From Synechococcales cyanobacterium CNB (GTDB lineage: Bacteria; Planctomycetota; Phycisphaerae; Phycisphaerales; UBA1924): a stretch of 64,000 bases of DNA. The position numbers were made by a program, and so were the translations under genes. The stretch's first letter is position 1. The number at the start of each line of letters is the position of its first letter. Shown here in pieces: positions 1 to 64,000 of the stretch. The notes beneath the pieces were generated by a model. The model made no database searches, had not been told where the DNA came from, and saw only the letters and a list, made by a program, of their open reading frames with translations. The DNA lies in assembly GCA_030263455.1 (NCBI GenBank), contig SZOZ01000009.1, positions 124,001 through 188,000 of the forward strand, given 5' to 3'.

Positions 1-484
1 GCTCGGCGGCGGCCTCGGCCTCTCGCTGGGCGTCGCGCCGCCCGCGGACGTAGCCGAACCAGACGTAGGCGAGGAGGGCGAGCAGCATGAGCGTCCCGTG
101 CCAGCGCTCGAGCCGCCCGCCGGAGGTGAGCGCGATCCACGGCACGCAGGCCACCGCGATCACGATGAAGGTCTCGCGGCGGACCAGGTCCAGTTTCAGG
201 GCGATGGGGCAGATGAGCGAGGCGACGCCGAGGATGAGGGCGATGTTGCAGATGTTGCTGCCGACGACGTTGCCGACGGCGATGTCAGCGCTGCCGCGCA
301 CGGCGGCTGTCACCGACGTGGCGAGTTCCGGCGTCGAGGTGCCGAACCCGACGATGGTCAGGCCGATGAAGAACGACGACACGCCCATCCGCTTCGCCAG
401 CGACGCGGCGCCGCGCACCAGCCCCTCCGCCCCCAGCGTGAGCACCAGGAGCGACCCCGCCAGCAGCCCGAGTTGCACCAGCAT
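1..484 (-). CDS. Sodium/calcium exchanger (CaCA) family membrane protein, partial
   Basis: N-terminal 161 residues of a cation/Ca2+ antiporter of the YrbG-like CaCA family; the gene runs off the left edge of the window. The alpha-1 repeat is clear: GFGTSTPELATS, then GNVVGSNICNIALILG, the paired acidic/Asn motifs that line the ion path in this family. Hydrophobic segments cover about residues 1-18, 37-50, 73-95 and 103-118, followed by a charged cytoplasmic stretch. The ATG at 484 is supported by homology from the first residues. It lies 54 nt downstream of phosphofructokinase on the same strand, so the two may be co-transcribed. The transported ion cannot be told from half a protein. Confidence 0.88.
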   Translation of the reverse strand, partial: MLVQLGLLAGSLLVLTLGAEGLVRGAASLAKRMGVSSFFIGLTIVGFGTSTPELATSVTAAVRGSADIAVGNVVGSNICNIALILGVASLICPIALKLDLVRRETFIVIAVACVPWIALTSGGRLERWHGTLMLLALLAYVWFGYVRGRRDAQREAEAAAE

Positions 485-538
485 CTTCCACCCCCGAGCG
501 CTGCGGCGCGCAAGCGCACAACGCTTCTCGCTGGAATG

Positions 539-1639
539 CTACTCCCGCTGTCCGAAACTCGTCCCCACCGCCCGCGCCGCCGCGAGCAGCGGCTCGGTCG
601 GCTCGATCAGACGCTGCCTCCCCGCCGCTTCGAGCAGGTCGATGTCCCCCAGCCGCCCGCCCTGCATCACGATCAGCCGGTTCATGCGCCCGGCCTGCAG
701 GAGGTCGAGCGCGCGGTCGCCGAACTGCGTCGCCAGCACACGGTCCGCGGCCACGGGCGTTCCGCCGCGCTGGACGTGCCCGAGCACGACGTAGCGCGAC
801 TCGATGCCTGTGCGGTTCTCGATCTCGCCCGCGAGCCACCGCCCGATGCCGCCGAGGCGGATCGGGTCCGGGCTGGTCGGATCGACGCGTTCGACCATGC
901 GCTCGCCGCCGAGGGGCTTGGCGCCCTCCGCGCAGCAGACGATCGAGAACCGCTTCCCGCGCTGCCGGCGCTCGACGATCCCGCTCGCCACCGCGTCGAG
1001 GTCGAAGGGTATCTCTGGGACGAGGATCACGTCCGCGCCGGCCGCGATGCCCGAGTGGAGCGCGATCCAGCCGGCGTTGCGACCCATGACCTCGACGACC
1101 ATCACGCGGTGGTGGCTCGCGGCGGTGGTGCGCACGCGGTCCATCGCTTCGGTGGCGGTCTGCACGGCGGTCTGGAAGCCGAAGGTGATCTCGGTCCCCC
1201 AGAGGTCGTTGTCGATCGTCTTGGGTACACCGACACAGGGCACGCCGCGCTCGGCGAACGGAGCGGCGCACGCCATCGTGCCGTCGCCGCCGATGACGAC
1301 GAGGGCGTCAAGGCCGTGATCTCGCACGTGGCGCATGCACAGGTCGGTGACGTCCTCGAACTTCGGCGTGCCGTCGGGGTTGCGGCCGGTGGCGAACCGG
1401 CAGGGGTTGGCACGGTTGTTCGACCCGAGGATCGTGCCGCCGGTGTGGAGGATGTTCGAGACGTCCTCGTCGGTGAGGGGTCTCACCCGATTCTCGATGA
1501 GGCCGAGGAATCCATCCTCGATGCCGATCACGTCGATGCCGTCGCGGAGGGCGTCCTTGACCACGGCCCGGATGACGGCGTTCAGCCCCGGACAGTCCCC
1601 GCCCCCCGTCAGCACGCCGATTCGGCCGATCTCGCCCAT
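539..1639 (-). CDS. pfkA: 6-phosphofructokinase
   Basis: 366-residue glycolytic kinase phosphorylating fructose 6-phosphate. Visible motifs are the N-terminal GVLTGGGDCPGLNA, the phosphoryl-donor loop GGDGT, PKTIDND with the catalytic Asp, EVMGRNAGW and GHVQRGG. The donor-site pair is Gly in GGDGT with Lys in PKTIDND. In this family Gly/Gly is typical of ATP enzymes and Asp/Lys of PPi enzymes; Gly/Lys is known from the actinobacterial-type group III, where ATP use is documented. ATP is therefore more likely, but the pair leaves room for doubt. There is no Shine-Dalgarno; TACGAT sits 6 nt before the ATG, suggesting a leaderless transcript. Confidence 0.95.
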   Translation of the reverse strand: MGEIGRIGVLTGGGDCPGLNAVIRAVVKDALRDGIDVIGIEDGFLGLIENRVRPLTDEDVSNILHTGGTILGSNNRANPCRFATGRNPDGTPKFEDVTDLCMRHVRDHGLDALVVIGGDGTMACAAPFAERGVPCVGVPKTIDNDLWGTEITFGFQTAVQTATEAMDRVRTTAASHHRVMVVEVMGRNAGWIALHSGIAAGADVILVPEIPFDLDAVASGIVERRQRGKRFSIVCCAEGAKPLGGERMVERVDPTSPDPIRLGGIGRWLAGEIENRTGIESRYVVLGHVQRGGTPVAADRVLATQFGDRALDLLQAGRMNRLIVMQGGRLGDIDLLEAAGRQRLIEPTEPLLAAARAVGTSFGQRE

Positions 1640-1780
1640 TCGTGGATCGTAATACCTCCGACGCCGGTATGCCGAAGGGGCAATGATTGTCTGTCCGGGG
1701 CGTTCTGCCTGCTGGCCGTTGCTCCCGCGGCGGGCGGCCGTGCGCCCCCCGTCCGTGGCCCGCTTTCGAGGGAATCGACC

Positions 1781-2692
1781 ATGACCCGCAGCAAGACGAT
1801 CCTGGTGGCGTTCGGAGTGGTTGCCGCGGCCGGACTGGCTATCGCCATCCAGCCGGTGCTGACGAAACCGAAACTGGAGCCTCTGTCGCCGGTCACGCTC
1901 GACGACGAGCCTGCCCAGGAGCCGACACCCGCCCCCGTGCGCCGAGCGGCTCCGGCACCGATCGCGGCCGCACCGGCCGATGAACGTCCGTCCCCGGGAC
2001 CCGGACCCGAGGGGTTCGGTCGCTTCGGACCCGGCGAGTTCCCGATGATGTTCGGCGAGGGGCGCGGCCCCGGCCCCGAGGGCTGGCGCGGCGAAGACGG
2101 CCGCCCGCGGTGGGGCGAAGGGCGCGACCTGACCGAGGAGGAACGCGCCGCGATGCGCGCCCGCGGCGAGCAGATGCGCGCCCAGGTGGAAGAGCAGATG
2201 CTGCGCACGTTCGATCTCGACGGCGACGGCGCACTCTCGGATGCCGAGCGCCAGGCCGCGCGCGAAGCCTTCGAGATCATCCGCGAGGAAATGCGCGCCC
2301 AGAACGAGGCGCGAATGCTTGCCCGGTTCGACACCGACGGCGACGGCGTGCTCTCCGACGACGAGCGGCGCACCATGCGCGAAACGATGCGGCGCGAGGG
2401 CGAGGAGCGACGGGCCGCGATGCTCGCCGAGTTCGATCTGGACGGCGACGGACGGCTGAACGAGCGTGAACGCGATCTGATGCGGCAGGCGCAGCGCGCC
2501 CGCGACGCGGAGCGGCGTGCCTTCCGTCGCATCGACACCAACGGCGACGGCGTGATCGACGCGGGTGAGGCCGCTCGGGCAGTGGACCGCGTGAACGCGG
2601 GCGACACCAGCGCGGACTTCAATGGCGACGGCACGGTGGACCAGCGGGACGCGGTGTTCGTGCTGGAACTGGCCCGCCGCGGCAGCCTGTAG
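1781..2692 (+). CDS. Exported EF-hand calcium-binding protein
   Basis: 303 residues. The start is the ATG preceded by GAGGGA at 7 nt; the open frame continues far upstream but only as a shadow. An N-terminal hydrophobic segment (about residues 6-23) is a signal peptide or anchor, then a Pro/Ala and Gly/Pro-rich linker to about residue 115, then five EF-hand loops: DLDGDGALSDAE, DTDGDGVLSDDE, DLDGDGRLNERE, DTNGDGVIDAGE and DFNGDGTVDQRD. Each keeps the D-x-[DN]-x-D-G pattern, so calcium binding is likely. The helices between loops are very rich in Arg and Glu. The last loop resembles a dockerin half. The specific role is unknown. Confidence 0.85.
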   Translation: MTRSKTILVAFGVVAAAGLAIAIQPVLTKPKLEPLSPVTLDDEPAQEPTPAPVRRAAPAPIAAAPADERPSPGPGPEGFGRFGPGEFPMMFGEGRGPGPEGWRGEDGRPRWGEGRDLTEEERAAMRARGEQMRAQVEEQMLRTFDLDGDGALSDAERQAAREAFEIIREEMRAQNEARMLARFDTDGDGVLSDDERRTMRETMRREGEERRAAMLAEFDLDGDGRLNERERDLMRQAQRARDAERRAFRRIDTNGDGVIDAGEAARAVDRVNAGDTSADFNGDGTVDQRDAVFVLELARRGSL

Positions 2693-2707
2693 GACGCTGC
2701 CCGGCGA

Positions 2708-3430
2708 TCATCCGGGGCTTGGCACGAGGATCGTCCGGCCGTTCTCGGCGTCGCGCTCGCCGATGATGCACTCGACGACAACCGCCGCGACCTGCTCCGG
2801 CGTGAGACACTCGCGCGGCGGGAGGTCGCCCGGTGTGAACATCGAACGCAGCATCGGCGTCTCGACCGCGCCGGGTGCGACGGAGAACGCGCGGAGGCCG
2901 AAGGGCGCCCCCTCGTTCGCGCAGGCGCGGGCGAGCGTGTTCAGCGACGCCTTGGCCGCGCCGTAGACGCCGAGGCCGGGGTACGGATCGACGGAGGCGA
3001 CGCTCGACACGAAGACGATGCAGCCCCCCCCCTGTCGGACAAAGAGCGGCCAAGCGGCGGCGGCGAGCCACGCCGGGCCGAGGGCGTTGACCTCGAACGT
3101 GCGACGCACGTCTTGTGCCGAGTGCTCGCCCACGCCGCGCAGTTCCGCCATGCCGGCATTGCTGACGAGCGCGTCGAGCCGCCCGAACGACGCCGCGGCC
3201 GCGACGACCGCCCCTGCGCACGCCGTCGGATCGCTCACGTCCGCGCAATGCGTCCGCCACGCGATGCCTCGCTCACCGGGGAGCATCGCGCCCGTTTTCT
3301 CAAGCGGTTCGGCACGACGGCCGACGAGCAGCAGCCGGTAGCCGCGCTCGGCGAGTTGCAGGGCGATCGCGCGGCCGATGCCCGATCCCGCGCCGGTCAC
3401 CAACGCCGCAGGCCTGTTGTCGCTCGCCAT
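2708..3430 (-). CDS. Short-chain dehydrogenase/reductase
   Basis: 240-residue Rossmann-fold oxidoreductase of the classical SDR family. It shows the cofactor motif TGAGSGIG near the N terminus, SNAG, and the catalytic Ser and YxxxK (SSVASVD then YGAAK). An Arg in LLLVGRRAE after beta-2 favours NADP(H). The substrate cannot be told. It follows trpF on the same strand by 17 nt and probably shares its transcript, though no tryptophan-pathway role is implied. A 9-nt C run at 3024-3032 lies in frame and encodes glycines before the catalytic region; slippage there would destroy the protein. Confidence 0.9.
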   Translation of the reverse strand: MASDNRPAALVTGAGSGIGRAIALQLAERGYRLLLVGRRAEPLEKTGAMLPGERGIAWRTHCADVSDPTACAGAVVAAAASFGRLDALVSNAGMAELRGVGEHSAQDVRRTFEVNALGPAWLAAAAWPLFVRQGGGCIVFVSSVASVDPYPGLGVYGAAKASLNTLARACANEGAPFGLRAFSVAPGAVETPMLRSMFTPGDLPPRECLTPEQVAAVVVECIIGERDAENGRTILVPSPG

Positions 3431-3447
3431 CTCGTTCTTCCCGCGGC

Positions 3448-4089
3448 TCAGCCGAACAGGGCCGCGTCCGCGCGGCGCACGGCCCGGCAGAACGCCGCTA
3501 TCTTCGCGTGGTCCTTCACGCCCGGCGACGACTCAACACCGCTCGACACGTCCACCGCGTAGGGCCGGCATGCGGTGATCGCCTCGCCGACGTTCTCCGG
3601 CGTCAGGCCCCCGGCGATGATGACGGGCTTGCGGACGGAACGCATGTGCGGCGCGAGCGCGTTCCAGTCGAACGCCTCGCCCGTGCCGCCCGCCGAGCCG
3701 TCCACGAGGATCGCGTCCACTTCCTCGACGGCATCCCACCGTTTCAGGTCACGCTCGATGGTGTCGGCGCGGAAACGGACGGCGCGAATGACACCCGGCC
3801 CGCAGTCTCGCACCAGGCTCTCCGGCTCGCTGCCGTGCAGTTGTGTCCACGCGGTCGGACACTGCTGCTCGATCTCGAGAAACTCGTCGATCGTCGAATC
3901 GCGCAGCACGGCGACAGTGCCGACCATCGGCGGCAGGCACGACATGATCTCGAACGCCTCGTCCGGAGCGATGTATCGAGGCGTGCCGCGCACGAACACG
4001 AACCCGATCGCGTCCGAGCCCGCCTCGGCGGCTGCCAGCGCGGCATCCAGGTCCCGGATGCCGCATACTTTGACGCGTGTTCGTGGCAC
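3448..4089 (-). CDS. trpF: Phosphoribosylanthranilate isomerase
   Basis: 213 residues, a normal length for TrpF, which catalyses the Amadori rearrangement of phosphoribosylanthranilate in tryptophan synthesis. Motifs in order: VKVCGIR with the catalytic Cys, QLHG, LVDGSAGGTGEAFDW with the catalytic Asp and a phosphate loop, IIAGGLTPENV, and VDVSSGVESSPGVKD. The start is GTG, chosen because family members begin 6-8 residues before VKVCG. No other trp gene is in the window, so the pathway is dispersed. A promoter-like pair lies about 90 nt upstream. Confidence 0.95.
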   Translation of the reverse strand: MPRTRVKVCGIRDLDAALAAAEAGSDAIGFVFVRGTPRYIAPDEAFEIMSCLPPMVGTVAVLRDSTIDEFLEIEQQCPTAWTQLHGSEPESLVRDCGPGVIRAVRFRADTIERDLKRWDAVEEVDAILVDGSAGGTGEAFDWNALAPHMRSVRKPVIIAGGLTPENVGEAITACRPYAVDVSSGVESSPGVKDHAKIAAFCRAVRRADAALFG

Positions 4090-4179
4090 GGGCTGGACCT
4101 TTCCGGAAGGGCAAAGGGAGGAAGATCGAACGCGAAGGGCGCGAGCCGGGCGAAGGGATCGGCAAGAGGGGCGACCTCA

Positions 4180-4208
4180 AGCATAATCCGCCCCCGTCAC
4201 TCCGTCAC
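4180..4208 (-). promoter_or_regulatory. Putative sigma70 promoter for trpF
   Basis: On the minus strand GTGACG (-35) is followed by 17 nt and TATGCT (-10), giving a leader of about 84 nt before the GTG of trpF. The -10 matches five of six consensus bases (TATAAT is the consensus, so TAT-CT differs at one central position) and the -35 matches four. It overlaps the 3' end of the rhomboid gene by a few bases. Confidence 0.5.
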
Positions 4209-5356
4209 CCCAGTTCATCCAGCAGTTCGCGGGCGAGCGTCCGTTCCTCGTCGCGGGCGAGCGCGTCGTGCAGCCCATCGAGGAGCGCTCGTGCCGCCAC
4301 CGGATCGTTCAGGTAGCGCGTGTTGATGAGCGCGAGCATGAGTCGCACGGTCGGCGCTTCGGCGTCGCTGGGATAGCCGCCGAGGAATCGCTCGTAGGCA
4401 ATGGCGGCCGTCGCGTGGTCGCCCGCGGCAAAGAGGTGGTTGGCGACGTCGTACTGCGTGCGCCGGGTGAGCGTGACCGCTGCGGGCTTGTCGCCGAACT
4501 CGCGGAGCAGGTCGCGGTACGCCGCCGCCGCGGCGGCCATGTCCCCCGACGCGGCGGCCGTCGAGACCCTCGCCCGCGCCTCGGCCGCGGGGTCCGGCGG
4601 AGCATCGGCCGTGGCCTTCACCCTTCGCTCGGCCTGCTCTCGCTCGCGCCGCCGAGCGTGCTCCACCTCGCGGAACTGTCGCCGGCGCGCCGCCTGCCGG
4701 CCGATCGTGAACAGGTCGTACGGCTCGCGCTGGATCGCCCGCGTCCACAGCAGCGCCACGCTGACCAGGATGCCAAACCCGTACCCCGCGAGGTGCGCCT
4801 CATACGCAACCTGGCTCACGCGGCCCGTCCGCAACATCGGCACGAAGTCCCAGAAGATGGCGAACGCGATGAACCACCACGCCGGGATCATGAACACACC
4901 GATGAAAAAGAAGATGATGAGCGTGCGCACGTGCGTGCGCGGAAAGAGCACGAGGTACGCCCCGGTCACCGCCGAGATCGCCCCGGACGCCCCCACCACC
5001 GGGGCGGGCGACGCGGCGACGTGCCCCAGCCCCGCAGCCGCCGCCGCCACGAGATAGAACGCCGTGAACCCGAGCCGCCCGATCCGGTCCTCCACGTTCG
5101 GCCCGAAGACCCAAAGGAAGAGCAGGTTGCCCAGCAGGTGAACCGGACCTGCGTGCAGGAAGGCGTAGGTCACCCACGACCACGCCCCGGACCCGCGCGA
5201 CAGGTGCAGCGTCGCCATCGCACGCTCGTGCAGCGCTGGCGCGAAAGCCGCCAGCAGCACCATCGCGATGAACACCACCGCGTTGGAAGCGATGAGCGCG
5301 TGCGTCACCAGCGTGGGGCGGCGACGGGGGCGATCTGTGCCCAGCGGCAGGAACAC
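4205..5356 (-). CDS. Rhomboid family intramembrane serine protease with TPR-like tail
   Basis: 383 residues if started at GTG 5356. That start gives FLPLGTDRPRRRPTLVTHAL, a usual rhomboid N terminus, and TACCAT lies 6 nt before it. A longer frame begins at ATG 5416. About six membrane segments lie in the first 200 residues. Active-site features are HAGPVHLLGN, the serine motif GASGA and the catalytic His in AHLAGYGFG. The cytosolic C-terminal part has an Arg/Glu-rich coiled stretch and then an Ala-rich helical region resembling tetratricopeptide repeats, probably for partner binding. Substrates are unknown. It is divergent from citrate synthase. Confidence 0.9.
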   Translation of the reverse strand: MFLPLGTDRPRRRPTLVTHALIASNAVVFIAMVLLAAFAPALHERAMATLHLSRGSGAWSWVTYAFLHAGPVHLLGNLLFLWVFGPNVEDRIGRLGFTAFYLVAAAAAGLGHVAASPAPVVGASGAISAVTGAYLVLFPRTHVRTLIIFFFIGVFMIPAWWFIAFAIFWDFVPMLRTGRVSQVAYEAHLAGYGFGILVSVALLWTRAIQREPYDLFTIGRQAARRRQFREVEHARRREREQAERRVKATADAPPDPAAEARARVSTAAASGDMAAAAAAYRDLLREFGDKPAAVTLTRRTQYDVANHLFAAGDHATAAIAYERFLGGYPSDAEAPTVRLMLALINTRYLNDPVAARALLDGLHDALARDEERTLARELLDELG

Positions 5357-5493
5357 CGAGGCATGGTACGGCTTGGTGCGCCGGAACTCCCCCGCGTGGC
5401 CCGATCTGCTCCGCATCCCCTATAGTCCCCCCACGCCGCGGGCGGTGGCCGCGGCCCGGCACGACGACCAACGAGCAGCAGAGGGAGTGCCCC

Positions 5494-6624
5494 ATGACGG
5501 AGTACGCCAAGGGCCTTGAGGGAGTGATCGCCGCCGAGTCGCAGATGTCCTTCATCGACGGCCAGAAGGGCGTCCTCGAATACGTCGGCATCCCGATCGG
5601 GGAGCTCTCCAGTAAGTCCACCTTCGAGGAGACCGTCTTCCTCCTCTGGAACCTCCGCCTGCCCAGAAAGGCCGAACTCGACGAGTTCAGCCGCCGACTC
5701 CGAGCGTGCTACGCGCTCCCCGAGGGCTTCGAGCAGCGCATCCTCTCGACTCCCAAGACCGCCCAGCCGATGCACGCCCTGCGCACGCTCGTCAGCGCGC
5801 TCTCGCTTCACGACCCCAACCCGAACGCCAACGACGTGGACTCCGCCCGCGACAAGTCCCTCAAAATCCTCGGCCACGCCCCCACCATCGTCGCCTCTTT
5901 CGACCGCCACCGGCGTGGACTGCCACTCGTCCCTCCGGACCCTTCTCTTCCCTTCGCCGACAACTTCCTCTACATGCTCAACGGCGAGAAGCCCACGCCC
6001 ACAATGGCCCGCGCCTTCGACGTCTGCATGATCCTCCACGCCGACCACGGCTTTAACAACTCGACCTTCACGGCCCGCGTCATCATCTCCACCCTCAGCG
6101 ACGTCTACTCCGCCCTCACCGGCGCGATCGGATCGCTCCGCGGCCCGCTGCACGGCGGCGCGAACGAGGGCGTCATGCACATGCTCAATGAGATCCCCTC
6201 CCTCGACGCCGTCGAACCCTACATCATGGGCAAGATCGAGCGCAAGGAGAAGATCATGGGCTTCGGCCACCGGGTCTACAAGGCCAAGGACCCACGCGCG
6301 ACGGACTTGCAGAAACTGGCGAAGAAACTGGCCGAGGACACCGGCAACACCGACCTCTTCGCCAAGAGCCAGCGGATCGAGGAGATCATGGCCCGCGAAC
6401 TGGCCGCCAAGGGCATCTACCCCAACGTGGACTTCTACTCGGCCACCACGTACCACTGCATCGGCCTGAAGCTCGACCTCTTCACCCCCATGTTCGCCCT
6501 CAGCCGCCTCGCCGGCTGGAGCGGGCACATCCTCGAACAACTCGCCGACAACCGCCTCTTCAGGCCCAAGGCCCTCTACGTCGGCCCGCACGACCAGCCG
6601 TACGTGGCGATGGAGAAGCGGTAA
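5494..6624 (+). CDS. gltA: Citrate synthase
   Basis: 376-residue enzyme condensing oxaloacetate and acetyl-CoA at the entry of the TCA cycle. Its length matches the short, dimeric (type I-like) bacterial citrate/2-methylcitrate synthases. Catalytic residues are visible: His in GPLHGGANE, His in GFGHRVYK and Asp in YPNVDFYSA. The ATG is preceded by GAGGGAG at a good distance, and TATAGT at 5421-5426 may be the -10 of its promoter. A 2-methylcitrate synthase role cannot be excluded, but no prp genes are near. Confidence 0.95.
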   Translation: MTEYAKGLEGVIAAESQMSFIDGQKGVLEYVGIPIGELSSKSTFEETVFLLWNLRLPRKAELDEFSRRLRACYALPEGFEQRILSTPKTAQPMHALRTLVSALSLHDPNPNANDVDSARDKSLKILGHAPTIVASFDRHRRGLPLVPPDPSLPFADNFLYMLNGEKPTPTMARAFDVCMILHADHGFNNSTFTARVIISTLSDVYSALTGAIGSLRGPLHGGANEGVMHMLNEIPSLDAVEPYIMGKIERKEKIMGFGHRVYKAKDPRATDLQKLAKKLAEDTGNTDLFAKSQRIEEIMARELAAKGIYPNVDFYSATTYHCIGLKLDLFTPMFALSRLAGWSGHILEQLADNRLFRPKALYVGPHDQPYVAMEKR

Positions 6625-6885
6625 GCAGTTGTGCGAGAAGGAGATCGCAGGACATGTCCCAGGTGGTTCTGCACCGGGCCATGGGTCAATCCCCGCATAC
6701 CACTTCGATGGCTGCGAGACGGGTAGGTTGCGAGTCGCCGGTCAGTCAACCCCAAACCTCGGATTCGCCTACGGGGAATCCCTTGCTTCCCTGCCCAATC
6801 GAGTCAGAGGGGGTGTTGAGCCGTTCCAATGGGGCGAACTCCGGGTCTGAGCAAGCCGCCACACCAAGCCTGTCGATCTGTAGGT
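6625..6885 (+). other. Gene-free stretch before the toxin-antitoxin pair
   Basis: About 260 nt with visibly lower G+C than the flanking genes. Short open frames here have poor codon bias and no recognisable product. No terminator is seen after gltA. The change in composition marks the left edge of the toxin-antitoxin segment. Confidence 0.5.
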
Positions 6886-7590
6886 ATGATGCACAAGGGC
6901 CCGACGGAGAGTACTGTGAGGACGATGATCGGAGTAGGCTCGTATGGCATCCCCGAAGCGGCCCGCTTCGCGCACGTGAATGTGCGCACCGCGAATCGTT
7001 GGATGACCGGGTCCGGTGAAGGGCGGCGCGATCGGCTATTTCAGCCCGACCTCCCCCCTGTGAAGGGTAGACACGCGGTCTCGTTTTTGGATCTGATCGA
7101 CCTCCTCGTCGTCGGGCGCTTCCGCGAGGCGGGGATTTCTCTACAGACGATTCGGCGCGTCTATTCACAACTCCGCAAGTCCCTTGACACACCGCACCCG
7201 TTCGGTCATCAAAGGCTTCTCACCGATGGGCGAACTGTCTTCATGGAGACCCTCGACCACGTCGGTGACCGACTTCTCGAAGAAGTGCTCACTGGACAGA
7301 GAGCAATGCCGGAGATACTGAAGCCGTACTTGAAGCAAGTCGAGTACGCACGGGACACCCAGACTGCCACGCGATGGAATATCGCGCACGGGGTCGTGAT
7401 TGACCCTGCTCGATCGTTTGGCAAGCCCGTTATCGCCGCCGAAGGCACGACTACGTTCGTTCTCGCCCGCTCGTACTACGCCAACGATGAAAACGTGGAC
7501 CTCGTCGCTGACCTGTTCGACGTGTCGCCAGCGGCGGTCCAGCAGGCCGTTGCGTTCGAGCGCGACTACGCCGGTGGAATCGCCGCTTAA
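6886..7590 (+). CDS. VapB45-like antitoxin (DUF433 family)
   Basis: 234 residues from ATG 6886. An alternative GTG at 6916, with GGAGA 5 nt before it, has the better ribosome site. The N-terminal half carries a helix-turn-helix-like stretch (YGIPEAARFAHVNVRTANRW); the C-terminal third has the DUF433-like region ending in VDLVADLFDVSPAAVQQAV. This two-part build matches the long antitoxin of Mycobacterium VapBC45. The stop overlaps the start of the next gene by one base (TAATG), as usual for toxin-antitoxin pairs. Codon use is less G/C biased than neighbours, suggesting transfer. It should neutralise the toxin and probably represses the pair. Confidence 0.75.
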   Translation: MMHKGPTESTVRTMIGVGSYGIPEAARFAHVNVRTANRWMTGSGEGRRDRLFQPDLPPVKGRHAVSFLDLIDLLVVGRFREAGISLQTIRRVYSQLRKSLDTPHPFGHQRLLTDGRTVFMETLDHVGDRLLEEVLTGQRAMPEILKPYLKQVEYARDTQTATRWNIAHGVVIDPARSFGKPVIAAEGTTTFVLARSYYANDENVDLVADLFDVSPAAVQQAVAFERDYAGGIAA

Positions 7591-8018
7591 TGCACTTCTT
7601 CATCGACCGAAACGTGCCGGAGCAGTTGGCCCGAATGCTGGGGTACTACGACCGCAATCACACGGTCATTTACCACGACGATCGCTTCGAGAAAACGACC
7701 GCTGACACTGAGTGGCTGAAACTGATTGCGGGATGGGATCCCGTTCCAGTGGTCATTTCAGGTGACGGTCGCATCCTCAAAAACCCGGCCGAACTTCAAG
7801 TTCTTCGCGACTTGCCGTTGACATTCTTCCTTTTCGCGGGGGCGTGGTTCAATCTTAGATGGTCGGAGTTCGCGTGGAAGGCGATCAAGGTATGGCCGGA
7901 AGTAGTTTCGGCCGCCGCACCCCCTCGTCCGAGCATCTACCGCATCCCGGTTTCAGCACAAAAGGTGGAGTTCATGGCGTTCACCCATAACCTTGGTGCG
8001 AGCCGCCGCCGCGCGTGA
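7590..8018 (+). CDS. VapC45-like PIN-domain toxin
   Basis: 142 residues. It begins MHFFIDRNVPEQLARML, the typical beta-1 and acidic start of PIN-like RNase toxins of the VapC45 group; further acidic residues lie in HDDRFEKTTADTEW and in VISGDGRI. The product is expected to be a metal-dependent RNase. It is translationally coupled to the antitoxin and ends 30 nt from the 3' end of tRNA-Ala. Assignment is from the overall pattern and gene order; catalytic acids were not aligned one by one. Confidence 0.72.
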   Translation: MHFFIDRNVPEQLARMLGYYDRNHTVIYHDDRFEKTTADTEWLKLIAGWDPVPVVISGDGRILKNPAELQVLRDLPLTFFLFAGAWFNLRWSEFAWKAIKVWPEVVSAAAPPRPSIYRIPVSAQKVEFMAFTHNLGASRRRA

Positions 8019-8048
8019 ACGTGTCGCACGAGACGCTATTTCGAGAAG

Positions 8049-8121
8049 TGGAGCGGATGGGAGTCGAACCCACGACCTCATCATTGCGAACGATGCGCTC
8101 TACCAACTGAGCTACCGCCCC
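8049..8121 (-). tRNA. tRNA-Ala (CGC)
   Basis: 73-nt cloverleaf. The acceptor GGGGCGG pairs with CCGCTCC and includes the G3-U70 pair that identifies alanine tRNA. D arm GCTC/GAGC, anticodon loop TTCGCAA (anticodon CGC, reading GCG), T arm GTGGG/CCCAT with loop TTCGACT, discriminator A. No CCA is encoded. Confidence 0.97.
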
Positions 8122-8354
8122 AGTGTCGCCCCGCCGCGGCCGGGGGGCCGGGGCGGGGGGCGGCATTGTACGCCGGGGGGATGGGGGAGTCCCGGAGCAC
8201 GCCGACACGGGCGGAGGCAAGGGCGGCAACGGCCTCACGCCAGCCCGCGCGGGCGAACTACTCCGCGGCGTGGGCGTAGGCTGCAGTGTCGCCATGGGTC
8301 GGGCCGGGGCATTTCTCCCGCGTCGGCAGGCCCAGGATCGCAGGGAGCAATCGC

Positions 8355-9362
8355 ATGAGCACCATCGACCGGCAGCCGCGACTGATCGGTCTCTCGCTCG
8401 CACCGCTCGCGGCCGCCCTGACGGCATTGGGCGTGCTGCTCGGCTCGTGCGAGCGGTCGGAGAACAGACGTGCTGCCGACGCCTTGCCGACGCCGGGCGC
8501 GCTACGTGTCGTCGTCACCATCCCGCCACTTGCGGGGTTGATCGCCCCGTTGTTGCCGGAGGGGTCGCAGGTTCGTGCGCTCGTGCCGCCGGGCGCCTCG
8601 CCGCACGGGTATGAACTCACGCCCGACGATGCCGCCGCGCTCGCCCGGGCGGACCTCGTCGTCTACGTCGGCCTCGGGCTGGAGCCGGGTGTGGTCAAGG
8701 CCCTCGCGCGACGCGGCAAGGACGCGCCGGCTCAACTCTGCATGGCCGAAGCCCTGGGCATCGGCGGCGAGCCTCAGCACGACCACGCCCACCACGAACA
8801 CGACGACGACTGCGACCACGGACCCATCGACGAGCACCTGTGGCTGGACCCGGTGCTCGTCGCGTCGTTCGTGGGCGAAGCAGAGGAGGCGATCTCCGCT
8901 CTGCTCCGCGTCCGGTCCGCACCGGCGGATGCGCTGGTTGCCGTCGAGCGTGGTGCGGCGTTGCTTCGCACCAGCGTCGCCGAGGTGGACGCGGTGTACC
9001 GCGAACGCCTCTCGCCGTACCAAGGCGCGAAGATCGTGACGCAGCATGCGGCGTGGGGACGGCTTGCTGACCGCTACGGCCTCGTCGTCGCCCGCGTCAT
9101 CATGCCCGTCGAGGCGCACGACCCCAGCCCCGCCGACCTCGCAGCCGCCGCCGAGTCGATCAAGCGCGAGGGCGTCGCGGCCGTCTTCTCCGAGCCGCAA
9201 CTCAACCGCGCCGCGGCTGAGCGGCTCGCGCGGCTGGCCGGCGTGCCCTTCGGCGAGATCGACCCCGAGGGCGACTCCGACTGGGTTCGCCTCATGCTCC
9301 GCAACCTCGACGAAATCGAGACTAGGCTCGCCGAAGCCACTGCGCCGGCCGACGCGGGGTGA
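8355..9362 (+). CDS. znuA: Zinc ABC transporter substrate-binding lipoprotein
   Basis: 335 residues, cluster A-I metal-binding protein. The ATG at 8355 has AGGGAGC upstream. The N terminus is hydrophobic and ends in LLGSC, a lipobox, so it is likely membrane anchored. Metal-ligand regions are visible: SPHGYELTP, then a His/Asp-rich loop (HDHAHHEHDDDCDHG), DEHLWLDP, TQHAAW and the late acidic region IDPEGDSDW. The His-rich loop is typical of zinc rather than manganese binders. First gene of a znuA-znuC-znuB operon. No clear Zur box was recognised upstream. Confidence 0.93.
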   Translation: MSTIDRQPRLIGLSLAPLAAALTALGVLLGSCERSENRRAADALPTPGALRVVVTIPPLAGLIAPLLPEGSQVRALVPPGASPHGYELTPDDAAALARADLVVYVGLGLEPGVVKALARRGKDAPAQLCMAEALGIGGEPQHDHAHHEHDDDCDHGPIDEHLWLDPVLVASFVGEAEEAISALLRVRSAPADALVAVERGAALLRTSVAEVDAVYRERLSPYQGAKIVTQHAAWGRLADRYGLVVARVIMPVEAHDPSPADLAAAAESIKREGVAAVFSEPQLNRAAAERLARLAGVPFGEIDPEGDSDWVRLMLRNLDEIETRLAEATAPADAG

Positions 9363-9383
9363 ATCGGCCGTAGACTCCACGCG

Positions 9384-10259
9384 ATGCCCGACGCGCCAGC
9401 GAACGCCGTCCCCGCGATCGACTACGTCGGCGTCGGCTTCGCATACCCGCGCCCGGTCGCGGGCGGCGACGGCGGCGCGGTCGAGGCCCTGCGCGACATC
9501 ACCCTCCGCGTCGAACCCGGCGAGCGCCTCGGCATCCTCGGCCCCAACGGCGCTGGCAAGACCACGCTCATGCGCATCACGCTCGGCCTCCTGCCGTGCC
9601 AGCGCGGGACGGTGCGCATCTTCGGACGCACGCCCGAGCAGGCACGGCGCGAATGCCTCATCGGCTACGTGCCCCAGCGGAGCGACGCGGAGCTTGCCTT
9701 CCCGATCAGCGTGCGGCAGGCGGTCGAACTCGGGCCGGCGGGGAGGCTGACAGGCTTCGCGCGGCTCTCGGTCGAGGACCGGCGGCGCGTCGAGGAGTCC
9801 ATGTCGCTGCTCGGCATCGCGGGCCTCGCCGAGCGGCCGGTCGGCAAACTCTCCGGCGGGCAGTTGCAGCGGACGCTCATCGCACGCGCGCTCGCCGTCG
9901 GCGCGCGAGTGCTGCTGCTTGACGAGCCGACCGTCGGCATCGACGTGACCGGCCAGCGCCGCTTCGCCGACCTGCTCACCAGCCTGCGCGACCGGCTCGG
10001 CGTCACCATCGTCGTCGTGAGCCACGACCTGCGCACGATCGCTGCCGCGAGCGACCGCGTCGCCTGCCTCAGCCGCACGCTGCACTCGCATGTCGCGCCA
10101 GAGGGGCTGACTCCCGCGGTGCTGGCCGAGGTCTTCCGGCACGACGTCGAGGGCGTTTTCGGCGAGGTGCATGTGGACGCCCACCCCGCCGCGGGCTGCG
10201 ACGACCCCGCGCACCACCACCACGACCTCGACCACGCCAAGGGGGGGAGCGGGGCATGA
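9384..10259 (+). CDS. znuC: Zinc ABC transporter ATP-binding protein
   Basis: 291 residues. Walker A GPNGAGKTT, Q-loop region VPQRSDAE, signature LSGGQLQR, Walker B VLLLDEPT and switch His in VVSHDLR. The C-terminal tail is rich in His and Asp (HHHHDLDH), in keeping with a zinc system. It energises uptake by the membrane partner that follows; the two genes overlap by 4 nt (ATGA). TAGACT lies 7 nt before the ATG, so an internal leaderless promoter is possible in addition to read-through from znuA. Confidence 0.95.
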   Translation: MPDAPANAVPAIDYVGVGFAYPRPVAGGDGGAVEALRDITLRVEPGERLGILGPNGAGKTTLMRITLGLLPCQRGTVRIFGRTPEQARRECLIGYVPQRSDAELAFPISVRQAVELGPAGRLTGFARLSVEDRRRVEESMSLLGIAGLAERPVGKLSGGQLQRTLIARALAVGARVLLLDEPTVGIDVTGQRRFADLLTSLRDRLGVTIVVVSHDLRTIAAASDRVACLSRTLHSHVAPEGLTPAVLAEVFRHDVEGVFGEVHVDAHPAAGCDDPAHHHHDLDHAKGGSGA

Positions 10260-11161
10260 GAACGCTCGAATACCTCTTCGGCGCGCCGGAACTCCGGGCC
10301 ACCTTCTGGCCGCCGGTGCTGGTGGGACTGCTGGTCGGCACGCTCTGCTCGGCTCTCAGCGTGCCCGTCGTGCTCAAGCGCATGGCGTTCGTGGGGCAGG
10401 GCGTGAGCCACGCGGCCTTCGGGGGCGTGGGCGTGGCGCTCGCGCTCGGCATGGTTGCTGGGTGGGCGACGCAGGGCGCCGGCCTGCTCGCCGTCGTCAC
10501 GCTCTTCTGCGTCGCCGCCGCGCTCGGCATCGCCTGGCTCAGCGACCGGCCCGGGGCGCGCACGGACACGGCCATCGGCATCGTACTCGCCGCGTCGATG
10601 GCGGTCGGATTCCTGCTCATCCGCGGCGTGGCGGGCAGGATGCGCGACGCGGGACTACCCCCCCCCCCGGGCGTCGAGTCCATCCTTTTCGGCTCGGTGC
10701 TGAACGTCGGCACCGCGGACGCCGTGCTGGCCGCCATCGTCACTGCGGGTGTTCTTGCCACGGCCTGGTGGTACCGCCGCCCGATGCTCTTCTGGGCGTT
10801 CGACGAGGGCGCGAGCGCAGCGTTCGGCGTGCCCTCGCACGCCATGCGATCCCTGCTGCTCATCGTTCTCGCGCTCGCCATCGTCGTCACCATGCGCCTC
10901 GCCGGCGTCGTGCTCGCCACCGCTCTCCTCGTTCTCCCCGGCGCGGCGGCGCTCGAACTGAGCGACCGCCTCCGCCCTGTCTACGCCATCGCGCTCGCCG
11001 TCGGTGTGCTGGGCGTCGCCGCCGGACTTGTGCTGAGTTTCGAGATGAACTGGCAGCCAGGCCCGAGCATCGTTCTTTCACTGACAGCGATGTTCGTCGC
11101 GGCCCGAGCCTGCTCGACCATCCTCGCCCGGCGCGCGACCCAACAGGAGAGACCCGCATGA
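10256..11161 (+). CDS. znuB: Zinc ABC transporter permease
   Basis: 301 residues with about eight membrane segments, ABC-3 permease family. The typical GQGVSHAAFGGVGVALAL motif early in the chain contacts the ATPase. It overlaps znuC (ATGA) and the next small gene (ATGA), so the three are translationally coupled. An 11-nt C run at 10658-10668 sits in frame and encodes LPPPPG in a loop after membrane segment 4; loss or gain of one C would truncate the permease. Confidence 0.94.
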   Translation: MRTLEYLFGAPELRATFWPPVLVGLLVGTLCSALSVPVVLKRMAFVGQGVSHAAFGGVGVALALGMVAGWATQGAGLLAVVTLFCVAAALGIAWLSDRPGARTDTAIGIVLAASMAVGFLLIRGVAGRMRDAGLPPPPGVESILFGSVLNVGTADAVLAAIVTAGVLATAWWYRRPMLFWAFDEGASAAFGVPSHAMRSLLLIVLALAIVVTMRLAGVVLATALLVLPGAAALELSDRLRPVYAIALAVGVLGVAAGLVLSFEMNWQPGPSIVLSLTAMFVAARACSTILARRATQQERPA

Positions 11162-11343
11162 AGGCCGAAACGATCCTCGCCGAGCTGAACCGGCTGCGCA
11201 AAGACCTCGACGAGGACCCGAGCGACGTCGAGTGGCTCACGCTGCACCATGTCTTCTGCTTCGTCTCCTACAAGATGGGCGAGTTCCAGAAGTACCTCGA
11301 CGAGCAGGCCGCGCAGGGGGCGTTCGACGAGTTCGAGGATTGA
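11158..11343 (+). CDS. Small acidic protein coupled to znuB
   Basis: 61 residues (MKAETILAELNRLRKDLDED...), predicted helical, acidic, soluble, ending in EFED. Its ATG overlaps the znuB stop by 4 nt, the same arrangement as between znuC and znuB, and codon bias is that of a real gene. No family was recognised. It contains two His and one Cys (LHHVFC) that could bind metal, but this is only a suggestion. Position implies a link to zinc uptake or its control. Confidence 0.7.
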   Translation: MKAETILAELNRLRKDLDEDPSDVEWLTLHHVFCFVSYKMGEFQKYLDEQAAQGAFDEFED

Positions 11344-11370
11344 TCGTGTTGCGACGGTCCGGACCACCGT

Positions 11371-11991
11371 ATGGAACCCTCTTTGGATACTCTCTCGCAC
11401 GACCGTTTCCGCGCCGCACTGCGTGTCGTCGCGTTCCTGAACCTCGCTTACTTCGGCGTCGAGTTCGCGGTCGCCGTCTCCATCGGCTCCGTCTCGCTGT
11501 TCGCCGACAGCGTTGACTTCCTCGAAGACGCCGCCGTCAACTTTCTGATCCTCGCCGCACTCTCCTGGTCGCCCCGCAACCGTGCCCGCGTCGGCATGGC
11601 TCTCGCCTGCATTCTGCTCGTACCCGCGCTCGCCGCGCTCTGGACGGCGTGGCGCAAGATCGCGCACCCCGTGCCGCCCGCGCCGTACCCGCTGACTGCG
11701 ACCGGCGGCGGCGCGCTGGCCGTGAACCTCTTCTGTGCATTCCTGCTCGCTCGGTTCCGCACCCACTCGGGCAGCCTCACCCGCGCGGCGTTTCTCTCGG
11801 CACGCAACGACGCTCTCGCCAACGTCGCGATCGTCGCCGCCGGACTTCTGACGCTCGTTCGCCCTTCCATCTGGCCGGACCTCGTTGTCGGCGTCGGCAT
11901 CGTCGCCATCAACGCCGGGGCGGCCTGGGAGGTCTGGGGTGCGGCCAGACGCGAGTACCGCGACGCCACGCCGCACCAACCGCACCCGTGA
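11371..11991 (+). CDS. Cation diffusion facilitator-type transporter (short)
   Basis: 206 residues with about six membrane segments. SVSLFADSVDFLEDA matches the CDF signature in segment 2 (usual form SxSLxADSxHxLxD), with Asp where zinc carriers often have His, and ARNDALANVAIV matches segment 5. The C-terminal cytosolic metal-binding domain of full-length CDF proteins is absent; the chain ends about 20 residues after the last membrane helix. It lies 27 nt after the zinc uptake genes, so a role in zinc or another divalent metal balance is likely. The direction and ion are not proven. Confidence 0.75.
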   Translation: MEPSLDTLSHDRFRAALRVVAFLNLAYFGVEFAVAVSIGSVSLFADSVDFLEDAAVNFLILAALSWSPRNRARVGMALACILLVPALAALWTAWRKIAHPVPPAPYPLTATGGGALAVNLFCAFLLARFRTHSGSLTRAAFLSARNDALANVAIVAAGLLTLVRPSIWPDLVVGVGIVAINAGAAWEVWGAARREYRDATPHQPHP

Positions 11992-12014
11992 CCCAGGAAC
12001 CCGCGACTTTTCTC

Positions 12015-12042
12015 TTGCGTAGGGAAATCGTCGGACGATAAT
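12015..12042 (+). promoter_or_regulatory. Promoter of the structured RNA upstream of ilvA
   Basis: TTGCGT, 16 nt, then GATAAT, five of six matches to the -10 consensus. Transcription would begin near 12050, just upstream of a chain of stable hairpins that ends in an intrinsic terminator at 12341-12373. Confidence 0.55.
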
Positions 12043-12239
12043 GCCGACATCGCGGCCAGCGCCGACCCGGCCGAGGGCGTGAGAACCACTCCCCGAGGCG
12101 GCCGGACGACCCGCGACGACCGCAGGGCGAACGCCTTGCGGGCGGTGTGCCCCGGGCGACGGCCCGGGGGGGAGAAGCCCGGCGGCGGCGTGTGCAGCGC
12201 CGCGCGGCTGGGATGGCTCTTTCTGAAGGAGGTGATCCA

Positions 12240-12275
12240 GTGAAGCATGCCTGTACGCGAGGGCTGCCCCGCTAG
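12240..12275 (+). CDS. Possible 11-residue leader peptide
   Basis: GTG-started frame of eleven codons ending in TAG, placed 7 nt after an extended Shine-Dalgarno with 13-15 nt complementarity to 16S rRNA, far stronger than any other in the window. The stop lies in a hairpin (12264-12285). Codons include one Thr but no run of Ile, Val, Leu or Thr, so classical amino-acid attenuation is not obvious. It may instead not be translated at all and serve as an rRNA-pairing site. Confidence 0.3.
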   Translation: MKHACTRGLPR

Positions 12276-12340
12276 AAGCGGGCAGACCGACGGGTTGCCC
12301 GCGGTGCAGCCCACAGCGACTCCTACGGAGTCCGAATCTC

Positions 12341-12373
12341 GGCCGCCGTCCCTTTCCGGGCGGCGGCCTTTTT
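12341..12373 (+). terminator. Intrinsic terminator before ilvA
   Basis: Perfect 8-bp stem GGCCGCCG/CGGCGGCC with a 12-nt loop, followed by TTTTT. It ends 23 nt before the ilvA ATG, so it either closes an independent RNA or acts as an attenuator of ilvA. Confidence 0.75.
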
Positions 12374-12396
12374 CGTCCACCCGCTATCGTTTGCCT

Positions 12397-13431
12397 ATGC
12401 CCGCCGAAGGCACGCCTCCCGACGCTTCGCTGCGCGACCGCGTCACCATTGACGACGTCCGCGCCGCCGCGGCCCGGCTGCACGGCGTGGCGCACCGCAC
12501 GCCGGTGGTGTCGTCGCGCTCCATCGACTTCATCACGGGCACACTCGCCCGCTTCAAGTGCGAGAACCTCCAGCGCGTCGGCGCGTTCAAGTTCCGCGGC
12601 GCGTACAACGCCATCGCCTCGCTCAGCGACGACGCACGCCGCGCCGGCGTGCTCGCTTACTCCAGCGGCAACCACGCCCAGGCGGTCGCGCTCGCGGCGT
12701 CGCTGCTCGGCGCGCCCGCCGTCATCGTGATGCCCGAGAACGCCCCGCGCGTGAAACTCGCGGCGACGCGGGCGTACCTGGAGCGCGCGCCGAAGGGGAG
12801 CGAGGTCGTGCTCTACGACCCCGCGACGACGGTGCGCGAGGAACTCGGGGCGCGCCTGGCCGCCGAGCGCGGCATGACGGTCGTGCCTCCCTACGACCAC
12901 CCCGCCGTCATCGCCGGCCAGGGAACCGCGGGGCTCGAACTCTGCGAGGACGCGGGGCCGATCGACGTGCTGCTCGTTCCGTGCGGCGGCGGGGGCTTGC
13001 TCTCGGGGTGTGCCGTCGCCACGCGGGCGGTGTGCCGCGCCTGCCGAATTATCGGCGTCGAGCCGGAACTCGCCGACGACGCCACCCGCAGTTTCCGCGA
13101 CGGCGTGCTGCGCACCGTCCGCAACCCGCCGACGATCGCCGACGGCGCGCGCACCCCGTCCCTCGGCCGCCACACCTTCGCGCTCGTCACGCGCCACGTG
13201 GACGACATGATGACGGCGAGCGAAGGCGAGATCGCCCGTGCCGCATTGCTGGCCATGGAACGGCTGAAACTCGTCGTCGAACCGACCGGCGCGCTCGCCC
13301 TCGCGGGCCTCCTCCGCCTCGCCCGCGAGCAGCCCGACGAAGTTGCCGGCCGAACCGTCGGCGTCATCATCAGCGGCGGCAACCTCGACCTGTCAACGGT
13401 GCCCGAGCTGATCCGGCTGGCGGAGTCCTGA
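12397..13431 (+). CDS. ilvA: Threonine/serine dehydratase (PLP-dependent)
   Basis: 344-residue fold-type II PLP enzyme that deaminates threonine to 2-oxobutanoate, the entry to isoleucine. The Schiff-base Lys lies in GAFKFRGAYN, the cofactor loop in SSGNHAQA, the phosphate-binding Gly loop in CGGGGLLSG and the C-terminal SGGN. There is no C-terminal ACT regulatory domain, so it resembles catabolic TdcB or serine racemase more than allosteric IlvA. ATG 12397 is chosen by homology; TATCGT lies 6 nt before it with no Shine-Dalgarno. The frame is open back to ATG 12247, but that 50-residue extension runs through the terminator and is low-complexity. Its stop codon lies in a dispersed repeat. Confidence 0.88.
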   Translation: MPAEGTPPDASLRDRVTIDDVRAAAARLHGVAHRTPVVSSRSIDFITGTLARFKCENLQRVGAFKFRGAYNAIASLSDDARRAGVLAYSSGNHAQAVALAASLLGAPAVIVMPENAPRVKLAATRAYLERAPKGSEVVLYDPATTVREELGARLAAERGMTVVPPYDHPAVIAGQGTAGLELCEDAGPIDVLLVPCGGGGLLSGCAVATRAVCRACRIIGVEPELADDATRSFRDGVLRTVRNPPTIADGARTPSLGRHTFALVTRHVDDMMTASEGEIARAALLAMERLKLVVEPTGALALAGLLRLAREQPDEVAGRTVGVIISGGNLDLSTVPELIRLAES

Positions 13432-13520
13432 GTCCTGGGGCTTGAGTCTTGAGTCCTGAGGCGCCGGAAAGAACGTGGTGCAGATCGCTTCAAGACTCTG
13501 AACTCAAGACTCAGGACTCC
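13422..13520 (+). repeat. Inverted dispersed repeat (family C) at convergent gene ends
   Basis: Left arm 13422-13461 and right arm 13487-13520 are imperfect inverted copies built from GAGTCCTGAG and GAGTCTTGAG units. The left arm supplies the last residues and stop of ilvA, the right arm those of the convergent membrane-protein gene. A related copy lies inside the PIG-L gene at 38999-39030. The arms could form a long hairpin that ends both transcripts. Confidence 0.75.
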
Positions 13521-14343
13521 TCTCTTTCCCCTCCACCGTCAGCCGTGCGGGGTGCCCGAACCAGGCGTTCGTGCCGCCCGGACCCGGGTATTTCTCGTCC
13601 AGGACGCGCGCCACGGCCGCCATGTCCGCGTCCGCCGCAACCCACCCGCCGGCGATGTCCGGGTAATCGACTCGGCAGTTGTCACACTTCTTGCCCGAGT
13701 CGAATCTGATGGGGCACCAGAAGCTCTCCACGTTGCGAAGCATCTCGCCGCCGAGCGACCACACGCCCGTCATCCAGTCGCAGTAGAGGCACCAGATGAG
13801 GTCGTGCCCCACAAGCCCACGGAACTTGTGGCGCGAGACGTTCACCCACTCCGACGCCCGGTACCTCGGCAGCCGCACCAGCCACGTCAGCGGCGGATAC
13901 ACGAAGTACTGCGCCACCCGGATCACCCAGAACACCGGCACCGCCCACGCCGTCCACCACACCGCCGCGTGGTTCCGCACGCGGCCGACCTTGCGGTTCA
14001 GCGTGTGGACGATGCGCGGCCCGCGCCGGGCCTCCGGGTGGGCGAGTTCGTGCAGCACGGTCCAGACCATGACCGCCGCGATCTGCCCCAGCACGCCCGC
14101 GAGCAGGCCCAGACCCGCGCCGAGCCACGGCGTCTCCGGCGAGAGCCTCGCCCCCGCGATCGGCCCCGCGATCAGGGGCGCGACCGTGAAGTACGTCACC
14201 ACGATGTCCAGCAGCGGCGCGCGGCTGAGCGCGCCAGACAACGCACGCCCCCCCGGCCCCAGGCGCGGCACGAGGTGCAGCAGGCCCGCGCCGAAGAGCA
14301 TCGCGGCGAGCGTCACGAGCAGGATGGTGAGCGATGGCGACAT
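13504..14343 (-). CDS. Cysteine-motif polytopic membrane protein, family unknown
   Basis: 279 residues, not recognised. Four membrane segments at about residues 3-25, 47-68, 72-98 and 126-152, then a soluble C-terminal half holding CLYCDW, FWCPI and KKCDNCRVDYP, an arrangement that suggests a metal or redox centre. A conserved-looking WTVLHELAHPEARRG follows segment 3; HELAH recalls a zinc-protease HExxH motif, but no other protease signature is seen. TAGACT lies 6 nt before the ATG, consistent with a leaderless mRNA. The last residues come from the family C repeat. Confidence 0.8.
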   Translation of the reverse strand: MSPSLTILLVTLAAMLFGAGLLHLVPRLGPGGRALSGALSRAPLLDIVVTYFTVAPLIAGPIAGARLSPETPWLGAGLGLLAGVLGQIAAVMVWTVLHELAHPEARRGPRIVHTLNRKVGRVRNHAAVWWTAWAVPVFWVIRVAQYFVYPPLTWLVRLPRYRASEWVNVSRHKFRGLVGHDLIWCLYCDWMTGVWSLGGEMLRNVESFWCPIRFDSGKKCDNCRVDYPDIAGGWVAADADMAAVARVLDEKYPGPGGTNAWFGHPARLTVEGKERSPES

Positions 14344-14431
14344 GCGCGCAGTCTACCCGGCGCGCCGCGGGCGCACGAAAAAGGGGCCGGCACGGGCCGA
14401 CCCCTGTGAAGGACCAGGTTGACGAGGACGC

Positions 14432-15094
14432 TCAGCGGCGACGGCGGCCGAGCGCGAACACGCCGAGGCTCGCCAGGGCGAGCGAAGCAGGGGCGGGTAC
14501 CGGGTTGGCCTGCAGGCCGTCGTTCACGACATAGTCGCCCGTGTAGACGATCGTCTTGACCGCGCCGATGTTGTTGAAGTTCCAGCCGAACCACATCAGC
14601 GCGCCGTTTCCGGGAGCGGAGTAGTTCTCTGTCGCCGAGCCGATCAGGCTCCCGCCGGCGTCGTAGAAGTCGAACACGATCGGCACGGTGGGGAACCCGA
14701 AGATGTCGGCCGCGCCCCAGTAGCCGCCGAAGTCGGTCACCGGTGTGCTGAAGTCGATCTTGACGGGCTGGGCGGGGAAGCCGGTGTTGATGCCCATGCC
14801 GTTCTGGCCGTCGCTCACCTGGGCGCCGCCGTAGTTCCCGAGCCCGAAGCCGTCGATGAACGGGCTGTAGACGACGAGGATGCCGCCCTGACCGGACCAC
14901 GGCGACGAGACCATCGCGTTCCCGCCGAAGGTCGAGATCGGGCCGAACGCGTCCTCGTAGAAGTTGGGGTTCTGCGAGTAGGTCGGGAACCCTTCCCAAG
15001 TCTCGGACATCGCGCCCGAGAACGGGCCGATGGGAGTCTGCGCGGAAGCGACACCCGCCGCGCACACCATGACCAACGCAACTGTCTTCTTCAT
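14432..15094 (-). CDS. Exported protein with PEP-CTERM-like sorting signal
   Basis: 220 residues from the ATG at 15094 (GAGAGGGA upstream). Signal peptide MKKTVALVMVCAAGVASAQ; the body is rich in Gly, aromatic and polar residues, resembling the beta-sandwich exported proteins of planctomycetes. The C-terminal signal is VPAPASLALASLGVFALG followed by four Arg, the lineage form of PEP-CTERM, which implies processing by an exosortase encoded elsewhere. No catalytic motif is seen. Cell-surface or matrix role inferred. Confidence 0.82.
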   Translation of the reverse strand: MKKTVALVMVCAAGVASAQTPIGPFSGAMSETWEGFPTYSQNPNFYEDAFGPISTFGGNAMVSSPWSGQGGILVVYSPFIDGFGLGNYGGAQVSDGQNGMGINTGFPAQPVKIDFSTPVTDFGGYWGAADIFGFPTVPIVFDFYDAGGSLIGSATENYSAPGNGALMWFGWNFNNIGAVKTIVYTGDYVVNDGLQANPVPAPASLALASLGVFALGRRRR

Positions 15095-15241
15095 GACTGT
15101 CCCTCTCCGAGGCCCCACGGAACCAACGCCGATCGAGCTGGGCCTCATGCGCCCGAGCGGAGTGCCACTAGATTACCCGGGCCTAGGACACTCGTTCAAG
15201 ACCGGAGCCGAAATCGGGTGCAACCTCTCGTTCGTGTTCTG

Positions 15242-17962
15242 TCAGTGCAATCCGAGCATCTCACTCACAATCGGCCCGTACGCCACGATCAGCCCCGCGA
15301 ACACCACCGACACGATCGAAATCAGCTTGATCAGGATGTTCAGCGACGGCCCGGAAGTGTCCTTGAACGGGTCGCCGACCGTGTCGCCTACGACGGCCGC
15401 CTTGTGGTCGTCCGACCCCTTGCCGTACACGTAGGCGGACCCCTTGCCGTTGCGGCGGTAGTCCTCGGCCCGGGCCGGGTCGTCGAGGAACTTGTCGGCC
15501 GTGATGCGCCCGAACGACTCGATCAACTTCTTGGCGTTGTCCCACGCGCCGCCCGCGTTCGCCATGAACACGGCCACCGCGAAGCCCGACACCAGCCCAC
15601 CCGCGAGCAGGCCCATCACGCCCGGCACGCCCAGCACCAGCCCGACCAGGATCGGCACGAAGATCGCCAGGATCGAAGGCAGGATCATCTCCTTCTGCGC
15701 ACCCGCCGTCGAGATCGACACGCACTTGGCATACTCGGGGTACTGCACGCCCTCGAACTCGACTCGCTTGGGCCACTTCTCCGGGTTCGCCACATCGGCC
15801 TCGCTCATGCCCTGCTTGCGGAACGCCTCGCGCATCTTGCCGAACTGTCGGCGGCATTCGCCCATCATGGCGTAGGCGGCACGGCCCACCGCGTTCATCG
15901 TCAATGCGCAGAACAGGAACGCCAGCAGCACGCCCATGAAAAGCCCGCCGAGCGCCCGGGGGTTCGTCAGGCTCACGCCATAGAACTCGATGACGTCCTC
16001 GAGCGTGCCGTTCCGCGTCCCCACGACCTCGAACGCCAGCTCGTGCTCGTGGTCGCCGTGCCTCAGCGTCTTCGAGAGCACGAACCGTCGCGACGACTCG
16101 ATCTTCGGCTCACCCTCGTCCTCGTGCCCGTAGCGCGACAACGCCCGCAGGTCGAAGACCGTCCCCTTGCTCACCGTCTCCCCGAAGTGCATGCCCGCCA
16201 GCTGGTCGCGGTCCACCAGCATCCCGCAATCGACGTAGGACTTCGCCCCGGCCGCCCCTGGTACCACGATCGCAAACCGCCCGTGCCCCGTGTAGACCGC
16301 GTGATCGCCCGACGCGGGCGCGGCATAGGACGATCGCGCAACGTAGGCCTCCGCCTGCCGCGTCAGCTGCACCTGCACGATCTGTACGTATGCGGCGAAG
16401 AGCGCCAGCGCGGTCAGCGCGGCCGATCCGATGGCGAACCCCTTGCCCGTCGCCGCCGTCGTGTTGCCCAACGAGTCCAGCATGTCCGTCCGTTCTCGCA
16501 CGTGGGGCGGCTGGCCGGTCATTTCCGCATTGCCGCCCGCGTTGTCGGCGATCGGCCCGTAGGCGTCCGTCGCCAGGGTGATGCCGAGCGTCGCCAGCAT
16601 ACCCACCGCCGCGATCGACACGCCGTAGAGGCCCATCAGGAAACTCTCGCCCCCGCCCGCGAAGGTGAACGCCGCGATGATCGCGATCACGACCGTCAGG
16701 AGCGACGCCCACGTGGACTTCATGCCCTCGGCGATGCCGGCGATGATGACCGTCGCCGGCCCTGTCAGCGCCTGCGTCGAAATCCGCTTCGTCGGCGGAT
16801 GCTCGTAGGAGGTGTAGTACTCCGTCGCGTAGGCGATCACGTTGCCCGCGACCAGACCCGCCGTGATCGACAGGCCGAGCCGCCACCACGCCGTCCCCGC
16901 CTCGGCCAGTTGCCCGCTCGACCCGCCCAGCAGCATGTAGAGCAGCCCGAACGCCGCCACGATGATGAGCGCGGACGCGACGTAGACGCCCTTGTGCAGA
17001 CCCTTAAGCAGCTGCGCGAACGTCGCGTTCTCGGCCGTGCGCACCGTGAAGATGCCCAGCACCGAGCAAAGGATGCCCAGCCCGGCCAGCGCGAGCGGCG
17101 CGGCCGCCAGCTTGAAGGCCAACCCCTCCGCCCCGCCCCCGAGGTTCGGGATCGAGAACGCCGCGGCAGCCCCCAGCGCCATCGTCGCCAGGATCGAGCC
17201 GTAGTACGACTCGTAGAGGTCCGCGCCCATGCCCGCCACGTCGCCGACGTTGTCGCCCACGTTGTCCGCGATCGTCGCCGGGTTGCGGGCGTCGTCCTCA
17301 GGGATGCCCGCCTCGACCTTCCCCACGAGGTCCGCGCCCACGTCCGCGGCCTTGGTGTAGATGCCGCCGCCCACGCGGGCGAAGAGCGCCTGCGTGCTCG
17401 CCCCCATCGCGAAACTCAGCATGATCGTCGTCAGGTCCGCGATGCCGAAGTCCGTGAACATGTTGAGCACGAAGAACCAGAACGAAGCGTCCAGCAGCGC
17501 GAACCCGACCACGTTCAGGCCCATGACCGCGCCCGAGCGGAATGCCACTGTCAGCCCGTCGTTGAGCGACTCCTTGGCCGCGTTCGCCGTGCGGGCGCTC
17601 GCGTTCGTCGCCATCCTCATGCCGAACCACCCGCACACGCCCGAGAGCAGCCCGGCCACCGGCACGCCCAGCATCGACAGCGCGGGCTGAAGGTGCAACG
17701 CGGAGAGCAGCGCCAGGAACGCGACAAGGGCAACGAACACGACCGCGACGACCTTGTACTGGCGCACCAGGTACGCCATCGCGCCCTCGCGCACCGCCGC
17801 GGCGATCCGCACCATCTCGTCGTCACCCTCGGACCGCTTCATCACGCTCGCGGTGAACACGCGGGCCATCACCAGCGCGGCCAGCGCGGCGGCGGGTGCA
17901 AGGTAAAAAACCGGCGGGACGTTCTCAATCGCGGCCAGCGTGGGGAGCATCGACAGGCTCAT
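15242..17962 (-). CDS. hppA: Membrane-bound ion-translocating pyrophosphatase
   Basis: 906 residues, about 200 longer than usual M-PPases. It hydrolyses PPi to pump H+ or Na+. The catalytic loop DVGADLVGKVEAGIPEDD with following ADNVGDNVGD, DAYGPIADNAGGNAEM and the late DTVGDPFKDTSGPSLN are intact. GNTTAATGKG has Ala and Gly where K+-independent enzymes have Lys and Thr, pointing to the K+-dependent class. Residues about 527-660, between a membrane helix and the helix starting NPRALGGLFMG, form an extra hydrophilic domain not found in the standard fold; topology suggests it faces outside. Start ATG has CGGAG 9 nt upstream. Confidence 0.93.
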   Translation of the reverse strand: MSLSMLPTLAAIENVPPVFYLAPAAALAALVMARVFTASVMKRSEGDDEMVRIAAAVREGAMAYLVRQYKVVAVVFVALVAFLALLSALHLQPALSMLGVPVAGLLSGVCGWFGMRMATNASARTANAAKESLNDGLTVAFRSGAVMGLNVVGFALLDASFWFFVLNMFTDFGIADLTTIMLSFAMGASTQALFARVGGGIYTKAADVGADLVGKVEAGIPEDDARNPATIADNVGDNVGDVAGMGADLYESYYGSILATMALGAAAAFSIPNLGGGAEGLAFKLAAAPLALAGLGILCSVLGIFTVRTAENATFAQLLKGLHKGVYVASALIIVAAFGLLYMLLGGSSGQLAEAGTAWWRLGLSITAGLVAGNVIAYATEYYTSYEHPPTKRISTQALTGPATVIIAGIAEGMKSTWASLLTVVIAIIAAFTFAGGGESFLMGLYGVSIAAVGMLATLGITLATDAYGPIADNAGGNAEMTGQPPHVRERTDMLDSLGNTTAATGKGFAIGSAALTALALFAAYVQIVQVQLTRQAEAYVARSSYAAPASGDHAVYTGHGRFAIVVPGAAGAKSYVDCGMLVDRDQLAGMHFGETVSKGTVFDLRALSRYGHEDEGEPKIESSRRFVLSKTLRHGDHEHELAFEVVGTRNGTLEDVIEFYGVSLTNPRALGGLFMGVLLAFLFCALTMNAVGRAAYAMMGECRRQFGKMREAFRKQGMSEADVANPEKWPKRVEFEGVQYPEYAKCVSISTAGAQKEMILPSILAIFVPILVGLVLGVPGVMGLLAGGLVSGFAVAVFMANAGGAWDNAKKLIESFGRITADKFLDDPARAEDYRRNGKGSAYVYGKGSDDHKAAVVGDTVGDPFKDTSGPSLNILIKLISIVSVVFAGLIVAYGPIVSEMLGLH

Positions 17963-18190
17963 CGGCGTGGTCTCCGGGTCTGCACTCTGACGGGTACCCC
18001 ATGCCGCGACCGACCCGATCGCGGCCCCGCGCGACCGGCGGGGAACACAGGGGGCAAAGCATAGCCCCCACTAACGCGCCGGTGAACCCCACTCCGAGCC
18101 TGTCGGAAGACGCTCAGAACTCCGAGCCGCAGGGCTTCAGCCCGCGCTGCGGAACACCACCGGCTTCCCGGTCCCACAACCCCGGAAGAG
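17963..18190 (-). other. Intergenic region upstream of hppA
   Basis: Holds the hppA promoter and a palindrome-like element around 18126-18151 (CCGCAGGGCTTCAGCCCGCG), of a GGCTTCAGCCC type that looks like a further dispersed repeat. No gene is supported on either strand. Confidence 0.5.
18058..18086 (-). promoter_or_regulatory. Putative promoter of hppA
   Basis: Minus-strand TTCACC, 17 nt, TATGCT. The leader would be about 90 nt. The -10 sits in the loop region of a GGGGGC/GCCCCC inverted repeat, which could modulate transcription. Confidence 0.45.
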
Positions 18191-18223
18191 CCAAAAACAA
18201 ACACCCCCCGACAGAGCGGGGGG
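18191..18223 (-). terminator. Intrinsic terminator of rpsU
   Basis: Minus-strand hairpin of six G-C pairs (CCCCCC/GGGGGG, extended by flanking pairs) followed by TGTTTGTTTTT. It lies 44 nt after the rpsU stop. Confidence 0.8.
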
Positions 18224-18266
18224 TTCGGTCATCGGTCGGGATCAGGCTGCGGGACCGGGTGGAGAC

Positions 18267-18485
18267 TCAGCGGGGCGGGCGCGGGGGCCGGGCTGGCATC
18301 GTCTCGGTGCGGATGCGGCGGTTCACCGACTTCCGCATGGCCCGGCGACGACGCTCGGAGGGCTTCTCGTAGAACTCCTTGCGCTTGATGTCCTTCGTCA
18401 GCCCCTCTTTTTCGCAGAGCTTCTTGAAGCGCTTCATCATCTGCTCGACCGACTCGCCGCCGCGTGACTTGATCCTGATCGCCAT
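18267..18485 (-). CDS. rpsU: Small ribosomal subunit protein bS21
   Basis: 72 residues, MAIRIKSRGGESVEQMMKRF..., basic, with the conserved FEYEKP-like stretch (EFYEKPSERRRRAMRKS). It sits on the 30S platform near the 16S 3' end. The start has GGAGCAGGT upstream, an ordinary Shine-Dalgarno. Monocistronic, with its own terminator. Confidence 0.95.
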   Translation of the reverse strand: MAIRIKSRGGESVEQMMKRFKKLCEKEGLTKDIKRKEFYEKPSERRRRAMRKSVNRRIRTETMPARPPRPPR

Positions 18486-18597
18486 ACCTGCTCCGTCCTC
18501 TCGCCGGCCGAGGGCCTCCCGCCGGGGCCAAGAGTAAAGGAAGCCCGGGCCGACCGATCAAGGCCCCAATGTCCACTGGCAACCACATGACGATCGC

Positions 18598-18975
18598 GTG
18601 CCGAATGCCCTCTCAATCGGTGTCGCGCCGACCTTTCGGGCTTCAAGAGCGGTACCGGACGTTGCCGACCTGGCGCGCGCCAAGATCATGGCGACGCTGG
18701 ATGAGCCGCCGGTCTTCGGCGTGATTCAGTACCACGCCAGCGCCACGGCCTTCCGCTGGGGCGACGGTTCCAAGGATGCCGACTTCGGGCGGCTGGTTCG
18801 TCGCGTGCTCGATTCCATCGGGCCTTTGCTGCCCAACACCGTGACCACGGCGGCGGTGGGCTTGCTGATCGACGTAGCCGCCGCCGACCGGCTCGGTCTC
18901 ACTCCCGCCGTGGCCGCGAACCTTCGGCAGCGCGCCCACCTTGCCGGTGGGGATGAGGCGGCGGGGGTGGCGTGA
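18598..18975 (+). CDS. Hypothetical protein at the edge of an accessory cassette
   Basis: 125 residues from a GTG; a shorter start at ATG 18688 (reading MATLDEPPVFG) is possible. Moderate coding bias. No family recognised; the C-terminal half is predicted helical. It overlaps the next gene by 4 nt (GTGA), so both are probably translated together. It may be a remnant of a mobile element. Confidence 0.5.
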   Translation: MPNALSIGVAPTFRASRAVPDVADLARAKIMATLDEPPVFGVIQYHASATAFRWGDGSKDADFGRLVRRVLDSIGPLLPNTVTTAAVGLLIDVAAADRLGLTPAVAANLRQRAHLAGGDEAAGVA

Positions 18976-19187
18976 AGGGCAAGGCATGGAACTACGGGGT
19001 GGTGTGCCCGTTGCTGTCCGTCGATGAGGCCGCCGCCCGCCTGGGCTGCGCTCCGATGGACCTGTGGCGTCTCATCCATGCGGGCGAGTGCCCCGGCCTG
19101 ATCCACTTGGGCAGGCACTACATCGAAGCCGGGCGGCTGGATGACGTGCTGGAGGTGCTGACAAGGCCGGGCCTGCCCGCAACTTGA
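18972..19187 (+). CDS. Excisionase-like helix-turn-helix protein
   Basis: 71 residues. CPLLSVDEAAARLGCAPMDL followed by WRLIHAGECPGLIHLGRHYIEA fits the winged helix of the HTH_17/excisionase (MerR-like) group: a two-helix recognition unit and a short wing. Such proteins act in excision of mobile elements or as small regulators. GTG start overlaps the upstream stop. No integrase gene is present in the window. Confidence 0.68.
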   Translation: MKGKAWNYGVVCPLLSVDEAAARLGCAPMDLWRLIHAGECPGLIHLGRHYIEAGRLDDVLEVLTRPGLPAT

Positions 19188-19289
19188 CCGGCCAGCGGGG
19201 CAGGGATGATTGAGGCTTGACCGCAAGATAGGTGCTACCATAGCCGTACAGCACGACGCCAATCATGGCATCGCTATGGAGTACCTGCA

Positions 19290-19865
19290 ATGGAAAGCAA
19301 GACGATGATTGCCGAGAGTTTCAAGGCTATTCAGACGTGCCTTGAGGCTTTGGAACCTCTGGACAGCACCCAGCGGGACTTTGCCCTGTCGATGATCTAC
19401 AGGGGTCTCGGCATGTCCGAACCCGCAGGCAACGGCGGAGCGGAAAAGGGGGCCAAGAACAGCCGTACATCCGATGCAACGGACATCAAGTCGATGACCG
19501 CCAAAGACTTCCTCCGCGAGAAGAAGCCCCACACCGATCTTGAGCGGCTTATATGCTTGGCGTACTTCCTCACTCATGCCCGCGACACTCCCCACTTCAA
19601 GACCAAAGACATCACGGCGCTGAATACAGAGGCGGCAGGTGCGAAGTTCTCGAATGCTTCTGCAACCGCCCGTAATGCTGTTTCGCAGAGCGGCTTCCTG
19701 TCTCACGCTGGAGCCGGAAAGAAGCAACTCACTCCACTTGGCGAAGACGTGGTGAAAGCACTGCCCGACCGCGATGCTATGGCGCAGGCTATTGCGGATG
19801 CACCCAAACGCCGCAGACCACGCGGCAAGAGCAAGCCGGGCCGAAAGTCAAAGAGCGGCGCGTGA
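19290..19865 (+). CDS. Accessory protein of unknown function (cassette gene 1)
   Basis: 191 residues, ATG preceded by GGAG at 8 nt. Not recognised. The N-terminal 45 residues are helical, then a Gly/Asn-rich linker, a globular part (KDFLREKKPHTDLERLICLAYFL...) that looks like a winged helix ending in LTPLGEDVVKALPDRDAM, and a Lys/Arg-rich tail (residues about 173-191) suited to nucleic-acid binding. G+C is clearly below the genome, so transfer is likely. It is followed after 9 nt by a gene with a similar C-terminal winged helix, so the two may form one system. Confidence 0.75.
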   Translation: MESKTMIAESFKAIQTCLEALEPLDSTQRDFALSMIYRGLGMSEPAGNGGAEKGAKNSRTSDATDIKSMTAKDFLREKKPHTDLERLICLAYFLTHARDTPHFKTKDITALNTEAAGAKFSNASATARNAVSQSGFLSHAGAGKKQLTPLGEDVVKALPDRDAMAQAIADAPKRRRPRGKSKPGRKSKSGA

Positions 19866-19874
19866 GGCTAACCC

Positions 19875-20639
19875 ATGCTGCAACAAGTCCGCCAAGGGTT
19901 GACGGCTTCTCTGAATGACCAACTGGTTGATGAGATGCTGTCGGCACACCAAGAGGCCAAACGGAACTACTACTTGGGCGGTCTTCGGCTCAGTGCCGTG
20001 GAGGGTGGGCGGTTCTGCGAAGCCGCGTTCCGCTTGCTCCAACAGATTACCACCGGGTCGTTCGAGCCGCTGGGAACCCAACTGAACACTGACGGCCTGA
20101 TCCGCACACTCAGCAACATCCCGAACGGCCAGCATCCCGACTCTGTGCGGCTCCACCTGCCCCGTGCTCTGCGGATGGTCTACGACATTCGGAACAAACG
20201 GGACAACGCACACCTTGCGGATGGCATCGACCCCAACCTACAGGATGCCGGGCTGGTAGTGGCGGTGTTGGACTGGGCGCTTGCCGAGTTCGTGCGGCTG
20301 TACCACTCGGTCCCCGCCAATGTTGCGCAGCGGACTGTTGACAGCATCGTTACGCGCGCTGCCCCCGCAATCGAGGACTTTGACGGGTTTCTGAAGGTGC
20401 TGCGAACCGACCTTGGGGCCAGTGACTTCGTGCTCTTGCTGCTCTATCAGCGCGGGCCGGAGGGAGCAAAGTACGCTGAACTGGAGTCCTGGGCACGTCC
20501 GTCGATGAGAAGAAACCTCAGCCGGACTCTGCGCGGGCTGGTGGACCACAAAGCCCTTGTCCACCGGGACGGTGAACGGTTCAGAATCACCCGAACAGGC
20601 CAACAGCATGTTGAGTCCAAGCGGCTGATGACACCATGA
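19875..20639 (+). CDS. Accessory protein with C-terminal winged helix (cassette gene 2)
   Basis: 254 residues, not recognised. Residues 1-140 are helical and include VYDIRNKRDNAHLADGIDP, which recalls the RN-x-x-x-x-H type helical domains seen in some abortive-infection and HEPN-like proteins, though the spacing is not canonical. Residues about 180-250 look like a MarR-type winged helix (VLLLLYQRGPEGAKYAELE..., RNLSRTLRGLVDHKALVHRD). Lower G+C than neighbours. It ends about 90 nt from tRNA-Asp. A defence or regulatory role is possible but unproven. Confidence 0.75.
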   Translation: MLQQVRQGLTASLNDQLVDEMLSAHQEAKRNYYLGGLRLSAVEGGRFCEAAFRLLQQITTGSFEPLGTQLNTDGLIRTLSNIPNGQHPDSVRLHLPRALRMVYDIRNKRDNAHLADGIDPNLQDAGLVVAVLDWALAEFVRLYHSVPANVAQRTVDSIVTRAAPAIEDFDGFLKVLRTDLGASDFVLLLLYQRGPEGAKYAELESWARPSMRRNLSRTLRGLVDHKALVHRDGERFRITRTGQQHVESKRLMTP

Positions 20640-20695
20640 CCATCGAACTTGTGATAGTGACCCGCCTCCCGCACCAGTGACCCATCGGTCCAATA

Positions 20696-20728
20696 AAAAC
20701 GCCCCTGGCATCGTGCCAGAGGCGTTTT
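20696..20728. terminator. Bidirectional terminator between cassette and tRNA-Asp
   Basis: Near-perfect inverted repeat AAAACGCC(C)CTGGCA, TCG loop, TGCCAG(A)GGCGTTTT, with A and T runs on both sides. It can end both the plus-strand cassette and the minus-strand tRNA. Confidence 0.85.
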
Positions 20729-20732
20729 CAAG

Positions 20733-20806
<74 letters not shown>

Positions 20807-20990
20807 AATCGTCGGCTTGTCGCCCCGCGGCCTGGCGGGCGGCGGGCCGAGCGGGCCTCTCCGGGCCGCTCGTCCGGGCCTTGGGGCCGGGGTACCGGAA
20901 ACATACGCCATGCCGGGGGCCGGTCAAGTCTGCCTCGGGAGACCGGTGACCACGCGGCCTGTGGCGTGGCCTGAGAGTTCCTGGGCATCA

Positions 20991-21056
20991 GCCCTCTCAC
21001 GGTTGCGGCTCGTTGCGGGTGTCGTGCGAACCGCTCCCTCACGATCGCGGCTCGTC
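20991..21056 (+). repeat. Two copies of dispersed repeat family B
   Basis: Copies at about 20991-21012 and 21027-21056, sharing a core related to CGCTCCCTGACGGTCGCGGC followed by TCG. Further copies are at 23605-23636 and, reversed and in frame inside lnt, at 24945-24975. Confidence 0.7.
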
Positions 21057-21093
21057 GGGTCGGCGGCGTCGGGTCGCGTGAAGGCGTGCCGAC

Positions 21094-21303
21094 TCACCGC
21101 CCCTGCTGCGGCAGCGTGATCCTGCCCGGCTCCTGGATCGAGATCGCGTCGCCCTTGGGGCTGAGTTTCGAGCCTTGGACGTAGACGAACGCGCACGCCG
21201 CGAGCAGCGCCAGCGTCGCCAGCACGGCCAGGGCGGTGTAGACATCGGGGCTTGCGCCGCGGTGGGCACGTCCGCCCGGCATCTGCATCCCGAACTGGCT
21301 CAT
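21094..21303 (-). CDS. Small single-pass membrane protein
   Basis: 69 residues. MSQFGMQMPGGRAHRGASPD, one membrane helix (about 21-44, YTALAVLATLALLAACAFVYV), then a short outer tail. AGGAG precedes the ATG. It follows the coiled-coil gene by 70 nt on the same strand and is probably in its transcript. No family recognised; a scaffold or assembly partner of the larger protein is a fair guess. Confidence 0.72.
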   Translation of the reverse strand: MSQFGMQMPGGRAHRGASPDVYTALAVLATLALLAACAFVYVQGSKLSPKGDAISIQEPGRITLPQQGR

Positions 21304-21373
21304 GGGTCGCTCCTGGGAGATGAGGCGGAAGGCCGGAGGGAACCGGCCGAAGGTGCGTGGGCGGGATCGATCA

Positions 21374-22234
21374 TCAGTAGAGTCGGCTCAGGACGAGGTC
21401 GCCTTCACGGACAGCGTCGCCGGCGAGCAGGTCCACCCGCGCCACCGAGTTGTTCAGGTCGGTCGTCACGACGACGAGGTTCGCCACGAACTGGTCGCGC
21501 CCGCGGCCGACGTAGAGCTTCATGTTCTCCGCCACGCGGTCGTTGGTGCCGACGTTCAGTTCGACGAGCGTCTGGCCGGTGGCGGGGTCCTTTCGGACCT
21601 TGGTGACGCGGCCGGTGATGAGCGCGCCCGTGGCCTCGTAGGGCTGGTCGGCCCGTCCGCCCGCGGTGAGCGTGCCCTGCTGGGCCGACTGGAGCGCGCG
21701 CTGCGTCGCCACGAGCTGCTCCTGCAGTGCGCGGGTGGTCTGCTCGTAGACCTGCCGCTGGCTTTCGAGGTCGTTCAGCCTGTCTTCGAGGCTGAGGGTC
21801 TCACGGCGCAAGCGCAGTTCGCTGGTGCGCAGCGCGGTCACCTCGGCCCGGTACGACTCGATGAGCGACGCCTGGGCCTTGATTGACTCGACGAAGTCCC
21901 CGATCTGGTTCTTCGTGGACTGGGCGTCTTCCTCCGCCTTGCGCTTGTCGGCGAGCAGGCGTGAGTTCTCGGTGAGCAGGTCGCGGATCTGCGAGCGCAG
22001 GTTCGCGTTGTCCGTGCTCAGCTGGTCGACCTGCCTGGTCAGCCGGTTCTGCATCTCGGAGAACTGGCTGGTCGCGGCGTCGCGTGCGGCGGCGGCCTCT
22101 GCGGCGCGGGCCAGCGCGTTGCGATAGTCCGCCTCGACGCGGTCCGCGTTGACGCTGTAGGTCATCGTCAGCGCGGCCAGCACCAGCGCCAGCACGGCGG
22201 CGAACACGACGAACACCTTGGTGAGAATGTGCAC
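21374..22234 (-). CDS. Membrane-anchored coiled-coil protein
   Basis: 286 residues from GTG 22234, chosen because GAGGAG lies 7 nt upstream and the residues before it look non-coding. Membrane helix at about 4-25, then a long heptad-rich coiled coil (about 30-190, many Ala, Glu, Gln, Leu), then a globular C-terminal domain (GALITGRVTKVRKDPATGQTL ... DLVLSRLY) that looks like an all-beta fold of the MreC or SH3-like type. MreC also has a TM, coiled coil and beta domain, but the sequence is not clearly MreC. Likely an envelope structural factor. Confidence 0.78.
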   Translation of the reverse strand: MHILTKVFVVFAAVLALVLAALTMTYSVNADRVEADYRNALARAAEAAAARDAATSQFSEMQNRLTRQVDQLSTDNANLRSQIRDLLTENSRLLADKRKAEEDAQSTKNQIGDFVESIKAQASLIESYRAEVTALRTSELRLRRETLSLEDRLNDLESQRQVYEQTTRALQEQLVATQRALQSAQQGTLTAGGRADQPYEATGALITGRVTKVRKDPATGQTLVELNVGTNDRVAENMKLYVGRGRDQFVANLVVVTTDLNNSVARVDLLAGDAVREGDLVLSRLY

Positions 22235-22402
22235 GGTCTGCTCCTCGGGCGTGTGTGCCCGCCTCTCGTGGCGGCGACCCCGCGACACGCCGCTCGGGCG
22301 CATCGGCGGGAGGTGGGTCCAGGCTCCTCTTCGCGTCCCGAGCCGCCGCGGCTGCCGATCCGCCGGCAGGGCGACCCCCCACGGGCCGGACGCGCGTCCC
22401 GT

Positions 22403-22431
22403 TTGATACCGGGCCGATCGTAGCCTGTCAA
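22403..22431 (-). promoter_or_regulatory. Strong consensus promoter for the coiled-coil gene
   Basis: Minus-strand TTGACA, 17 nt, TATCAA: a perfect -35, consensus spacing and a four-of-six -10. The leader would be about 160 nt, ending at the GTG at 22234. Confidence 0.7.
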
Positions 22432-22504
22432 TCGCGGACTGCCAGAACGCCCGTCACGCCGGCGGGGGCCCTCCTTCCGGGGTGGGGCCTTGCCGACCCT
22501 GTAC

Positions 22505-23572
22505 TCACCGCCCTGCCGACCTGTCCGCGTACCGGAGCACTCCCGCTGCTGCCGCCACCCGAACCCGCTCCTCCGGGTCTCTGAGCAGGGCTTCAAGGCG
22601 AGCGGCGTTGTTCGGACCGGTCGTCTCGCCGAAGACCACGGCCGCCTGGGCACGCACCAGCGGGCTGGGATGGGCCGCGTACTCCTCGGCGATGAACGAG
22701 CCGTCGGTCTGGCCCAGTTTCGCCAGGGCACCCACCGCGGCAAGGCGGACCTCCGCGGGCATCTGGTTCCCGCGCTCGTCGCGGAAGACCGCGAGGTTCC
22801 GCAGGTCGGGGATCGAGGAGCGGTTGCCGACCTCCCCGAGAATCTGGGCGGCGAGCGCGGCGGTCTCCAAGTGCTCGGGTCGGGAAACGAAAAGTGCGGC
22901 GTGGAGGGGATGCAACTGCTCGTCGTCGCCCAGTTTGAGCATCGCCTCGGCGACTTGGAGGCGCATCAGGCGCACTTCCGCATCGCCGGCGCGGGGCATC
23001 GGGCGCGCCGCCGCCTCTCGAAGCAGCGGCAATGCTGACGGATCGCCCAACTCTCCGAGCGCCCAGACCGCGTGCGCCCGGACCGACGGCCTCGGATCGC
23101 CCAGCGCGAACGATGCCAGCGGCGTCGGATCCACTTCGCGCCCAAGGCGCCGCAGCGCGTAGATCGCCGAGGTCTGCACGCGCGGCGAGGGGTCCGAGAG
23201 AAGCGGCTCGACCGCCGAGGCGAGGCGCGTCAGCCGCGCCTTGCCGACGGCCATCGCCGCCACCGCGCGCACGCCCTCGTTCGAGTCGCGCAGCCCTGCG
23301 GCCGCGATCGGTTCGAGCCGCGCCGGGGCGATGACCAGTGCCTCGAGCACGTTCGCACGCACCTGCGGGTCGATATCCGACGACAACTCCGTCAGCGTCG
23401 CGATCGCCTGCTCGCGCAACCCCGTGATCCGCACCGGATCGGACGCTCGGTCGCTCCTCGCCGCCGTGCGAGGCTGCGTCGTCGGATTCTCGGCCTGCCG
23501 TCCCGATGAGCCGCACCCGCCCAGGATCAGCGTGGCGGCGATGGTCATGGCGAGCGTGGATCGTGTGTTCAT
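22505..23572 (-). CDS. HEAT-repeat lipoprotein
   Basis: 355 residues from ATG 23572. Signal peptide with lipobox LILGGC. From about residue 60 to the end it is a solenoid of HEAT or PBS-lyase-type repeats of about 30-37 residues with recurring VRAxAxxALGxLGDPxAxPxL patterns, e.g. SVRAHAVWALGELGDPSALP. Such solenoids bind proteins; no catalytic site is seen. A possible own promoter (TTGAAC, 19 nt, TATGAC on the minus strand, 23657-23687) lies between it and lnt. Confidence 0.88.
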   Translation of the reverse strand: MNTRSTLAMTIAATLILGGCGSSGRQAENPTTQPRTAARSDRASDPVRITGLREQAIATLTELSSDIDPQVRANVLEALVIAPARLEPIAAAGLRDSNEGVRAVAAMAVGKARLTRLASAVEPLLSDPSPRVQTSAIYALRRLGREVDPTPLASFALGDPRPSVRAHAVWALGELGDPSALPLLREAAARPMPRAGDAEVRLMRLQVAEAMLKLGDDEQLHPLHAALFVSRPEHLETAALAAQILGEVGNRSSIPDLRNLAVFRDERGNQMPAEVRLAAVGALAKLGQTDGSFIAEEYAAHPSPLVRAQAAVVFGETTGPNNAARLEALLRDPEERVRVAAAAGVLRYADRSAGR

Positions 23573-23604
23573 GGTGGCAGCCTCGGAGGATCGGGTCGAC
23601 GGGT

Positions 23605-23636
23605 TTGAACCGCTCCCTGACGGTCGCGGCTCGTTC
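23605..23636 (+). repeat. Dispersed repeat family B, intergenic copy
   Basis: Contains CGCTCCCTGACGGTCGCGGC followed by TCG, matching the copy inside lnt almost base for base. It lies in the leader of the HEAT-repeat gene. Confidence 0.75.
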
Positions 23637-23697
23637 CCTTGGGGACCGTGAGGATCGTCATACGCCGGTCCTTCCACCGGCGTTCAAGTCCGATGGA

Positions 23698-25566
23698 TCA
23701 TTGGTCGGCAGAGTCTGCCGACGGACTGGCGAAGTTTCGTCCCCTGCGGCCCCGAGTCGCCGTCCAGCCCAGCCCAGCGAGCGTCAGGGCCAACGACACC
23801 CAACCCGCCGCGTCGCCGACACGGGCGTAGATGGTCCCCCCCGCACCCAGCGGAAGGCTGACGACGAGCACCCCTTCGGAGTTCGACGGCATCTCGGCGA
23901 GCGGTTTGCCGCGGGGGTCGATCGCCGCCGAGATGCCCGTGTTCGCTGCCCGGACCATCGGCGTGCCGAGTTCGGCGCACCGCCATCGAGCGAGCCGCAG
24001 GTGTTCCGCGCGCCCCGAGTCGGCACGGCCGAACCAGCCCTCGTTCGTGAGTTGCACCATCAGGTCCGCCTGCCGCTCGCCGCCGGCGTAGACCAGCCTC
24101 CTGCAGACCCGCGCGACCGTCGCTTCGAAGCAGATCGGCGTCGCCGCCCGGACTTCGCCCCCCCCCGGCCGCGGCACGCGCAGCACAACCGACGCACGCC
24201 CCGGTGAGAGGTCGAAACTCATCCCCGACGCGCCCACGCCGATCCGCAGCATCGTCCGTTCCAGCCAGGGCCACGCCGAGATGTACGGCATGACCTCGCC
24301 GAAGGGCGTCAGGTGCAGCTTGTCGTAGCGCTGGGGCGTGACGCGCCCCTCGTGCAGCACGAACGCGCTGTTGTAGTGCCGCTGGTAACTCGGTCGCACG
24401 CCCTCTTCGTCCGCCTCGATGCGCAGCCCCTCGTACCCGTCCGCGCCGACGAGCATTGGTACGCCGATCGCCGCCTGCCAGACCAGCAGCGTGTCGTACG
24501 CCGCCATCGAGGGAACGACGAGCCATTCGCCGCTGTCAACGGCCCGTTCGATGCGCGTCGGCTCCTCGTCGCCGTCCAGGCCGCGCCACATGATGCGCTC
24601 CCACTCCGGCGGATCTGGCCGGCGTTCCTCGCGCCACACGATGCGGGCGGCACGCTCCGCCCACGCATCCTCGTCCGCGAGGGACTCGCCCGGGAACATC
24701 GTCTCGGGCCAGACGATGAGGTCCGGCCCTTCGCGGGCCGCTTCGATGGTCATGGCGATGAACGAGTCGAGGTCGGTCAGCCGCTGGAGCGGCGGCCACG
24801 TGCCCCGCACGCTCTGCGGCACGTTCGTCTGCACCACGGCGACGCGGTACTCCCCCCCCCGCTCCGGCCCGGGTGCCAGCCCGCACGCGCTCCACAGCGC
24901 GATCGCAACGACGATCATCCCGACTGTCAACGAGTGGCGAGTCCCCACCGAGCCGCGACCGTCAGGGAGCGGTCCCCCGCCCCTCCCGCGCGCCCCCGCC
25001 GCCCACGCGCCGACCGCGCATCCCACCGCCGACACGAGCAAGGATGCCCAGTACGCGCCAGCCGCCGACGCCACTGCCGGACCGAACGGTGCGTCGAGGA
25101 GCGGGTGCCCGACGAGGTACCACGGGTATCCGTGCCAGACGATCTCGCCGCGCAGGAACTCGACGCCGACCCATGCCACCGCCGCCCACACACCAACCAC
25201 CCGCGGCCACGCCCTCGCCCCGCGCCCGACCGCCCATACGAACAGCCACTGTTGCAGCGAAAGGTACGCGATGAGAAGCGGCAAGCCCGCGATCGCCACG
25301 CCGGCGATCCACCGCTGCTCGAACGCCCAGAACGCCGAGGCGCCCAGGGCGGCCCAGAACCCGGCCCTTCCCGGCCGATCGGCACGCAACGCTACCCACA
25401 CCAGCGGCGCGGGGGCGAGCAGCGCGGCGGGCCAGATGTCCACCGGCGAGAACGCCGCCACCATCAGCGCGGCGTGCAGCAGCCCCAGCGCGAACGCGAC
25501 GCGCCGCCGAAGGGGGGGGTGGCAGGGCGGCGCGTTCGACCGCTGATTCGCTCGCGTGCGCGTCAC
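23698..25566 (-). CDS. lnt: Apolipoprotein N-acyltransferase
   Basis: 622 residues; transfers the third acyl chain to lipoproteins in the inner membrane. About six to seven membrane segments in the first 230 residues, then a carbon-nitrogen hydrolase domain with the triad Glu about 288 (VWPETMFPGES), Lys about 417 (YDKLHLTPFGE) and Cys about 479 (ATPICFEA). A final membrane helix is near the C terminus. GTG start overlaps the accD stop (GTGA). Residues about 198-216 (GPLPDGRGSVGTRHSLTVG) are encoded by a dispersed repeat of family B, in a loop before the last N-terminal helix. Several 8-9 nt G/C runs are in frame. Confidence 0.93.
   Translation of the reverse strand: MTRTRANQRSNAPPCHPPLRRRVAFALGLLHAALMVAAFSPVDIWPAALLAPAPLVWVALRADRPGRAGFWAALGASAFWAFEQRWIAGVAIAGLPLLIAYLSLQQWLFVWAVGRGARAWPRVVGVWAAVAWVGVEFLRGEIVWHGYPWYLVGHPLLDAPFGPAVASAAGAYWASLLVSAVGCAVGAWAAGARGRGGGPLPDGRGSVGTRHSLTVGMIVVAIALWSACGLAPGPERGGEYRVAVVQTNVPQSVRGTWPPLQRLTDLDSFIAMTIEAAREGPDLIVWPETMFPGESLADEDAWAERAARIVWREERRPDPPEWERIMWRGLDGDEEPTRIERAVDSGEWLVVPSMAAYDTLLVWQAAIGVPMLVGADGYEGLRIEADEEGVRPSYQRHYNSAFVLHEGRVTPQRYDKLHLTPFGEVMPYISAWPWLERTMLRIGVGASGMSFDLSPGRASVVLRVPRPGGGEVRAATPICFEATVARVCRRLVYAGGERQADLMVQLTNEGWFGRADSGRAEHLRLARWRCAELGTPMVRAANTGISAAIDPRGKPLAEMPSNSEGVLVVSLPLGAGGTIYARVGDAAGWVSLALTLAGLGWTATRGRRGRNFASPSADSADQ
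24945..24975 (-). repeat. Dispersed repeat family B inside lnt
   Basis: On the minus strand this reads GGGACCGCTCCCTGACGGTC then GCGGCTCGG. It encodes PLPDGRGSV in frame. The near-identical intergenic copy at 23605-23636 shows that it is a mobile or spreading sequence and not ordinary lnt sequence. Confidence 0.8.
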
Positions 25567-26405
25567 TTGCCGGCGTAGTCGATGACCCGGGCGATCTCGC
25601 TCCGAAGGTCGTGCCGCGACACCACCCGGTCGATGATCCCCGACTTGAGCAGGAACTCGCTCCGCTGGAAGCCCGGGGGCAGTTCCTGGCGGATCGTCTG
25701 CTGGATCACCCGCGGCCCGGCAAACCCGATCAGCGCGTTCGGCTCGGCCAGGATCACGTCCCCCAGCATCGCGAACGACGCCGTCACGCCACCCGTCGTC
25801 GGGTCCGTCAGCACGCTGATGAACAGCCCTCCGGCCCGGTCGAGCCGCGCGAGCGCGGCGCTCGTCTTGGCCATCTGCATCAGCGAAAGGCCCGACTCCT
25901 GCATCCGCGCACCGCCCGAGCAGCTCACGATCACCAGTGGCAGGTTCCGGTCCGTCGCCGTCTCGATCGACCGCGTCACGATCTCGCCCACCACGCTCCC
26001 CATCGACCCCATCATGAAGGTCAGGTCCAGGCAGCAGAGCATCGCCTGCCGGCCCTTCACGAAGGCGACGCCGGCGAGGGCCGCGTCCGTCTGCCCCGTC
26101 CGCAACTGCTCCGAGCGCAGACGCTCCGAGTACGCCTTCAGGTCGCGGAATCCGAGCGGGTCGCCCGGTGCAAGGTCAGTGAACATCGGCTGAAACGAGC
26201 CGGGGTCGGCCAGTTGCGCGACGCGCTCCGTCGCGCTGATCCGGAAGTGGTGCGAGCACTCGGGGCAGACGTGCAGGTTCGCCTCCATCTGCCGGCGGTA
26301 GACCATCTGCGCGCACCCGGGGCAGCGCATCCACAGCCCCTCGGGGATCGCGGCACGCCGCTGCGGCCGAACGTCGCTCCAACTGCGGTTCGCCAGCTGT
26401 GTCAT
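25563..26405 (-). CDS. accD: Acetyl-CoA carboxylase carboxyltransferase subunit beta
   Basis: 280 residues; with AccA it transfers carboxyl from biotin to acetyl-CoA in fatty acid synthesis. The N-terminal zinc ribbon is present as CPGC (residues 29-32) and CPEC (47-50). The carboxyltransferase core shows SCSGGARMQESGLSLMQMAK and LTDPTTGGVTASFAMLGD, an oxyanion and CoA region. ATG preceded by AAGGAAG. It overlaps lnt by 4 nt, so lipid synthesis and lipoprotein acylation genes are co-translated. Confidence 0.95.
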   Translation of the reverse strand: MTQLANRSWSDVRPQRRAAIPEGLWMRCPGCAQMVYRRQMEANLHVCPECSHHFRISATERVAQLADPGSFQPMFTDLAPGDPLGFRDLKAYSERLRSEQLRTGQTDAALAGVAFVKGRQAMLCCLDLTFMMGSMGSVVGEIVTRSIETATDRNLPLVIVSCSGGARMQESGLSLMQMAKTSAALARLDRAGGLFISVLTDPTTGGVTASFAMLGDVILAEPNALIGFAGPRVIQQTIRQELPPGFQRSEFLLKSGIIDRVVSRHDLRSEIARVIDYAGK

Positions 26406-26451
26406 GGCCCTGCTTCCTTCCAGATGCGCCTGCGGCGCGCGGGCGGTCGTG

Positions 26452-27066
26452 TCAACTTCCGGCGCGGGCGCGCTCGACGCCCGCTCTCAGTTCATCCCGG
26501 CGCGCCGAACGCCATTCGACCGCCGGCGCCTCGTCCATCATCGCCCACAGCCTCGAGGGAGGCACCTTCTGCAGCGCGCTGCGCACCAGCGCGTGCGCCA
26601 TCGGCCGGAGCACCACGCTCGTGGCACCCTTCGCCTTGGCCAGTCCGCGCGACAACGCACCGATGATGCGCTCCTCGGCCTCCGCGAGCGACTCGCCCCC
26701 TGGAGGCGTCACGCTCGTTGGGTCGTCCTTCCACTGGCGGTACGCCGTGGGGTATTTCTCCTCGACTTCGCTCGCCAACATGCCTTCCCACAGGCCAAGC
26801 CCGATCTCGGCCAGATCGTCGAGTTCTCGGACCTTCGCGCCGGTCCGCTCCGCCAAGGCCTTGGCCGTCTCGACGCTCGCTTCGTCCGGTCCGCAGAGGA
26901 CGACAGAGACCGTCTCGCCGTTGACGGCAGATACCGATTCTTTCACGTCCCGCCGACCCTCCAGCGAGAGCGGGAGGTCGCACGTGCCGCAGAGACGACC
27001 CGCAGCCTCCCATTCGGTGGCGCCGGTCCGGACCAGCAACAGCCTGATGTCGGTGGATTTGGCCAT
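26452..27066 (-). CDS. Histidine-phosphatase-like protein lacking the catalytic His
   Basis: 204 residues from ATG 27066. The fold pattern of the phosphoglycerate mutase-like family is clear: LLLVRTGATEW, CGTCDLPLSLEGR, then SVETAKALAERTG, GLGLWEGM and a late region ending VRSALQ. However, the defining RHG is RTG, the second Arg-rich motif is CGPDEAS, and the usual SHG near the end is replaced by RPMAH. It is therefore probably not a phosphatase but a binding or regulatory relative. It lies just upstream of accD on the same strand. Confidence 0.8.
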   Translation of the reverse strand: MAKSTDIRLLLVRTGATEWEAAGRLCGTCDLPLSLEGRRDVKESVSAVNGETVSVVLCGPDEASVETAKALAERTGAKVRELDDLAEIGLGLWEGMLASEVEEKYPTAYRQWKDDPTSVTPPGGESLAEAEERIIGALSRGLAKAKGATSVVLRPMAHALVRSALQKVPPSRLWAMMDEAPAVEWRSARRDELRAGVERARAGS

Positions 27067-27157
27067 AGGCCCGTGTCGTGCCCCGGCGGCGTATCCCGGC
27101 CGCTGCTCCGCCCCCGCGACTCTCCGGCTGCGCCGGGTCCGGGGTTCGAGGCCGCTC

Positions 27158-27202
27158 AGTGTAGCATCGGTACCCCGTGTCGGTTGACAATCAACAATTG
27201 TC
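27158..27202 (-). promoter_or_regulatory. Extended -10 promoter and upstream palindrome
   Basis: On the minus strand TGCTACACT (27158-27166) is an extended -10 element (TGnTACACT), about 85 nt before the ATG of the phosphatase-like gene. Just upstream, GACAAT-N5-ATTGTC (27186-27202) is a perfect 6-bp inverted repeat overlapping the -35 area, a plausible operator. Confidence 0.5.
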
Positions 27203-27239
27203 CAGGTGTTTACCCTTGACTCAAGCCGACTTCTGCTCG

Positions 27240-27926
27240 TCAGCGTGACCCGCGTAGGGCAACAATCACAGGAGTTCGCTGTGCCTCCGGCACGCCGAAG
27301 ACGGCCGACGCCGCCACGAGCACGTCGCACCCCGCCTCCCGCACCCCCGCCGCGTTGCCCGGTCCGATTCCGCCGTCCATTTCCAGTCGCTGATCCGGGC
27401 GAAGGCAGGCCGAGATCACCCGTGTCTTGTCCAGCACCGCACCGATGAACGCCTGCCCGCTGAAGCCGGGATTGACGCTCATCACCAGCACGAGGTCGAA
27501 CGCCGCCACTTCCGGCAGCACGGCCTCAGCCGGGGTGGCCGGGTTGACTGCCACGCCCGCCGTCGCGCCCAGCGAGCGCACACGCTCCGCCAGCCGCACG
27601 CACGCTTCCAACCCGATCGCCTCGACGTGGAACGTCATGTGGTTCGCGCCCGCCTCGACGAACGGCCCGACGAACCGCTCCGGCTCCTCCACCATCAGGT
27701 GGACGTCGAGGAACGCCCCAGGCAAGGCGCGCCGAAGCGAAGCGCACAGCGCCGGCCCCATCGTCAGGTTCGGCACGAAGTGCCCGTCCATCACGTCCAG
27801 GTGCAGCAGGTCCGCGCCCGACGCCAGCACACCGCGGCACTCCTCCCCCATCCGCGCGAAGTCCGCTGACAGGATCGACGGGGCGATCAACGGCAGGCGC
27901 GGCGGTCGCGTGAACAGGTCGGCCAC
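27240..27926 (-). CDS. rpe: Ribulose-phosphate 3-epimerase
   Basis: 228 residues, pentose phosphate TIM barrel converting ribulose 5-phosphate and xylulose 5-phosphate. IAPSILSADF, LHLDVMDGHFVPN (metal His and Asp), DVHLMVEEPE, FHVEA, MSVNPGFSGQAF and EMDGGI are all in place. GTG start; TAGAGT lies 6 nt before it, with no Shine-Dalgarno. It is divergent from the UDP-sugar pyrophosphorylase with only 29 nt between start codons. Confidence 0.95.
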   Translation of the reverse strand: MADLFTRPPRLPLIAPSILSADFARMGEECRGVLASGADLLHLDVMDGHFVPNLTMGPALCASLRRALPGAFLDVHLMVEEPERFVGPFVEAGANHMTFHVEAIGLEACVRLAERVRSLGATAGVAVNPATPAEAVLPEVAAFDLVLVMSVNPGFSGQAFIGAVLDKTRVISACLRPDQRLEMDGGIGPGNAAGVREAGCDVLVAASAVFGVPEAQRTPVIVALRGSR

Positions 27927-27932
27927 GGGCGG

Positions 27933-27949
27933 ACTCTACCCTCTACCCT
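27933..27949. promoter_or_regulatory. Divergent leaderless promoters, rpe and UDP-sugar pyrophosphorylase
   Basis: TAGAGT on the minus strand (27933-27938) is 6 nt from the rpe GTG; TACCCT on the plus strand (27944-27949) is 6 nt from the next gene's ATG. The two -10 elements are 5 nt apart, so binding of polymerase at one should exclude the other. Confidence 0.5.
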
Positions 27950-27955
27950 CCCCAC

Positions 27956-29410
27956 ATGCCCGACCTGCACGCTCTCCGCCACCGACTCGAACGCGCCGGC
28001 CAGCAGCACCTGCTCTACTTCCACGACCGCCTGTCGCCCGACGCTCGGCGCGCACTCCTCGCCCAGATCGAGGCGATCGACCTTGACGCCGTTCCCGTGC
28101 TGGTGCGCGACTACGTGCTCGGCACGCCACCCATCGACCTGCCGGCGGACATCGAGCCGGCCCCGTACTACCCCAACGACCCGGCATCGCCCGTGCGGAC
28201 CTGGGACCGAACGGCGTATCGGGCCGCGGGGGAGGCGTTGCTCCGCGCGGGCAAGGTCGCCTGCTTCACGGTCGCCGGCGGCCAGGGCACCCGCCTCGGC
28301 TACGACGGCCCCAAGGGCTGCTACCCGGCGGGCGCGGTCACCGGCAAGCCGCTCTTCCAGTTCTTCGCCGAGGGCATCCGGAAAACGGGCGAGAAGTACG
28401 GCGTGCCCCCGCCCTGGTACGTGATGACCAGCCCGCTCAACCACGACGCCACAGTCGCGTTCTTCGAGGAGAGAGGCTACTTCGGCCTCCGTCGCGACGC
28501 CGTGATGTTCTTCCCGCAGGGCACGAGGCCCAGTTTCGACCTGCACACCGGGCGCATCCTGCTCGCGGCGCCGGGCGAGATCGCCACGAACCCTGACGGT
28601 CACGGCGGGTCACTTCGTGCGCTGAAGGTCTCCGGCTCGCTCGACGACATGCGCCGGCGCGGCGTCGAGCACCTCAGTTACTTCCAAGTGGACAACCCCA
28701 TCGTCCGCGTCACCGATCCCGTCTTCCTGGGCCTGCACGCCACTGCCCCTGACTCCTCAGCCGAGATGTCGAGCAAGATGCTCGCGAAGGCCTACCCGGA
28801 GGAAAAACTCGGGGTGTTCTGCGTCGCCGGAGGGCGGCTGCGGATCATCGAGTATTCCGACCTGCCGATAGAGCGCCAGCGCGAACGCCTCCCCGACGGC
28901 AGGCTCCGTTTCCTCGCGGGCAGCCCCGCCATCCACGTCCTGAGCGTCGAGTTCGTCGAGCGGCTGAACTCCGATCCCGCGTTCGCCCTGCCCTGGCACC
29001 GGGCGGAGAAGAAAGTGCCGTGCATCGACCCCGACACCGGCGAGCGCGTCGAGCCGCGCGAGCCGAACGGCGTGAAACTCGAGCGATTCGTCTTCGACGC
29101 CCTGCCGCTCGCCCGCGCATCCATCGTGTACGAGGCGGATCGCGTGGAGGAGTTCGCGCCGATCAAGAATGCCGAGGGTGTGGACAGCCCCCGAACCAGC
29201 CGCGAGATCCAAACGCTGCGCGCCGCCCGCTGGCTCGAAGCGGCGGGGGTGAAGGTACCGTGGCGCGAAGAGCGGCTGACCGACGGGACCACCCGCCGCG
29301 TGCCGGACTGCACGATCGAACTCAGCCCGTTGACGGCCCTGGAACGAGATGACCTCCTTCATGGCCGGGGCATCCTCATCATCGAGCCTGGTAGCAGCCT
29401 CGTTGTGTGA
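27956..29410 (+). CDS. UDP-N-acetylglucosamine/UDP-sugar pyrophosphorylase (eukaryotic type)
   Basis: 484-residue nucleotidyltransferase forming UDP-sugars from UTP and sugar 1-phosphate, resembling eukaryotic UAP1 more than bacterial GlmU. The nucleotide loop is VAGGQGTRLGYDGPKG (about 106-121); substrate motifs include NPDGHGG (about 212-218), SYFQVDNP (about 241-248) and an E-K-x-G region (AYPEEKLGVF). The C-terminal part is shorter in lobe structure than some homologues but complete. It supplies UDP-GlcNAc for peptidoglycan or LPS. Exact sugar preference is inferred. Confidence 0.9.
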   Translation: MPDLHALRHRLERAGQQHLLYFHDRLSPDARRALLAQIEAIDLDAVPVLVRDYVLGTPPIDLPADIEPAPYYPNDPASPVRTWDRTAYRAAGEALLRAGKVACFTVAGGQGTRLGYDGPKGCYPAGAVTGKPLFQFFAEGIRKTGEKYGVPPPWYVMTSPLNHDATVAFFEERGYFGLRRDAVMFFPQGTRPSFDLHTGRILLAAPGEIATNPDGHGGSLRALKVSGSLDDMRRRGVEHLSYFQVDNPIVRVTDPVFLGLHATAPDSSAEMSSKMLAKAYPEEKLGVFCVAGGRLRIIEYSDLPIERQRERLPDGRLRFLAGSPAIHVLSVEFVERLNSDPAFALPWHRAEKKVPCIDPDTGERVEPREPNGVKLERFVFDALPLARASIVYEADRVEEFAPIKNAEGVDSPRTSREIQTLRAARWLEAAGVKVPWREERLTDGTTRRVPDCTIELSPLTALERDDLLHGRGILIIEPGSSLVV

Positions 29411-29867
29411 ATAGCGCCGCGGCCGTCGCTGCTTCGTCGTCCCGCCACTTGCCCGCTTCTCATCTACGACGGTCGTGCGAACTCTCAACCACACGCTGTC
29501 CCTCGCGGTTGCAGACGACGGTTGTGACCCCGATCAAGCCTGCGAGTCAGTGCCTTTGCGCTTGCACGACCGCGAGCGTGCCGATGGCATAGCTTGCCTT
29601 GCGATTCCCGAACACTATCGCAAGTGCTTATGAAAACAGTGTTTACAGCAGCCACCGGGGATGAGCGTTCTCGCATCCGCTCCTTCTCGCGACGACACAC
29701 GCCGCTCTGACGTCATCCTGCAGCGACTTCTCGCGTGCACCTGAGAGGATTTCCGGGTGGAGCGGGCCAATAGTTGTCCGCGTCAGGTCGCGGCCTGGGG
29801 AGAGACGTTCCGAACACAGGCACGCGAAAACTCACTTCTCGTTCGGCCTTTTTTCGGAGTTTAATCC
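29411..29867 (+). other. Low-GC intergenic region with inverted repeats
   Basis: About 450 nt with no supported gene. TTGCGAT-N11-ATCGCAA (29599-29623) and AAACAGTGTTT (about 29635-29646) are perfect inverted repeats that could be operators for the surface-protein gene downstream. A short frame at 29407-29592 lacks G/C third-position bias and is not accepted. Confidence 0.5.
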
Positions 29868-31529
29868 ATGAGAAAACAGAGCATCTCTCGGTGGGTCTGC
29901 GCCGCGGCGGCCTCCGTCGCCCTCGTCGGCGCTCTGGGCATCGTCGGTTGCGAGCAGACCGGCTCCTCCGGCATGCACAGGGATTCGGAAACCTGGCAGC
30001 GTGCGCAGAAGACCGGCGCGTCCCCGCACGCTGCCGGCTTCTCCCACGGCATGGGCCGCAACGTCGCCGGACAGGAGGCCGCACGCCCCGCGCCCGAGCC
30101 TCGGGCCGAGCAGCCCCGCCCTGCACCTGCACCGCGCACCGGCTCGGTCATCGCGGCCTACCCGACGGGCCACACCCGCACGCCGCAGCTCCTCGTCGAG
30201 AAGTTCGCCCCGGCGCAGGTCGCCCTGGGCGAGGAGTTCACCTACGAGTACCGCCTGACGAACAACACCGACTCGACCATCGAGGACATCGTGCTCACCG
30301 AGCAGATGTCGCCCAACTTCAAGTTCGCGTCCTCTGACCCCGCTCCCACGGGCCAGGGCCAGTGGACCATCGACCGCCTCGCCCCCGGTGAGTCGCGCAC
30401 CATCCGCATCCGAGGCAGCGCATCGAACGCCCAGACCATCGCAGCCTGCGCCGACGTCCGCTACAAGGTGCCGCTCTGCAGCGAGACCCAGGTTGTCCAG
30501 CCCGCGCTGCAACTCGCGCTGGTCGGCCCCTCGACCGTCCTCCTCTGCGATGCGTACAACCTCGAGGTCACCGTCCGCAACACCGGCACGGGCGTCGCCC
30601 AGAACGTGACCGTTGACGTTGCCCTGCCGCGCGGCGTGACCACGCTCGACGGCCGCACGTCCGTCACTCTCTCCGCCGGCGACCTCGCCGCCGGGCAGGC
30701 CAAGGCCCAGACCATCCAGGTCAAGGCGGCCTCGACGGGCACCTACTCGGCGAGCGCGAAGGCCAAGGGCGGCGCCCTGACCGCCGACGCCGCGCCGGTC
30801 GAGACCAAGGTCGTCGCGCCGAAACTGACCATCGCCTGCGAGTCGCCCGAGCGCCGTTTCGTCGGCCGCCCGGTTGACTTCGCCGTCACCGTCAGCAACA
30901 CCGGCGACGCGCCGGCGACGAACACCGTCGTCACGCAGACCATCCCCGCAGGCGTCACCATCGGCAGCATCTCCGACGGCGGTGCGGTCCGAGACGGCCG
31001 GATCGTCTGGAACCTCGGCACGCTCGCCCCGAACGCCTCGCGCAAACTGACCGTCAACACGACCGCGGCCTCCATCGGCTCCGTGACGGCCAACGCCAGC
31101 GCTGTCGCCGACTGCGCCGACCCCGTCTCCTGCCCGACCACCACTGCGGTCGAGGGCATCCCGGCCCTGCTGCTCGAAGGCAACGACAACCCCGACCCCG
31201 TCGAGGTCGGGAACACCACGACCTACACGCTCATCGTGACCAACCAGGGTTCGGCCGCGCTCACCGGCGTCAAGCTCGTCTGCACGATGGACGAGGGCGA
31301 CACCATGGAGTTCGTCAGCGCGTCCGGCGAGGGCGGCGTCACCGGCACCGCCCAGGGCCGCAACATCACCTTCCCCGCGATCGCCCGCCTCGAAGCCGGC
31401 CGTGCGGCGACCTACCGCGTCGTGATCCGCGCCAAGAACCCGGGGCAGGTCTCGTTCCGGGCCGAGGCGACCAGCAACGAGATCACACGGCCGCTCCTCA
31501 AGGTCGAGACGACCAACTTCTACCGCTGA
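29868..31529 (+). CDS. DUF11-repeat surface lipoprotein
   Basis: 553 residues, CGGAG 8 nt before the ATG. Signal peptide with GIVGC lipobox, a Pro/Ala-rich linker (about 70-105), then about four immunoglobulin-like DUF11 domains. The repeated pattern is V..G....Y...V.N.G......V.. ....P.G, e.g. VDFAVTVSNTGDAPATNTVV and TTYTLIVTNQGSAALTGVKL. Several Cys pairs recall the Cys-rich OmcB-type envelope proteins of Chlamydiae. It is probably an abundant cell-wall or outer-surface protein. A strong terminator follows. Confidence 0.9.
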   Translation: MRKQSISRWVCAAAASVALVGALGIVGCEQTGSSGMHRDSETWQRAQKTGASPHAAGFSHGMGRNVAGQEAARPAPEPRAEQPRPAPAPRTGSVIAAYPTGHTRTPQLLVEKFAPAQVALGEEFTYEYRLTNNTDSTIEDIVLTEQMSPNFKFASSDPAPTGQGQWTIDRLAPGESRTIRIRGSASNAQTIAACADVRYKVPLCSETQVVQPALQLALVGPSTVLLCDAYNLEVTVRNTGTGVAQNVTVDVALPRGVTTLDGRTSVTLSAGDLAAGQAKAQTIQVKAASTGTYSASAKAKGGALTADAAPVETKVVAPKLTIACESPERRFVGRPVDFAVTVSNTGDAPATNTVVTQTIPAGVTIGSISDGGAVRDGRIVWNLGTLAPNASRKLTVNTTAASIGSVTANASAVADCADPVSCPTTTAVEGIPALLLEGNDNPDPVEVGNTTTYTLIVTNQGSAALTGVKLVCTMDEGDTMEFVSASGEGGVTGTAQGRNITFPAIARLEAGRAATYRVVIRAKNPGQVSFRAEATSNEITRPLLKVETTNFYR

Positions 31530-31561
31530 TTCTCGACCGACAACAATGACAGCAACGAATG

Positions 31562-31605
31562 CGGGGCGCACTCACCGGGGTGCGCCCCGTTTCTCTTTGC
31601 GCCAC
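31562..31605 (+). terminator. Intrinsic terminator of the DUF11 protein gene
   Basis: CGGGGCGCAC with GTGCGCCCCG, 5-6 nt loop, followed by TTTCTCTTT. Confidence 0.85.
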
Positions 31606-31654
31606 ATCCGGCACGGCGGCTACGGCTGTAAGGCCGTCCGGCGCGTTCCGACAC

Positions 31655-32260
31655 TCAGGACCGACGCCGACGGCCCGCGCACACGACACCGGAGGCGAGC
31701 AGCGCAACGCTCGCGGGCGCGGGCACGACCTGGAACGAAAACCCCTCGATCGTCGGTGTCGCTTCCACGGAGGTGCCGAAGTCGTCGATGTAGAGGGAGT
31801 GATTCAGGTGGTTCGCCGACGTGCCGGAGACCGTGCGGGGCGAGTAGTCGTCCGGCACCCACTCGATCCAGTAGACGACGACCGGGTTGCCCTCCCAGAA
31901 CTGCGGGTTGAAGAACCTGGGCAACTGGAAGGTGTCGATGGCGAGGATGTCGTTGTTCGGCTGGGGGACGCCGTCCTCATTGGTCAACTGGCCGAACGTG
32001 TCGTTCCCGTCCGCGACCAGCAGCGTCCCCTTGTTCCAGCCCGAGACACCGAGGATTTCGAACACCGAGCCGGCGTAGTAGACGGGGGGCGGCCCGTCCC
32101 ACGCTGCCAGGAGCGCCAGCAGCGCGTGCTCGCCCGGCTCGATGATGCCGTCTTCGTTGCCGGTGTCGCTGACGGTCCAGCGCCAGTCCATGGTGTACTG
32201 CGCGTAGGCGATGCCGGCGGAACACACCGCCGCAGCAGCCGCCGTGATGGTCCGTGTCAT
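31655..32260 (-). CDS. Exported protein with PEP-CTERM-like tail (tandem paralogue 1)
   Basis: 201 residues. Signal peptide ending AGIAYAQ, mature start YTMDWRWT. Shares with the next gene YAGSVFEI, DTFQLPRFFNPQF, ANHLNHSLYIDDFGTS and ATPTIEG, so the two are recent tandem copies. C-terminal VPAPASVALLASGVVCAG with four Arg is the sorting signal. Function unknown; surface or matrix protein inferred. Confidence 0.82.
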   Translation of the reverse strand: MTRTITAAAAAVCSAGIAYAQYTMDWRWTVSDTGNEDGIIEPGEHALLALLAAWDGPPPVYYAGSVFEILGVSGWNKGTLLVADGNDTFGQLTNEDGVPQPNNDILAIDTFQLPRFFNPQFWEGNPVVVYWIEWVPDDYSPRTVSGTSANHLNHSLYIDDFGTSVEATPTIEGFSFQVVPAPASVALLASGVVCAGRRRRS

Positions 32261-32375
32261 GGTCCGCCTCTTGGTCTCGTGTGGCCCCCAGAGACCGCAT
32301 CGCCCAGATTCAACTTGATACCACGGTTCGTGGGGCCACGCAACCCCCTTCGGGAGCGAAGGCGTTCTGTCTGGA

Positions 32376-32413
32376 GAAAAAACAAACCCCGCCCGGGGTA
32401 TCCCGAGCGGGGT
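32376..32413 (-). terminator. Intrinsic terminator between tandem paralogues
   Basis: Minus-strand AACCCCGC...GCGGGGTT stem followed by TGTTTTTTC. It ends transcription of the gene at 32453-33037, so the paralogues are separate units. Confidence 0.8.
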
Positions 32414-32452
32414 TCGAGAAGCTTGGAGCTTCGCGCTCGTTCGCGACCGCGA

Positions 32453-33037
32453 TCAGCGGCGGCGACGGGCGGCGACGAGGCCGCCGAGGCCGATCAGCCC
32501 GAGGCTGGCCGGCGTCGGAACGCAGGTGATCCGCAGGCCGTCGATCGTCGGGGTCGCCTCCTTGGAGGTGCCGAACTGGTCGACATAGATGCTGTGGTTC
32601 AGGTGGTTGAGGGTGGTCAGGGTGAAGGTGCCGCCGTTGAACGAGGTGGCGGTGATGTCCAGCGTGTAGACCCACATCGGGTTGCTGGGATCGAAGTTCG
32701 GGTTGAAGAACGGCGGGAGCTGGAAGGTGTCCGCCATCACGATGTTCTCAGCGTCAATCTGAGTGCCGTTCGCGTTGGAGAGCGCGCCGAGGGCGGGGTT
32801 GCCCTTCCCGTTCGAGATGAACCCGTCGCAGGTCTTGCAGCCGGCGTTGATGTCGAAGATCGAGCCGGCGTAGCCGACGATCGGGGAGCCGCCCATCTGG
32901 GCCCACAGGGTGTAGGTGCCGGTCGGGTTGCTCGGATCCAGGGTGGCAGGACCAGTCCAGTACCAGTGCATGGTGTACTGGGCCGACGCGATGGCCGCAG
33001 TGCCCGCGAGCGCGAGCAGCGCACAAACGTTCCGCAT
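32453..33037 (-). CDS. Exported protein with PEP-CTERM-like tail (tandem paralogue 2)
   Basis: 194 residues. Signal peptide MRNVCALLALAGTAAIASAQ, mature start YTMHWYWT. Conserved blocks with its neighbour: YAGSIFDI, DTFQLPPFFNPNF, LNHLNHSIYVDQFGTS, EATPTIDG. This copy has a Cys pair (GCKTCDG) that the other lacks. Sorting tail VPTPASLGLIGLGGLVAA plus four Arg. GGAG-type site (AGAGGAG) upstream of the ATG. Confidence 0.83.
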   Translation of the reverse strand: MRNVCALLALAGTAAIASAQYTMHWYWTGPATLDPSNPTGTYTLWAQMGGSPIVGYAGSIFDINAGCKTCDGFISNGKGNPALGALSNANGTQIDAENIVMADTFQLPPFFNPNFDPSNPMWVYTLDITATSFNGGTFTLTTLNHLNHSIYVDQFGTSKEATPTIDGLRITCVPTPASLGLIGLGGLVAARRRR

Positions 33038-33383
33038 TGCTTGTTACTCCTCTCTTCTCACACATTCGACCGCCGCCACGTTGCAGCGGGTACGAGTCCA
33101 TCATACCTGACTCCCCCACCGCCGCGAAAGGGGTCTCTCGCAATTTTTCTCAAAGAAGTTTGCCCCGAAATACCGTTCAAACGCCGTACAAGACGTCTAG
33201 TCCCTCGTGGTAACACCGGCTCTGGCGCGTTCAAAGCGGGAAACACGACGAATCTCGCCTGACCTGCCCCGCTTTCCCTTGCGATCGGCAAACGGTGTGG
33301 CATGGTTTCCGGGCCGGGGCGCACCGTCGGTGGTGGCTCCCGGCCCGAAGTGAGTGGAAGTCCGTGGGGTGGGAGGAGCAACC
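33038..33383. other. Intergenic region between divergent exported-protein genes
   Basis: About 345 nt. A minus-strand TATGAT near 33098-33103 is a likely -10 for the upstream PEP-CTERM gene. A GC-rich inverted repeat (GGGCCGG... CCGGCCC) lies near 33316-33352, ahead of the plus-strand gene. No gene supported. Confidence 0.45.
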
Positions 33384-34049
33384 GTGAACCGTTCCATGCA
33401 CGCGCACGCCGCCGCGTTCATCGCAGCCGCCGCATCCGTCGCCCAGGCGGGCATCGTGACCAGCACGTTCGACACGGGCACCGAAGGATGGGTCGTCAGC
33501 GATTCCATGCTGCCCCCGAGCGAAATCTCTACGGCCGGCGCGCTCCACGTGCTCGGCTTCGGCAACCCGGGCGGCTTCATCACCGTTCCGGGCACCTTCG
33601 ATCCCGGCGAAGCCGCCTTCGTTGCGCCCGCCAAGTTCCTCGGCAACAAGACCGGCGCGATCGGCGGCACCTTCCTGACTCTCGACCGCCGAGTGTGGGA
33701 TCCGCCCCACAACAACAACCCCCAGCAGGTGGACTACGCGTACGACATCACCATCTCCGGCAACGGCGTCATCCTCGGCTACGACCTGCCGCCTACGACG
33801 CTCCGCTGGTCAAGTTACTCCGTCCCGATCGGCGTCGGCATGGGCTGGACGAACCTCGACACCAACCTGCCCGCGACCCTCGGCGACATCACCGCTGCGC
33901 TCTCCGCACTCGACGACCTGCGCATCCGCGCGAACCTGAATGACATCGGCGTGAACTCCGGCCTGGACAACGTCGTTCTCATCCCCGCGCCAGGCACCAT
34001 TGGCGTGCTCGCCCTGGCCGGCCTGGTCTGCTGCCGACGACGCCGCTGA
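33384..34049 (+). CDS. Laminin-B-like exported protein with PEP-CTERM-like tail
   Basis: 221 residues from GTG 33384, with GGAGGAG 7 nt upstream. Signal peptide ends VAQA. The body fits a laminin IV type A/B-like domain: STFDTGTEGWVVS, NPGGFITVPGTFDPGEAAFV, APAKFLGNKTGAIGGTF, ... GYDLPPTTLRWSSYSVPI and a closing GLDNVVLIPAPG. This beta-sandwich is common in planctomycete exported proteins and probably binds polysaccharide or proteins. Sorting tail PAPGTIGVLALAGLVCC with four Arg. Confidence 0.85.
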   Translation: MNRSMHAHAAAFIAAAASVAQAGIVTSTFDTGTEGWVVSDSMLPPSEISTAGALHVLGFGNPGGFITVPGTFDPGEAAFVAPAKFLGNKTGAIGGTFLTLDRRVWDPPHNNNPQQVDYAYDITISGNGVILGYDLPPTTLRWSSYSVPIGVGMGWTNLDTNLPATLGDITAALSALDDLRIRANLNDIGVNSGLDNVVLIPAPGTIGVLALAGLVCCRRRR

Positions 34050-34236
34050 CGGCCGTTCACATCCTCACACGACGACATCGGACCTCTCCGCCCCGATCTC
34101 CCACCCCTGGAGGGGAGAGCGGAGCCGTCCCCCGGGACGTGCGGGGCCTCGCGCCCCGGGCGGCGCGGCGGTTCGTGCGACCTCGCGCCGCTGCTCCGTG
34201 CGCGAGCCGTGCTCTCGCCGCGCGTACCATCGCGTC

Positions 34237-34506
34237 ATGCCCTACCGCGTCCTCGCGTTCGAGTCCACGCCGAACCCGAACGCCCTCAAGTGCCTCGTTG
34301 AACCCTGCCCGGCCGACATCCCTCGGTCGTACCGAACCAGCGGGGAAGTTTCCGGCGACGACGCTCTCGCGCAGGCCCTCTTCGCCGTGCCGGGCGTGAC
34401 CGCGCTGCTCATCCACGCGGCGTTCATCACCGTCACCAAGTCGCCCGGGGCGCGATGGTCCGCCATCCGCGCCGGCGTCGAGCGCGCTCTCCATGCCGCC
34501 GACTGA
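34237..34506 (+). CDS. Nfu/NifU N-terminal domain protein
   Basis: 89 residues, MPYRVLAFESTPNPNALKCL... The ESTPNPNALK motif is the signature of the N-terminal domain of Nfu iron-sulfur carriers. The C-terminal CxxC scaffold domain of full Nfu proteins is absent, so it cannot carry a cluster by itself in the usual way. It overlaps mutY, an iron-sulfur enzyme, by 14 nt, which makes cluster delivery an attractive but unproven role. TACCAT lies 6 nt before the ATG. Confidence 0.85.
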   Translation: MPYRVLAFESTPNPNALKCLVEPCPADIPRSYRTSGEVSGDDALAQALFAVPGVTALLIHAAFITVTKSPGARWSAIRAGVERALHAAD

Positions 34507-35581
34507 ACGCGACCAGGTCCGTGCGCTGCTCGCGTGGTTTCGGCGCGCCGCGCGCCCTCTGCCGTGGCGCCCGATCCCGCTCGACGCCCCGCGCGACCCG
34601 TACATGGTTCTGGTGAGCGAGTTCATGCTCCAGCAGACGCAGGTCGCGCGCGTCGCCGAACGACTCCCGCTCTTCCTCGCCCGCTTCCCCGACCTCCCCT
34701 CGCTCGCCCGCGCCTCCGAGCATGACGCCCTCGCCCTCTGGTCAGGGCTCGGTTACTACCGGCGTGCCCGCAACCTCCACGCCGCCGCCCGATCGATCGT
34801 CGCTCACCACAACGCCCGTATCCCGGCCGACCCCGCTGCCTTGGCTGCGCTCCCTGGCGTCGGCGACTACACCGCTGCCGCCGTCGCATCCCTCGCCCAC
34901 CGCGTCCCGGTGCCCGCGACTGACGGCAACGCCGCCCGCGTCGTGATCCGCCTTCACGCACTCCCGCTCGCCGCCGCCTCGCCGCGAGCGTGCGCCGCGG
35001 CCCGCGAGCAGGTCGCCGCGTGGATGCACGCCCTCCCGCGCGACGCCCACCCCGGCCTCGTCAACGAGGCGCTCATCGAACTCGGCGCAACCGTCTGCAC
35101 GCCGCGCGCCCCGCGCTGCGACGCCTGCCCCCTCGCCGGCGTCTGCATCGCCGCGCGCGACGGCTCGCAGCACGACCTCCCGCGCCCCGCGGCACAACCC
35201 GCCCGCGCCACGCTCTACTGCGACGCCGTCCTCGCGCGCGACCGGCGCGGCCGCGTCCTCGTCGAGCCACGCCCTCCCGCCGGCATGTGGGCGAGCCTCT
35301 GGCAGGCGCCGACGCGCGAGCACCACGCCCGGCGCGCGGCCGCGCGCACCCTCCGCGCCTGGCTCGCGCTCGACGCGCCGCTCTCACGCGCCGACCGCTT
35401 CACCCACGCCACCACGCACCGCACCGTCGAGTTCACCGCCTGGACCGCGGGCGTCCTCGCTTCCGCCGACGCCCGCGCTCTGGCCCGCGCCCGACCCGGC
35501 TCGCGCTGGCTCACCCGCACCGCCGCGGCCCGCCTGCCCCTCTCGACGCCGCAGCGGAGGATTCTGCTCGAACCCATCTGA
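34493..35581 (+). CDS. mutY: A/G-specific adenine DNA glycosylase
   Basis: 362 residues; removes adenine mispaired with 8-oxoguanine. Catalytic Glu 43 in SEFMLQQTQV, helix-hairpin-helix LPGVGDYTA (about 120-128), catalytic Asp 144 in ATDGN, and the 4Fe-4S ligands C202-X6-C209-X2-C212-X5-C218, exactly the canonical spacing. The C-terminal NUDIX-like domain that reads 8-oxoG is present (VLARDRRGRVLVEPRPPAGMW...). It starts inside the upstream Nfu-like gene. Confidence 0.95.
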   Translation: MPPTERDQVRALLAWFRRAARPLPWRPIPLDAPRDPYMVLVSEFMLQQTQVARVAERLPLFLARFPDLPSLARASEHDALALWSGLGYYRRARNLHAAARSIVAHHNARIPADPAALAALPGVGDYTAAAVASLAHRVPVPATDGNAARVVIRLHALPLAAASPRACAAAREQVAAWMHALPRDAHPGLVNEALIELGATVCTPRAPRCDACPLAGVCIAARDGSQHDLPRPAAQPARATLYCDAVLARDRRGRVLVEPRPPAGMWASLWQAPTREHHARRAAARTLRAWLALDAPLSRADRFTHATTHRTVEFTAWTAGVLASADARALARARPGSRWLTRTAAARLPLSTPQRRILLEPI

Positions 35582-35729
35582 TGAGCAGCACGGACAGGAT
35601 GCGGTGACCGAACACCTATGCAGAGTCGGAGACAACCGCTTGCGAACTTGACGCGGATACGCTATCCTGCCTCACCACCACGACGAAGCCGAATCGAACG
35701 GGAGGCTCAGGATACGGCGTATTACAACG

Positions 35730-36124
35730 GTGCTGTGTGTTCTGTTTGTCGTGCTTGCGGCAGGTTCGCAGATGGCCAGAGCACAGTCTGCCCGATACGG
35801 CGAGGCCCTGCTCATCGCAGACGACTTCACTGGCGATGGCGTCCCAGATCTGATTGTCTCAGACCCAGATGCCGCCGACGGCAAGGGGTTGCTCTTCATT
35901 TTCCATGGCCCAGTGACAATCGACCCGCTTCCACACGTGGAGGCGTGATCGGCCCAGCCCCGGTTGGAGACGTGAACAGCGACGGCGTTGTAAACGAGAT
36001 GGATCTGGTCTCGGCGATCTTGGAGTTCGGCAACGACTTCCGAACCGCCGATTTCAACGCCAATGGCATCGTCGACAGCGGCGACATCTTTGATCTAGTC
36101 GAACTTCTCTCCCAACAGGAATGA
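35730..36124 (+). pseudogene. Broken FG-GAP/dockerin exported protein gene
   Basis: Two pieces in different frames. 35730-35948 encodes a signal peptide (MLCVLFVVLAAGSQMARAQS) and one FG-GAP-like blade with DDFTGDGVPDLIVSDPDA, then stops. From about 35943 the +2 frame encodes GDVNSDGVVNEMDLV and FNANGIVDSGDIFDLVELL, a complete two-loop dockerin-like domain ending at 36124. Intact relatives carry several FG-GAP blades before the dockerin, so the middle was probably deleted with a frameshift near 35940. G+C is lower than in flanking genes. Confidence 0.7.
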
Positions 36125-36178
36125 TGGCATTGTCGCCTTCGGGATACACCGTCAAGAGTTCACTCTAGTGGTGCACGC

Positions 36179-36631
36179 ATGAGCAGCAGAAGGAAACGGT
36201 TTCGGCGATGCCTGCTGATCGGCCTTCCGCTCGTGTTCATTGTTGTGGCGGCGGCGGGTGTCGGCATGTACCTGATCCGCAATGAGTTCGTGCGAGAGTT
36301 CCTCGCGATCGGAGAATCATGGAGCGACTCGGACATCCGAGAGACGAAGCGCCGAGCCGAGCCGATCATCGCGGCCATCGAGGCGTTTCGCGAGCAGAAC
36401 GGAAGACTCCCGGCGTCCCTCGACGATCTGGCGCCAGACTTCCTGTCGGCCATCGAGTCGCCGACGGTGGGTGATGGCGCGTGGTCGTATGCCATCATGC
36501 GATCCGAAGCGGATCACTTCAATCTGGTCGTGTTCTCCCGTTATCGGCAGTCCGGTCTCTATAACGGTCCGGAAGCCCTGTGGTACGACTCGATGTCGCG
36601 CTCCTGGCAAGTCATGCGGGACGATTCCTGA
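36179..36631 (+). CDS. Membrane-anchored hypothetical protein, pseudopilin-like
   Basis: 150 residues. Basic N terminus, one membrane helix at about 12-34, then a soluble domain. IEAFREQNGRLPASLDDLAPDFL resembles the alpha-1/loop region of major pseudopilins (GspG-type), but the prepilin cleavage motif is missing. Lower G+C than neighbours. Function unknown. Confidence 0.7.
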   Translation: MSSRRKRFRRCLLIGLPLVFIVVAAAGVGMYLIRNEFVREFLAIGESWSDSDIRETKRRAEPIIAAIEAFREQNGRLPASLDDLAPDFLSAIESPTVGDGAWSYAIMRSEADHFNLVVFSRYRQSGLYNGPEALWYDSMSRSWQVMRDDS

Positions 36632-36642
36632 CGGCGGCACGT

Positions 36643-38001
36643 TCACTCCGGACACGCCGCTGGCGTCGCATAGAACTCCTCCAGCACGCACCGCCAGTCC
36701 TCCAGGCTGCACACGCCCACGAACCGGCGGCGCACCTCCTCCGACCTCGGGTGGTGCTCAGCGAAGCGGATGCCGAACTTCCGCATCACCTTTCCGGTGT
36801 AGACCTCCGGCCGCCTGGCCCCGGCGTTGACCGCCAGCGCGAGCGTGAAGTGCTCCTCGAGCACGCCCCGCTGCTCCTCGACGCTCGGCGCGGCGGGCGT
36901 CTCGCCCGCGAGCAGTTGCCGCGCCTGCCGGAAGACCCACGGGTTGCCGATGCACCCGCGAGCCACGGCCGCGGCGTTCGCGCCCGTGTACCCGATCATC
37001 CGGTAGACGTCCTCGGCATTCCACACGTCGCCGGAGCCGAAGATCACGCGGTCCGGATCGCGCCGACGCACGTGCCGCACGATCTCCCGCAGCGCGTCCC
37101 ACCGGCTCGGCCCGACGTACTTCTGCTCGACGGTGCGGGCGTGGACGGTGGCCCAGGCGTAGCCCATGTCGTACGCCGCGTCGAGGATGCGCAGGCACGC
37201 CGCCGCCATCTCGGGCGTGTCGTCGAACGACCGCCGCAGTTTCACCGTCGTCGGCACGCTCGCGGGCAACGCCTCGCGCACCGCCTCCAGGATGCGGATC
37301 GCCCCCTCCGGTTCGGCCAGCCAGTGCCCCCCCCTCGCCTTGCTCGCGATCTTCTTCACCGGGCACGCCAGATTCACGTCGATCGCCGCGAAGGACATCT
37401 CATCGCTCGAGCCGCCCCCGCCTCCACCAACACTCCCCTTCGGCGATTCGGCCACTTGGCGATGCGGCCATGTGCCGCTTCGGATCTGCTCCCCCCCCGG
37501 CAGCCGCAGGTGCTGCTCGACCCCCGGCGCGAGCGCGCCGTTGTAGGCCAGTCGCCGGTACTCGCGGTCCGCGCGCTTTCCTTGCTCCACCAGTTTCAGG
37601 GCTGCCGCCGCCATCTCACGCGGCTCGCTCCCCATCAGCTGCCCCGCCAGCGGGTGGTCCTCAGCACCGCCCGGCACATTGTCGTGCAACTCGCCCAGGT
37701 CGGCCTTGGCAAAGCCTCGCCCCCCCGCCAGCAGCGTGCGGTCCAGAAGGGCCTCGGTGACGCAGTACGGGCACCCGTGACGACGCGCGATGATCCGCAT
37801 CGCCGCGTCCGAGTACCCCGCCAGCCCCGCTTGGAAGAACGGCCCATCAAACCCCGCCACGACCTCACGCACGCGAGGATGCACCCCGCTCGGGCCGTGC
37901 TCCGACACAAGTCGCTCGGCGAGCCGGCGCGCGTCCACGGCCTCCGCGCCGGGGGCGATGGCCTGCGAGGGCGCGGTCGCGTTGGAGCCGGAGCATCCCA
38001 T
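36643..38001 (-). CDS. tRNA-dihydrouridine synthase with insertion
   Basis: 452 residues, about 100 more than usual. FMN enzyme reducing uridine in tRNA. FQAGLAGYSDAAMR is the N-terminal FMN region, the catalytic Cys is in VNLACPVKK, and VHARTVEQKYVG and ANAAAVARGCIGNPWVF follow. Residues about 138-203 are an insertion, ending in a low-complexity GSVGGGGGGSS; within it, RSGTWPHRQVAESPKG is encoded by a copy of the GCCAAA-type repeat (family A). A family D palindrome encodes LAGETPAAP further on. Which of DusA, B or C it corresponds to is unclear. Confidence 0.88.
   Translation of the reverse strand: MGCSGSNATAPSQAIAPGAEAVDARRLAERLVSEHGPSGVHPRVREVVAGFDGPFFQAGLAGYSDAAMRIIARRHGCPYCVTEALLDRTLLAGGRGFAKADLGELHDNVPGGAEDHPLAGQLMGSEPREMAAAALKLVEQGKRADREYRRLAYNGALAPGVEQHLRLPGGEQIRSGTWPHRQVAESPKGSVGGGGGGSSDEMSFAAIDVNLACPVKKIASKARGGHWLAEPEGAIRILEAVREALPASVPTTVKLRRSFDDTPEMAAACLRILDAAYDMGYAWATVHARTVEQKYVGPSRWDALREIVRHVRRRDPDRVIFGSGDVWNAEDVYRMIGYTGANAAAVARGCIGNPWVFRQARQLLAGETPAAPSVEEQRGVLEEHFTLALAVNAGARRPEVYTGKVMRKFGIRFAEHHPRSEEVRRRFVGVCSLEDWRCVLEEFYATPAACPE
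36888..36910. repeat. Palindromic repeat family D, inside dus
   Basis: GGCGGGCGTCTCGCCCGC, a near-perfect palindrome. The same 18 nt recur at 39682-39699 in another gene. Both copies are in frame. Confidence 0.65.
37433..37472 (-). repeat. Repeat family A variant inside dus
   Basis: Minus strand begins ATGGCCGCATCGCCAAGTGG and continues GCCGAATCGCCGAAGGGG. It aligns without gaps over about 39 nt to the family A copies in queA (ATGGCCAAAGAGCCAAAGGG...), sharing the GCC-spaced pattern. Confidence 0.6.
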
Positions 38002-38019
38002 ACCCTATGAGGATAGGGT
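38002..38019. promoter_or_regulatory. Perfect 18-bp palindrome between divergent genes
   Basis: ACCCTAT-GAGG-ATAGGGT directly abuts the dus ATG and lies 31 nt before the lipoprotein ATG. On the minus strand it contains TATCCT, 8 nt from the dus start, so it may be both promoter and operator. Confidence 0.45.
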
Positions 38020-38049
38020 GAGCGCCCCGCGCCCCCAGGAGCCGCGACC

Positions 38050-38520
38050 ATGCCCGACCGTCCGTCGACGCACGCCGCACGCATCCCCCTCGTGGGGCTT
38101 GCTCTCGCCGCGCCGGTGTTGTGTGTCGCGTGCTCGCGCGTGCCGACGGCGCTCGTCGGCGGCCCCGTCGGCCCCTACGACCGCCCCTACCCGGCAACGA
38201 TCGAGCCGAGCGAGCAACTCGACGTGCAGGTCGCGCGCGACGGCCCCGTCATCACGCTCACCAACACCACCGCACGCTCCTTCGGCCCGTCCACGCTCTG
38301 GATCAACCGCCGTTACAGCCGACCCATCGCCGGCTTCGAGGCCGGCCGGACCATCACGCTCCCTCTCAAGCAGTTCCGCGACGAATACGGCGATGCCTTC
38401 CGCGGGGGAGGGTTCTTCGCCACCGAGCAGCCCGACCGCGTCGTCATGGCCGAACTCGAAACCACCACCGACAATCAGACCGTGATCTACGGCCTGGTGG
38501 TCGTCGGCGGGCAGAACTGA
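38050..38520 (+). CDS. Lipoprotein of unknown function
   Basis: 156 residues, AGGAG 9 nt before the ATG. Signal peptide with lipobox LCVAC, then a single beta-rich domain (about 45-150: VITLTNTTARSFGPSTLWIN..., AELETTTDNQTVIYGLVVVG). No family recognised. It is co-oriented with the deacetylase gene, 26 nt apart. Confidence 0.8.
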   Translation: MPDRPSTHAARIPLVGLALAAPVLCVACSRVPTALVGGPVGPYDRPYPATIEPSEQLDVQVARDGPVITLTNTTARSFGPSTLWINRRYSRPIAGFEAGRTITLPLKQFRDEYGDAFRGGGFFATEQPDRVVMAELETTTDNQTVIYGLVVVGGQN

Positions 38521-38546
38521 CACCCACTACCCCTCGGAGCTGCGCC

Positions 38547-39329
38547 GTGGCCAACGTTCTCGTCGTCGCCCCGCACCCCGACGACGCCGAACTCGGCATG
38601 GGCGCGACGATCGCGCGCCTCGCCGCGCAGGGCCACGACGTGCTCATCCTCGACGTGACCGACGGCGAGCCGACGCCGCACGGAGACCGTGAGACCCGCG
38701 CCCGCGAGGCCGCCGAGGCCGCACGGCTGCTCTCCCCCGATCCCGCGCGATTCCCGCGCGGCCTGCCGGTGCGCCGGGTGTGCCTTGATCTTCCGAACCG
38801 TTTCGTCCAACACACCATCGAAGCCCGGCACGCAGTCGCGGGCGCCATCCGCGCGCACCAGGCCCAGGTGCTCTTCGTCCCCTACCCGGAGGACGCGCAC
38901 CCCGATCACCGCGCCGTCACCCGCATCGCCGAGGACGCCCGCTTCGACGCCAAGCTCACCGGCATCACGATGCCCTCCCCTTCCGGTCCCACGCTTCCGT
39001 CCTCAGGCCTCAACACTCAGGACTCGGGGGTCAAGTCCATCCCCCCCCCCATTTACCCCCGCTGGCTCTTCCACTACTTCTGCACGCACCTGCGCATCGT
39101 CCCCGAGCCGTCCTTCATCCTCGACGCCACCGGCTTCGAGGACGCGAAGCGCGAGTCGATCCTCGCCTACCGCTCGCAGTTCGTCGTCAACGAGCGCAAC
39201 CGTGCGGTGCCGGAGTGGCTCATGCACGCCGCCCGCTTCTACGGATCACGGATCGGCACGCAGGCAGGCGAACCCTTCTTCGCCCGCGAACCCCTCGGCC
39301 TGACCTCGCTCGACTCCCTCCCGCTCTGA
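38547..39329 (+). CDS. PIG-L family deacetylase (BshB1-like)
   Basis: 260 residues from GTG 38547 (CGGAG upstream). Zinc site AHPDDAELGMG near the N terminus and a later HPDH; C-terminal EPSFILDATGFEDAKRESIL and AYRSQF match the bacillithiol deacetylase BshB1 branch (N-acetylglucosaminyl-malate deacetylase). Other BSH genes are not in the window, so the thiol role is inferred. Residues about 145-172 (SGPTLPSSGLNTQDSGVK..., IPPPIYP) are an insertion made from a family C repeat and a 10-nt C run. Confidence 0.88.
   Translation: MANVLVVAPHPDDAELGMGATIARLAAQGHDVLILDVTDGEPTPHGDRETRAREAAEAARLLSPDPARFPRGLPVRRVCLDLPNRFVQHTIEARHAVAGAIRAHQAQVLFVPYPEDAHPDHRAVTRIAEDARFDAKLTGITMPSPSGPTLPSSGLNTQDSGVKSIPPPIYPRWLFHYFCTHLRIVPEPSFILDATGFEDAKRESILAYRSQFVVNERNRAVPEWLMHAARFYGSRIGTQAGEPFFAREPLGLTSLDSLPL
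38999..39050 (+). repeat. Family C repeat plus poly-C tract inside the PIG-L gene
   Basis: CTCAGGCCTC and CACTCAGGACTC units match the inverted copies at 13422-13520; 39041-39050 is a run of ten C. The whole piece is in frame and codes for a Ser/Pro-rich loop that standard family members lack. Confidence 0.65.
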
Positions 39330-39409
39330 CGCCACGCGCCGACCGATAACGCTCGTGGTGCGCTCCGCGGCTCAAACCCGTCCCTCATCGCGCCGATGCA
39401 TCCGCCCGG

Positions 39410-40873
39410 ATGCCCAGCCACACCACAGAACCGTCGCCGCGCCAGCCCCAGACGCCGGTATGGGCCATCGTCCTCACCTCTTGCGCCGTCATCGCCACCG
39501 CGCACTTGCTCGGCGTGCCGAGCCTTGCCGAACTCTCTCTCGGCCTACCCATCGGCCTCTGGCTCGCCATCGCCATCGCTTGTGCATGGACCGCCTTCAC
39601 TCTATCCGCCGCATCACTCGCTACTTCTCCTTCTACTCCGATCGCGACTTCTCCTACGTCTACTTCTACCCTTGCTGGTGGGGCGGGCGTCTCGCCCGCA
39701 TCTACCAACACTCCTCACTCCCTCTTCAACCTCCCTCCTCTCTCGCTCTCCGCCGAACTCCTCACCCGCGCCGCGGCCCTCCTCGGCGAACTCCTCTCCC
39801 TCGCCCTCCGCGCCGCTCTCGCAGGCGCACCCAGCCTGCGTCCTCGCACAACCGATCCGGAATCCGTCCTCTGCTCGCTGCACGACCGCATCCGCTGGCC
39901 CGCCCGTCCGCTCCGCATCGGCCTCGACCTCTCCGACGCCGACGCGACCGCCATCACCCGCGACGCCCCCCGCTTCGGCGTCCGCTGGTTCCGCGTCAGC
40001 GACACGCCCGACCTCATGGCCGCCTGCCGCCGTCACCGCCTCGACGCCGTCGTCTCACGCCACGGCACGGGGCCGGTCCGCATCGTGACCAACGAGCGTG
40101 CCGGGCGCGATGCAGCACGTATCGACTGGGCCGCGGTCGAGACGCCCTCGCTCGCCGCCGTCTTCCCGTACCGCATCGACACGCAGGGCGTAACCATCGA
40201 CGCCCCCGCGCCGCTCTCCGTCTCCGACGCCGCGGCGGTGCGCAACCTCGCGCTCGCGGCCGGCGCGCTCGCCCGCCATCCGTCCCGCTTGGGCCTCCCG
40301 GATCGCCTCTTCGGACGCCGGCCCATCGCCGACCACGCCGCCCTCATGCACCGTCTCGCCGACCGCCTCGACGAACCAAGCCCGGCCGAGCGCACCATCG
40401 CCCGCGCCGTTTCCGCGTGGGCCGTCGCGCACGCCCCCCCCCTCGTCGAGCGCTGCGCCGCACACGCCCGCACCGACCCGGTGGTCCAACTCCGCCTCGC
40501 CGCCGCCCGCTTCGCCGCGGGCGACGACCGGCGCGCCCTCTCCGCCCTCATGCACGCCGACCGCCTCCTCCGTTCAGGCGACCCGCCCGCGCGTCTCGAC
40601 CATGCCGCCTTTGTCGAGTCTGAACTCCGATGCGGCGACGACTCCCCGACGACGCTCGGCCGCGTCGCCGTCGGCGTCTGCCTCCTCTGCGCGGCAACCC
40701 CGGTCGAACGCCTCCGCTTCATCCGCGACGACCTTGACGAGGAGATGCGCTTCGCCCCCTGGCTCATCGGCCGCGACCAGGACCGCCGACTCATCCTCGA
40801 AGTCCTCCGCGAACTCGAACGCTGCCGAAGAGCCGACGAACTCGGCCTGCCGGCAGGCGTGAGGGCTGCGTGA
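39410..40873 (+). CDS. Membrane protein with low-complexity linker, unknown
   Basis: 487 residues, not recognised. Two hydrophobic segments at about 17-35 and 43-69, then a Ser/Thr/Pro linker (about 72-100) made of near-repeated TCTCCT/ACTTCT units plus a family D palindrome, a hydrophobic helix, and a large Ala/Arg-rich soluble part (about 150-487) with very high third-position G+C. The soluble part may be an alpha-helical repeat domain. No catalytic motif seen. A 9-nt C run (near 40435) is in frame. Confidence 0.7.
   Translation: MPSHTTEPSPRQPQTPVWAIVLTSCAVIATAHLLGVPSLAELSLGLPIGLWLAIAIACAWTAFTLSAASLATSPSTPIATSPTSTSTLAGGAGVSPASTNTPHSLFNLPPLSLSAELLTRAAALLGELLSLALRAALAGAPSLRPRTTDPESVLCSLHDRIRWPARPLRIGLDLSDADATAITRDAPRFGVRWFRVSDTPDLMAACRRHRLDAVVSRHGTGPVRIVTNERAGRDAARIDWAAVETPSLAAVFPYRIDTQGVTIDAPAPLSVSDAAAVRNLALAAGALARHPSRLGLPDRLFGRRPIADHAALMHRLADRLDEPSPAERTIARAVSAWAVAHAPPLVERCAAHARTDPVVQLRLAAARFAAGDDRRALSALMHADRLLRSGDPPARLDHAAFVESELRCGDDSPTTLGRVAVGVCLLCAATPVERLRFIRDDLDEEMRFAPWLIGRDQDRRLILEVLRELERCRRADELGLPAGVRAA
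39682..39699. repeat. Palindromic repeat family D, second copy
   Basis: GGCGGGCGTCTCGCCCGC, identical to the copy in dus, here encoding GAGVSPA within the linker of the membrane protein. Confidence 0.65.
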
Positions 40874-41167
40874 GAGCAACCCGGTTCCTGCGCATGGTGC
40901 GTAGCTGTTTCGGTTGAGACTCACGCGACAAAGCACAGCCACGGTAGGCGAGTCGCACCCCGCGTTGCCCTAACATCATGCAAAATGCGACTTGCCGAAC
41001 ATTGCTGGCTGCATGACCCGCCAGGCGCATATAGACTCGCTTGCATGGATGGTGGATGTGCGAGAATGCGGTTCTGCGAGTCTTGGCCTGCTTCCCCATC
41101 GGAGCCGACTCCGGAAACAAGTTGGGGGGGGGGTGGGGGCAGCACACACGCACTCCTGTAGGATGTC
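40874..41167 (+). other. Low-GC gene-free stretch with G tracts
   Basis: About 290 nt. Includes G10-T-G5 at 41124-41139, which may form a quadruplex or slip. Open frames crossing it have no coding bias. The promoter of the next gene begins immediately after. Confidence 0.5.
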
Positions 41168-41196
41168 TTGACCCCAACGCACTCATTCTTTACAGT
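41168..41196 (+). promoter_or_regulatory. Consensus promoter of a leaderless gene
   Basis: TTGACC, 17 nt, TACAGT, then 6 nt to GTG 41203. The -35 has five of six matches, the spacing is optimal, and initiation would fall on the start codon itself. Confidence 0.7.
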
Positions 41197-41202
41197 CCTC
41201 GC

Positions 41203-42354
41203 GTGCTGGCACGCTATTTCTCGGCCATGTGGCTGCTTGGTCTTGCGCTGATTGCTCCCGTCGCAAGCGGGCAGCACGATGCACGGTGGTTTGAGCAGCA
41301 CTGGCGCCGCTGTGGCGAGTGGACGCCTGGCGCAACCGCACTCGTCAACTACCGCATCACGATTCCCGCTCCCGAGTTCGCACGCTCCCACACGGCTCGT
41401 TTGGAGTCGATCGAGAAACTTCCGAACGCTGCCGACGTACTCGCGAGCAATCGTCCCCTGTTGGCGGAAAATGAACGGGTCGTCCGCGAAGGTGCCGACT
41501 TTGTCGCGGAGTACCGCCTGTGGATCGGCCCTCGCAGATGGCGGTTGTCCAAGGATGTGCCGCAACGGCCGTCACAGGCGTTCGGCGACTTCGGCTTCGA
41601 CGGCGAGACGACATGGCGGCTCGGGCCGACCAGCCTGAGCCTTGTCGAGCGCGCAGATGAGACGGGCGCTGAAGCGAACCTTCTCGCGAGTTCTCGGCGG
41701 GCCGTCTCGTGGCTGTTCCATGGTGGCATTGGAGAGGCGTGGGGCCTGCCCAACTCGCCGGCACCTACCTCGTTCGAGCCGGACGCCACAGACGGCTGGA
41801 CCGCGACCGCCACTTCCGACTCACGGGGCGGCTGGCGCTGGGTTTTCCGTGGTCGCATGGCCCCGGACGGCGTGCCGCTCACCGAGTCGCTTGTCATCCA
41901 GCCCGCCCAACCTTCCGCCGACACACCCGCCACCGATGTGCGGTTTCAGGATTGGCGATTCGACCCTCTCTTGAAACACTGGGTGGCCCACCGGATCGAA
42001 GTCAGGCGAACTCCTGACATGCGACTGCGCGAGGTTTGGACGGTCACCTCCATCGAGCCGATCACTGCCGGGGAACTGGCCAAAGTGACTCGACGGCCCA
42101 CCTGGGATGGAGAGGATGCGATCCGCGGCGCCCTGAGTATCCGGAACGTGAGCGACTACCGCCCCGGCGCTCGTGAAACACTCGAGATCGAGGACGGCGC
42201 CATCGTTGGTCGAATGTCGATGACTCCCCTCACCTCCACGTCCCGACTGCGCCGAGTCGGGTGGTGGATACTGGCAATCTCCGGCGGCGCTGTCGCTGCC
42301 TTTGCAATCCGCAATCGCCGCGCGGTAACGCGGCGTCTGAACCCGCGCACCTGA
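41203..42354 (+). CDS. Exported/membrane-anchored protein of unknown family
   Basis: 383 residues from GTG 41203, chosen because a consensus promoter places the transcript start there and the residues begin a signal peptide (ARYFSAMWLLGLALIAPVASGQ). The middle, about 25-310, is a beta-rich domain with many Trp and Arg, vaguely like outer-membrane lipoprotein carrier or DUF-type periplasmic folds; I could not assign it. A C-terminal membrane helix (about 350-370) is followed by a basic tail, so it is anchored at both ends or after processing at the C terminus only. First gene of a four-gene cluster. Confidence 0.8.
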   Translation: MLARYFSAMWLLGLALIAPVASGQHDARWFEQHWRRCGEWTPGATALVNYRITIPAPEFARSHTARLESIEKLPNAADVLASNRPLLAENERVVREGADFVAEYRLWIGPRRWRLSKDVPQRPSQAFGDFGFDGETTWRLGPTSLSLVERADETGAEANLLASSRRAVSWLFHGGIGEAWGLPNSPAPTSFEPDATDGWTATATSDSRGGWRWVFRGRMAPDGVPLTESLVIQPAQPSADTPATDVRFQDWRFDPLLKHWVAHRIEVRRTPDMRLREVWTVTSIEPITAGELAKVTRRPTWDGEDAIRGALSIRNVSDYRPGARETLEIEDGAIVGRMSMTPLTSTSRLRRVGWWILAISGGAVAAFAIRNRRAVTRRLNPRT

Positions 42355-42365
42355 GGAGACACGCG

Positions 42366-42752
42366 ATGAGGAAGAAGCCGCTCACGATTCGCCTGCTCAC
42401 CATGCTCACGCCTGCCACCATCGCATCCGTCGCGGTCGGGACCGGCTGCTATGTCCATGGTGCACAGTACGGCGCGTGCGAGATCTCACCACCGGTTCCC
42501 GGACCGGGGCGATGCATCGTCGAGTTCACGAGTAACCCTCCGGCAAGGCAGGTCTCAGTCCAGAATCAGGCCGGTTACGCAGGCATCGCTCATCAGTGGG
42601 TAAAGTGCCAAGCACTCGACGGTTCGCCCTCCGGACCGTTCTGCTTCGAAGACACTTCCTCGACCGTGCTGACCGGCGGGAACGTCCGCGACGAGTGGCC
42701 CTGCTGCGGAGGATGCACGCCGATCCCCGGCGGCCCCCCGGGAGGCGGCTGA
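42366..42752 (+). CDS. Cys-rich exported small protein
   Basis: 128 residues, GGAG 8 nt before the ATG. Signal sequence to about residue 27 ending VGTGC, possibly a lipobox. The mature part has about eight Cys, including CCGGC near the end, and a Gly/Pro-rich C terminus (GGPPGGG). Unknown family. It is followed at 2 nt by a MauE-like membrane gene; MauE proteins are linked to disulfide formation, which fits a Cys-rich exported partner. Confidence 0.72.
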   Translation: MRKKPLTIRLLTMLTPATIASVAVGTGCYVHGAQYGACEISPPVPGPGRCIVEFTSNPPARQVSVQNQAGYAGIAHQWVKCQALDGSPSGPFCFEDTSSTVLTGGNVRDEWPCCGGCTPIPGGPPGGG

Positions 42753-42754
42753 CA

Positions 42755-43222
42755 GTGTCGCCGGCACTCAGTCCGCGGGCGCAGAGTCGCGTCTGGGATT
42801 GTGTACTCGTCGTGCTGCCGGGAATCGTACTTGGCGCTGCGGGGGTCGCAAAACTTCTGGAACTCGACGCATTCGCTCGCGCAATCACATCCCGGAGGGT
42901 AATCCCTCGAGGTACTGTGGATGCCATCGCAGTTCTTGTGCCCAGTCTTGAACTCGCCGCAGCGATCGGCTGCTTTCATACCGGCTGGTTCGGTCCCTTG
43001 CTCGGCGCGACAGTCGTCGCTGCGTTCACCGGCGCATACACAGTCGAGTACGCCCTGTCCGGGCCGCCTGAGTGTGGTTGCTTTGGAGCGTTCGCCACGT
43101 TCCAGTCGGAGCGATCGAGCGCGGGCTGGGTCATCGGCAGGAATGCCTTCCTGGTTGGATGCTTCCTCTGTGGCCTCCTGCTGAGGCAAAACGCCGCCAC
43201 TGTCCCGCGGAACGGAGGCTGA
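42755..43222 (+). CDS. MauE/DoxX-like membrane protein
   Basis: 155 residues, GTG start after GGAGG. Four membrane segments. LGAAGVAKLLELDAFARAI in the first loop and PPECGCFGAF in the second half match the MauE-like pattern in which CGCFG is thought to handle disulfides during maturation of Cys-rich enzymes. Alternatively a DoxX-type protein. Tightly packed between the Cys-rich peptide and a pseudopilin gene (3 nt). Confidence 0.8.
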   Translation: MSPALSPRAQSRVWDCVLVVLPGIVLGAAGVAKLLELDAFARAITSRRVIPRGTVDAIAVLVPSLELAAAIGCFHTGWFGPLLGATVVAAFTGAYTVEYALSGPPECGCFGAFATFQSERSSAGWVIGRNAFLVGCFLCGLLLRQNAATVPRNGG

Positions 43223-43225
43223 GCC

Positions 43226-43939
43226 GTGAAATTCTCGAGAGCGTTCTCGCTCATCGAAATCGTCCTGATCGCCGGGATCGTGGCGGTGCTGATCGCGATT
43301 GCACTCCCGGCGCTGTCGTTCGTCCGAGAGCGATCCAGAGATGCGGCTTCCCTGGCGAATCTCCGCAGCCACGCCGCGATCGTCCAGATGTATGCGGGCG
43401 AGTGGCGCGATTCATTCCCCGCGATCACCGACCCGGCTCAGCCCTACTCGACCCTGCATATCCAGAACTACGTCATCGAAGACGTGCCGTACTTTCACGC
43501 GTTCTATTACTGGCAGTTCGTACTCGCGGACGATTACTACGGGGGCGTCCTCCTCCACCCGTCGGTCGTCCGCCCGGGTACGGGTGGGCTGCTCTCGTAT
43601 CACTACTCGTGTTCGCTGATCGCCGATCCACGATACTGGGACGAGCACACACGCTTCGGCCCCTCCCAGTGGCGCGCAACGCGGCTCGGCGAGGTCGTCT
43701 TCCCTTCGCACAAGGCAGTCTTCGTCGAGTCGTTCCCGACCGTGCCGTACTTTCCGGAAAAATTCTCGCGACGCCGACTCAACCTCGCACTCGCCGATGG
43801 CGCAGCCATGGCAGCAAGCGGCGATGAGATCATGCCTCCTGTGCGATCGGGCGATGGACTGGGCGATGGCACCTTCCACCGTCTCGGCGTCTACGGCATG
43901 CACACCGTCGGCGGAGTCTCCGGGCGAGACCTGCGGTAG
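43226..43939 (+). CDS. Type II secretion/type IV pilus-like prepilin
   Basis: 237 residues. The N-terminal class III signal is RAFSLIEIVLIAGIVAVLIA: cleavage before F, Glu at +5, then a hydrophobic helix ending at Pro. Usual members have Gly before the cleavage site; here it is Ala, which peptidases tolerate. The soluble domain ends with LNLALADGAAMAAS, like the H-X9-DG planctomycete prepilin group. It belongs to a four-gene cluster and has lower G+C than the genes around. Confidence 0.83.
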   Translation: MKFSRAFSLIEIVLIAGIVAVLIAIALPALSFVRERSRDAASLANLRSHAAIVQMYAGEWRDSFPAITDPAQPYSTLHIQNYVIEDVPYFHAFYYWQFVLADDYYGGVLLHPSVVRPGTGGLLSYHYSCSLIADPRYWDEHTRFGPSQWRATRLGEVVFPSHKAVFVESFPTVPYFPEKFSRRRLNLALADGAAMAASGDEIMPPVRSGDGLGDGTFHRLGVYGMHTVGGVSGRDLR

Positions 43940-43954
43940 CCGATGGCCGCCCCC

Positions 43955-44302
43955 TCACCCCACCACGTCCACCATCGACCCGCGCGGCATGAACCGGCGC
44001 GCCCGGTACACCGTCTCCACACGCTCAACCTTCGGGCGCACAGGCACCGGCGCGACCTCGGCGAGGCGCGGCGCATCCGGCCTCTTCGCCCGTTCCTCGG
44101 GCGAGCGCCCACGCGGGGCGATCGATTCCGGCCTCAGCGCGGGCGTGCTGCGTGAAACCTCATCGACGCACGGCGCGCGCACGGTCGGCGGGCACGGCGT
44201 CACGCGGCGGGCGCACTCGTGGGCCGCGCGGTTCTCGCAGGCCAGGTGCAGGTCGAACGGGATCGGAGCATGGGCGTCGCGGCAGACCTTCATGCGGCAC
44301 AC
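43955..44302 (-). CDS. Small Cys-containing protein, hypothetical
   Basis: 115 residues from a GTG at 44302, or 112 from ATG 44293 (MKVCRDAHAPIPF). Nearly every codon ends in G or C, which supports real coding on this strand. The N-terminal half contains DLHLACENRAAHECARRVTPCPPT, with Cys/His spacing that might bind zinc; the C-terminal half is Arg/Pro-rich. No family recognised. Convergent with the prepilin gene. Confidence 0.55.
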   Translation of the reverse strand: MCRMKVCRDAHAPIPFDLHLACENRAAHECARRVTPCPPTVRAPCVDEVSRSTPALRPESIAPRGRSPEERAKRPDAPRLAEVAPVPVRPKVERVETVYRARRFMPRGSMVDVVG

Positions 44303-44421
44303 GCTGTGAACGCCGCGCCGACGCTCCTGCGCCCGATAAGATCGCGAGCCGCGCGCCCGGTGTGTTGCGGCCTGTGACGCGCGTTGCCCCCCGGCGACGC
44401 CATGCGTGGCGAGGAGGCAGC

Positions 44422-45678
44422 GTGCTTCGGACGGCGGACCTCGAGTACGACCTGCCGCCGGAACGCGTGGCGGTGCGCCCCGCCGAACCGCGAGACTCGG
44501 CGCGCCTGCTCGTGCTCAGCCGGAGCGACCCCGACCGGCTCGATCACCTCTCCGTGCGCGACCTGCCCAGCCTGCTCCACCCCGGCGACATGCTGGTCGT
44601 GAACCGCTCGCGGGTGCTGCCAGCGCGCTTCGCCGGGGTGCGCGAGGACACCGGCGGCCGCGTCGATGGCCTCTACCTCCACGACGGCCCGACCCCCGGC
44701 ACGTGGGTCTGCCTGCTGCGGGCGAGGCGGTTCCGCGAGGGAGCACGCGTGCGCGTGGAGCAAATGGCCAAAGAGCCAAAGGGCCAAAGGGCCAAAGAGG
44801 AGGAGCAGGGCGGGAAGAGCGAATCCGGCGTCGTCCTCGTGCTGCTCGAACGCGCGCCGGAGCCGGCGGGTGCGTGGGTCGTGCGCGTGGAGCAAATGGC
44901 CAAAGAGCCAAATGGCCAGAGGGCCGAAGAGGACGACGCCGGGGAGCGAGGCTTGCGTGCGCCGGAGGTGCTGGAGCGGATCGGGGTGGCGCCGCTGCCG
45001 CCGTACATCCTGGCCGCTCGCCGGGCGGCGGGCCTGGCGACCGATGCGCCCGAGGACCGGGAGTGGTACCAGACGGTGTACGCGGAGCGGGAGCAAATGG
45101 CAGGAGGGCCTAGGGGCGAAAGGACCGGGGAGAATCCAAGTGCTGCCGCCGGGTCGGTCGCCGCGCCGACGGCCGGGCTGCACTTCACCGATGCGCTGCT
45201 CCGCGAGGTCGAGGAGCGCGGCGTGCGCGTCGCCGGCGTGACGTTGCACGTGGGCGCGGGCACCTTCCGTGCGGTCGAGACGGAGTTCGTCGAGCAGCAC
45301 CCCATGCACGCGGAGTGGTGCTCGATGACTCCGGAGGCCGTCGCCATGGTCCAGCGGACCCGGCGCGAGGGCGGGCGCGTGATCGCGGTCGGCACGACCG
45401 CCGGGCGCACGCTCGAGACCTACGCCGCCGAGCGCGAGCGCACCGGCGCGACGCCGCCGGCGGTCGAGACGCGCCTGCTCATCACGCCCGGCTACCCGTG
45501 GCGATGGGTGGATGGGCTGATGACGAACTTTCACCTGCCGCGCTCGACGCTGATGGCGATGGTCGCCGCGCGGCTCGGCGAGAGCGGCGTCGATCGGCTC
45601 AAGCGGGCGTATGTGCAGGCGATCAACAGCGGCTACCGATTTTATAGTTACGGCGATGCGATGATCGTGCTGCCGTAG
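44422..45678 (+). CDS. queA: S-adenosylmethionine:tRNA ribosyltransferase-isomerase with insertions
   Basis: 418 residues from GTG 44422 (GAGGAGG upstream); makes epoxyqueuosine in tRNA. Core motifs are intact: LEYDLPPERVAVRPAEPRDS, HPGDMLVVNRSRVLPAR, PLPPYI, VAAPTAGLHFT, HPMHAEW, VGTTAGRTLE, ITPGYPWRWVDGLMTNFHLP and YRFYSYGDAM. Three hydrophilic segments at about residues 113-137, 155-178 and 224-244 (beginning EQMAKEPKGQ, EQMAKEPNGQ and EQMAGGPRGE) are absent from typical QueA. They are encoded by family A repeats. The third lies exactly between VYA and GSVAAPTAG, where homologues have two or three residues. Confidence 0.94.
   Translation: MLRTADLEYDLPPERVAVRPAEPRDSARLLVLSRSDPDRLDHLSVRDLPSLLHPGDMLVVNRSRVLPARFAGVREDTGGRVDGLYLHDGPTPGTWVCLLRARRFREGARVRVEQMAKEPKGQRAKEEEQGGKSESGVVLVLLERAPEPAGAWVVRVEQMAKEPNGQRAEEDDAGERGLRAPEVLERIGVAPLPPYILAARRAAGLATDAPEDREWYQTVYAEREQMAGGPRGERTGENPSAAAGSVAAPTAGLHFTDALLREVEERGVRVAGVTLHVGAGTFRAVETEFVEQHPMHAEWCSMTPEAVAMVQRTRREGGRVIAVGTTAGRTLETYAAERERTGATPPAVETRLLITPGYPWRWVDGLMTNFHLPRSTLMAMVAARLGESGVDRLKRAYVQAINSGYRFYSYGDAMIVLP
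44749..44806 (+). repeat. Family A repeat in queA, copy 1
   Basis: GTGCGCGTGGAGCAAATGGC then CAAAGAGCCAAAGGGCCAAA. More than 30 nt are identical to copy 2 at 44881. In frame. Confidence 0.85.
44881..44936 (+). repeat. Family A repeat in queA, copy 2
   Basis: Starts with the same 30-plus nt as copy 1, then diverges (AATGGCCAGAGGGCCGAAGA). In frame, 132 nt after copy 1, suggesting duplication of the repeat with its flank. Confidence 0.85.
45088..45135 (+). repeat. Family A repeat in queA, copy 3 (diverged)
   Basis: GGGAGCAAATGGCAGGAGGG then CCTAGGGGCGAAAGGACC. Keeps the GAGCAAATGGC start; the rest has drifted. In frame. Confidence 0.7.
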
Positions 45679-45747
45679 TGAGAGCAGGGTCGAAGACGGG
45701 GCATGCAGGGCCCAGCCCAGCCCGGAACGGATCGTGGACGCGAGAGC

Positions 45748-47313
45748 ATGAACCTGGTCAGACTTATCGAAGGGACGGGCATCCGCGCGGCGGGCGCGTG
45801 CGCCGGCGTCGCGATCCGTGCCGTCACAGAGGACTCGCGCCAAGTCCGGCCCGGCGGCCTGTTCATCGCCCGCCCCGGCACGCGCGCCGACGGCCGGGCG
45901 TTCATCGCGGACGCCGTCGCGCGCGGCGCGGCCGCCGTGCTTGCCGACCCAACCGTCGACACCGGCGCTATGCCGCCCGGCGCGACGCTGCTTGTCGCCG
46001 ACGACGTACCCCTCGCCGCGGCCCGCCTCGCCGAGCGCTTCCACGGCGATCCGTCCACGCGCCTCACCCTCATCGGCGTTACCGGCACGAACGGCAAGAC
46101 GACCATCGCCCACCTCGTGCAGCAACTCCTCATCGGGGCGGGCATGCCGTGCGGTCTGATCGGCACCGTCTTCACCGACGATGGCTCCGGCCCGCGAGTG
46201 TCCACGCTCACCACGCCCGCGGCCATCGACATCAGTGCGTCGCTCGCCCGAATGGTGGCGAACGGATGCCGCGCCGCCGTCATGGAGGTTTCCAGCCACG
46301 CCCTCGACCAGCGCCGCACAGCGGGACTTCGTTTCGCCGCCGCAGTCTTTACGAATCTCACCGGCGACCACCAGGACTACCACGGTTCGATGGACAACTA
46401 CGCGGAAGCCAAGGCACGCCTCTTCGACGCGCTGCCGCCGAACGCCACCGCCATCGTCAACGCCGACGATCCGTGGCACGAGCGCATGATCCGATCGTGC
46501 GCGGCGGGTGTGGTGCGGTGCCGGGAGTGGAAGATGGCCAAAGGACAAGAGAGCCAAAGGGCCAAAGAGGAGAGGGTTACCGCGGCGGAAGTCATGGTCC
46601 TGACGACGGTGTCCTCGGGCATGAGGCTCCGCATCGGCGGGGCGTGGGGCCGGATCGAGAGCCTCGTCCCGCTTGTCGGCAGGCACAACGCCATGAACGT
46701 CCTGCAGGCGGTGGCCGCGGCACACGCGGCCTGCGCAATCCCCGGCGAGTCGATCGCCCGCTCTCTCACCACGCTCCGCCCGCCCCCCGGCAGGCTCGAA
46801 CCCGCCCACCGGCCCGGCGACGGCGTGCGCGTCCTCATTGACTACGCCCACACCGACGATGCCCTGCGCAACGCCCTGCGCGCCGTGCGCCCGCTCGTCG
46901 ATGCCTCGCGCGGCGAACGCCTCTGGATCGTCTTCGGGTGCGGGGGCGACCGCGACCGCACGAAGCGTCCGCGCATGGGCGCGGCCGCCGCGGAACTGGC
47001 CGACGCCGTCGTCGTCACCAGCGACAACCCGCGCCGCGAGCAGCCCGATGCCATCATCGCTGAGGTCATGTCGGGAATAGAGGGGGGGGTGTCGGACCGC
47101 GTGCTCGTCGAGCCTGACCGCCGTCGCGCCATCGCCCTCGCTGTTCAGCGGGCCGCCACCGGCGACTGGATCGTCATCGCGGGCAAGGGGCACGAGACCT
47201 ACCAACTCCTCCCCGACGGCGCGGGGGGCGTGCGTCGCATCGACTTCGACGACCTGCTGGTGGCGCGGGAAGAGTTGCAGAGGCGGAAGGCCGAAGAGGA
47301 GAGAGCGGCGTGA
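45748..47313 (+). CDS. murE: UDP-MurNAc-tripeptide synthetase, meso-DAP type
   Basis: 521 residues. ATP loop GVTGTNGKTT, the carbamylated-Lys region, MEVSSHALDQRR, NLTGDHQDYHGS, IDYAHTDDAL and SDNPRREQP. The DNPR motif is the marker of enzymes adding meso-diaminopimelate rather than lysine. Residues about 262-280 (KMAKGQESQRAKEERVT) come from a family A repeat in a loop of the middle domain. It follows queA by about 70 nt and overlaps murF by 4 nt (GTGA). Shows that this planctomycete makes DAP-type peptidoglycan. Confidence 0.95.
   Translation: MNLVRLIEGTGIRAAGACAGVAIRAVTEDSRQVRPGGLFIARPGTRADGRAFIADAVARGAAAVLADPTVDTGAMPPGATLLVADDVPLAAARLAERFHGDPSTRLTLIGVTGTNGKTTIAHLVQQLLIGAGMPCGLIGTVFTDDGSGPRVSTLTTPAAIDISASLARMVANGCRAAVMEVSSHALDQRRTAGLRFAAAVFTNLTGDHQDYHGSMDNYAEAKARLFDALPPNATAIVNADDPWHERMIRSCAAGVVRCREWKMAKGQESQRAKEERVTAAEVMVLTTVSSGMRLRIGGAWGRIESLVPLVGRHNAMNVLQAVAAAHAACAIPGESIARSLTTLRPPPGRLEPAHRPGDGVRVLIDYAHTDDALRNALRAVRPLVDASRGERLWIVFGCGGDRDRTKRPRMGAAAAELADAVVVTSDNPRREQPDAIIAEVMSGIEGGVSDRVLVEPDRRRAIALAVQRAATGDWIVIAGKGHETYQLLPDGAGGVRRIDFDDLLVAREELQRRKAEEERAA
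46529..46577 (+). repeat. Family A repeat in murE
   Basis: AAGATGGCCAAAGGACAAGA then GAGCCAAAGGGCCAAAGAGG. The end matches queA copy 1 over about 20 nt. In frame. Confidence 0.78.
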
Positions 47314-48818
47314 GCAACGATCGCTTCTGGACGGCCGAGCGCGTCCAAGCCGCGGTCGGCGGCGAGTGGCTCGTTCGCCCGACCGCCGCCACCGCGCCGT
47401 TCGGAGCGTCCATCGACACGCGCACGCTGCGGCGGGGCGAGGTCTTCTTCGCCCTGCGCGGCGAGCGTACCGACGGGCACCGCTTTGTCGGCGCGGCCGC
47501 CGCCGCGGGCGCATCCATCGCCGTCGTCGAGGACGCCTCGTGCACCCCCGCCGCCGACCTGCCGCCGGGCTTCGCCGTCCTGCGCGTCCCGGACGCGGCG
47601 GGCGCGCTCCTCCGGCTCGGCGCGGAGCGACGCCGCGCGTTCGACGGCGTGCGCATCGTCGCCGTCACCGGCTCGAACGGCAAGACCACGACCACGCAGC
47701 TCGTCCGGGCCGCGCTCGAAGGGGGGGGGCTGCGAGGCTCGGCCTCTGTCAAGTCCTACAACAACGCACTCGGCGTCCCGCTCACACTCCTCGGCGTACG
47801 TGAGGGCGACCGCTTCGTCGTCTGCGAGGTCGGCACGAACTCGCCGGGCGAGATCGCCACGCTCGCCGCTGCGCTGCGCCCCGACGTGGCCGTCATCACA
47901 AGCATCGGCCGCGCCCACGTCGAGGCCTTCGGCTCCGTCGCCCGCATCGCCGAGGAGAAGTTCGACCTCGCCCGCGTCATTCCCCCCGGAGGCCTGCTCG
48001 TCTGGAACGCCGATGCCCCCTGCCTGCCCGGCCTCGTCGCCACGCTGCGGGGCGTGCGCACCGTCGGCATCGGAACCGGCGCGACTCCCGACCTCGGCGT
48101 CGTTGACATCGTGGAGCGCGAGTGTGGTGTCGAGTTCTGTGTTCGAGAACGCGATGCGAGCACAACGGGGCATGGAAAGACCCCGCCCCCAGGAACAGAG
48201 GCACCGCACCCGGTAACCCGGGCACCTTCTCGAAATCAGGAGCGATCACGCTTCTGCCTCCCGCTCCTCGGCCGCCATAACGCCGCGAACGCCGCGTTCG
48301 CCATCGCGGTCGCACGCGAGTTCGGCGTTCCGGATGGGGCTGTCCGCGAGGCTCTCGCCCGCTTCGCCGCACCGGGCATGAGGCTCGAACGCCGGTGCAT
48401 CGCAGGCATCACCGTCCTCAACGACGCCTACAACGCCAACCCCGATTCCATGCTTGCCGGTCTCTCCGCGTTCGGGGGCGCATCCGTCGGCGCGGCACGG
48501 CGCGTCGTTGTCCTCGGCGAGATGCTCGAACTCGGGGCTGCCTCCGCGGACGCCCACCGCGAGGTCGCCCGTGCCGCTGCCCGCGTGGCCGATGCCGCCG
48601 TCTTCGTCGGCTCGCGCGCCGCCGACATGGCTGCCGCATGGCGCGACGCCGGAGGGGGGGGAACTCCGGCGGAAATCCCCGCGCTCGACAACGGCGGCGC
48701 GAGCGCGGTAGCCTCGCTCCTGAGGCCCGGCGACGCCGTTCTCCTCAAGGCCTCGCGCCGGATCGGCTTGGAGCGGGTCGTCGAGGCCCTCGCCGCCGCG
48801 CACGCCGACACACGCTGA
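47310..48818 (+). CDS. murF: UDP-MurNAc-tripeptide--D-alanyl-D-alanine ligase
   Basis: 502 residues. N-terminal domain with SIDTRTLRRGEVFFALRGER, ATP loop VTGSNGKTTTT, SYNNALGVPLTLL, EVGTNSPGEI and NDAYNANPDSM. It adds D-Ala-D-Ala to the UDP-MurNAc-tripeptide. Residues about 283-311 (DASTTGHGKTPPPGTEAPHP...) look like inserted low-complexity sequence between two beta strands of the middle domain. Two poly-G runs (47721-47729, and near 48654) encode Gly loops. GTG start coupled to murE. Confidence 0.94.
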   Translation: MSNDRFWTAERVQAAVGGEWLVRPTAATAPFGASIDTRTLRRGEVFFALRGERTDGHRFVGAAAAAGASIAVVEDASCTPAADLPPGFAVLRVPDAAGALLRLGAERRRAFDGVRIVAVTGSNGKTTTTQLVRAALEGGGLRGSASVKSYNNALGVPLTLLGVREGDRFVVCEVGTNSPGEIATLAAALRPDVAVITSIGRAHVEAFGSVARIAEEKFDLARVIPPGGLLVWNADAPCLPGLVATLRGVRTVGIGTGATPDLGVVDIVERECGVEFCVRERDASTTGHGKTPPPGTEAPHPVTRAPSRNQERSRFCLPLLGRHNAANAAFAIAVAREFGVPDGAVREALARFAAPGMRLERRCIAGITVLNDAYNANPDSMLAGLSAFGGASVGAARRVVVLGEMLELGAASADAHREVARAAARVADAAVFVGSRAADMAAAWRDAGGGGTPAEIPALDNGGASAVASLLRPGDAVLLKASRRIGLERVVEALAAAHADTR

Positions 48819-48837
48819 CCGCCAGGAAACCGCCCGG

Positions 48838-50028
48838 ATGCTCTACCTCATCTTCGACGCACTCCGCGGCTGGCTGGACGACCTGGGCCTCTACGGCGTC
48901 TTCGGCCTGCTCGATCAGGTGCAGTTCCGCGCGCTCGCCGGCGCCGGCCTCGCCTTTGCCATCGTCCTGCTTCTCGGCCGCCGCGTCATCGCCGCGCTCC
49001 TGCGTCTCAAGATCGGCGATCCGGGCATGACCGATGCGGACGCCCTGCGCACCGTGAGCGCGGGCAAGGCCAACACGCCGACCATGGGCGGCCTGCTCAT
49101 CGTCGGCGCGGCCCTCGTCGTCACGCTCCTCCTCGCCGACGTTTCCACACGCTGGGTCCAACTCGCTGTCGTCGTCATGGTCTGGATGGCCACTCTCGGC
49201 GGCGTGGACGACTGGCTCAAACTCACCGCCTCGCGCCGCGGCGTCAAGAGCAGGCAGGGCCTCTACGCCTGGGAAAAACTGGTCTTTCAACTCGGCTGCG
49301 GCCTCGTCGTGGGCTACTTCGCCTACGCGGCGGGCACCACCGGCGCGCCCGTCGAGGCCGCCCACACCGTCAACCTCCCCTTCCAGAAGACCTACGACAC
49401 CGGCACGCCGACGCGCGAACTCTCCTCCTCGCTCATCGTCCTCACCATGCCGGCATACGTTCTCGTCGCCACGCTCATGGTCGCCGGCATGAGCAACGCC
49501 GTGAACATCACCGACGGCATGGACGGCCTGGCCGCGGGCATCAGCGGCGTCGTCGCGCTCGGCTCGCTCGCCCTCGCCCTCATCGCCGGCACGCAGAGCT
49601 GGGCGCAGACGCTGCTCGTCCCCTATGTCCCCGGCACGGCGGAACTGGCCGTCGTCGCGGGCGCGCTCGCGGGCGCGTGCCTCGGGTTCCTCTGGTTCAA
49701 CTGCTCGCCCGCCCAGGTCTTCATGGGCGACACCGGTGCGCTCTGCCTCGGCGGCATGATCGGGTTCCTCGCCGTCGCCACACGGCAGGAGTTCGTTGTC
49801 CTGCTCATGTGCGGCGTCTGCCTCGCCGAGATCGGGTCCGTCGTCATCCAAGTCGGTTGCTTCAAGCTCACCGGCGGCCACCCCAACGGCAAACGCTTCT
49901 TCCGCGTCGCCCCCTACCACCACCACCTCCACCTGGGCGGCTGGACCGAGCAGCAGGTCGTCGTCCGGTTCTGGATCGTCACCGCCGTGCTCACTGTGAT
50001 CGCGCTCGCATCCATCAAGGTGCGATGA
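48838..50028 (+). CDS. mraY: Phospho-N-acetylmuramoyl-pentapeptide transferase
   Basis: 396 residues, about ten membrane segments; forms lipid I. KANTPTMGG (77-85), the Asp pair in LGGVDDWLKLT (124-125), NAVNITDGMDGLA, FNCSPAQVFMGDTGA and HHHLHLGGWTE are all present. ATG 19 nt after murF. The order murE-murF-mraY is the usual dcw order; murD, ftsW and murG are not found next, so the cluster is cut short here. Confidence 0.96.
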   Translation: MLYLIFDALRGWLDDLGLYGVFGLLDQVQFRALAGAGLAFAIVLLLGRRVIAALLRLKIGDPGMTDADALRTVSAGKANTPTMGGLLIVGAALVVTLLLADVSTRWVQLAVVVMVWMATLGGVDDWLKLTASRRGVKSRQGLYAWEKLVFQLGCGLVVGYFAYAAGTTGAPVEAAHTVNLPFQKTYDTGTPTRELSSSLIVLTMPAYVLVATLMVAGMSNAVNITDGMDGLAAGISGVVALGSLALALIAGTQSWAQTLLVPYVPGTAELAVVAGALAGACLGFLWFNCSPAQVFMGDTGALCLGGMIGFLAVATRQEFVVLLMCGVCLAEIGSVVIQVGCFKLTGGHPNGKRFFRVAPYHHHLHLGGWTEQQVVVRFWIVTAVLTVIALASIKVR

Positions 50029-50070
50029 CACGCGAGCCGCGACCACCGCGGACCCGAAACGCAGCCGGCG

Positions 50071-50268
50071 TCAGAGGCCCAGCGCTCGCGTCATCAGCAT
50101 GGCCGCCCAGGTCACGACGAACGCGATCAGCCCCAACACGGAGACCCCGACGAGCACCGTCAGGCACCCGCGCGTGTTTGAGACCCGGCCGGTGCGCGAC
50201 GCGGGCGCACCGGCGTTCGGCGCACCCCTCGGGGGCGCCGGAGAGACGGAACCGGATTGTGAGGGCAT
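50071..50268 (-). CDS. Small single-pass membrane protein, hypothetical
   Basis: 65 residues. Pro/Ser/Ala-rich N-terminal half, then one membrane helix (CLTVLVGVSVLGLIAFVVTW) near the C terminus. No Shine-Dalgarno or recognised family. Convergent with mraY and divergent from ribB. Confidence 0.5.
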   Translation of the reverse strand: MPSQSGSVSPAPPRGAPNAGAPASRTGRVSNTRGCLTVLVGVSVLGLIAFVVTWAAMLMTRALGL

Positions 50269-50406
50269 GGGGTGGACGGCCCGGGCTGTGCCTCGCCGTG
50301 CGACTCGCTGCGGCGTGCCTCGGCCTGTGCGACGCCGCTCGCCCAGGGCGAACCGCGTACACGATCATGCTAGCTCGTTCGAACCAGCCCCGCCCTACCA
50401 TCCCCC

Positions 50407-51642
50407 GTGTTCAGCCCCATCCCCGAAATCCTCGACGAACTCCGCGCCGGACGCATGATCGTCCTCACCGACGACGAGGACCGCGAGAACGAGGGCGACC
50501 TCGTCCTTCCCGCCCAGTTCGTCTCCACCGAGGCCATCACCTTCATGCTCAGAGAGGCCAGGGGCTACCTCTGTCTCTCCCTCACCGAGCACGACTGCGA
50601 CCGCCTCGAACTCACCGCCCAATCCCCCGTCAATACCTCCGTCCGCGGCACGCCCTTCACCGTCTCCATCGACGGCCATCCCAAGCACGGCTTCACCACC
50701 GGCGTCTCCGCACGCGAACGCGCCCGCACCATCCGCCTCGCCATCGACCCCGCCTCGCGCCCGGACGACTTCGTCCGCCCCGGCCACATCAACCCCCTCC
50801 GCTCCCGCGCCGGCGGCGTGCTCGTCCGCACCGGCCAGACCGAGGGCAGCATCGACCTCTGCCGGCTCGCCGGGCTGCACCCTTCGGCCGTCATCATCGA
50901 GATCATGCGCGATGACGGCGAGATGGCACGCCTCTCCGACCTGCAAGCCTTCTCCGCCCGCCACAACCTCAAGATGTGCTCCGTCGCACAGATCATCGAG
51001 CATCGCCTCGCGCGCGAATCACTCGTCCGCAGAATGGAGCCGCGCGGCGGCTCGCCGATCCGCACCAGCGAAGGCGAGTTCACGCTCATCGCTTACGAGA
51101 GCCTCGTGGATGCAGTGCCCCACGTCGTCCTCGCGGCGGGCGGCGTCGGCACGCTCGACGCCTCGGGCAGACCCGTTCCCATCGCCGAGCCGACGCTCGT
51201 CCGCGTACACCGCCGCCACCTCCTCGGCGACGTCTTCGGCGACCCCACCTCCTCCCCCGAAGGTCCCACCGGCGACACCCTCCGCGGCGCCATGCGCCTC
51301 ATCCAGCGCGAAGGCCGGGGTGCGGTCGTCTACCTTCGCCCCGAGGGCGTTGGCGACGGCCTCGCACAGCGACTCCAAGCCATCCGCAGACCCACCGGAC
51401 CCGAAGAAACCCCCGACCTTACCCGCCCCGGTACCGAGACCGTCCCCCTCCACGCCCGTGAGATCGGCACCGGCAGCCAAATCCTCCGCGACCTCGGACT
51501 CAGCCGACTCCGGCTCATCACCAACCACGGCACCGACTGGCCTGGACTCGATGCCTTTGGTCTCGAAGTCGTCGAACGCGTCCCCGTCCGCCCCTCGACT
51601 AACGCTCACGACTTGGCGCCCGCCCGACCCGACCGGCCCTGA
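50407..51642 (+). CDS. ribB: 3,4-dihydroxy-2-butanone-4-phosphate synthase with degenerate GTP cyclohydrolase II half
   Basis: 411 residues from GTG; TACCAT is 5 nt upstream. The N-terminal DHBP synthase is complete: DDEDRENEGD (22-31), HGFTTGVSARERA, RPGHINPLRSR, TEGSIDLCRLAG and the metal Glu region. The C-terminal half has the RibA fold (VRVHRRHLLGDVFGD, EGRGAVVYLRPEG, IGTGSQILRDLGLSRLRLITNH), but the three zinc Cys of the usual CLTGD...RCDCG are gone. It therefore probably supplies only the DHBP branch of riboflavin synthesis, and a separate GTP cyclohydrolase II should exist elsewhere. Confidence 0.9.
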   Translation: MFSPIPEILDELRAGRMIVLTDDEDRENEGDLVLPAQFVSTEAITFMLREARGYLCLSLTEHDCDRLELTAQSPVNTSVRGTPFTVSIDGHPKHGFTTGVSARERARTIRLAIDPASRPDDFVRPGHINPLRSRAGGVLVRTGQTEGSIDLCRLAGLHPSAVIIEIMRDDGEMARLSDLQAFSARHNLKMCSVAQIIEHRLARESLVRRMEPRGGSPIRTSEGEFTLIAYESLVDAVPHVVLAAGGVGTLDASGRPVPIAEPTLVRVHRRHLLGDVFGDPTSSPEGPTGDTLRGAMRLIQREGRGAVVYLRPEGVGDGLAQRLQAIRRPTGPEETPDLTRPGTETVPLHAREIGTGSQILRDLGLSRLRLITNHGTDWPGLDAFGLEVVERVPVRPSTNAHDLAPARPDRP

Positions 51643-51831
51643 CTCGCCCACAAGGAGGGCTTCGTCCCGGAGGGGTGGAGAGCCTTGAAGGCCCTGTCTC
51701 TCTTTGCCCATTGGGACCACCTTGACTTCGGGGACTGCCCCGTCTACAAACCGAACAAATCATGCTGCGCCGAAAGTCGCACGGCCCGGGGTCGGTGCCG
51801 GCGGGCATGGAACCCACACAAGGAGATCGAC

Positions 51832-52482
51832 ATGGGCTGCTGTTTTGGAAGAACGGGCGTGGTGGCGTTGTGCGCGGCGGGCATCGCAGTCGCTGCTGGG
51901 CTGGGTGTCGGATTCGCGGGCAGGCAGGCACCCGGGGCCGCAACCATGCGCGCGGTCTCGCAGCCGGAAGAGATCGACATGGCCCAGATGATGGAGGCCA
52001 TGAAGAAACTCGCCACGCCCGGCAAGCCTCACGAGCAACTCGCGCAACTCGCGGGCGCCTGGAAGGCCGAGGCCAAGTTCTGGATGGGCGGCCCGGAGCC
52101 GACGGTCGAGCACGGCCGATGCGAGTACGACGTCGTTCTCGGGGGCCGCTTCCTCCGCTCGCACTACAAGATGACCTTCATGGGCGAGCCGTTCGAGGGC
52201 ATCGGCTTCCTGGGCTACGACAACCTGAAGCGTGAGTACGTCTCCGTCTGGTTCGACACCATGAGCACGGCCGCGTGGATCCAGACCGGCCAAGCCGACG
52301 AGGCCGGCACGACGATCACGATCGAGGGCGTTGCCGAATCGCCCATGGGCGAGTCCCCCATGCGCAACGTCTGGAAGATCGAGAGCAAGGACCGCCACGT
52401 CCTCGAGTTCCTCGAGCCGGACCCGCAGAACCCGGGCGAGTGGCACGTCACCGGCGTCATCACCTATACGAGGGAGAGGTGA
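51832..52482 (+). CDS. DUF1579 protein with signal peptide
   Basis: 216 residues, AAGGAG upstream. N-terminal hydrophobic segment (about 8-29) with an early Cys pair. The DUF1579 domain runs from about 68 (LAGAWKAEAKFWMGGPEPTVE) to the end, with GGRFLRSHYKMTFMGEPFEGIGFLGYDN. DUF1579 is a beta-barrel family of unknown function. Tandem with a second DUF1579 gene after 3 nt, so likely a pair acting together. Confidence 0.85.
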   Translation: MGCCFGRTGVVALCAAGIAVAAGLGVGFAGRQAPGAATMRAVSQPEEIDMAQMMEAMKKLATPGKPHEQLAQLAGAWKAEAKFWMGGPEPTVEHGRCEYDVVLGGRFLRSHYKMTFMGEPFEGIGFLGYDNLKREYVSVWFDTMSTAAWIQTGQADEAGTTITIEGVAESPMGESPMRNVWKIESKDRHVLEFLEPDPQNPGEWHVTGVITYTRER

Positions 52483-52485
52483 GCC

Positions 52486-53004
52486 TTGGACGAGACGACA
52501 AAGCATGACATCTCCGCCGGGATGAACATGCTGTGCGAGCACCACGAGTCCTTCAAGCCCTTCGTCGGAACGTTCCGCGCCGAGGTCAAGATGTGGATGG
52601 GGCCGGGCGATCCGATGATCACCACCGGCACGATGACCAACTCGCTCGCCCTCGGCGGCAAGTTCCTCGCCCAGGACTACGCCGGCGACCCCACGCCCGG
52701 CCCCTTCGGGAACTTCGCCGGCAAGGGCTTCTGGGGCTACAACACTGTTGACAAACGCTACGAGGGCGTCTGGATCGACACTGCCTGCACCTTCATGATG
52801 ACCGAGCAGGGACGGCGCGAGCCTGACGGCAAGACCTGGACCATGCTCGGCTCCATGACCAACCCGGAAACCGGCGCGCCCATGCGCAAGAAGTCCGTCA
52901 TCCGCCTGCGCGACGCCGACCACCACTCCATGGAGATGCTCTTCGAAACCCCCGACGGCCAGTGGGCCAAGAGCATGCACATCGAGTACGCGCGAAAGCG
53001 CTGA
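52486..53004 (+). CDS. DUF1579 protein, cytoplasmic paralogue
   Basis: 172 residues from TTG 52486 (GAGAGGTGAG upstream). Lacks a signal peptide. Conserved blocks shared with its neighbour: FVGTFRAEVKMWMGPGDP, LGGKFLAQDY, FWGYNTVDKRYEGVWIDT. Rich in Met. A plus-strand terminator follows. Confidence 0.83.
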   Translation: MDETTKHDISAGMNMLCEHHESFKPFVGTFRAEVKMWMGPGDPMITTGTMTNSLALGGKFLAQDYAGDPTPGPFGNFAGKGFWGYNTVDKRYEGVWIDTACTFMMTEQGRREPDGKTWTMLGSMTNPETGAPMRKKSVIRLRDADHHSMEMLFETPDGQWAKSMHIEYARKR

Positions 53005-53064
53005 GTGCGTCCTCGCGCGGAGGCCCGAAGCGCGCGGAGAGAAGCAGGAACGTCCTGGAGGAGC

Positions 53065-53103
53065 AAAGGGGGCACAGCCATCATGCCCGTGCCCCTTTTT
53101 CTT
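53065..53103 (+). terminator. Intrinsic terminator after the DUF1579 pair
   Basis: AAAGGGGGCAC with GTGCCCCTTT, 13-nt loop, followed by TTCTTTC. It also lies just past the stop of the convergent giant gene. Confidence 0.8.
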
Positions 53104-53131
53104 TCCTCTCCGCGCCTCTGCGCCTCCGCTT
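53103..53131. repeat. CTCTGCGCC-type dispersed repeat
   Basis: CTCTCCGCGCCTCTGCGCCT then CCGCTT, with an imperfect inverted partner at about 53015-53040 (GCGCGGAGGCCCGAAGCGCG). This CTCTGCG/CCTCCGC style of repeat looks like another family of dispersed element. Confidence 0.45.
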
Positions 53132-53140
53132 GAGTTCGCT

Positions 53141-56100
53141 CTACCTCAGCCCGCCCCCGATGTTCTCGAACAGCTTGTCCGGCCGGCTGAGGTTGTTGAT
53201 CAACTGGTTCCCGATCAGGTCCACCGCCACGTCCGTCTTCGGGTCCGCGATCGGCCCGCGCGTCCGAAACGGCACGTTCGTCAGCGTGTTCAGCCCCGGC
53301 AGCACCCTCCCGGGCAGGTTCAGCAGCCCGCTGCCCAGGACATCCAGCGTCTCCAGCGCCACCGCCCCCGCCGGCACCACCGTCAGCACCTCCATGTGCC
53401 CGGGCTCGAGGAAGTTCTTCGCGTCGCGGTCCGAACCCGAGCGGATCTTCACACGCCGGCTGCTCAGGTTGATCACGCCCTCCGTGTGCACCGTGAACTC
53501 ACCCAGCGGCAGCGGGTAACGGTCGAACGTCACCACCCCGTCCCGCATGTGGAACTTGATCGCGGGCATCCGGCGTCCCACCTGCCCCGCGTCGCGCTGC
53601 TGCACCACGCGCAGCACCTTCGAGAACATGTCGCTCGTCGCGAAACTCGCGGTGCCCAGGTCCAGCGTCAGGTCACCGTTCAGCGCGTCGAACGTCCCGT
53701 CGATCGGCACCACGACCGGTGAGTCCAGCGTCACTCGCAGCGGCTCGTCTCGCTCGGTCTTCTCGAAGCGCGACACGATCGGGATCGCCGCACGGAACCG
53801 GTCCGTCAGGTCCGTCGTCACCCGCGAGACCGTCGCGTTGCTCGCGGGATCGACGACGAAGACGCCGTTCGCCATTCGCCCCTGCACCGTCGCGTTCGCG
53901 TTCGGCGAACCTGCCGACGCCCGCAGCATTCCCGCGTTCTTGGACAGGTTCTGCGCCGAAGCCGAGAAGTTCACTCGCTCGCCCAGGGCATCGACCAGCA
54001 GCCCGCCCTGATTCGCCAGCCCGTCCAGCAGTTCCGTCGGGATCGGCTCGATCCCCGCCTCGACGTTCACCACCGCCGTCTCGAACGACGGGTTCCCCGC
54101 CTCGTCCGCGAACCGCGCGATCGTTCCGGCGATCCGGCTCTTCGTGGGGCGCACCTCGGGCCGGTCGCCCAGCGTCCAACGCGGCACGTCCATCGTGAAC
54201 GCCAGCTCACTCGGGTTGGACCCGCGCCGAACGTCCAGCGCGACCCCGCCGATCTTCAACGCCACGCCCTCGTCCGTTACCAGCGACGTGTCCGGCAGCG
54301 CAGCGCTCGCCTGCACGTTGAACGTCGGCGCTCGCAGCGGCCCCGTCCCCTCGCCGAGCGGAACCACGAGCCGTTCGAGGCGCACGACCGCAGGCGTGGG
54401 AGCCGCAAAGGCCAGAGAGCGCGGGCGTCCGTCCGGCGGTGGAGCAAACACCCACCTGTTTCCCCACTCGGGATGGATCATCGCCCGCACCTCGGCGGGC
54501 GCGGACAGTTCCATCCGGTCCGCGTGCAGAGCGACCGAGATCGGCGCGGCCGTGTTCACTCGCTCCGAGACGATCGCCAGCGAGAACATGTCCGGCTGTG
54601 CGGACGTACCCGAGCCGGGAGCGCCGGCGAGCGAGCGCAGCGTGGCGGAGGCGTCGATGCGCGCCGTCGGTCCGAGCGCACCGGCGAGCAGTCCCGGGCG
54701 ATCGAGCACCTTGTCCACCCAGGAGGTCTTGACCTGGTCGAGCGTGAACGAGGCCTGCGCCGGCCCGGCGAGCGCGCGTGCCTTGACGGGCGCGGCGCCC
54801 TTGCCGGCGAGCGTGAACAGCACGCCCTCGGCTGTCAGGAAGCCGCGGAGGACAACGTTGGCCTCCGCCACGCCGCCGCGGTCGCCCAGAGCGCCCGCCG
54901 GCAGGTCGAGCGTGATGCGCATATTGTCGATCCGCATGTGGTCTACGCGAAGGGGGGGGCTTCCTTCGCCCATCGGCACGGTCACGCCTCGCATGGGAAT
55001 GAGACCGCGCACCTCGACCGCCGCCTTGCCCTGGGTGCGTTCCCAGTCCGGCGAGCCGTCCGGGGCAAGCGCGATCGTCAGGCCGCCCACGCTCAGGTGA
55101 AGGTCCGCCACGTTCGACAACCGCGGCAGCGACGCGGGATCGGGCGCGAACGCATCGATGAGCAGTTCCGCGGCCCTCGGCTTGACTTTCGCCGCCACGA
55201 CCGCCCGTTCGAGCGCGACCGCCGACGGCGAGTACCGGCCCGCCAGCGTTGCGTTCCCCTCCGCGTACGCCACGCGGGCGTCGATCCCCGTCGTGTCGTC
55301 TGCTGGCTTCACCTCCGCGTGCACGTCGATCGTTTCACCCGCGATCTCGCGGGCAATCGTCAGCGTGTCCGCCTGCCGCTCGCCCACGCGCCGCAACTCC
55401 GGCGGCAGCACCTCCACCAGCGCGACCGGCACGCCGACCAACGCGATCGTCCCGGCGGGCTTCACCCCCGCCGCATCGATGGAGTCCATCACCGACCCGC
55501 CGGCCCCCGGATCGCGGATCAGACCGTCCAGCGTCGCCCTCGCCTGCGCCGTGAACGGCTTGTCGCGGTGCGTCATCGTCGCGTCCAGCTCCACGCGCGG
55601 CGCGCCCTCCGGCGCCGCCTTCATCTTCGCCCGCAACTCGCTCAGACCCAGCGGCACCGGCTGCACCCGCGGCGTCACGCCCGGCGGCAGCGGGTCGTAC
55701 GTCGCCGACAACTCGCCCGCCGTCACCGTCGCCTCGAACCGCGAGCGATGCACCACCGGCATCATCGACTCCGCGTCGAACGGCACGCGAAGATCGCTCA
55801 CCACCGCTCGCGCCCACCCGGTTGTTCCGACGCGAACTCGTGTCTCCGCGGGCACCAACCTCCGCAGGACCGGCCCCGGGCGGCGCAGCGCGATGACCAC
55901 GCCCTCCTCCCGGTTCGAGAGTTCGTTGTCCGCCCACCGCAGCGGCGCGGTCACGTCCGCGTGCCGCGATCGCACCGTCAGGTCCAGGTCCGCCGCCGGC
56001 GCTCCCGAGTCATCGAACGTCGTCGCCGCCACCGCCAGCAGCGACACAGTCGGCCCCAGATCGTCGGGCAGGTTCAGACCCGCCGCGGTCAGCGCATCGG

Positions 56101-58135
56101 CGAGGAACGACTGCACCAGCGACGACGAAACGTCTCGCACGCTCACGCGACCGTCCACCGTGCGCGGCATGCCGGGGCGGCCCGCGGTGTCCAGCAGCCC
56201 CCCTCCTCGCACCCCGACCTCCACCACGCCCGCCGACTCACCGTCCACCTTCGCAGACGCTCGCAGGTCCACCGTCGGCGAATCCGGGTTGGCCGCGCCG
56301 ACGCGCAATGCGAGCGGCGCGAGTTCAACACGCCGCGACGGCTCGCTCGGACCAGGCTGCCACTGCGCCCGCGTCTCGCCCACGTCCACTTCGACTATCG
56401 CCGACACCCCGCGCAGGTCCGGCCCGTCCGGCGACGCCAATCCCGCCACCCGCGCCGACGCCGACGGCACGCGAATCTCCACCCGTGCGCCCTCCGACAC
56501 CGACACGCCGCGCGCCGACAGCAGGCGATCCAGCGCGGGCGCGGCCGAACGCACCAGCACGCGCACGCCATCGCCACGAGTCGAGACCGTTTCGCCGTCG
56601 TACGCCAGCGCGGCGTCAACCTCCACGTTCGCCGAGCGCACCGCCGCCGTCACCGCGCCTGCCGACGCTGACGGGTCCGCACCCGGCATCGCCTCGGCGC
56701 GCACCGAAACGTCCACCGTCGGCCCGAGGTCTGTGCCAAGGTCGATCGCCGCGCCCGCGGGCAACGACGCCTCCACCATCTCCGCGAACGGTTGCAGGAT
56801 CGGCGTAGCAAACCCCGTCAGATCGACCGACCCCTCCACCCGACCCGGCAGCCCCGCCCGCGGCGCGCCCGCATCATCCAGCAGCCCCGAAGCCGACAGC
56901 ACGATCCGCAACTCGCCCGCCGGCTCGCCGCCGATCGTCGCCTTCGTCCCCCCCCCCACGCGCACGCCCGACGCCAGGTCCGTCGCGTCGATGCGCACCT
57001 CCATCGGCTCGACCGCGAAGGGCTTTCGCGGCGAGGCCGGCAGCAGCGCGGTCCCCTCCACCGCGCTCGTCGCCAGCAGCAGCGTCGCCGAGGCCCGCCG
57101 AAGGTCCGGCGGCCCCCCCCCCAGCGGCACCGGCAGGGCGGCGACCTCCGCCTCGACCCGCACCGTCGGCAGCCGCGTGAACGCCACCGACTCGTCTGCC
57201 TCGAACGCCGCCGCGAGCATGGGGAACATCGCCGCCAGCGCCTGCGCATCCGCGCTCAGGGTCGCCGGCCTCACCGTTCGCGCCACCCCCCCCTCCAGTG
57301 CGATCTCGCCGCCCGTCTCCACGCCCGGCAGCGTTACCTCCCATGCCAGCGACCCGTTCGCGTTTTCCGCGTCCACCTTCCCGGCCGCATCCGTCAGCCC
57401 GTCAACCCGAGCCGTGATCTTCAGGTTCCCGCCGTCGGTCAGCGTCGCCGCGCTTGCCCCGGTCTGCGTGCGGGCCGTCAACTCCAGCGTCCACGGCCTG
57501 CCGACTTCGACGCTCGCGCTCCCGCGCAGGTCTCGGATCGCCGCGGCCGCGATCGTTCCCCCCGTCCGCTCCGGCAGCGATTCGTCCACCACCGTTACCG
57601 ACACGCCCTCCACCGCCAGCGCGGCCCGCAACCCCGCCGGCAGCACGACCGGCTCCGTGCTCGGCACCGAGGGGGGGGCGGGCGTCGCAGGCGCGGTCGC
57701 CCGCTCCACGTTCGTCGAGCCGTCCGCCCGCCGCACCACCGTCGCGTGCCCCGACACCACCACCCGCCCCGCATCGCGCCAGTTTGTCGCCAGACCGAGC
57801 AGCCCGCGCTCAACCCGCGCATCCAGCACCGCGACCTCGCCGCCCTCGGGGTCCACCAGCCGCAGGCGCTCGACGCGCTGCGAGCCGAACCACGACAGCG
57901 AGACCTGCCCGATCTCGACCCGCCCCGCGATCGCCCCGGATGCCGCACGCTCCACCCGCGCCCGCACGATCGGCCCTGCGATCATCGGCCCCACCGCAAG
58001 CAGAACGACCACAAGCGCCGCCACCACGATCAGGACGCGCACTACGCGCCTCCGCCGCCGCGGCTTGCCCGCGCCACCACCGCTGCCTCTCCCGGTTGCC
58101 CCGCTGGATCCAGCACCCGCCGTTGCCTTCGCCAT
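53141..58135 (-). CDS. Giant AsmA/TamB-like protein
   Basis: 1664 residues. Gly/Ala/Arg-rich N terminus, one membrane helix at about 32-55, then a continuous series of amphipathic beta strands separated by charged turns, with few Cys. The C-terminal section (GTFDALNGDLTLDLGTASFA, then INLSSRRVKIRSGSDRD and the closing IADPKTDVAVDLIGNQLINN) is the AsmA-like end. Such proteins are predicted beta-groove bridges that carry phospholipids between inner and outer membrane. Several 8-10 nt C or G runs lie in frame. It converges with the DUF1579 pair and lies downstream of nusG on the same strand but 209 nt away. Confidence 0.85.
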   Translation of the reverse strand: MAKATAGAGSSGATGRGSGGGAGKPRRRRRVVRVLIVVAALVVVLLAVGPMIAGPIVRARVERAASGAIAGRVEIGQVSLSWFGSQRVERLRLVDPEGGEVAVLDARVERGLLGLATNWRDAGRVVVSGHATVVRRADGSTNVERATAPATPAPPSVPSTEPVVLPAGLRAALAVEGVSVTVVDESLPERTGGTIAAAAIRDLRGSASVEVGRPWTLELTARTQTGASAATLTDGGNLKITARVDGLTDAAGKVDAENANGSLAWEVTLPGVETGGEIALEGGVARTVRPATLSADAQALAAMFPMLAAAFEADESVAFTRLPTVRVEAEVAALPVPLGGGPPDLRRASATLLLATSAVEGTALLPASPRKPFAVEPMEVRIDATDLASGVRVGGGTKATIGGEPAGELRIVLSASGLLDDAGAPRAGLPGRVEGSVDLTGFATPILQPFAEMVEASLPAGAAIDLGTDLGPTVDVSVRAEAMPGADPSASAGAVTAAVRSANVEVDAALAYDGETVSTRGDGVRVLVRSAAPALDRLLSARGVSVSEGARVEIRVPSASARVAGLASPDGPDLRGVSAIVEVDVGETRAQWQPGPSEPSRRVELAPLALRVGAANPDSPTVDLRASAKVDGESAGVVEVGVRGGGLLDTAGRPGMPRTVDGRVSVRDVSSSLVQSFLADALTAAGLNLPDDLGPTVSLLAVAATTFDDSGAPAADLDLTVRSRHADVTAPLRWADNELSNREEGVVIALRRPGPVLRRLVPAETRVRVGTTGWARAVVSDLRVPFDAESMMPVVHRSRFEATVTAGELSATYDPLPPGVTPRVQPVPLGLSELRAKMKAAPEGAPRVELDATMTHRDKPFTAQARATLDGLIRDPGAGGSVMDSIDAAGVKPAGTIALVGVPVALVEVLPPELRRVGERQADTLTIAREIAGETIDVHAEVKPADDTTGIDARVAYAEGNATLAGRYSPSAVALERAVVAAKVKPRAAELLIDAFAPDPASLPRLSNVADLHLSVGGLTIALAPDGSPDWERTQGKAAVEVRGLIPMRGVTVPMGEGSPPLRVDHMRIDNMRITLDLPAGALGDRGGVAEANVVLRGFLTAEGVLFTLAGKGAAPVKARALAGPAQASFTLDQVKTSWVDKVLDRPGLLAGALGPTARIDASATLRSLAGAPGSGTSAQPDMFSLAIVSERVNTAAPISVALHADRMELSAPAEVRAMIHPEWGNRWVFAPPPDGRPRSLAFAAPTPAVVRLERLVVPLGEGTGPLRAPTFNVQASAALPDTSLVTDEGVALKIGGVALDVRRGSNPSELAFTMDVPRWTLGDRPEVRPTKSRIAGTIARFADEAGNPSFETAVVNVEAGIEPIPTELLDGLANQGGLLVDALGERVNFSASAQNLSKNAGMLRASAGSPNANATVQGRMANGVFVVDPASNATVSRVTTDLTDRFRAAIPIVSRFEKTERDEPLRVTLDSPVVVPIDGTFDALNGDLTLDLGTASFATSDMFSKVLRVVQQRDAGQVGRRMPAIKFHMRDGVVTFDRYPLPLGEFTVHTEGVINLSSRRVKIRSGSDRDAKNFLEPGHMEVLTVVPAGAVALETLDVLGSGLLNLPGRVLPGLNTLTNVPFRTRGPIADPKTDVAVDLIGNQLINNLSRPDKLFENIGGGLR

Positions 58136-58344
58136 GGCCCCTCACCCTCCGCGCTCGAACCCCGTGAAAGGGTACCGACCCGACCCCCGGCCGGCTGCCC
58201 GCGATGACCCCCAGCGTCCGGGTGTTGTACGGAACCGTCGTGGCGTGATACGAAGCACGCGCCTCGCGCTTGCCCATGAGCATCGCTGCTGCCGTCGATC
58301 AGAAGGAACCCGAGGGTCAGGTCTGAGCGTGCCGGCGCTGAACG

Positions 58345-59010
58345 CTACCGGTCGTCCGCCTTGGCGATCTGCCACTCTTCGAGGTCGATCGGCGCCTGGC
58401 GGCCGAAGATCGTCACCAGCACGCGCACCATGCCCTTGTCCGGGAAGAGTTCGTCGATCGTCCCTTCGTAGGACTGGAACGGCCCTTCCTTGATCAGCAC
58501 GTGCTCGCCCTTCTCGAACGTCAGCTTGACCGTCGGCTCCTCGTCCGGCTTGCGCGAGTCGCGGAGCATCTTCTCGATCTCGTGCTCCTTCATCGGCGTC
58601 GGCCGACCGGCCGTGCCCACGAAGTCCCCCACCCCCGTCGTCTCCTTGATGAGGAAGAAGACGTCCTGCGGGATGCGCCCGTCCGGCTCCAGCCGCATCT
58701 CCACGAACACGTACCCCGGGTAGAGTTTCGTCTCCGTGATCTTCTGCTTCCCGCCCTTGATCGTCTTGGTTTTCTCGGTCGGCACGAGGATGCGCTTCAC
58801 GAGGTTCGTCATCCCCTCGATCTGCACCTTGCGGAGCAGTGTCTCGCGGACCGAGTTCTCCTTGTTCGAAGCCACGCGCAGTACGAACCAGTCCATCCCC
58901 TCGTGACGGACAGGCTCCTCCTCGGGGATCAGGTCCGCCTTCTCGTTCGGGCGGCCGTCGAAGGCTGGGGCGGTCGTCTGCTCGGCGGTCGTGCGCTCGT
59001 GCTCGGACAT
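58345..59010 (-). CDS. nusG: Transcription termination/antitermination factor NusG
   Basis: 221 residues. A 38-residue acidic N-terminal extension, then the NGN domain (MDWFVLRVASNKENSVRETL, ... ETKLYPGYVFVEM) and the KOW domain (FEKGEHVLIKEGPFQSYEG). It travels with RNA polymerase and links to ribosomes and Rho. GGGAG lies upstream of the ATG. Downstream of secE by 54 nt in the classical tuf-rpmG-trnW-secE-nusG order. Confidence 0.96.
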   Translation of the reverse strand: MSEHERTTAEQTTAPAFDGRPNEKADLIPEEEPVRHEGMDWFVLRVASNKENSVRETLLRKVQIEGMTNLVKRILVPTEKTKTIKGGKQKITETKLYPGYVFVEMRLEPDGRIPQDVFFLIKETTGVGDFVGTAGRPTPMKEHEIEKMLRDSRKPDEEPTVKLTFEKGEHVLIKEGPFQSYEGTIDELFPDKGMVRVLVTIFGRQAPIDLEEWQIAKADDR

Positions 59011-59064
59011 GGTGCGGTCTCCCGGCCGCGGGCGCGGCGGTGGAGGGTTGGAGCGAAGCGTCGG

Positions 59065-59739
59065 TCAGCGCTCAAGCACGCCGACCGCGTCGAAGAACGC
59101 GGCGAAGGCCTGATCCACCACGTACAGGAACCCGGCGATCAGGACGCAGGCGACGATCACCACCCACGTCGAGCCGATGACCTCGCGCCGGGTGGACCAG
59201 TTCACCTTCTTCATCTCGCCGTCGGTCGCGATCAGGAACTCGACCGCGCGCGGGCTGCGGGCCGTAAACCGGTAGATCAGCCACATGCCGACCAGCAGCA
59301 CCACCGCCACCATCCCGGCCTGGAGGTACAACTGCTCGAACAGGGGCACGGCCGAGACGCTCGCGATCGACGCCTCGAACCCGCCGTCGCCCCGGAACGC
59401 GATGATGGCCGCCGGGCTGGTCCCGTCGCGCAGCACGGGCGGCTCGACGATAAGCGTCCCGCCCGCCTCGAGCCGATCGATCGAACGCACCACCGCCTCG
59501 CCGAACGAGGCCCGCTGCGCCGTCACCGGGTCGATCGCCAGCGCGTCGAGCCGCGCTCCGGCAGCGGTCGCCCCCTGCGTCGGCCCGAGGGTGTAGCGCC
59601 ACGCGCCGGCCGGAATCTTGATGAGCGCGGCCTGACTCCACACCCATGCCGCGCACGCGAGCAGCAGCACGCCCGCACCAACGGCCGTCAGCACGCGGAC
59701 CCAGTACCCCTGCCCCGGCTTGTAGATCCCGATCGCCAT
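59065..59739 (-). CDS. secE: Preprotein translocase subunit SecE, extended
   Basis: 224 residues from ATG 59739. The C-terminal 60 residues are SecE: FLIATDGEMKKVNWSTRREV amphipathic helix and one membrane helix (WVVIVACVLIAGFLYVVD). In front are two extra membrane helices (about 15-37 and 141-160) and a periplasmic stretch between them, far longer than the usual 60-130 residues. Long SecE forms occur in planctomycetes; the extra part has no known role. Confidence 0.93.
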   Translation of the reverse strand: MAIGIYKPGQGYWVRVLTAVGAGVLLLACAAWVWSQAALIKIPAGAWRYTLGPTQGATAAGARLDALAIDPVTAQRASFGEAVVRSIDRLEAGGTLIVEPPVLRDGTSPAAIIAFRGDGGFEASIASVSAVPLFEQLYLQAGMVAVVLLVGMWLIYRFTARSPRAVEFLIATDGEMKKVNWSTRREVIGSTWVVIVACVLIAGFLYVVDQAFAAFFDAVGVLER

Positions 59740-59792
59740 GCTCGGCCCCACCGGCAGGCCCGCGCCCGCCGTCGTGTCGTTTCCATCCCAAG

Positions 59793-59865
<73 letters not shown>

Positions 59866-59939
59866 ATCAATCACCAGGCATCAGGCATCAGGGAGGGCAG
59901 AAGCAACCTGGCTCCCAGTGCTCGATGCCAAATGCCTCT

Positions 59940-60122
59940 CTACTTCCGCTTGATCTTGTGTGTCGTGTGCTTGCGAAGTCGTGGGCTGTACTTGCGCAGG
60001 CCCTCCTTCAACTTCTCGGGCAGGCCGCCCTTGGTGTTGACGCTCGTGCGGTAGTTCAGGTCGCCGCACTCGGTGCACTGCAGCCAGACGTACTCGCGTG
60101 CCACCGCTTTCTTCTTGGCCAT
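59940..60122 (-). CDS. rpmG: Large ribosomal subunit protein bL33
   Basis: 60 residues from ATG 60122 ([20 protein letters not shown]). Contains the first CxxC ([12 protein letters not shown]), but the second Cys pair of zinc-type bL33 is replaced ([15 protein letters not shown]), so it is an intermediate form that probably does not hold zinc. Confidence 0.95.
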
Positions 60123-60250
60123 GGTCGAGCGGTCCTTTCCGTTCGGGGCATCTACCCCGGTCGTCAAAGCGGCCCGCCGGGGATCTCCCGACGGGCCGCG
60201 CCGATTCTAGGCCTGCCCCTCGGCTCGGCGCCGATCCGGGGCGTGATGGA

Positions 60251-60268
60251 CCCCCGCCCGAGCGGGGG
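60251..60268 (-). terminator. Possible terminator-like hairpin after tuf
   Basis: Minus-strand CCCCCGC-TCGG-GCGGGGG, 7 bp, 7 nt past the tuf stop, but no T run follows. It may be a partial terminator or 3' end stabiliser before rpmG. Confidence 0.35.
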
Positions 60269-60274
60269 AGTCGG

Positions 60275-61492
<1,218 letters not shown>

Positions 61493-61660
61493 GTCCGACT
61501 ACCTCCACAGGTTCCGGTTGTCTCCCGGCGACGATCCCGCCGGCCGGCTGGGCCACCGCCCAGGGGTTGTACGCTCGATCCTCCGCGGGAATACAGGCCC
61601 GCCCGTCCCGGCCGCCCCACCTCGCGGCCCCTACCACACTACGCCCGGTTCAGCAGGACA

Positions 61661-61732
61661 AGCCGCTGATGGGATTTGAACCCATGACCTCACCCTTACC
61701 AAGGGTGCGCTCTACCACTGAGCTACAGCGGC
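61661..61732 (-). tRNA. tRNA-Thr (GGT)
   Basis: 72 nt. Acceptor GCCGCTG/CAGCGGC, anticodon stem CACCC/GGGTG with loop TTGGTAA (anticodon GGT), T arm ATGGG/CCCAT, discriminator T. Upstream of tuf, as often seen. Confidence 0.96.
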
Positions 61733-61827
61733 ACAATCGCCGCCCAGCTGGCCACCGAGCGAGCACGGATGATACCCGGAGCCCCCAGACGGTCAACCGG
61801 CCCAGCCACGCCCCGGAACCGCCCGCC

Positions 61828-62613
61828 TCAGTCCCCGTCCGCCAGTTCAGGCCTCGGCATCAACTCGTACCGGTCGCTCGGCCCAGGCCCGAAGACCACG
61901 AACCGGATCGAACCGTCGAACGCCGCCATGTTCCCCCCCGACGGCTCCGAGTGCCACGACGCATCCAGCACACCCTGCTTCGGACCCTCGGCCCCGGACG
62001 CGATGTACCAGATGGGGTCCGCAACGAGCAGCAACCGGCTCGGCTGGGCGGTCACCTCCGCGACCTTCAGCGGGCGTGCCAGATCGTCGATCCCCGCCCG
62101 CGTCGAGTCCAGCAGGAACGTGTTCGCCCGGTACGACGTCCCGAACGCCTCGAAGCACGTCCGATCGTCCAGAACCGACTGCTTCGGTGCGTTGCGAGGC
62201 CCCTTCAGATAGATGCCCACGTCCGCCGGGCAGGCGAACGTTCTCGCCACGCGCCCGCTCTCTGCGTGCGCCTCTCCCGCCATGTAGGGATTGATGGGCC
62301 TCTCCGCGTCCAGCACGGCCAGCTCCCCGCCGCCGAGAAACCGCACCCCGCCGTACTGCCAGTCCGGCTCGTCCGTGTGGCGTGGAAACTGTTCGTGTTC
62401 CTGGAAGTAGGCATGCCACCCCAGCCCGATCTGTCGCAGGTTGTTCGCGCACACCGCCTCGTGCGCGATGCTGCGCGTGTGCCCGAGCAGCGGCAGCAGC
62501 AGGCCGACCAGGATCGCGACGATCGCGAGGCTGATGATCAGCTCGACCACGGAGAACCCGCGCCGCGAACGGTGACGACCCTGCACCACTCGGGAACCTC
62601 CTGTGCGTTCCAT
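61828..62613 (-). CDS. Prepilin-type protein of the H-X9-DG group
   Basis: 261 residues from ATG 62613. Class III signal RRGFSVVELIISLAIVAILV: Gly before the cleavage, Glu +5, long hydrophobic helix. The body has NNLRQIGLGWHAYFQEH and, near the end, WHSEPSGGNMAAFDGSIRFV, close to the H-X9-DG processing-associated motif of planctomycete DUF1559-type pseudopilins. Probably exported by a type II secretion-like machine encoded elsewhere. No Shine-Dalgarno is evident. Confidence 0.88.
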   Translation of the reverse strand: MERTGGSRVVQGRHRSRRGFSVVELIISLAIVAILVGLLLPLLGHTRSIAHEAVCANNLRQIGLGWHAYFQEHEQFPRHTDEPDWQYGGVRFLGGGELAVLDAERPINPYMAGEAHAESGRVARTFACPADVGIYLKGPRNAPKQSVLDDRTCFEAFGTSYRANTFLLDSTRAGIDDLARPLKVAEVTAQPSRLLLVADPIWYIASGAEGPKQGVLDASWHSEPSGGNMAAFDGSIRFVVFGPGPSDRYELMPRPELADGD

Positions 62614-62684
62614 CTTAGCGGGCCGCGCTCCCTCGCAACAGCGTCCCGCCCCGAGGGAACCTCCGCGATTTGAGCTGCACCGCC

Positions 62685-63824
62685 TTATGTCCGGATCGTC
62701 GAGAGCGACGCCACGGCAACCAGGCCGAGCACCACCGTCGGGACGAACACCCCCACGGCTGCCGGCAACCCGGGCACCGGCGCGGACGCACCCAGTATTC
62801 CCCCGAGCAACGCCACGATCGCCACGGGCGCACACCGCAGCGTCCGAGCGACCATGTTACCGGGCGTGCGAACAAGAAAAAACGGCAGAGCGATCAGCAA
62901 CGCGAGCACGTTCGACGCCATGATCGACACCCGGCCCCACCGCTCGCGCTGGATCTGTTCCCGCCTCGCTCGCACCTCGGGAGCGTCTCGGTCCAGCCGG
63001 TCGAGCACGCGGAGCATCTGCCCGAGTTGGCGCCAGCTCAGCGCGTGCCGATAGGCGTCGTGCCGACGGACCCGCAACTCCGTCGGGTCCAGGTTCGTCT
63101 CGATCCGCTCCACCCGCACGGGCTGCTCGGCCTTGTTCGTCCGCGACTCGGCGATCCCGCCGTCCAGGTCCCAGCCGCCGGCCCGCCATCGCGCCCGCTC
63201 CGCGTGAATCCGGCGGATCGCCATGCCCTGCGTGTCGCGCTCCCAGACGTAGACGTCCTCCAGCACTCCCGTGTCCGCGTCGAACGCCCTCGCGTACCAC
63301 ACCCGCCCGAGCGTGTCCGCGACCAGCGGCACGCGCGACGCCCCCATGGCGTGCTGCCCGGCCTGCCCCGTGTCTCGAGCCAGCAGCGGCGCGATGCGCG
63401 GCAGCGCGAACTCCTGGTTCAGCGCCTGCACGCCGGTCATCACGAGCGCGACCGCAAGGATCGGCGCGGCCACACGCCGCAGGCTCAGCCCGCTGGCCAG
63501 CATCGCGACCAGTTCCCGGTGTCGCACCAGTTGCGTGAGCGTGAAGCCCATCGCGGCGACCATCACCAGGCCGAGCATGAAGTTGAACAGCTGCAGCAGA
63601 CGGGGCCACCAGAGGTCCGCCACCAGGAACGCGGTCACCACGGCCACCCGTGCGCCCGAAGGCTGCGCGTCGCTCCCCGACTGCGCCAGTTTCGTCGCGT
63701 TCGCGATGAACCTGTGCACATTCAGCGAGACGTCGATCGCCACCACGAAACTGAACAGCAGCACGAACAGCACGACCACGTTCACGAGGAACTGCCGCGC
63801 GATGTACCGATCCAGCAGCCTCAT
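62685..63824 (-). CDS. LptF/LptG-type permease
   Basis: 379 residues from ATG 63824. MRLLDRYIARQFLVNVVVLF is the typical start of YjgP/YjgQ permeases, followed by two helices, a periplasmic beta-jellyroll-like domain (about 130-260) and three C-terminal helices. With LptB this extracts LPS or a similar lipid from the inner membrane. Which of F or G it is cannot be decided. Its ATG overlaps the stop of the upstream PAP2 gene (ATGA). Confidence 0.9.
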   Translation of the reverse strand: MRLLDRYIARQFLVNVVVLFVLLFSFVVAIDVSLNVHRFIANATKLAQSGSDAQPSGARVAVVTAFLVADLWWPRLLQLFNFMLGLVMVAAMGFTLTQLVRHRELVAMLASGLSLRRVAAPILAVALVMTGVQALNQEFALPRIAPLLARDTGQAGQHAMGASRVPLVADTLGRVWYARAFDADTGVLEDVYVWERDTQGMAIRRIHAERARWRAGGWDLDGGIAESRTNKAEQPVRVERIETNLDPTELRVRRHDAYRHALSWRQLGQMLRVLDRLDRDAPEVRARREQIQRERWGRVSIMASNVLALLIALPFFLVRTPGNMVARTLRCAPVAIVALLGGILGASAPVPGLPAAVGVFVPTVVLGLVAVASLSTIRT

Positions 63825-64000
63825 CCCACCCGCTCCCAGCGCGGCAGCGCGGAGCCGCCCCACCCCCACCGTCCGGACAACCCCCGCCACCACCACCGCG
63901 ACGCGACCCAGCCAAGCGCGGCCCCGCCGTAGACGTCCGACGCGAAGTGTGCCCCGGAGAGCACCCGTGTCAGCCCGCACCCGCACGCCAGCACGAGCGC
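63821..64000 (-). CDS. PAP2-family phosphatase, C-terminal fragment
   Basis: Last 59 residues of a gene entering from the right edge. TRVLSGAHFASDVYGGAALGW matches the final motif of PAP2 phosphatases (R-x5-H-x3-D with the catalytic His), within a membrane helix, then a Trp/Arg/Gly-rich tail. Probably acts on undecaprenyl-pyrophosphate or a related lipid phosphate. Overlaps the LptF/G gene by 4 nt. Confidence 0.8.
   Translation of the reverse strand, partial: ALVLACGCGLTRVLSGAHFASDVYGGAALGWVASRWWWRGLSGRWGWGGSALPRWERVG

Follow-up and report, generated by a model that had tools for sequence, protein, structure and literature searches.

The window analysed here (the whole stretch of 64,000 nucleotides) contains a structured RNA that, as comparison of sequences indicates, is conserved in its class and, in diverged form, elsewhere in Planctomycetota. 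A long Shine-Dalgarno (SD) sequence within it runs into a mini-ORF, real by the same comparison, whose early codons are joined to a hairpin of the 5' domain by a covarying pseudoknot. The RNA appears to be a free-standing transcript, and is apparently present once per genome in many planctomycetes. From an anatomy established by comparison among relatives we infer a function: the best explanation that we can offer, and it is a tentative one, is that the molecule would serve both as a small RNA and as a minimal mRNA, entrapping 30S subunits and so sensing initiation capacity or translation. The observation from which this work starts, an earlier note made from the letters of the sequence, is real and is stronger than first described; the note overlooked the pseudoknot, a precedent in Alphaproteobacteria, and the fact that start and stop codons are conserved.

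Structure and conservation of the RNA

When the sequence of the window was checked, the parts described in the earlier note (promoter-like pair, hairpins, 15-mer complementary to 16S rRNA, GTG frame, and a terminator 23 nt ahead of the ATG at 12397) were all found where it had placed them (Table 1). Two of them need qualification. The promoter-like pair is present, and TG, CGATA and ATCGCG columns at the promoter and start region are conserved up to 85% in a 30-locus alignment, but a scan with the strict sigma-70 consensus gave no promoter at 12015..12042, and we regard the pair as a weak candidate. The 11-codon GTG frame, said to come directly after the 15-mer, in fact overlaps it, because the 15-mer ends in the G with which GTG begins. 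The region folds with a z-score of -3.12 (an equally good fold in 1 of 100 shuffles), P1 having a slightly different base in the window's own copy from that in relatives.

Table 1. Features of the RNA locus, in window positions.
Feature	Position	Strand	Basis
Promoter-like -35/-10 pair, TTGCGT-N16-GATAAT	12015..12042	+	TTGCGT at 12015-12020, GATAAT at 12037-12042
Predicted transcript of ~325 nt, from ATCGCGG start region to terminator T-run	12049..12375	+	Promoter position, conserved ATCGCG, terminator
Predicted 5' hairpin, GAGAACC loop region	12069..12103	+	GAGAACC in many own-family loci; MFE fold
Predicted P1 hairpin, flanks GACGACCG...CGGGCGGTG	12115..12147	+	CG-A-stem fold in 28/37 extracted relatives
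H1 hairpin, loop YGACGG	12150..12169	+	Both-sided changes in 7/7 pairs
H2 hairpin with two stems; its apical loop, GTGCAG at 12192-12197, forms one pseudoknot strand	12178..12212	+	Both-sided changes in 6/11 pairs
Extended SD AAGGAGGTGATCCAG, perfectly complementary to the 3' end of the genome's own 16S	12226..12240	+	Sequence; own 16S
Mini-ORF GTG..TAG, 11 codons, MKHACTRGLPR	12240..12275	+	TAG at 12273-12275; start and stop kept in relatives
CTGTAC, pairs with H2 loop 12192-12197 as pseudoknot	12251..12256	+	Permutation test of self versus permuted pairing
H4 stem, GGGCTGC with GCAGCCC, around stop codon and H5	12261..12312	+	97.1% of cells paired; both-sided changes in only 1/8 pairs
H5 hairpin, second YGACGG loop	12278..12302	+	Both-sided changes in 6/6 pairs; 82.6% of cells paired
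Intrinsic terminator, stem 12341-12368, T-run to 12373	12341..12373	+	Stem and T-run; T-rich hairpin at matching place in 30-locus alignment

A blastn search with the RNA (337 nt) gave matches in 41 of 101 genomes (its own included) at E <= 2.2e-8. In an alignment of 26 sequences (A2), helices H1, H2 (two stems), H4 and H5 are paired in 94.2% of cells, compared with 38.9-47.5% when the partners are slid, a contrast that is helped by the structure having been drawn from the A2 sequences themselves. The both-sided changes, found in 20 of the 32 pairs with the observed values reached in 0 of 500 shuffles, remain informative, because they do not depend on the structure having been read from A2; they bear out the expectation of the earlier note that hairpins and SD would prove to be conserved with covariation.

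Covariance models extended the distribution. Model R1 matched 130 of 397 genomes of the class, and R2 (built from 42 wider hits, two of them fragments) 97 of 392 genomes of the phylum, both at E <= 0.01 and both with strict filters, so that these counts are minima. Of the R2 genomes, 66 score at least 35 bits, and 46 of these lie outside the window's class. With six candidates per genome scored, there was a single match in 126 of the 130 genomes (R1) and in 95 of the 97 (R2). When R2 was given 26 of the 80 scan loci described below, non-planctomycete loci that share the SD scored 14.8-27.7 bits in 17 cases out of 18, and one (L191) 34.6 bits; R2 hits in the phylum below 35 bits are therefore not safe by themselves, and we have relied on the stronger hits, or on those in which SD, ORF and pseudoknot could be read.

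The loops of H1 and H5 (12157-12162 and 12288-12293) are alike, YGACGG, with GACG invariant in the 26 close rows of A2. In alignments A3 and A4, GACG is found in 32/40 and 19/36 rows for H1, and in 21/40 and 26/36 for H5. Pairing of these loops with CCGUC of 16S rRNA was considered and is not claimed, because H1 has no GACG in 17 of the 36 distant rows; the complementarity amounts to only 4-5 nt. Likewise rejected was a resemblance of GGGCGGTGTG to the complement of the 16S 1392-1406 region, to which the relatives' consensus, GGGCGATGAG, is a poorer fit.

Extended SD, mini-ORF and pseudoknot

The earlier note had compared the 15-mer with the consensus 16S 3' end. The genome's own 16S tail reads ..CUGGAUCACCUCCUUUC, so the match is exact, and the duplex is computed at -27.3 kcal/mol. 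With A or G allowed at position 10, this genome has two copies of the 15-mer, of which one is the 16S complement and the other is the present site; the reversed pattern, used as a control, has none. Of the 101 genomes searched, 90 have the 15-mer at least once, commonly in one or two copies. A set of 106 unique loci was collected with a pattern in which positions 3-9 and 11 were fixed, with A/G at position 2 and A/G/T at position 10, and with ORFs of up to 30 aa (no match was obtained for 16 of the 152 locus ids); the invariance of positions 3-9 and 11 in this set is by construction, and is not evidence. Position 10 is A or G, both of which can pair with the 16S U, in 104 of the 106, and in 103 there are 12-15 consecutive nucleotides able to pair with the 16S tail, counting G-U, with mismatches in some. 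Pairing is not confined to the part of the tail that an SD normally uses, but takes in its GAUC side; outside the class the match is often down to about 11-13 nt.

An internal SD mismatch, AAGCGAGGTG, is found in one family (f4: G063, G067, G071, G079, G083) and one genus (g77: G081, G440), whose RNAs have AAGCGAGGTGRTCCAG. The 16S tail is canonical in G063, G079, G081 and G440 (a 16S match was not found in the other three), so there is no compensatory 16S change in these four, and the perfect 15-mer is evidently not indispensable. Nor is the use of an SD as such special here, since 23 of 49 predicted ORFs of the window have an SD-like motif (7-15 in three control windows). Planctomycetes are counted in PMC5397173 with the phyla in which only a small share of genes have an SD.

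The case for the mini-ORF comes from an unconditioned count of ORF lengths. Of 102 loci, 14 had no RRGGAGG at the expected place and five more were removed as duplicates or as lying near a contig end; of the 83 distinct loci left, six had no start codon in range. In all of the remaining 77 an in-frame stop comes at 6-19 codons, compared with 3 and 5 of the 77 in frames +1 and +2. Start codons are GTG in 66, TTG in 6 and ATG in 5; in the 106-locus set (ORFs of up to 30 aa), stops are TAA in 42, TAG in 38 and TGA in 26. When 17 of the 20 loci not counted were re-read, a mini-ORF was present in 15, mostly with the SD altered or differently placed; L266 had no start in range and L087 no GAGGTG. 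In genus g23 (L085, L094-L096) the mini-ORF is longer (18-19 aa, e.g. MSNLSQDLNKRSNDRTLRR) and the 3' hairpin region is changed.

The apical loop of H2 is complementary to a hexamer within the mini-ORF, and it is the comparison of this pairing across loci that argues for the pseudoknot. From 104 alignment rows (A2-A4) we obtained 87 distinct loop/ORF pairs, of which four were set aside for loop length; a version with loops of up to 20 nt left out nine more. The duplex energy of loops with their own ORFs was -9.25, against -7.59 with ORFs permuted among loci, for all 83 pairs, and -8.74 against -7.08 (sd 0.26) for the 74 with loops of up to 20 nt. Shared ancestry inflates such tests, and a version with one sequence per family was therefore made to limit it (n=21; -9.15 against -7.06, sd 0.50); outside the window's own family (n=44) the values were -8.39 and -6.68. 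In every version the observed value was reached in 0 of 5000 permutations; with reversed ORFs it was reached in 734 of 1000, which is not significant. Contiguous helices of at least 5 bp occur in 69 of the 74 loci (6 bp in 52) and are lacking in five, and strength is uneven, with poor pairing in, for example, L028, L128 and L252. Among the 74 there are 59 distinct best helices of at least 4 bp, such as UUCGCCGG/CUGGCGAA, ACCACC/GGUGGU, CGACCAU/AUGGUCG, CAGGUU/AACCUG and UGGACUUC/GAAGUCCG. Counted from the start codon, the helix begins at +5 to +16 in 56 loci and at +1 in seven, and the SD and start codon mostly lie within the stretch that the pairing encloses.

Extended SDs ahead of short frames are found more widely. 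A scan of named genomes for AAGGAGGTGATCCAGTG gave at least 117 stretches; the 80 loci among the matches listed are, by title, mostly from Alphaproteobacteria, the rest coming from Phycisphaerae, a Planctomycetaceae bin, Krumholzibacteriia, Acidobacteria, Lujinxingiaceae, Myxococcales, SAR92 and Nitrosomonadales. The 17-mer was single-copy in 9 of 9 carriers tested, and was found in 15 of 188 genomes in the phylum of L178 and 9 of 80 in that of L154 (reversed-pattern controls, 0 in both). The first of these phyla, that of the contigs labelled Lujinxingiaceae or Myxococcales (L178, L191, L268-L282), has ORFs of 14-24 aa, often containing ..TAGEVV... In the Krumholzibacteriia phylum (L154, L168, L283-L291, and L166, labelled Acidobacteria) the 17-mer precedes ORFs of 14-15 aa with EVA or EVV. 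There, a GGTGGYG in the ORF pairs with a downstream segment (GGTGGCG/CGCCACC in 5/10, GGTGGTG/CACCACC in L287, wobbles in L284-L286 and L288), and a hairpin loop ahead of the SD, TGGG(T/A), is complementary to an adjacent CCCAA (AGGGG/CCCC in L283); judged by eye in ten sequences, these loci may form a different pseudoknot around the same SD. Among 29 matches to the 17-mer in viral contigs (L292-L320), five (L292, L293, L298, L308, L315) carry a mini-ORF of the kind seen in Alphaproteobacteria. Frames in the remaining 24 run to 3-435 codons after the 17-mer, and 14 of these have 35-50 (e.g. MPGKHYGRGSGYMNG..), which implies that an extended SD need not block translation.

Genomic setting and possible function

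Upstream of the RNA, at 8286-11988, are ZnuABC-like zinc uptake genes and a gene for a cation-efflux protein; many loci of the same family have similar ORFs upstream, a synteny for which we claim no function. The downstream gene, which the earlier note called ilvA, does encode a PLP-dependent ammonia-lyase of the PALP family, but its best NCBIfam model is threo-3-hydroxy-L-aspartate ammonia-lyase and not biosynthetic IlvA. The note had offered two readings, one of which was a cis-acting leader in which ribosome loading on the mini-ORF sets termination ahead of this gene. In its favour, the mini-ORF stops inside a hairpin region and the terminator lies 23 nt from a gene, and a PLP-lyase-like ORF is near the RNA in 14 of 67 loci (a count that includes duplicate places, L025 being the same as L107, and an ORF 941 nt away in L017). 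That neighbour, however, is confined to the window's own family; in 19 of 39 loci the nearest predicted downstream gene (by heuristic codon-bias gene calls) is read from the other strand; and no conserved downstream gene emerged among the loci compared (67 for the PLP-lyase neighbour, 39 for strand). Because the downstream neighbour is neither conserved nor consistently on the same strand, the comparison lends no support to attenuation of the next gene, and we give this reading hardly any credence. The other reading, a trans RNA that captures the 30S subunit by its anti-SD sequence, is compatible with the findings and is the one that the anatomy leads us to favour.

In the explanation that we prefer, the exposed SD would capture a 30S subunit, while the pseudoknot and the over-long SD duplex would hinder the settling of the start codon in the P site, and the subunit would be held as an entrapped pre-initiation complex, as with the pseudoknotted S4 and S15 operators. 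Release might be brought about by a protein or other factor acting on the structured domain, or by thermal melting; one very short round of translation would then undo both the pseudoknot and the 3' hairpin, and in this way the RNA would report or buffer free 30S subunits or initiation capacity. Selection would act less on the peptide than on the act of translating the mini-ORF. We propose entrapment because, according to PMC10931766, the pseudoknotted ribosome binding sites of the S4 and S15 operators entrap 30S subunits without initiation, and because the over-strong SD of Flavobacterium rpsU is described in PMC9976891 as responding to ribosome state or being read by a subpopulation of ribosomes; the step from anatomy to entrapment is an inference. 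Counted against it are the viral frames of 35-50 codons, the SD mismatch of f4 and g77, the uneven strength of the pseudoknot, the SD-like motifs of ordinary genes in the window, and the placement of the rpsU start codon, which the extended SD still positions correctly (PMC9976891).

Rather unlikely, though to be taken seriously, is the possibility that the locus is a micropeptide gene, with a functional product of 6-19 aa whose translation is regulated by the 5' domain, pseudoknot and SD in the manner of a riboswitch or thermometer. The conserved start and stop would suit such a gene, and within the order the peptides are alike (C-T-K/R/Q-G-L); C-x-x-G-L is found in 51 of the 106 unique loci, with some of the Gly and Leu codons synonymous, C-S/T..RGG and related motifs occur in another planctomycete family, and the alphaproteobacterial analogues have recurring peptides of 14-26 aa. 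Yet the sequence is not kept across the class (MKGDKR, MPSQIGELP and MDIGKRRKLL are examples), and the Cys codon of C-x-x-G-L is TGT in 51 of 51 cases and never TGC, as would be expected if the pseudoknot, and not the amino acid, were the constraint.

The conservation of a start codon of the same class and of an in-frame stop, for which a pure decoy would have no need, also makes it improbable that the RNA acts in trans on the 16S tail with no requirement for translation, whether in quality control of the rRNA 3' end or as a decoy for an assembly factor. Its structured and apparently free-standing nature and the extension of pairing to the GAUC side would accord with such a role, but the frequent shrinkage of the match to about 11-13 nt outside the class would not. 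As to the possibility that this is simply a small mRNA whose ribosome binding site is strong and whose structure does no more than stabilise the transcript, the 14 viral matches in which the 17-mer precedes 35-50 codons speak for it; we think it very improbable, in view of the narrow range of ORF lengths and of the covarying pseudoknot over the start region, which is significant even when each of the 21 families contributes a single sequence.

Known RNA families and comparable systems

At gathering scores no Rfam 15 family lies in 12015-12397, and the five matches of a permissive search, of which CC2171 was the best, all fell far short of their cutoffs. The earlier note had been unable to match the locus to RNase P, tmRNA, 6S or SRP RNA, and the family models agree: those for RNase P, 6S and SRP RNA gave nothing here at either the gathering or the permissive threshold, and there was no tmRNA or tRNA match. 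tmRNA is likewise a structured RNA with a mini-ORF; a divergent tmRNA (RF00023) was considered and rejected, a separate tmRNA (142.1 bits) being present elsewhere in the genome. CC2171 (RF01867), a Caulobacter sRNA, has in common with the window RNA AAAGGAGGUGAUCCAGUG followed by an open GUG frame and a 3' hairpin, but its model begins just ahead of the SD and is without the 5' domain that the window RNA has. Membership was rejected at 23.5 bits against a gathering score of 75, and since the plain 16S complement of the same genome scores 21.3 bits, the match mainly reflects the shared SD. In CC2171 and in L132-L211 the Rfam 'sRNA' looks like a coding small mRNA, and the GTG frames of the alphaproteobacterial loci read MSHCHQ.., MSRVILERGVGT.. 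or MSxxKRCHLAGIAR...

Among the literature matches listed (titles and abstract openings, with few subscription journals) there was no planctomycete extended-SD mini-ORF RNA. The present RNA adds a structured family in a little-studied phylum, beyond what Rfam 15 gathering scores detect in the window, and its pseudoknot between loop and ORF, of which nature supplies dozens of compensatory variants, provides a testable handle on whether bacteria use an RNA to hold or count free 30S subunits. It is conceivable, though unlikely as matters stand, that extended-SD mini-ORF RNAs form a general single-copy class of 30S sensors in Planctomycetota, Alphaproteobacteria and the phyla to which genomes labelled Krumholzibacteriia and Myxococcales belong, in which differing pseudoknots would tie down the ORF behind an exposed, near-perfect 16S complement and the 30S subunit would be held until a signal started one tiny round of translation.

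The S4 alpha-operon and S15 rpsO operators likewise have a pseudoknot that spans the ribosome binding site (indicated by covariation in our RNA), but they are cis operators of ribosomal protein operons, whereas the window RNA has no conserved downstream gene. Flavobacterium rpsU has an extended SD in common with it, but as a cis element of a ribosomal protein gene and with no mini-ORF RNA. A close parallel is with rreB and rreR, reportedly described by Hahn et al. (2017, RNA Biol 14:1353) in Alphaproteobacteria only: these are reported to be small mRNAs bound to 30S subunits, with which they co-sediment, and to have a stability that depends on translation and peptides of 14-18 aa. What was a curiosity reported in Alphaproteobacteria now extends to further phyla. 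Common to rreB/rreR and the window RNA are a single small gene and a tiny ORF directly behind an SD that pairs with the 16S tail, with a GTG start (GTG in 66 of the 77 loci counted here) at equal spacing. In length the SDs are less readily equated: against the 15-17 nt, or about 16-17 nt, reported for rreB/rreR, the window has 15 nt exact, and 103 of the 106 loci have 12-15 nt, with mismatches in some. The peptides, by inspection, are not homologous (the MKHACTRGLPR family against MS..KRCHLAGIAR and MSRVILERGVGT), and the window RNA, unlike rreB and rreR, has an extensive 5' domain that covaries and is tied to the ORF by a pseudoknot. By analogy, the planctomycete RNA may work as rreB and rreR, CC2171 and the entrapment operators do; we make no claim of a relationship by descent.
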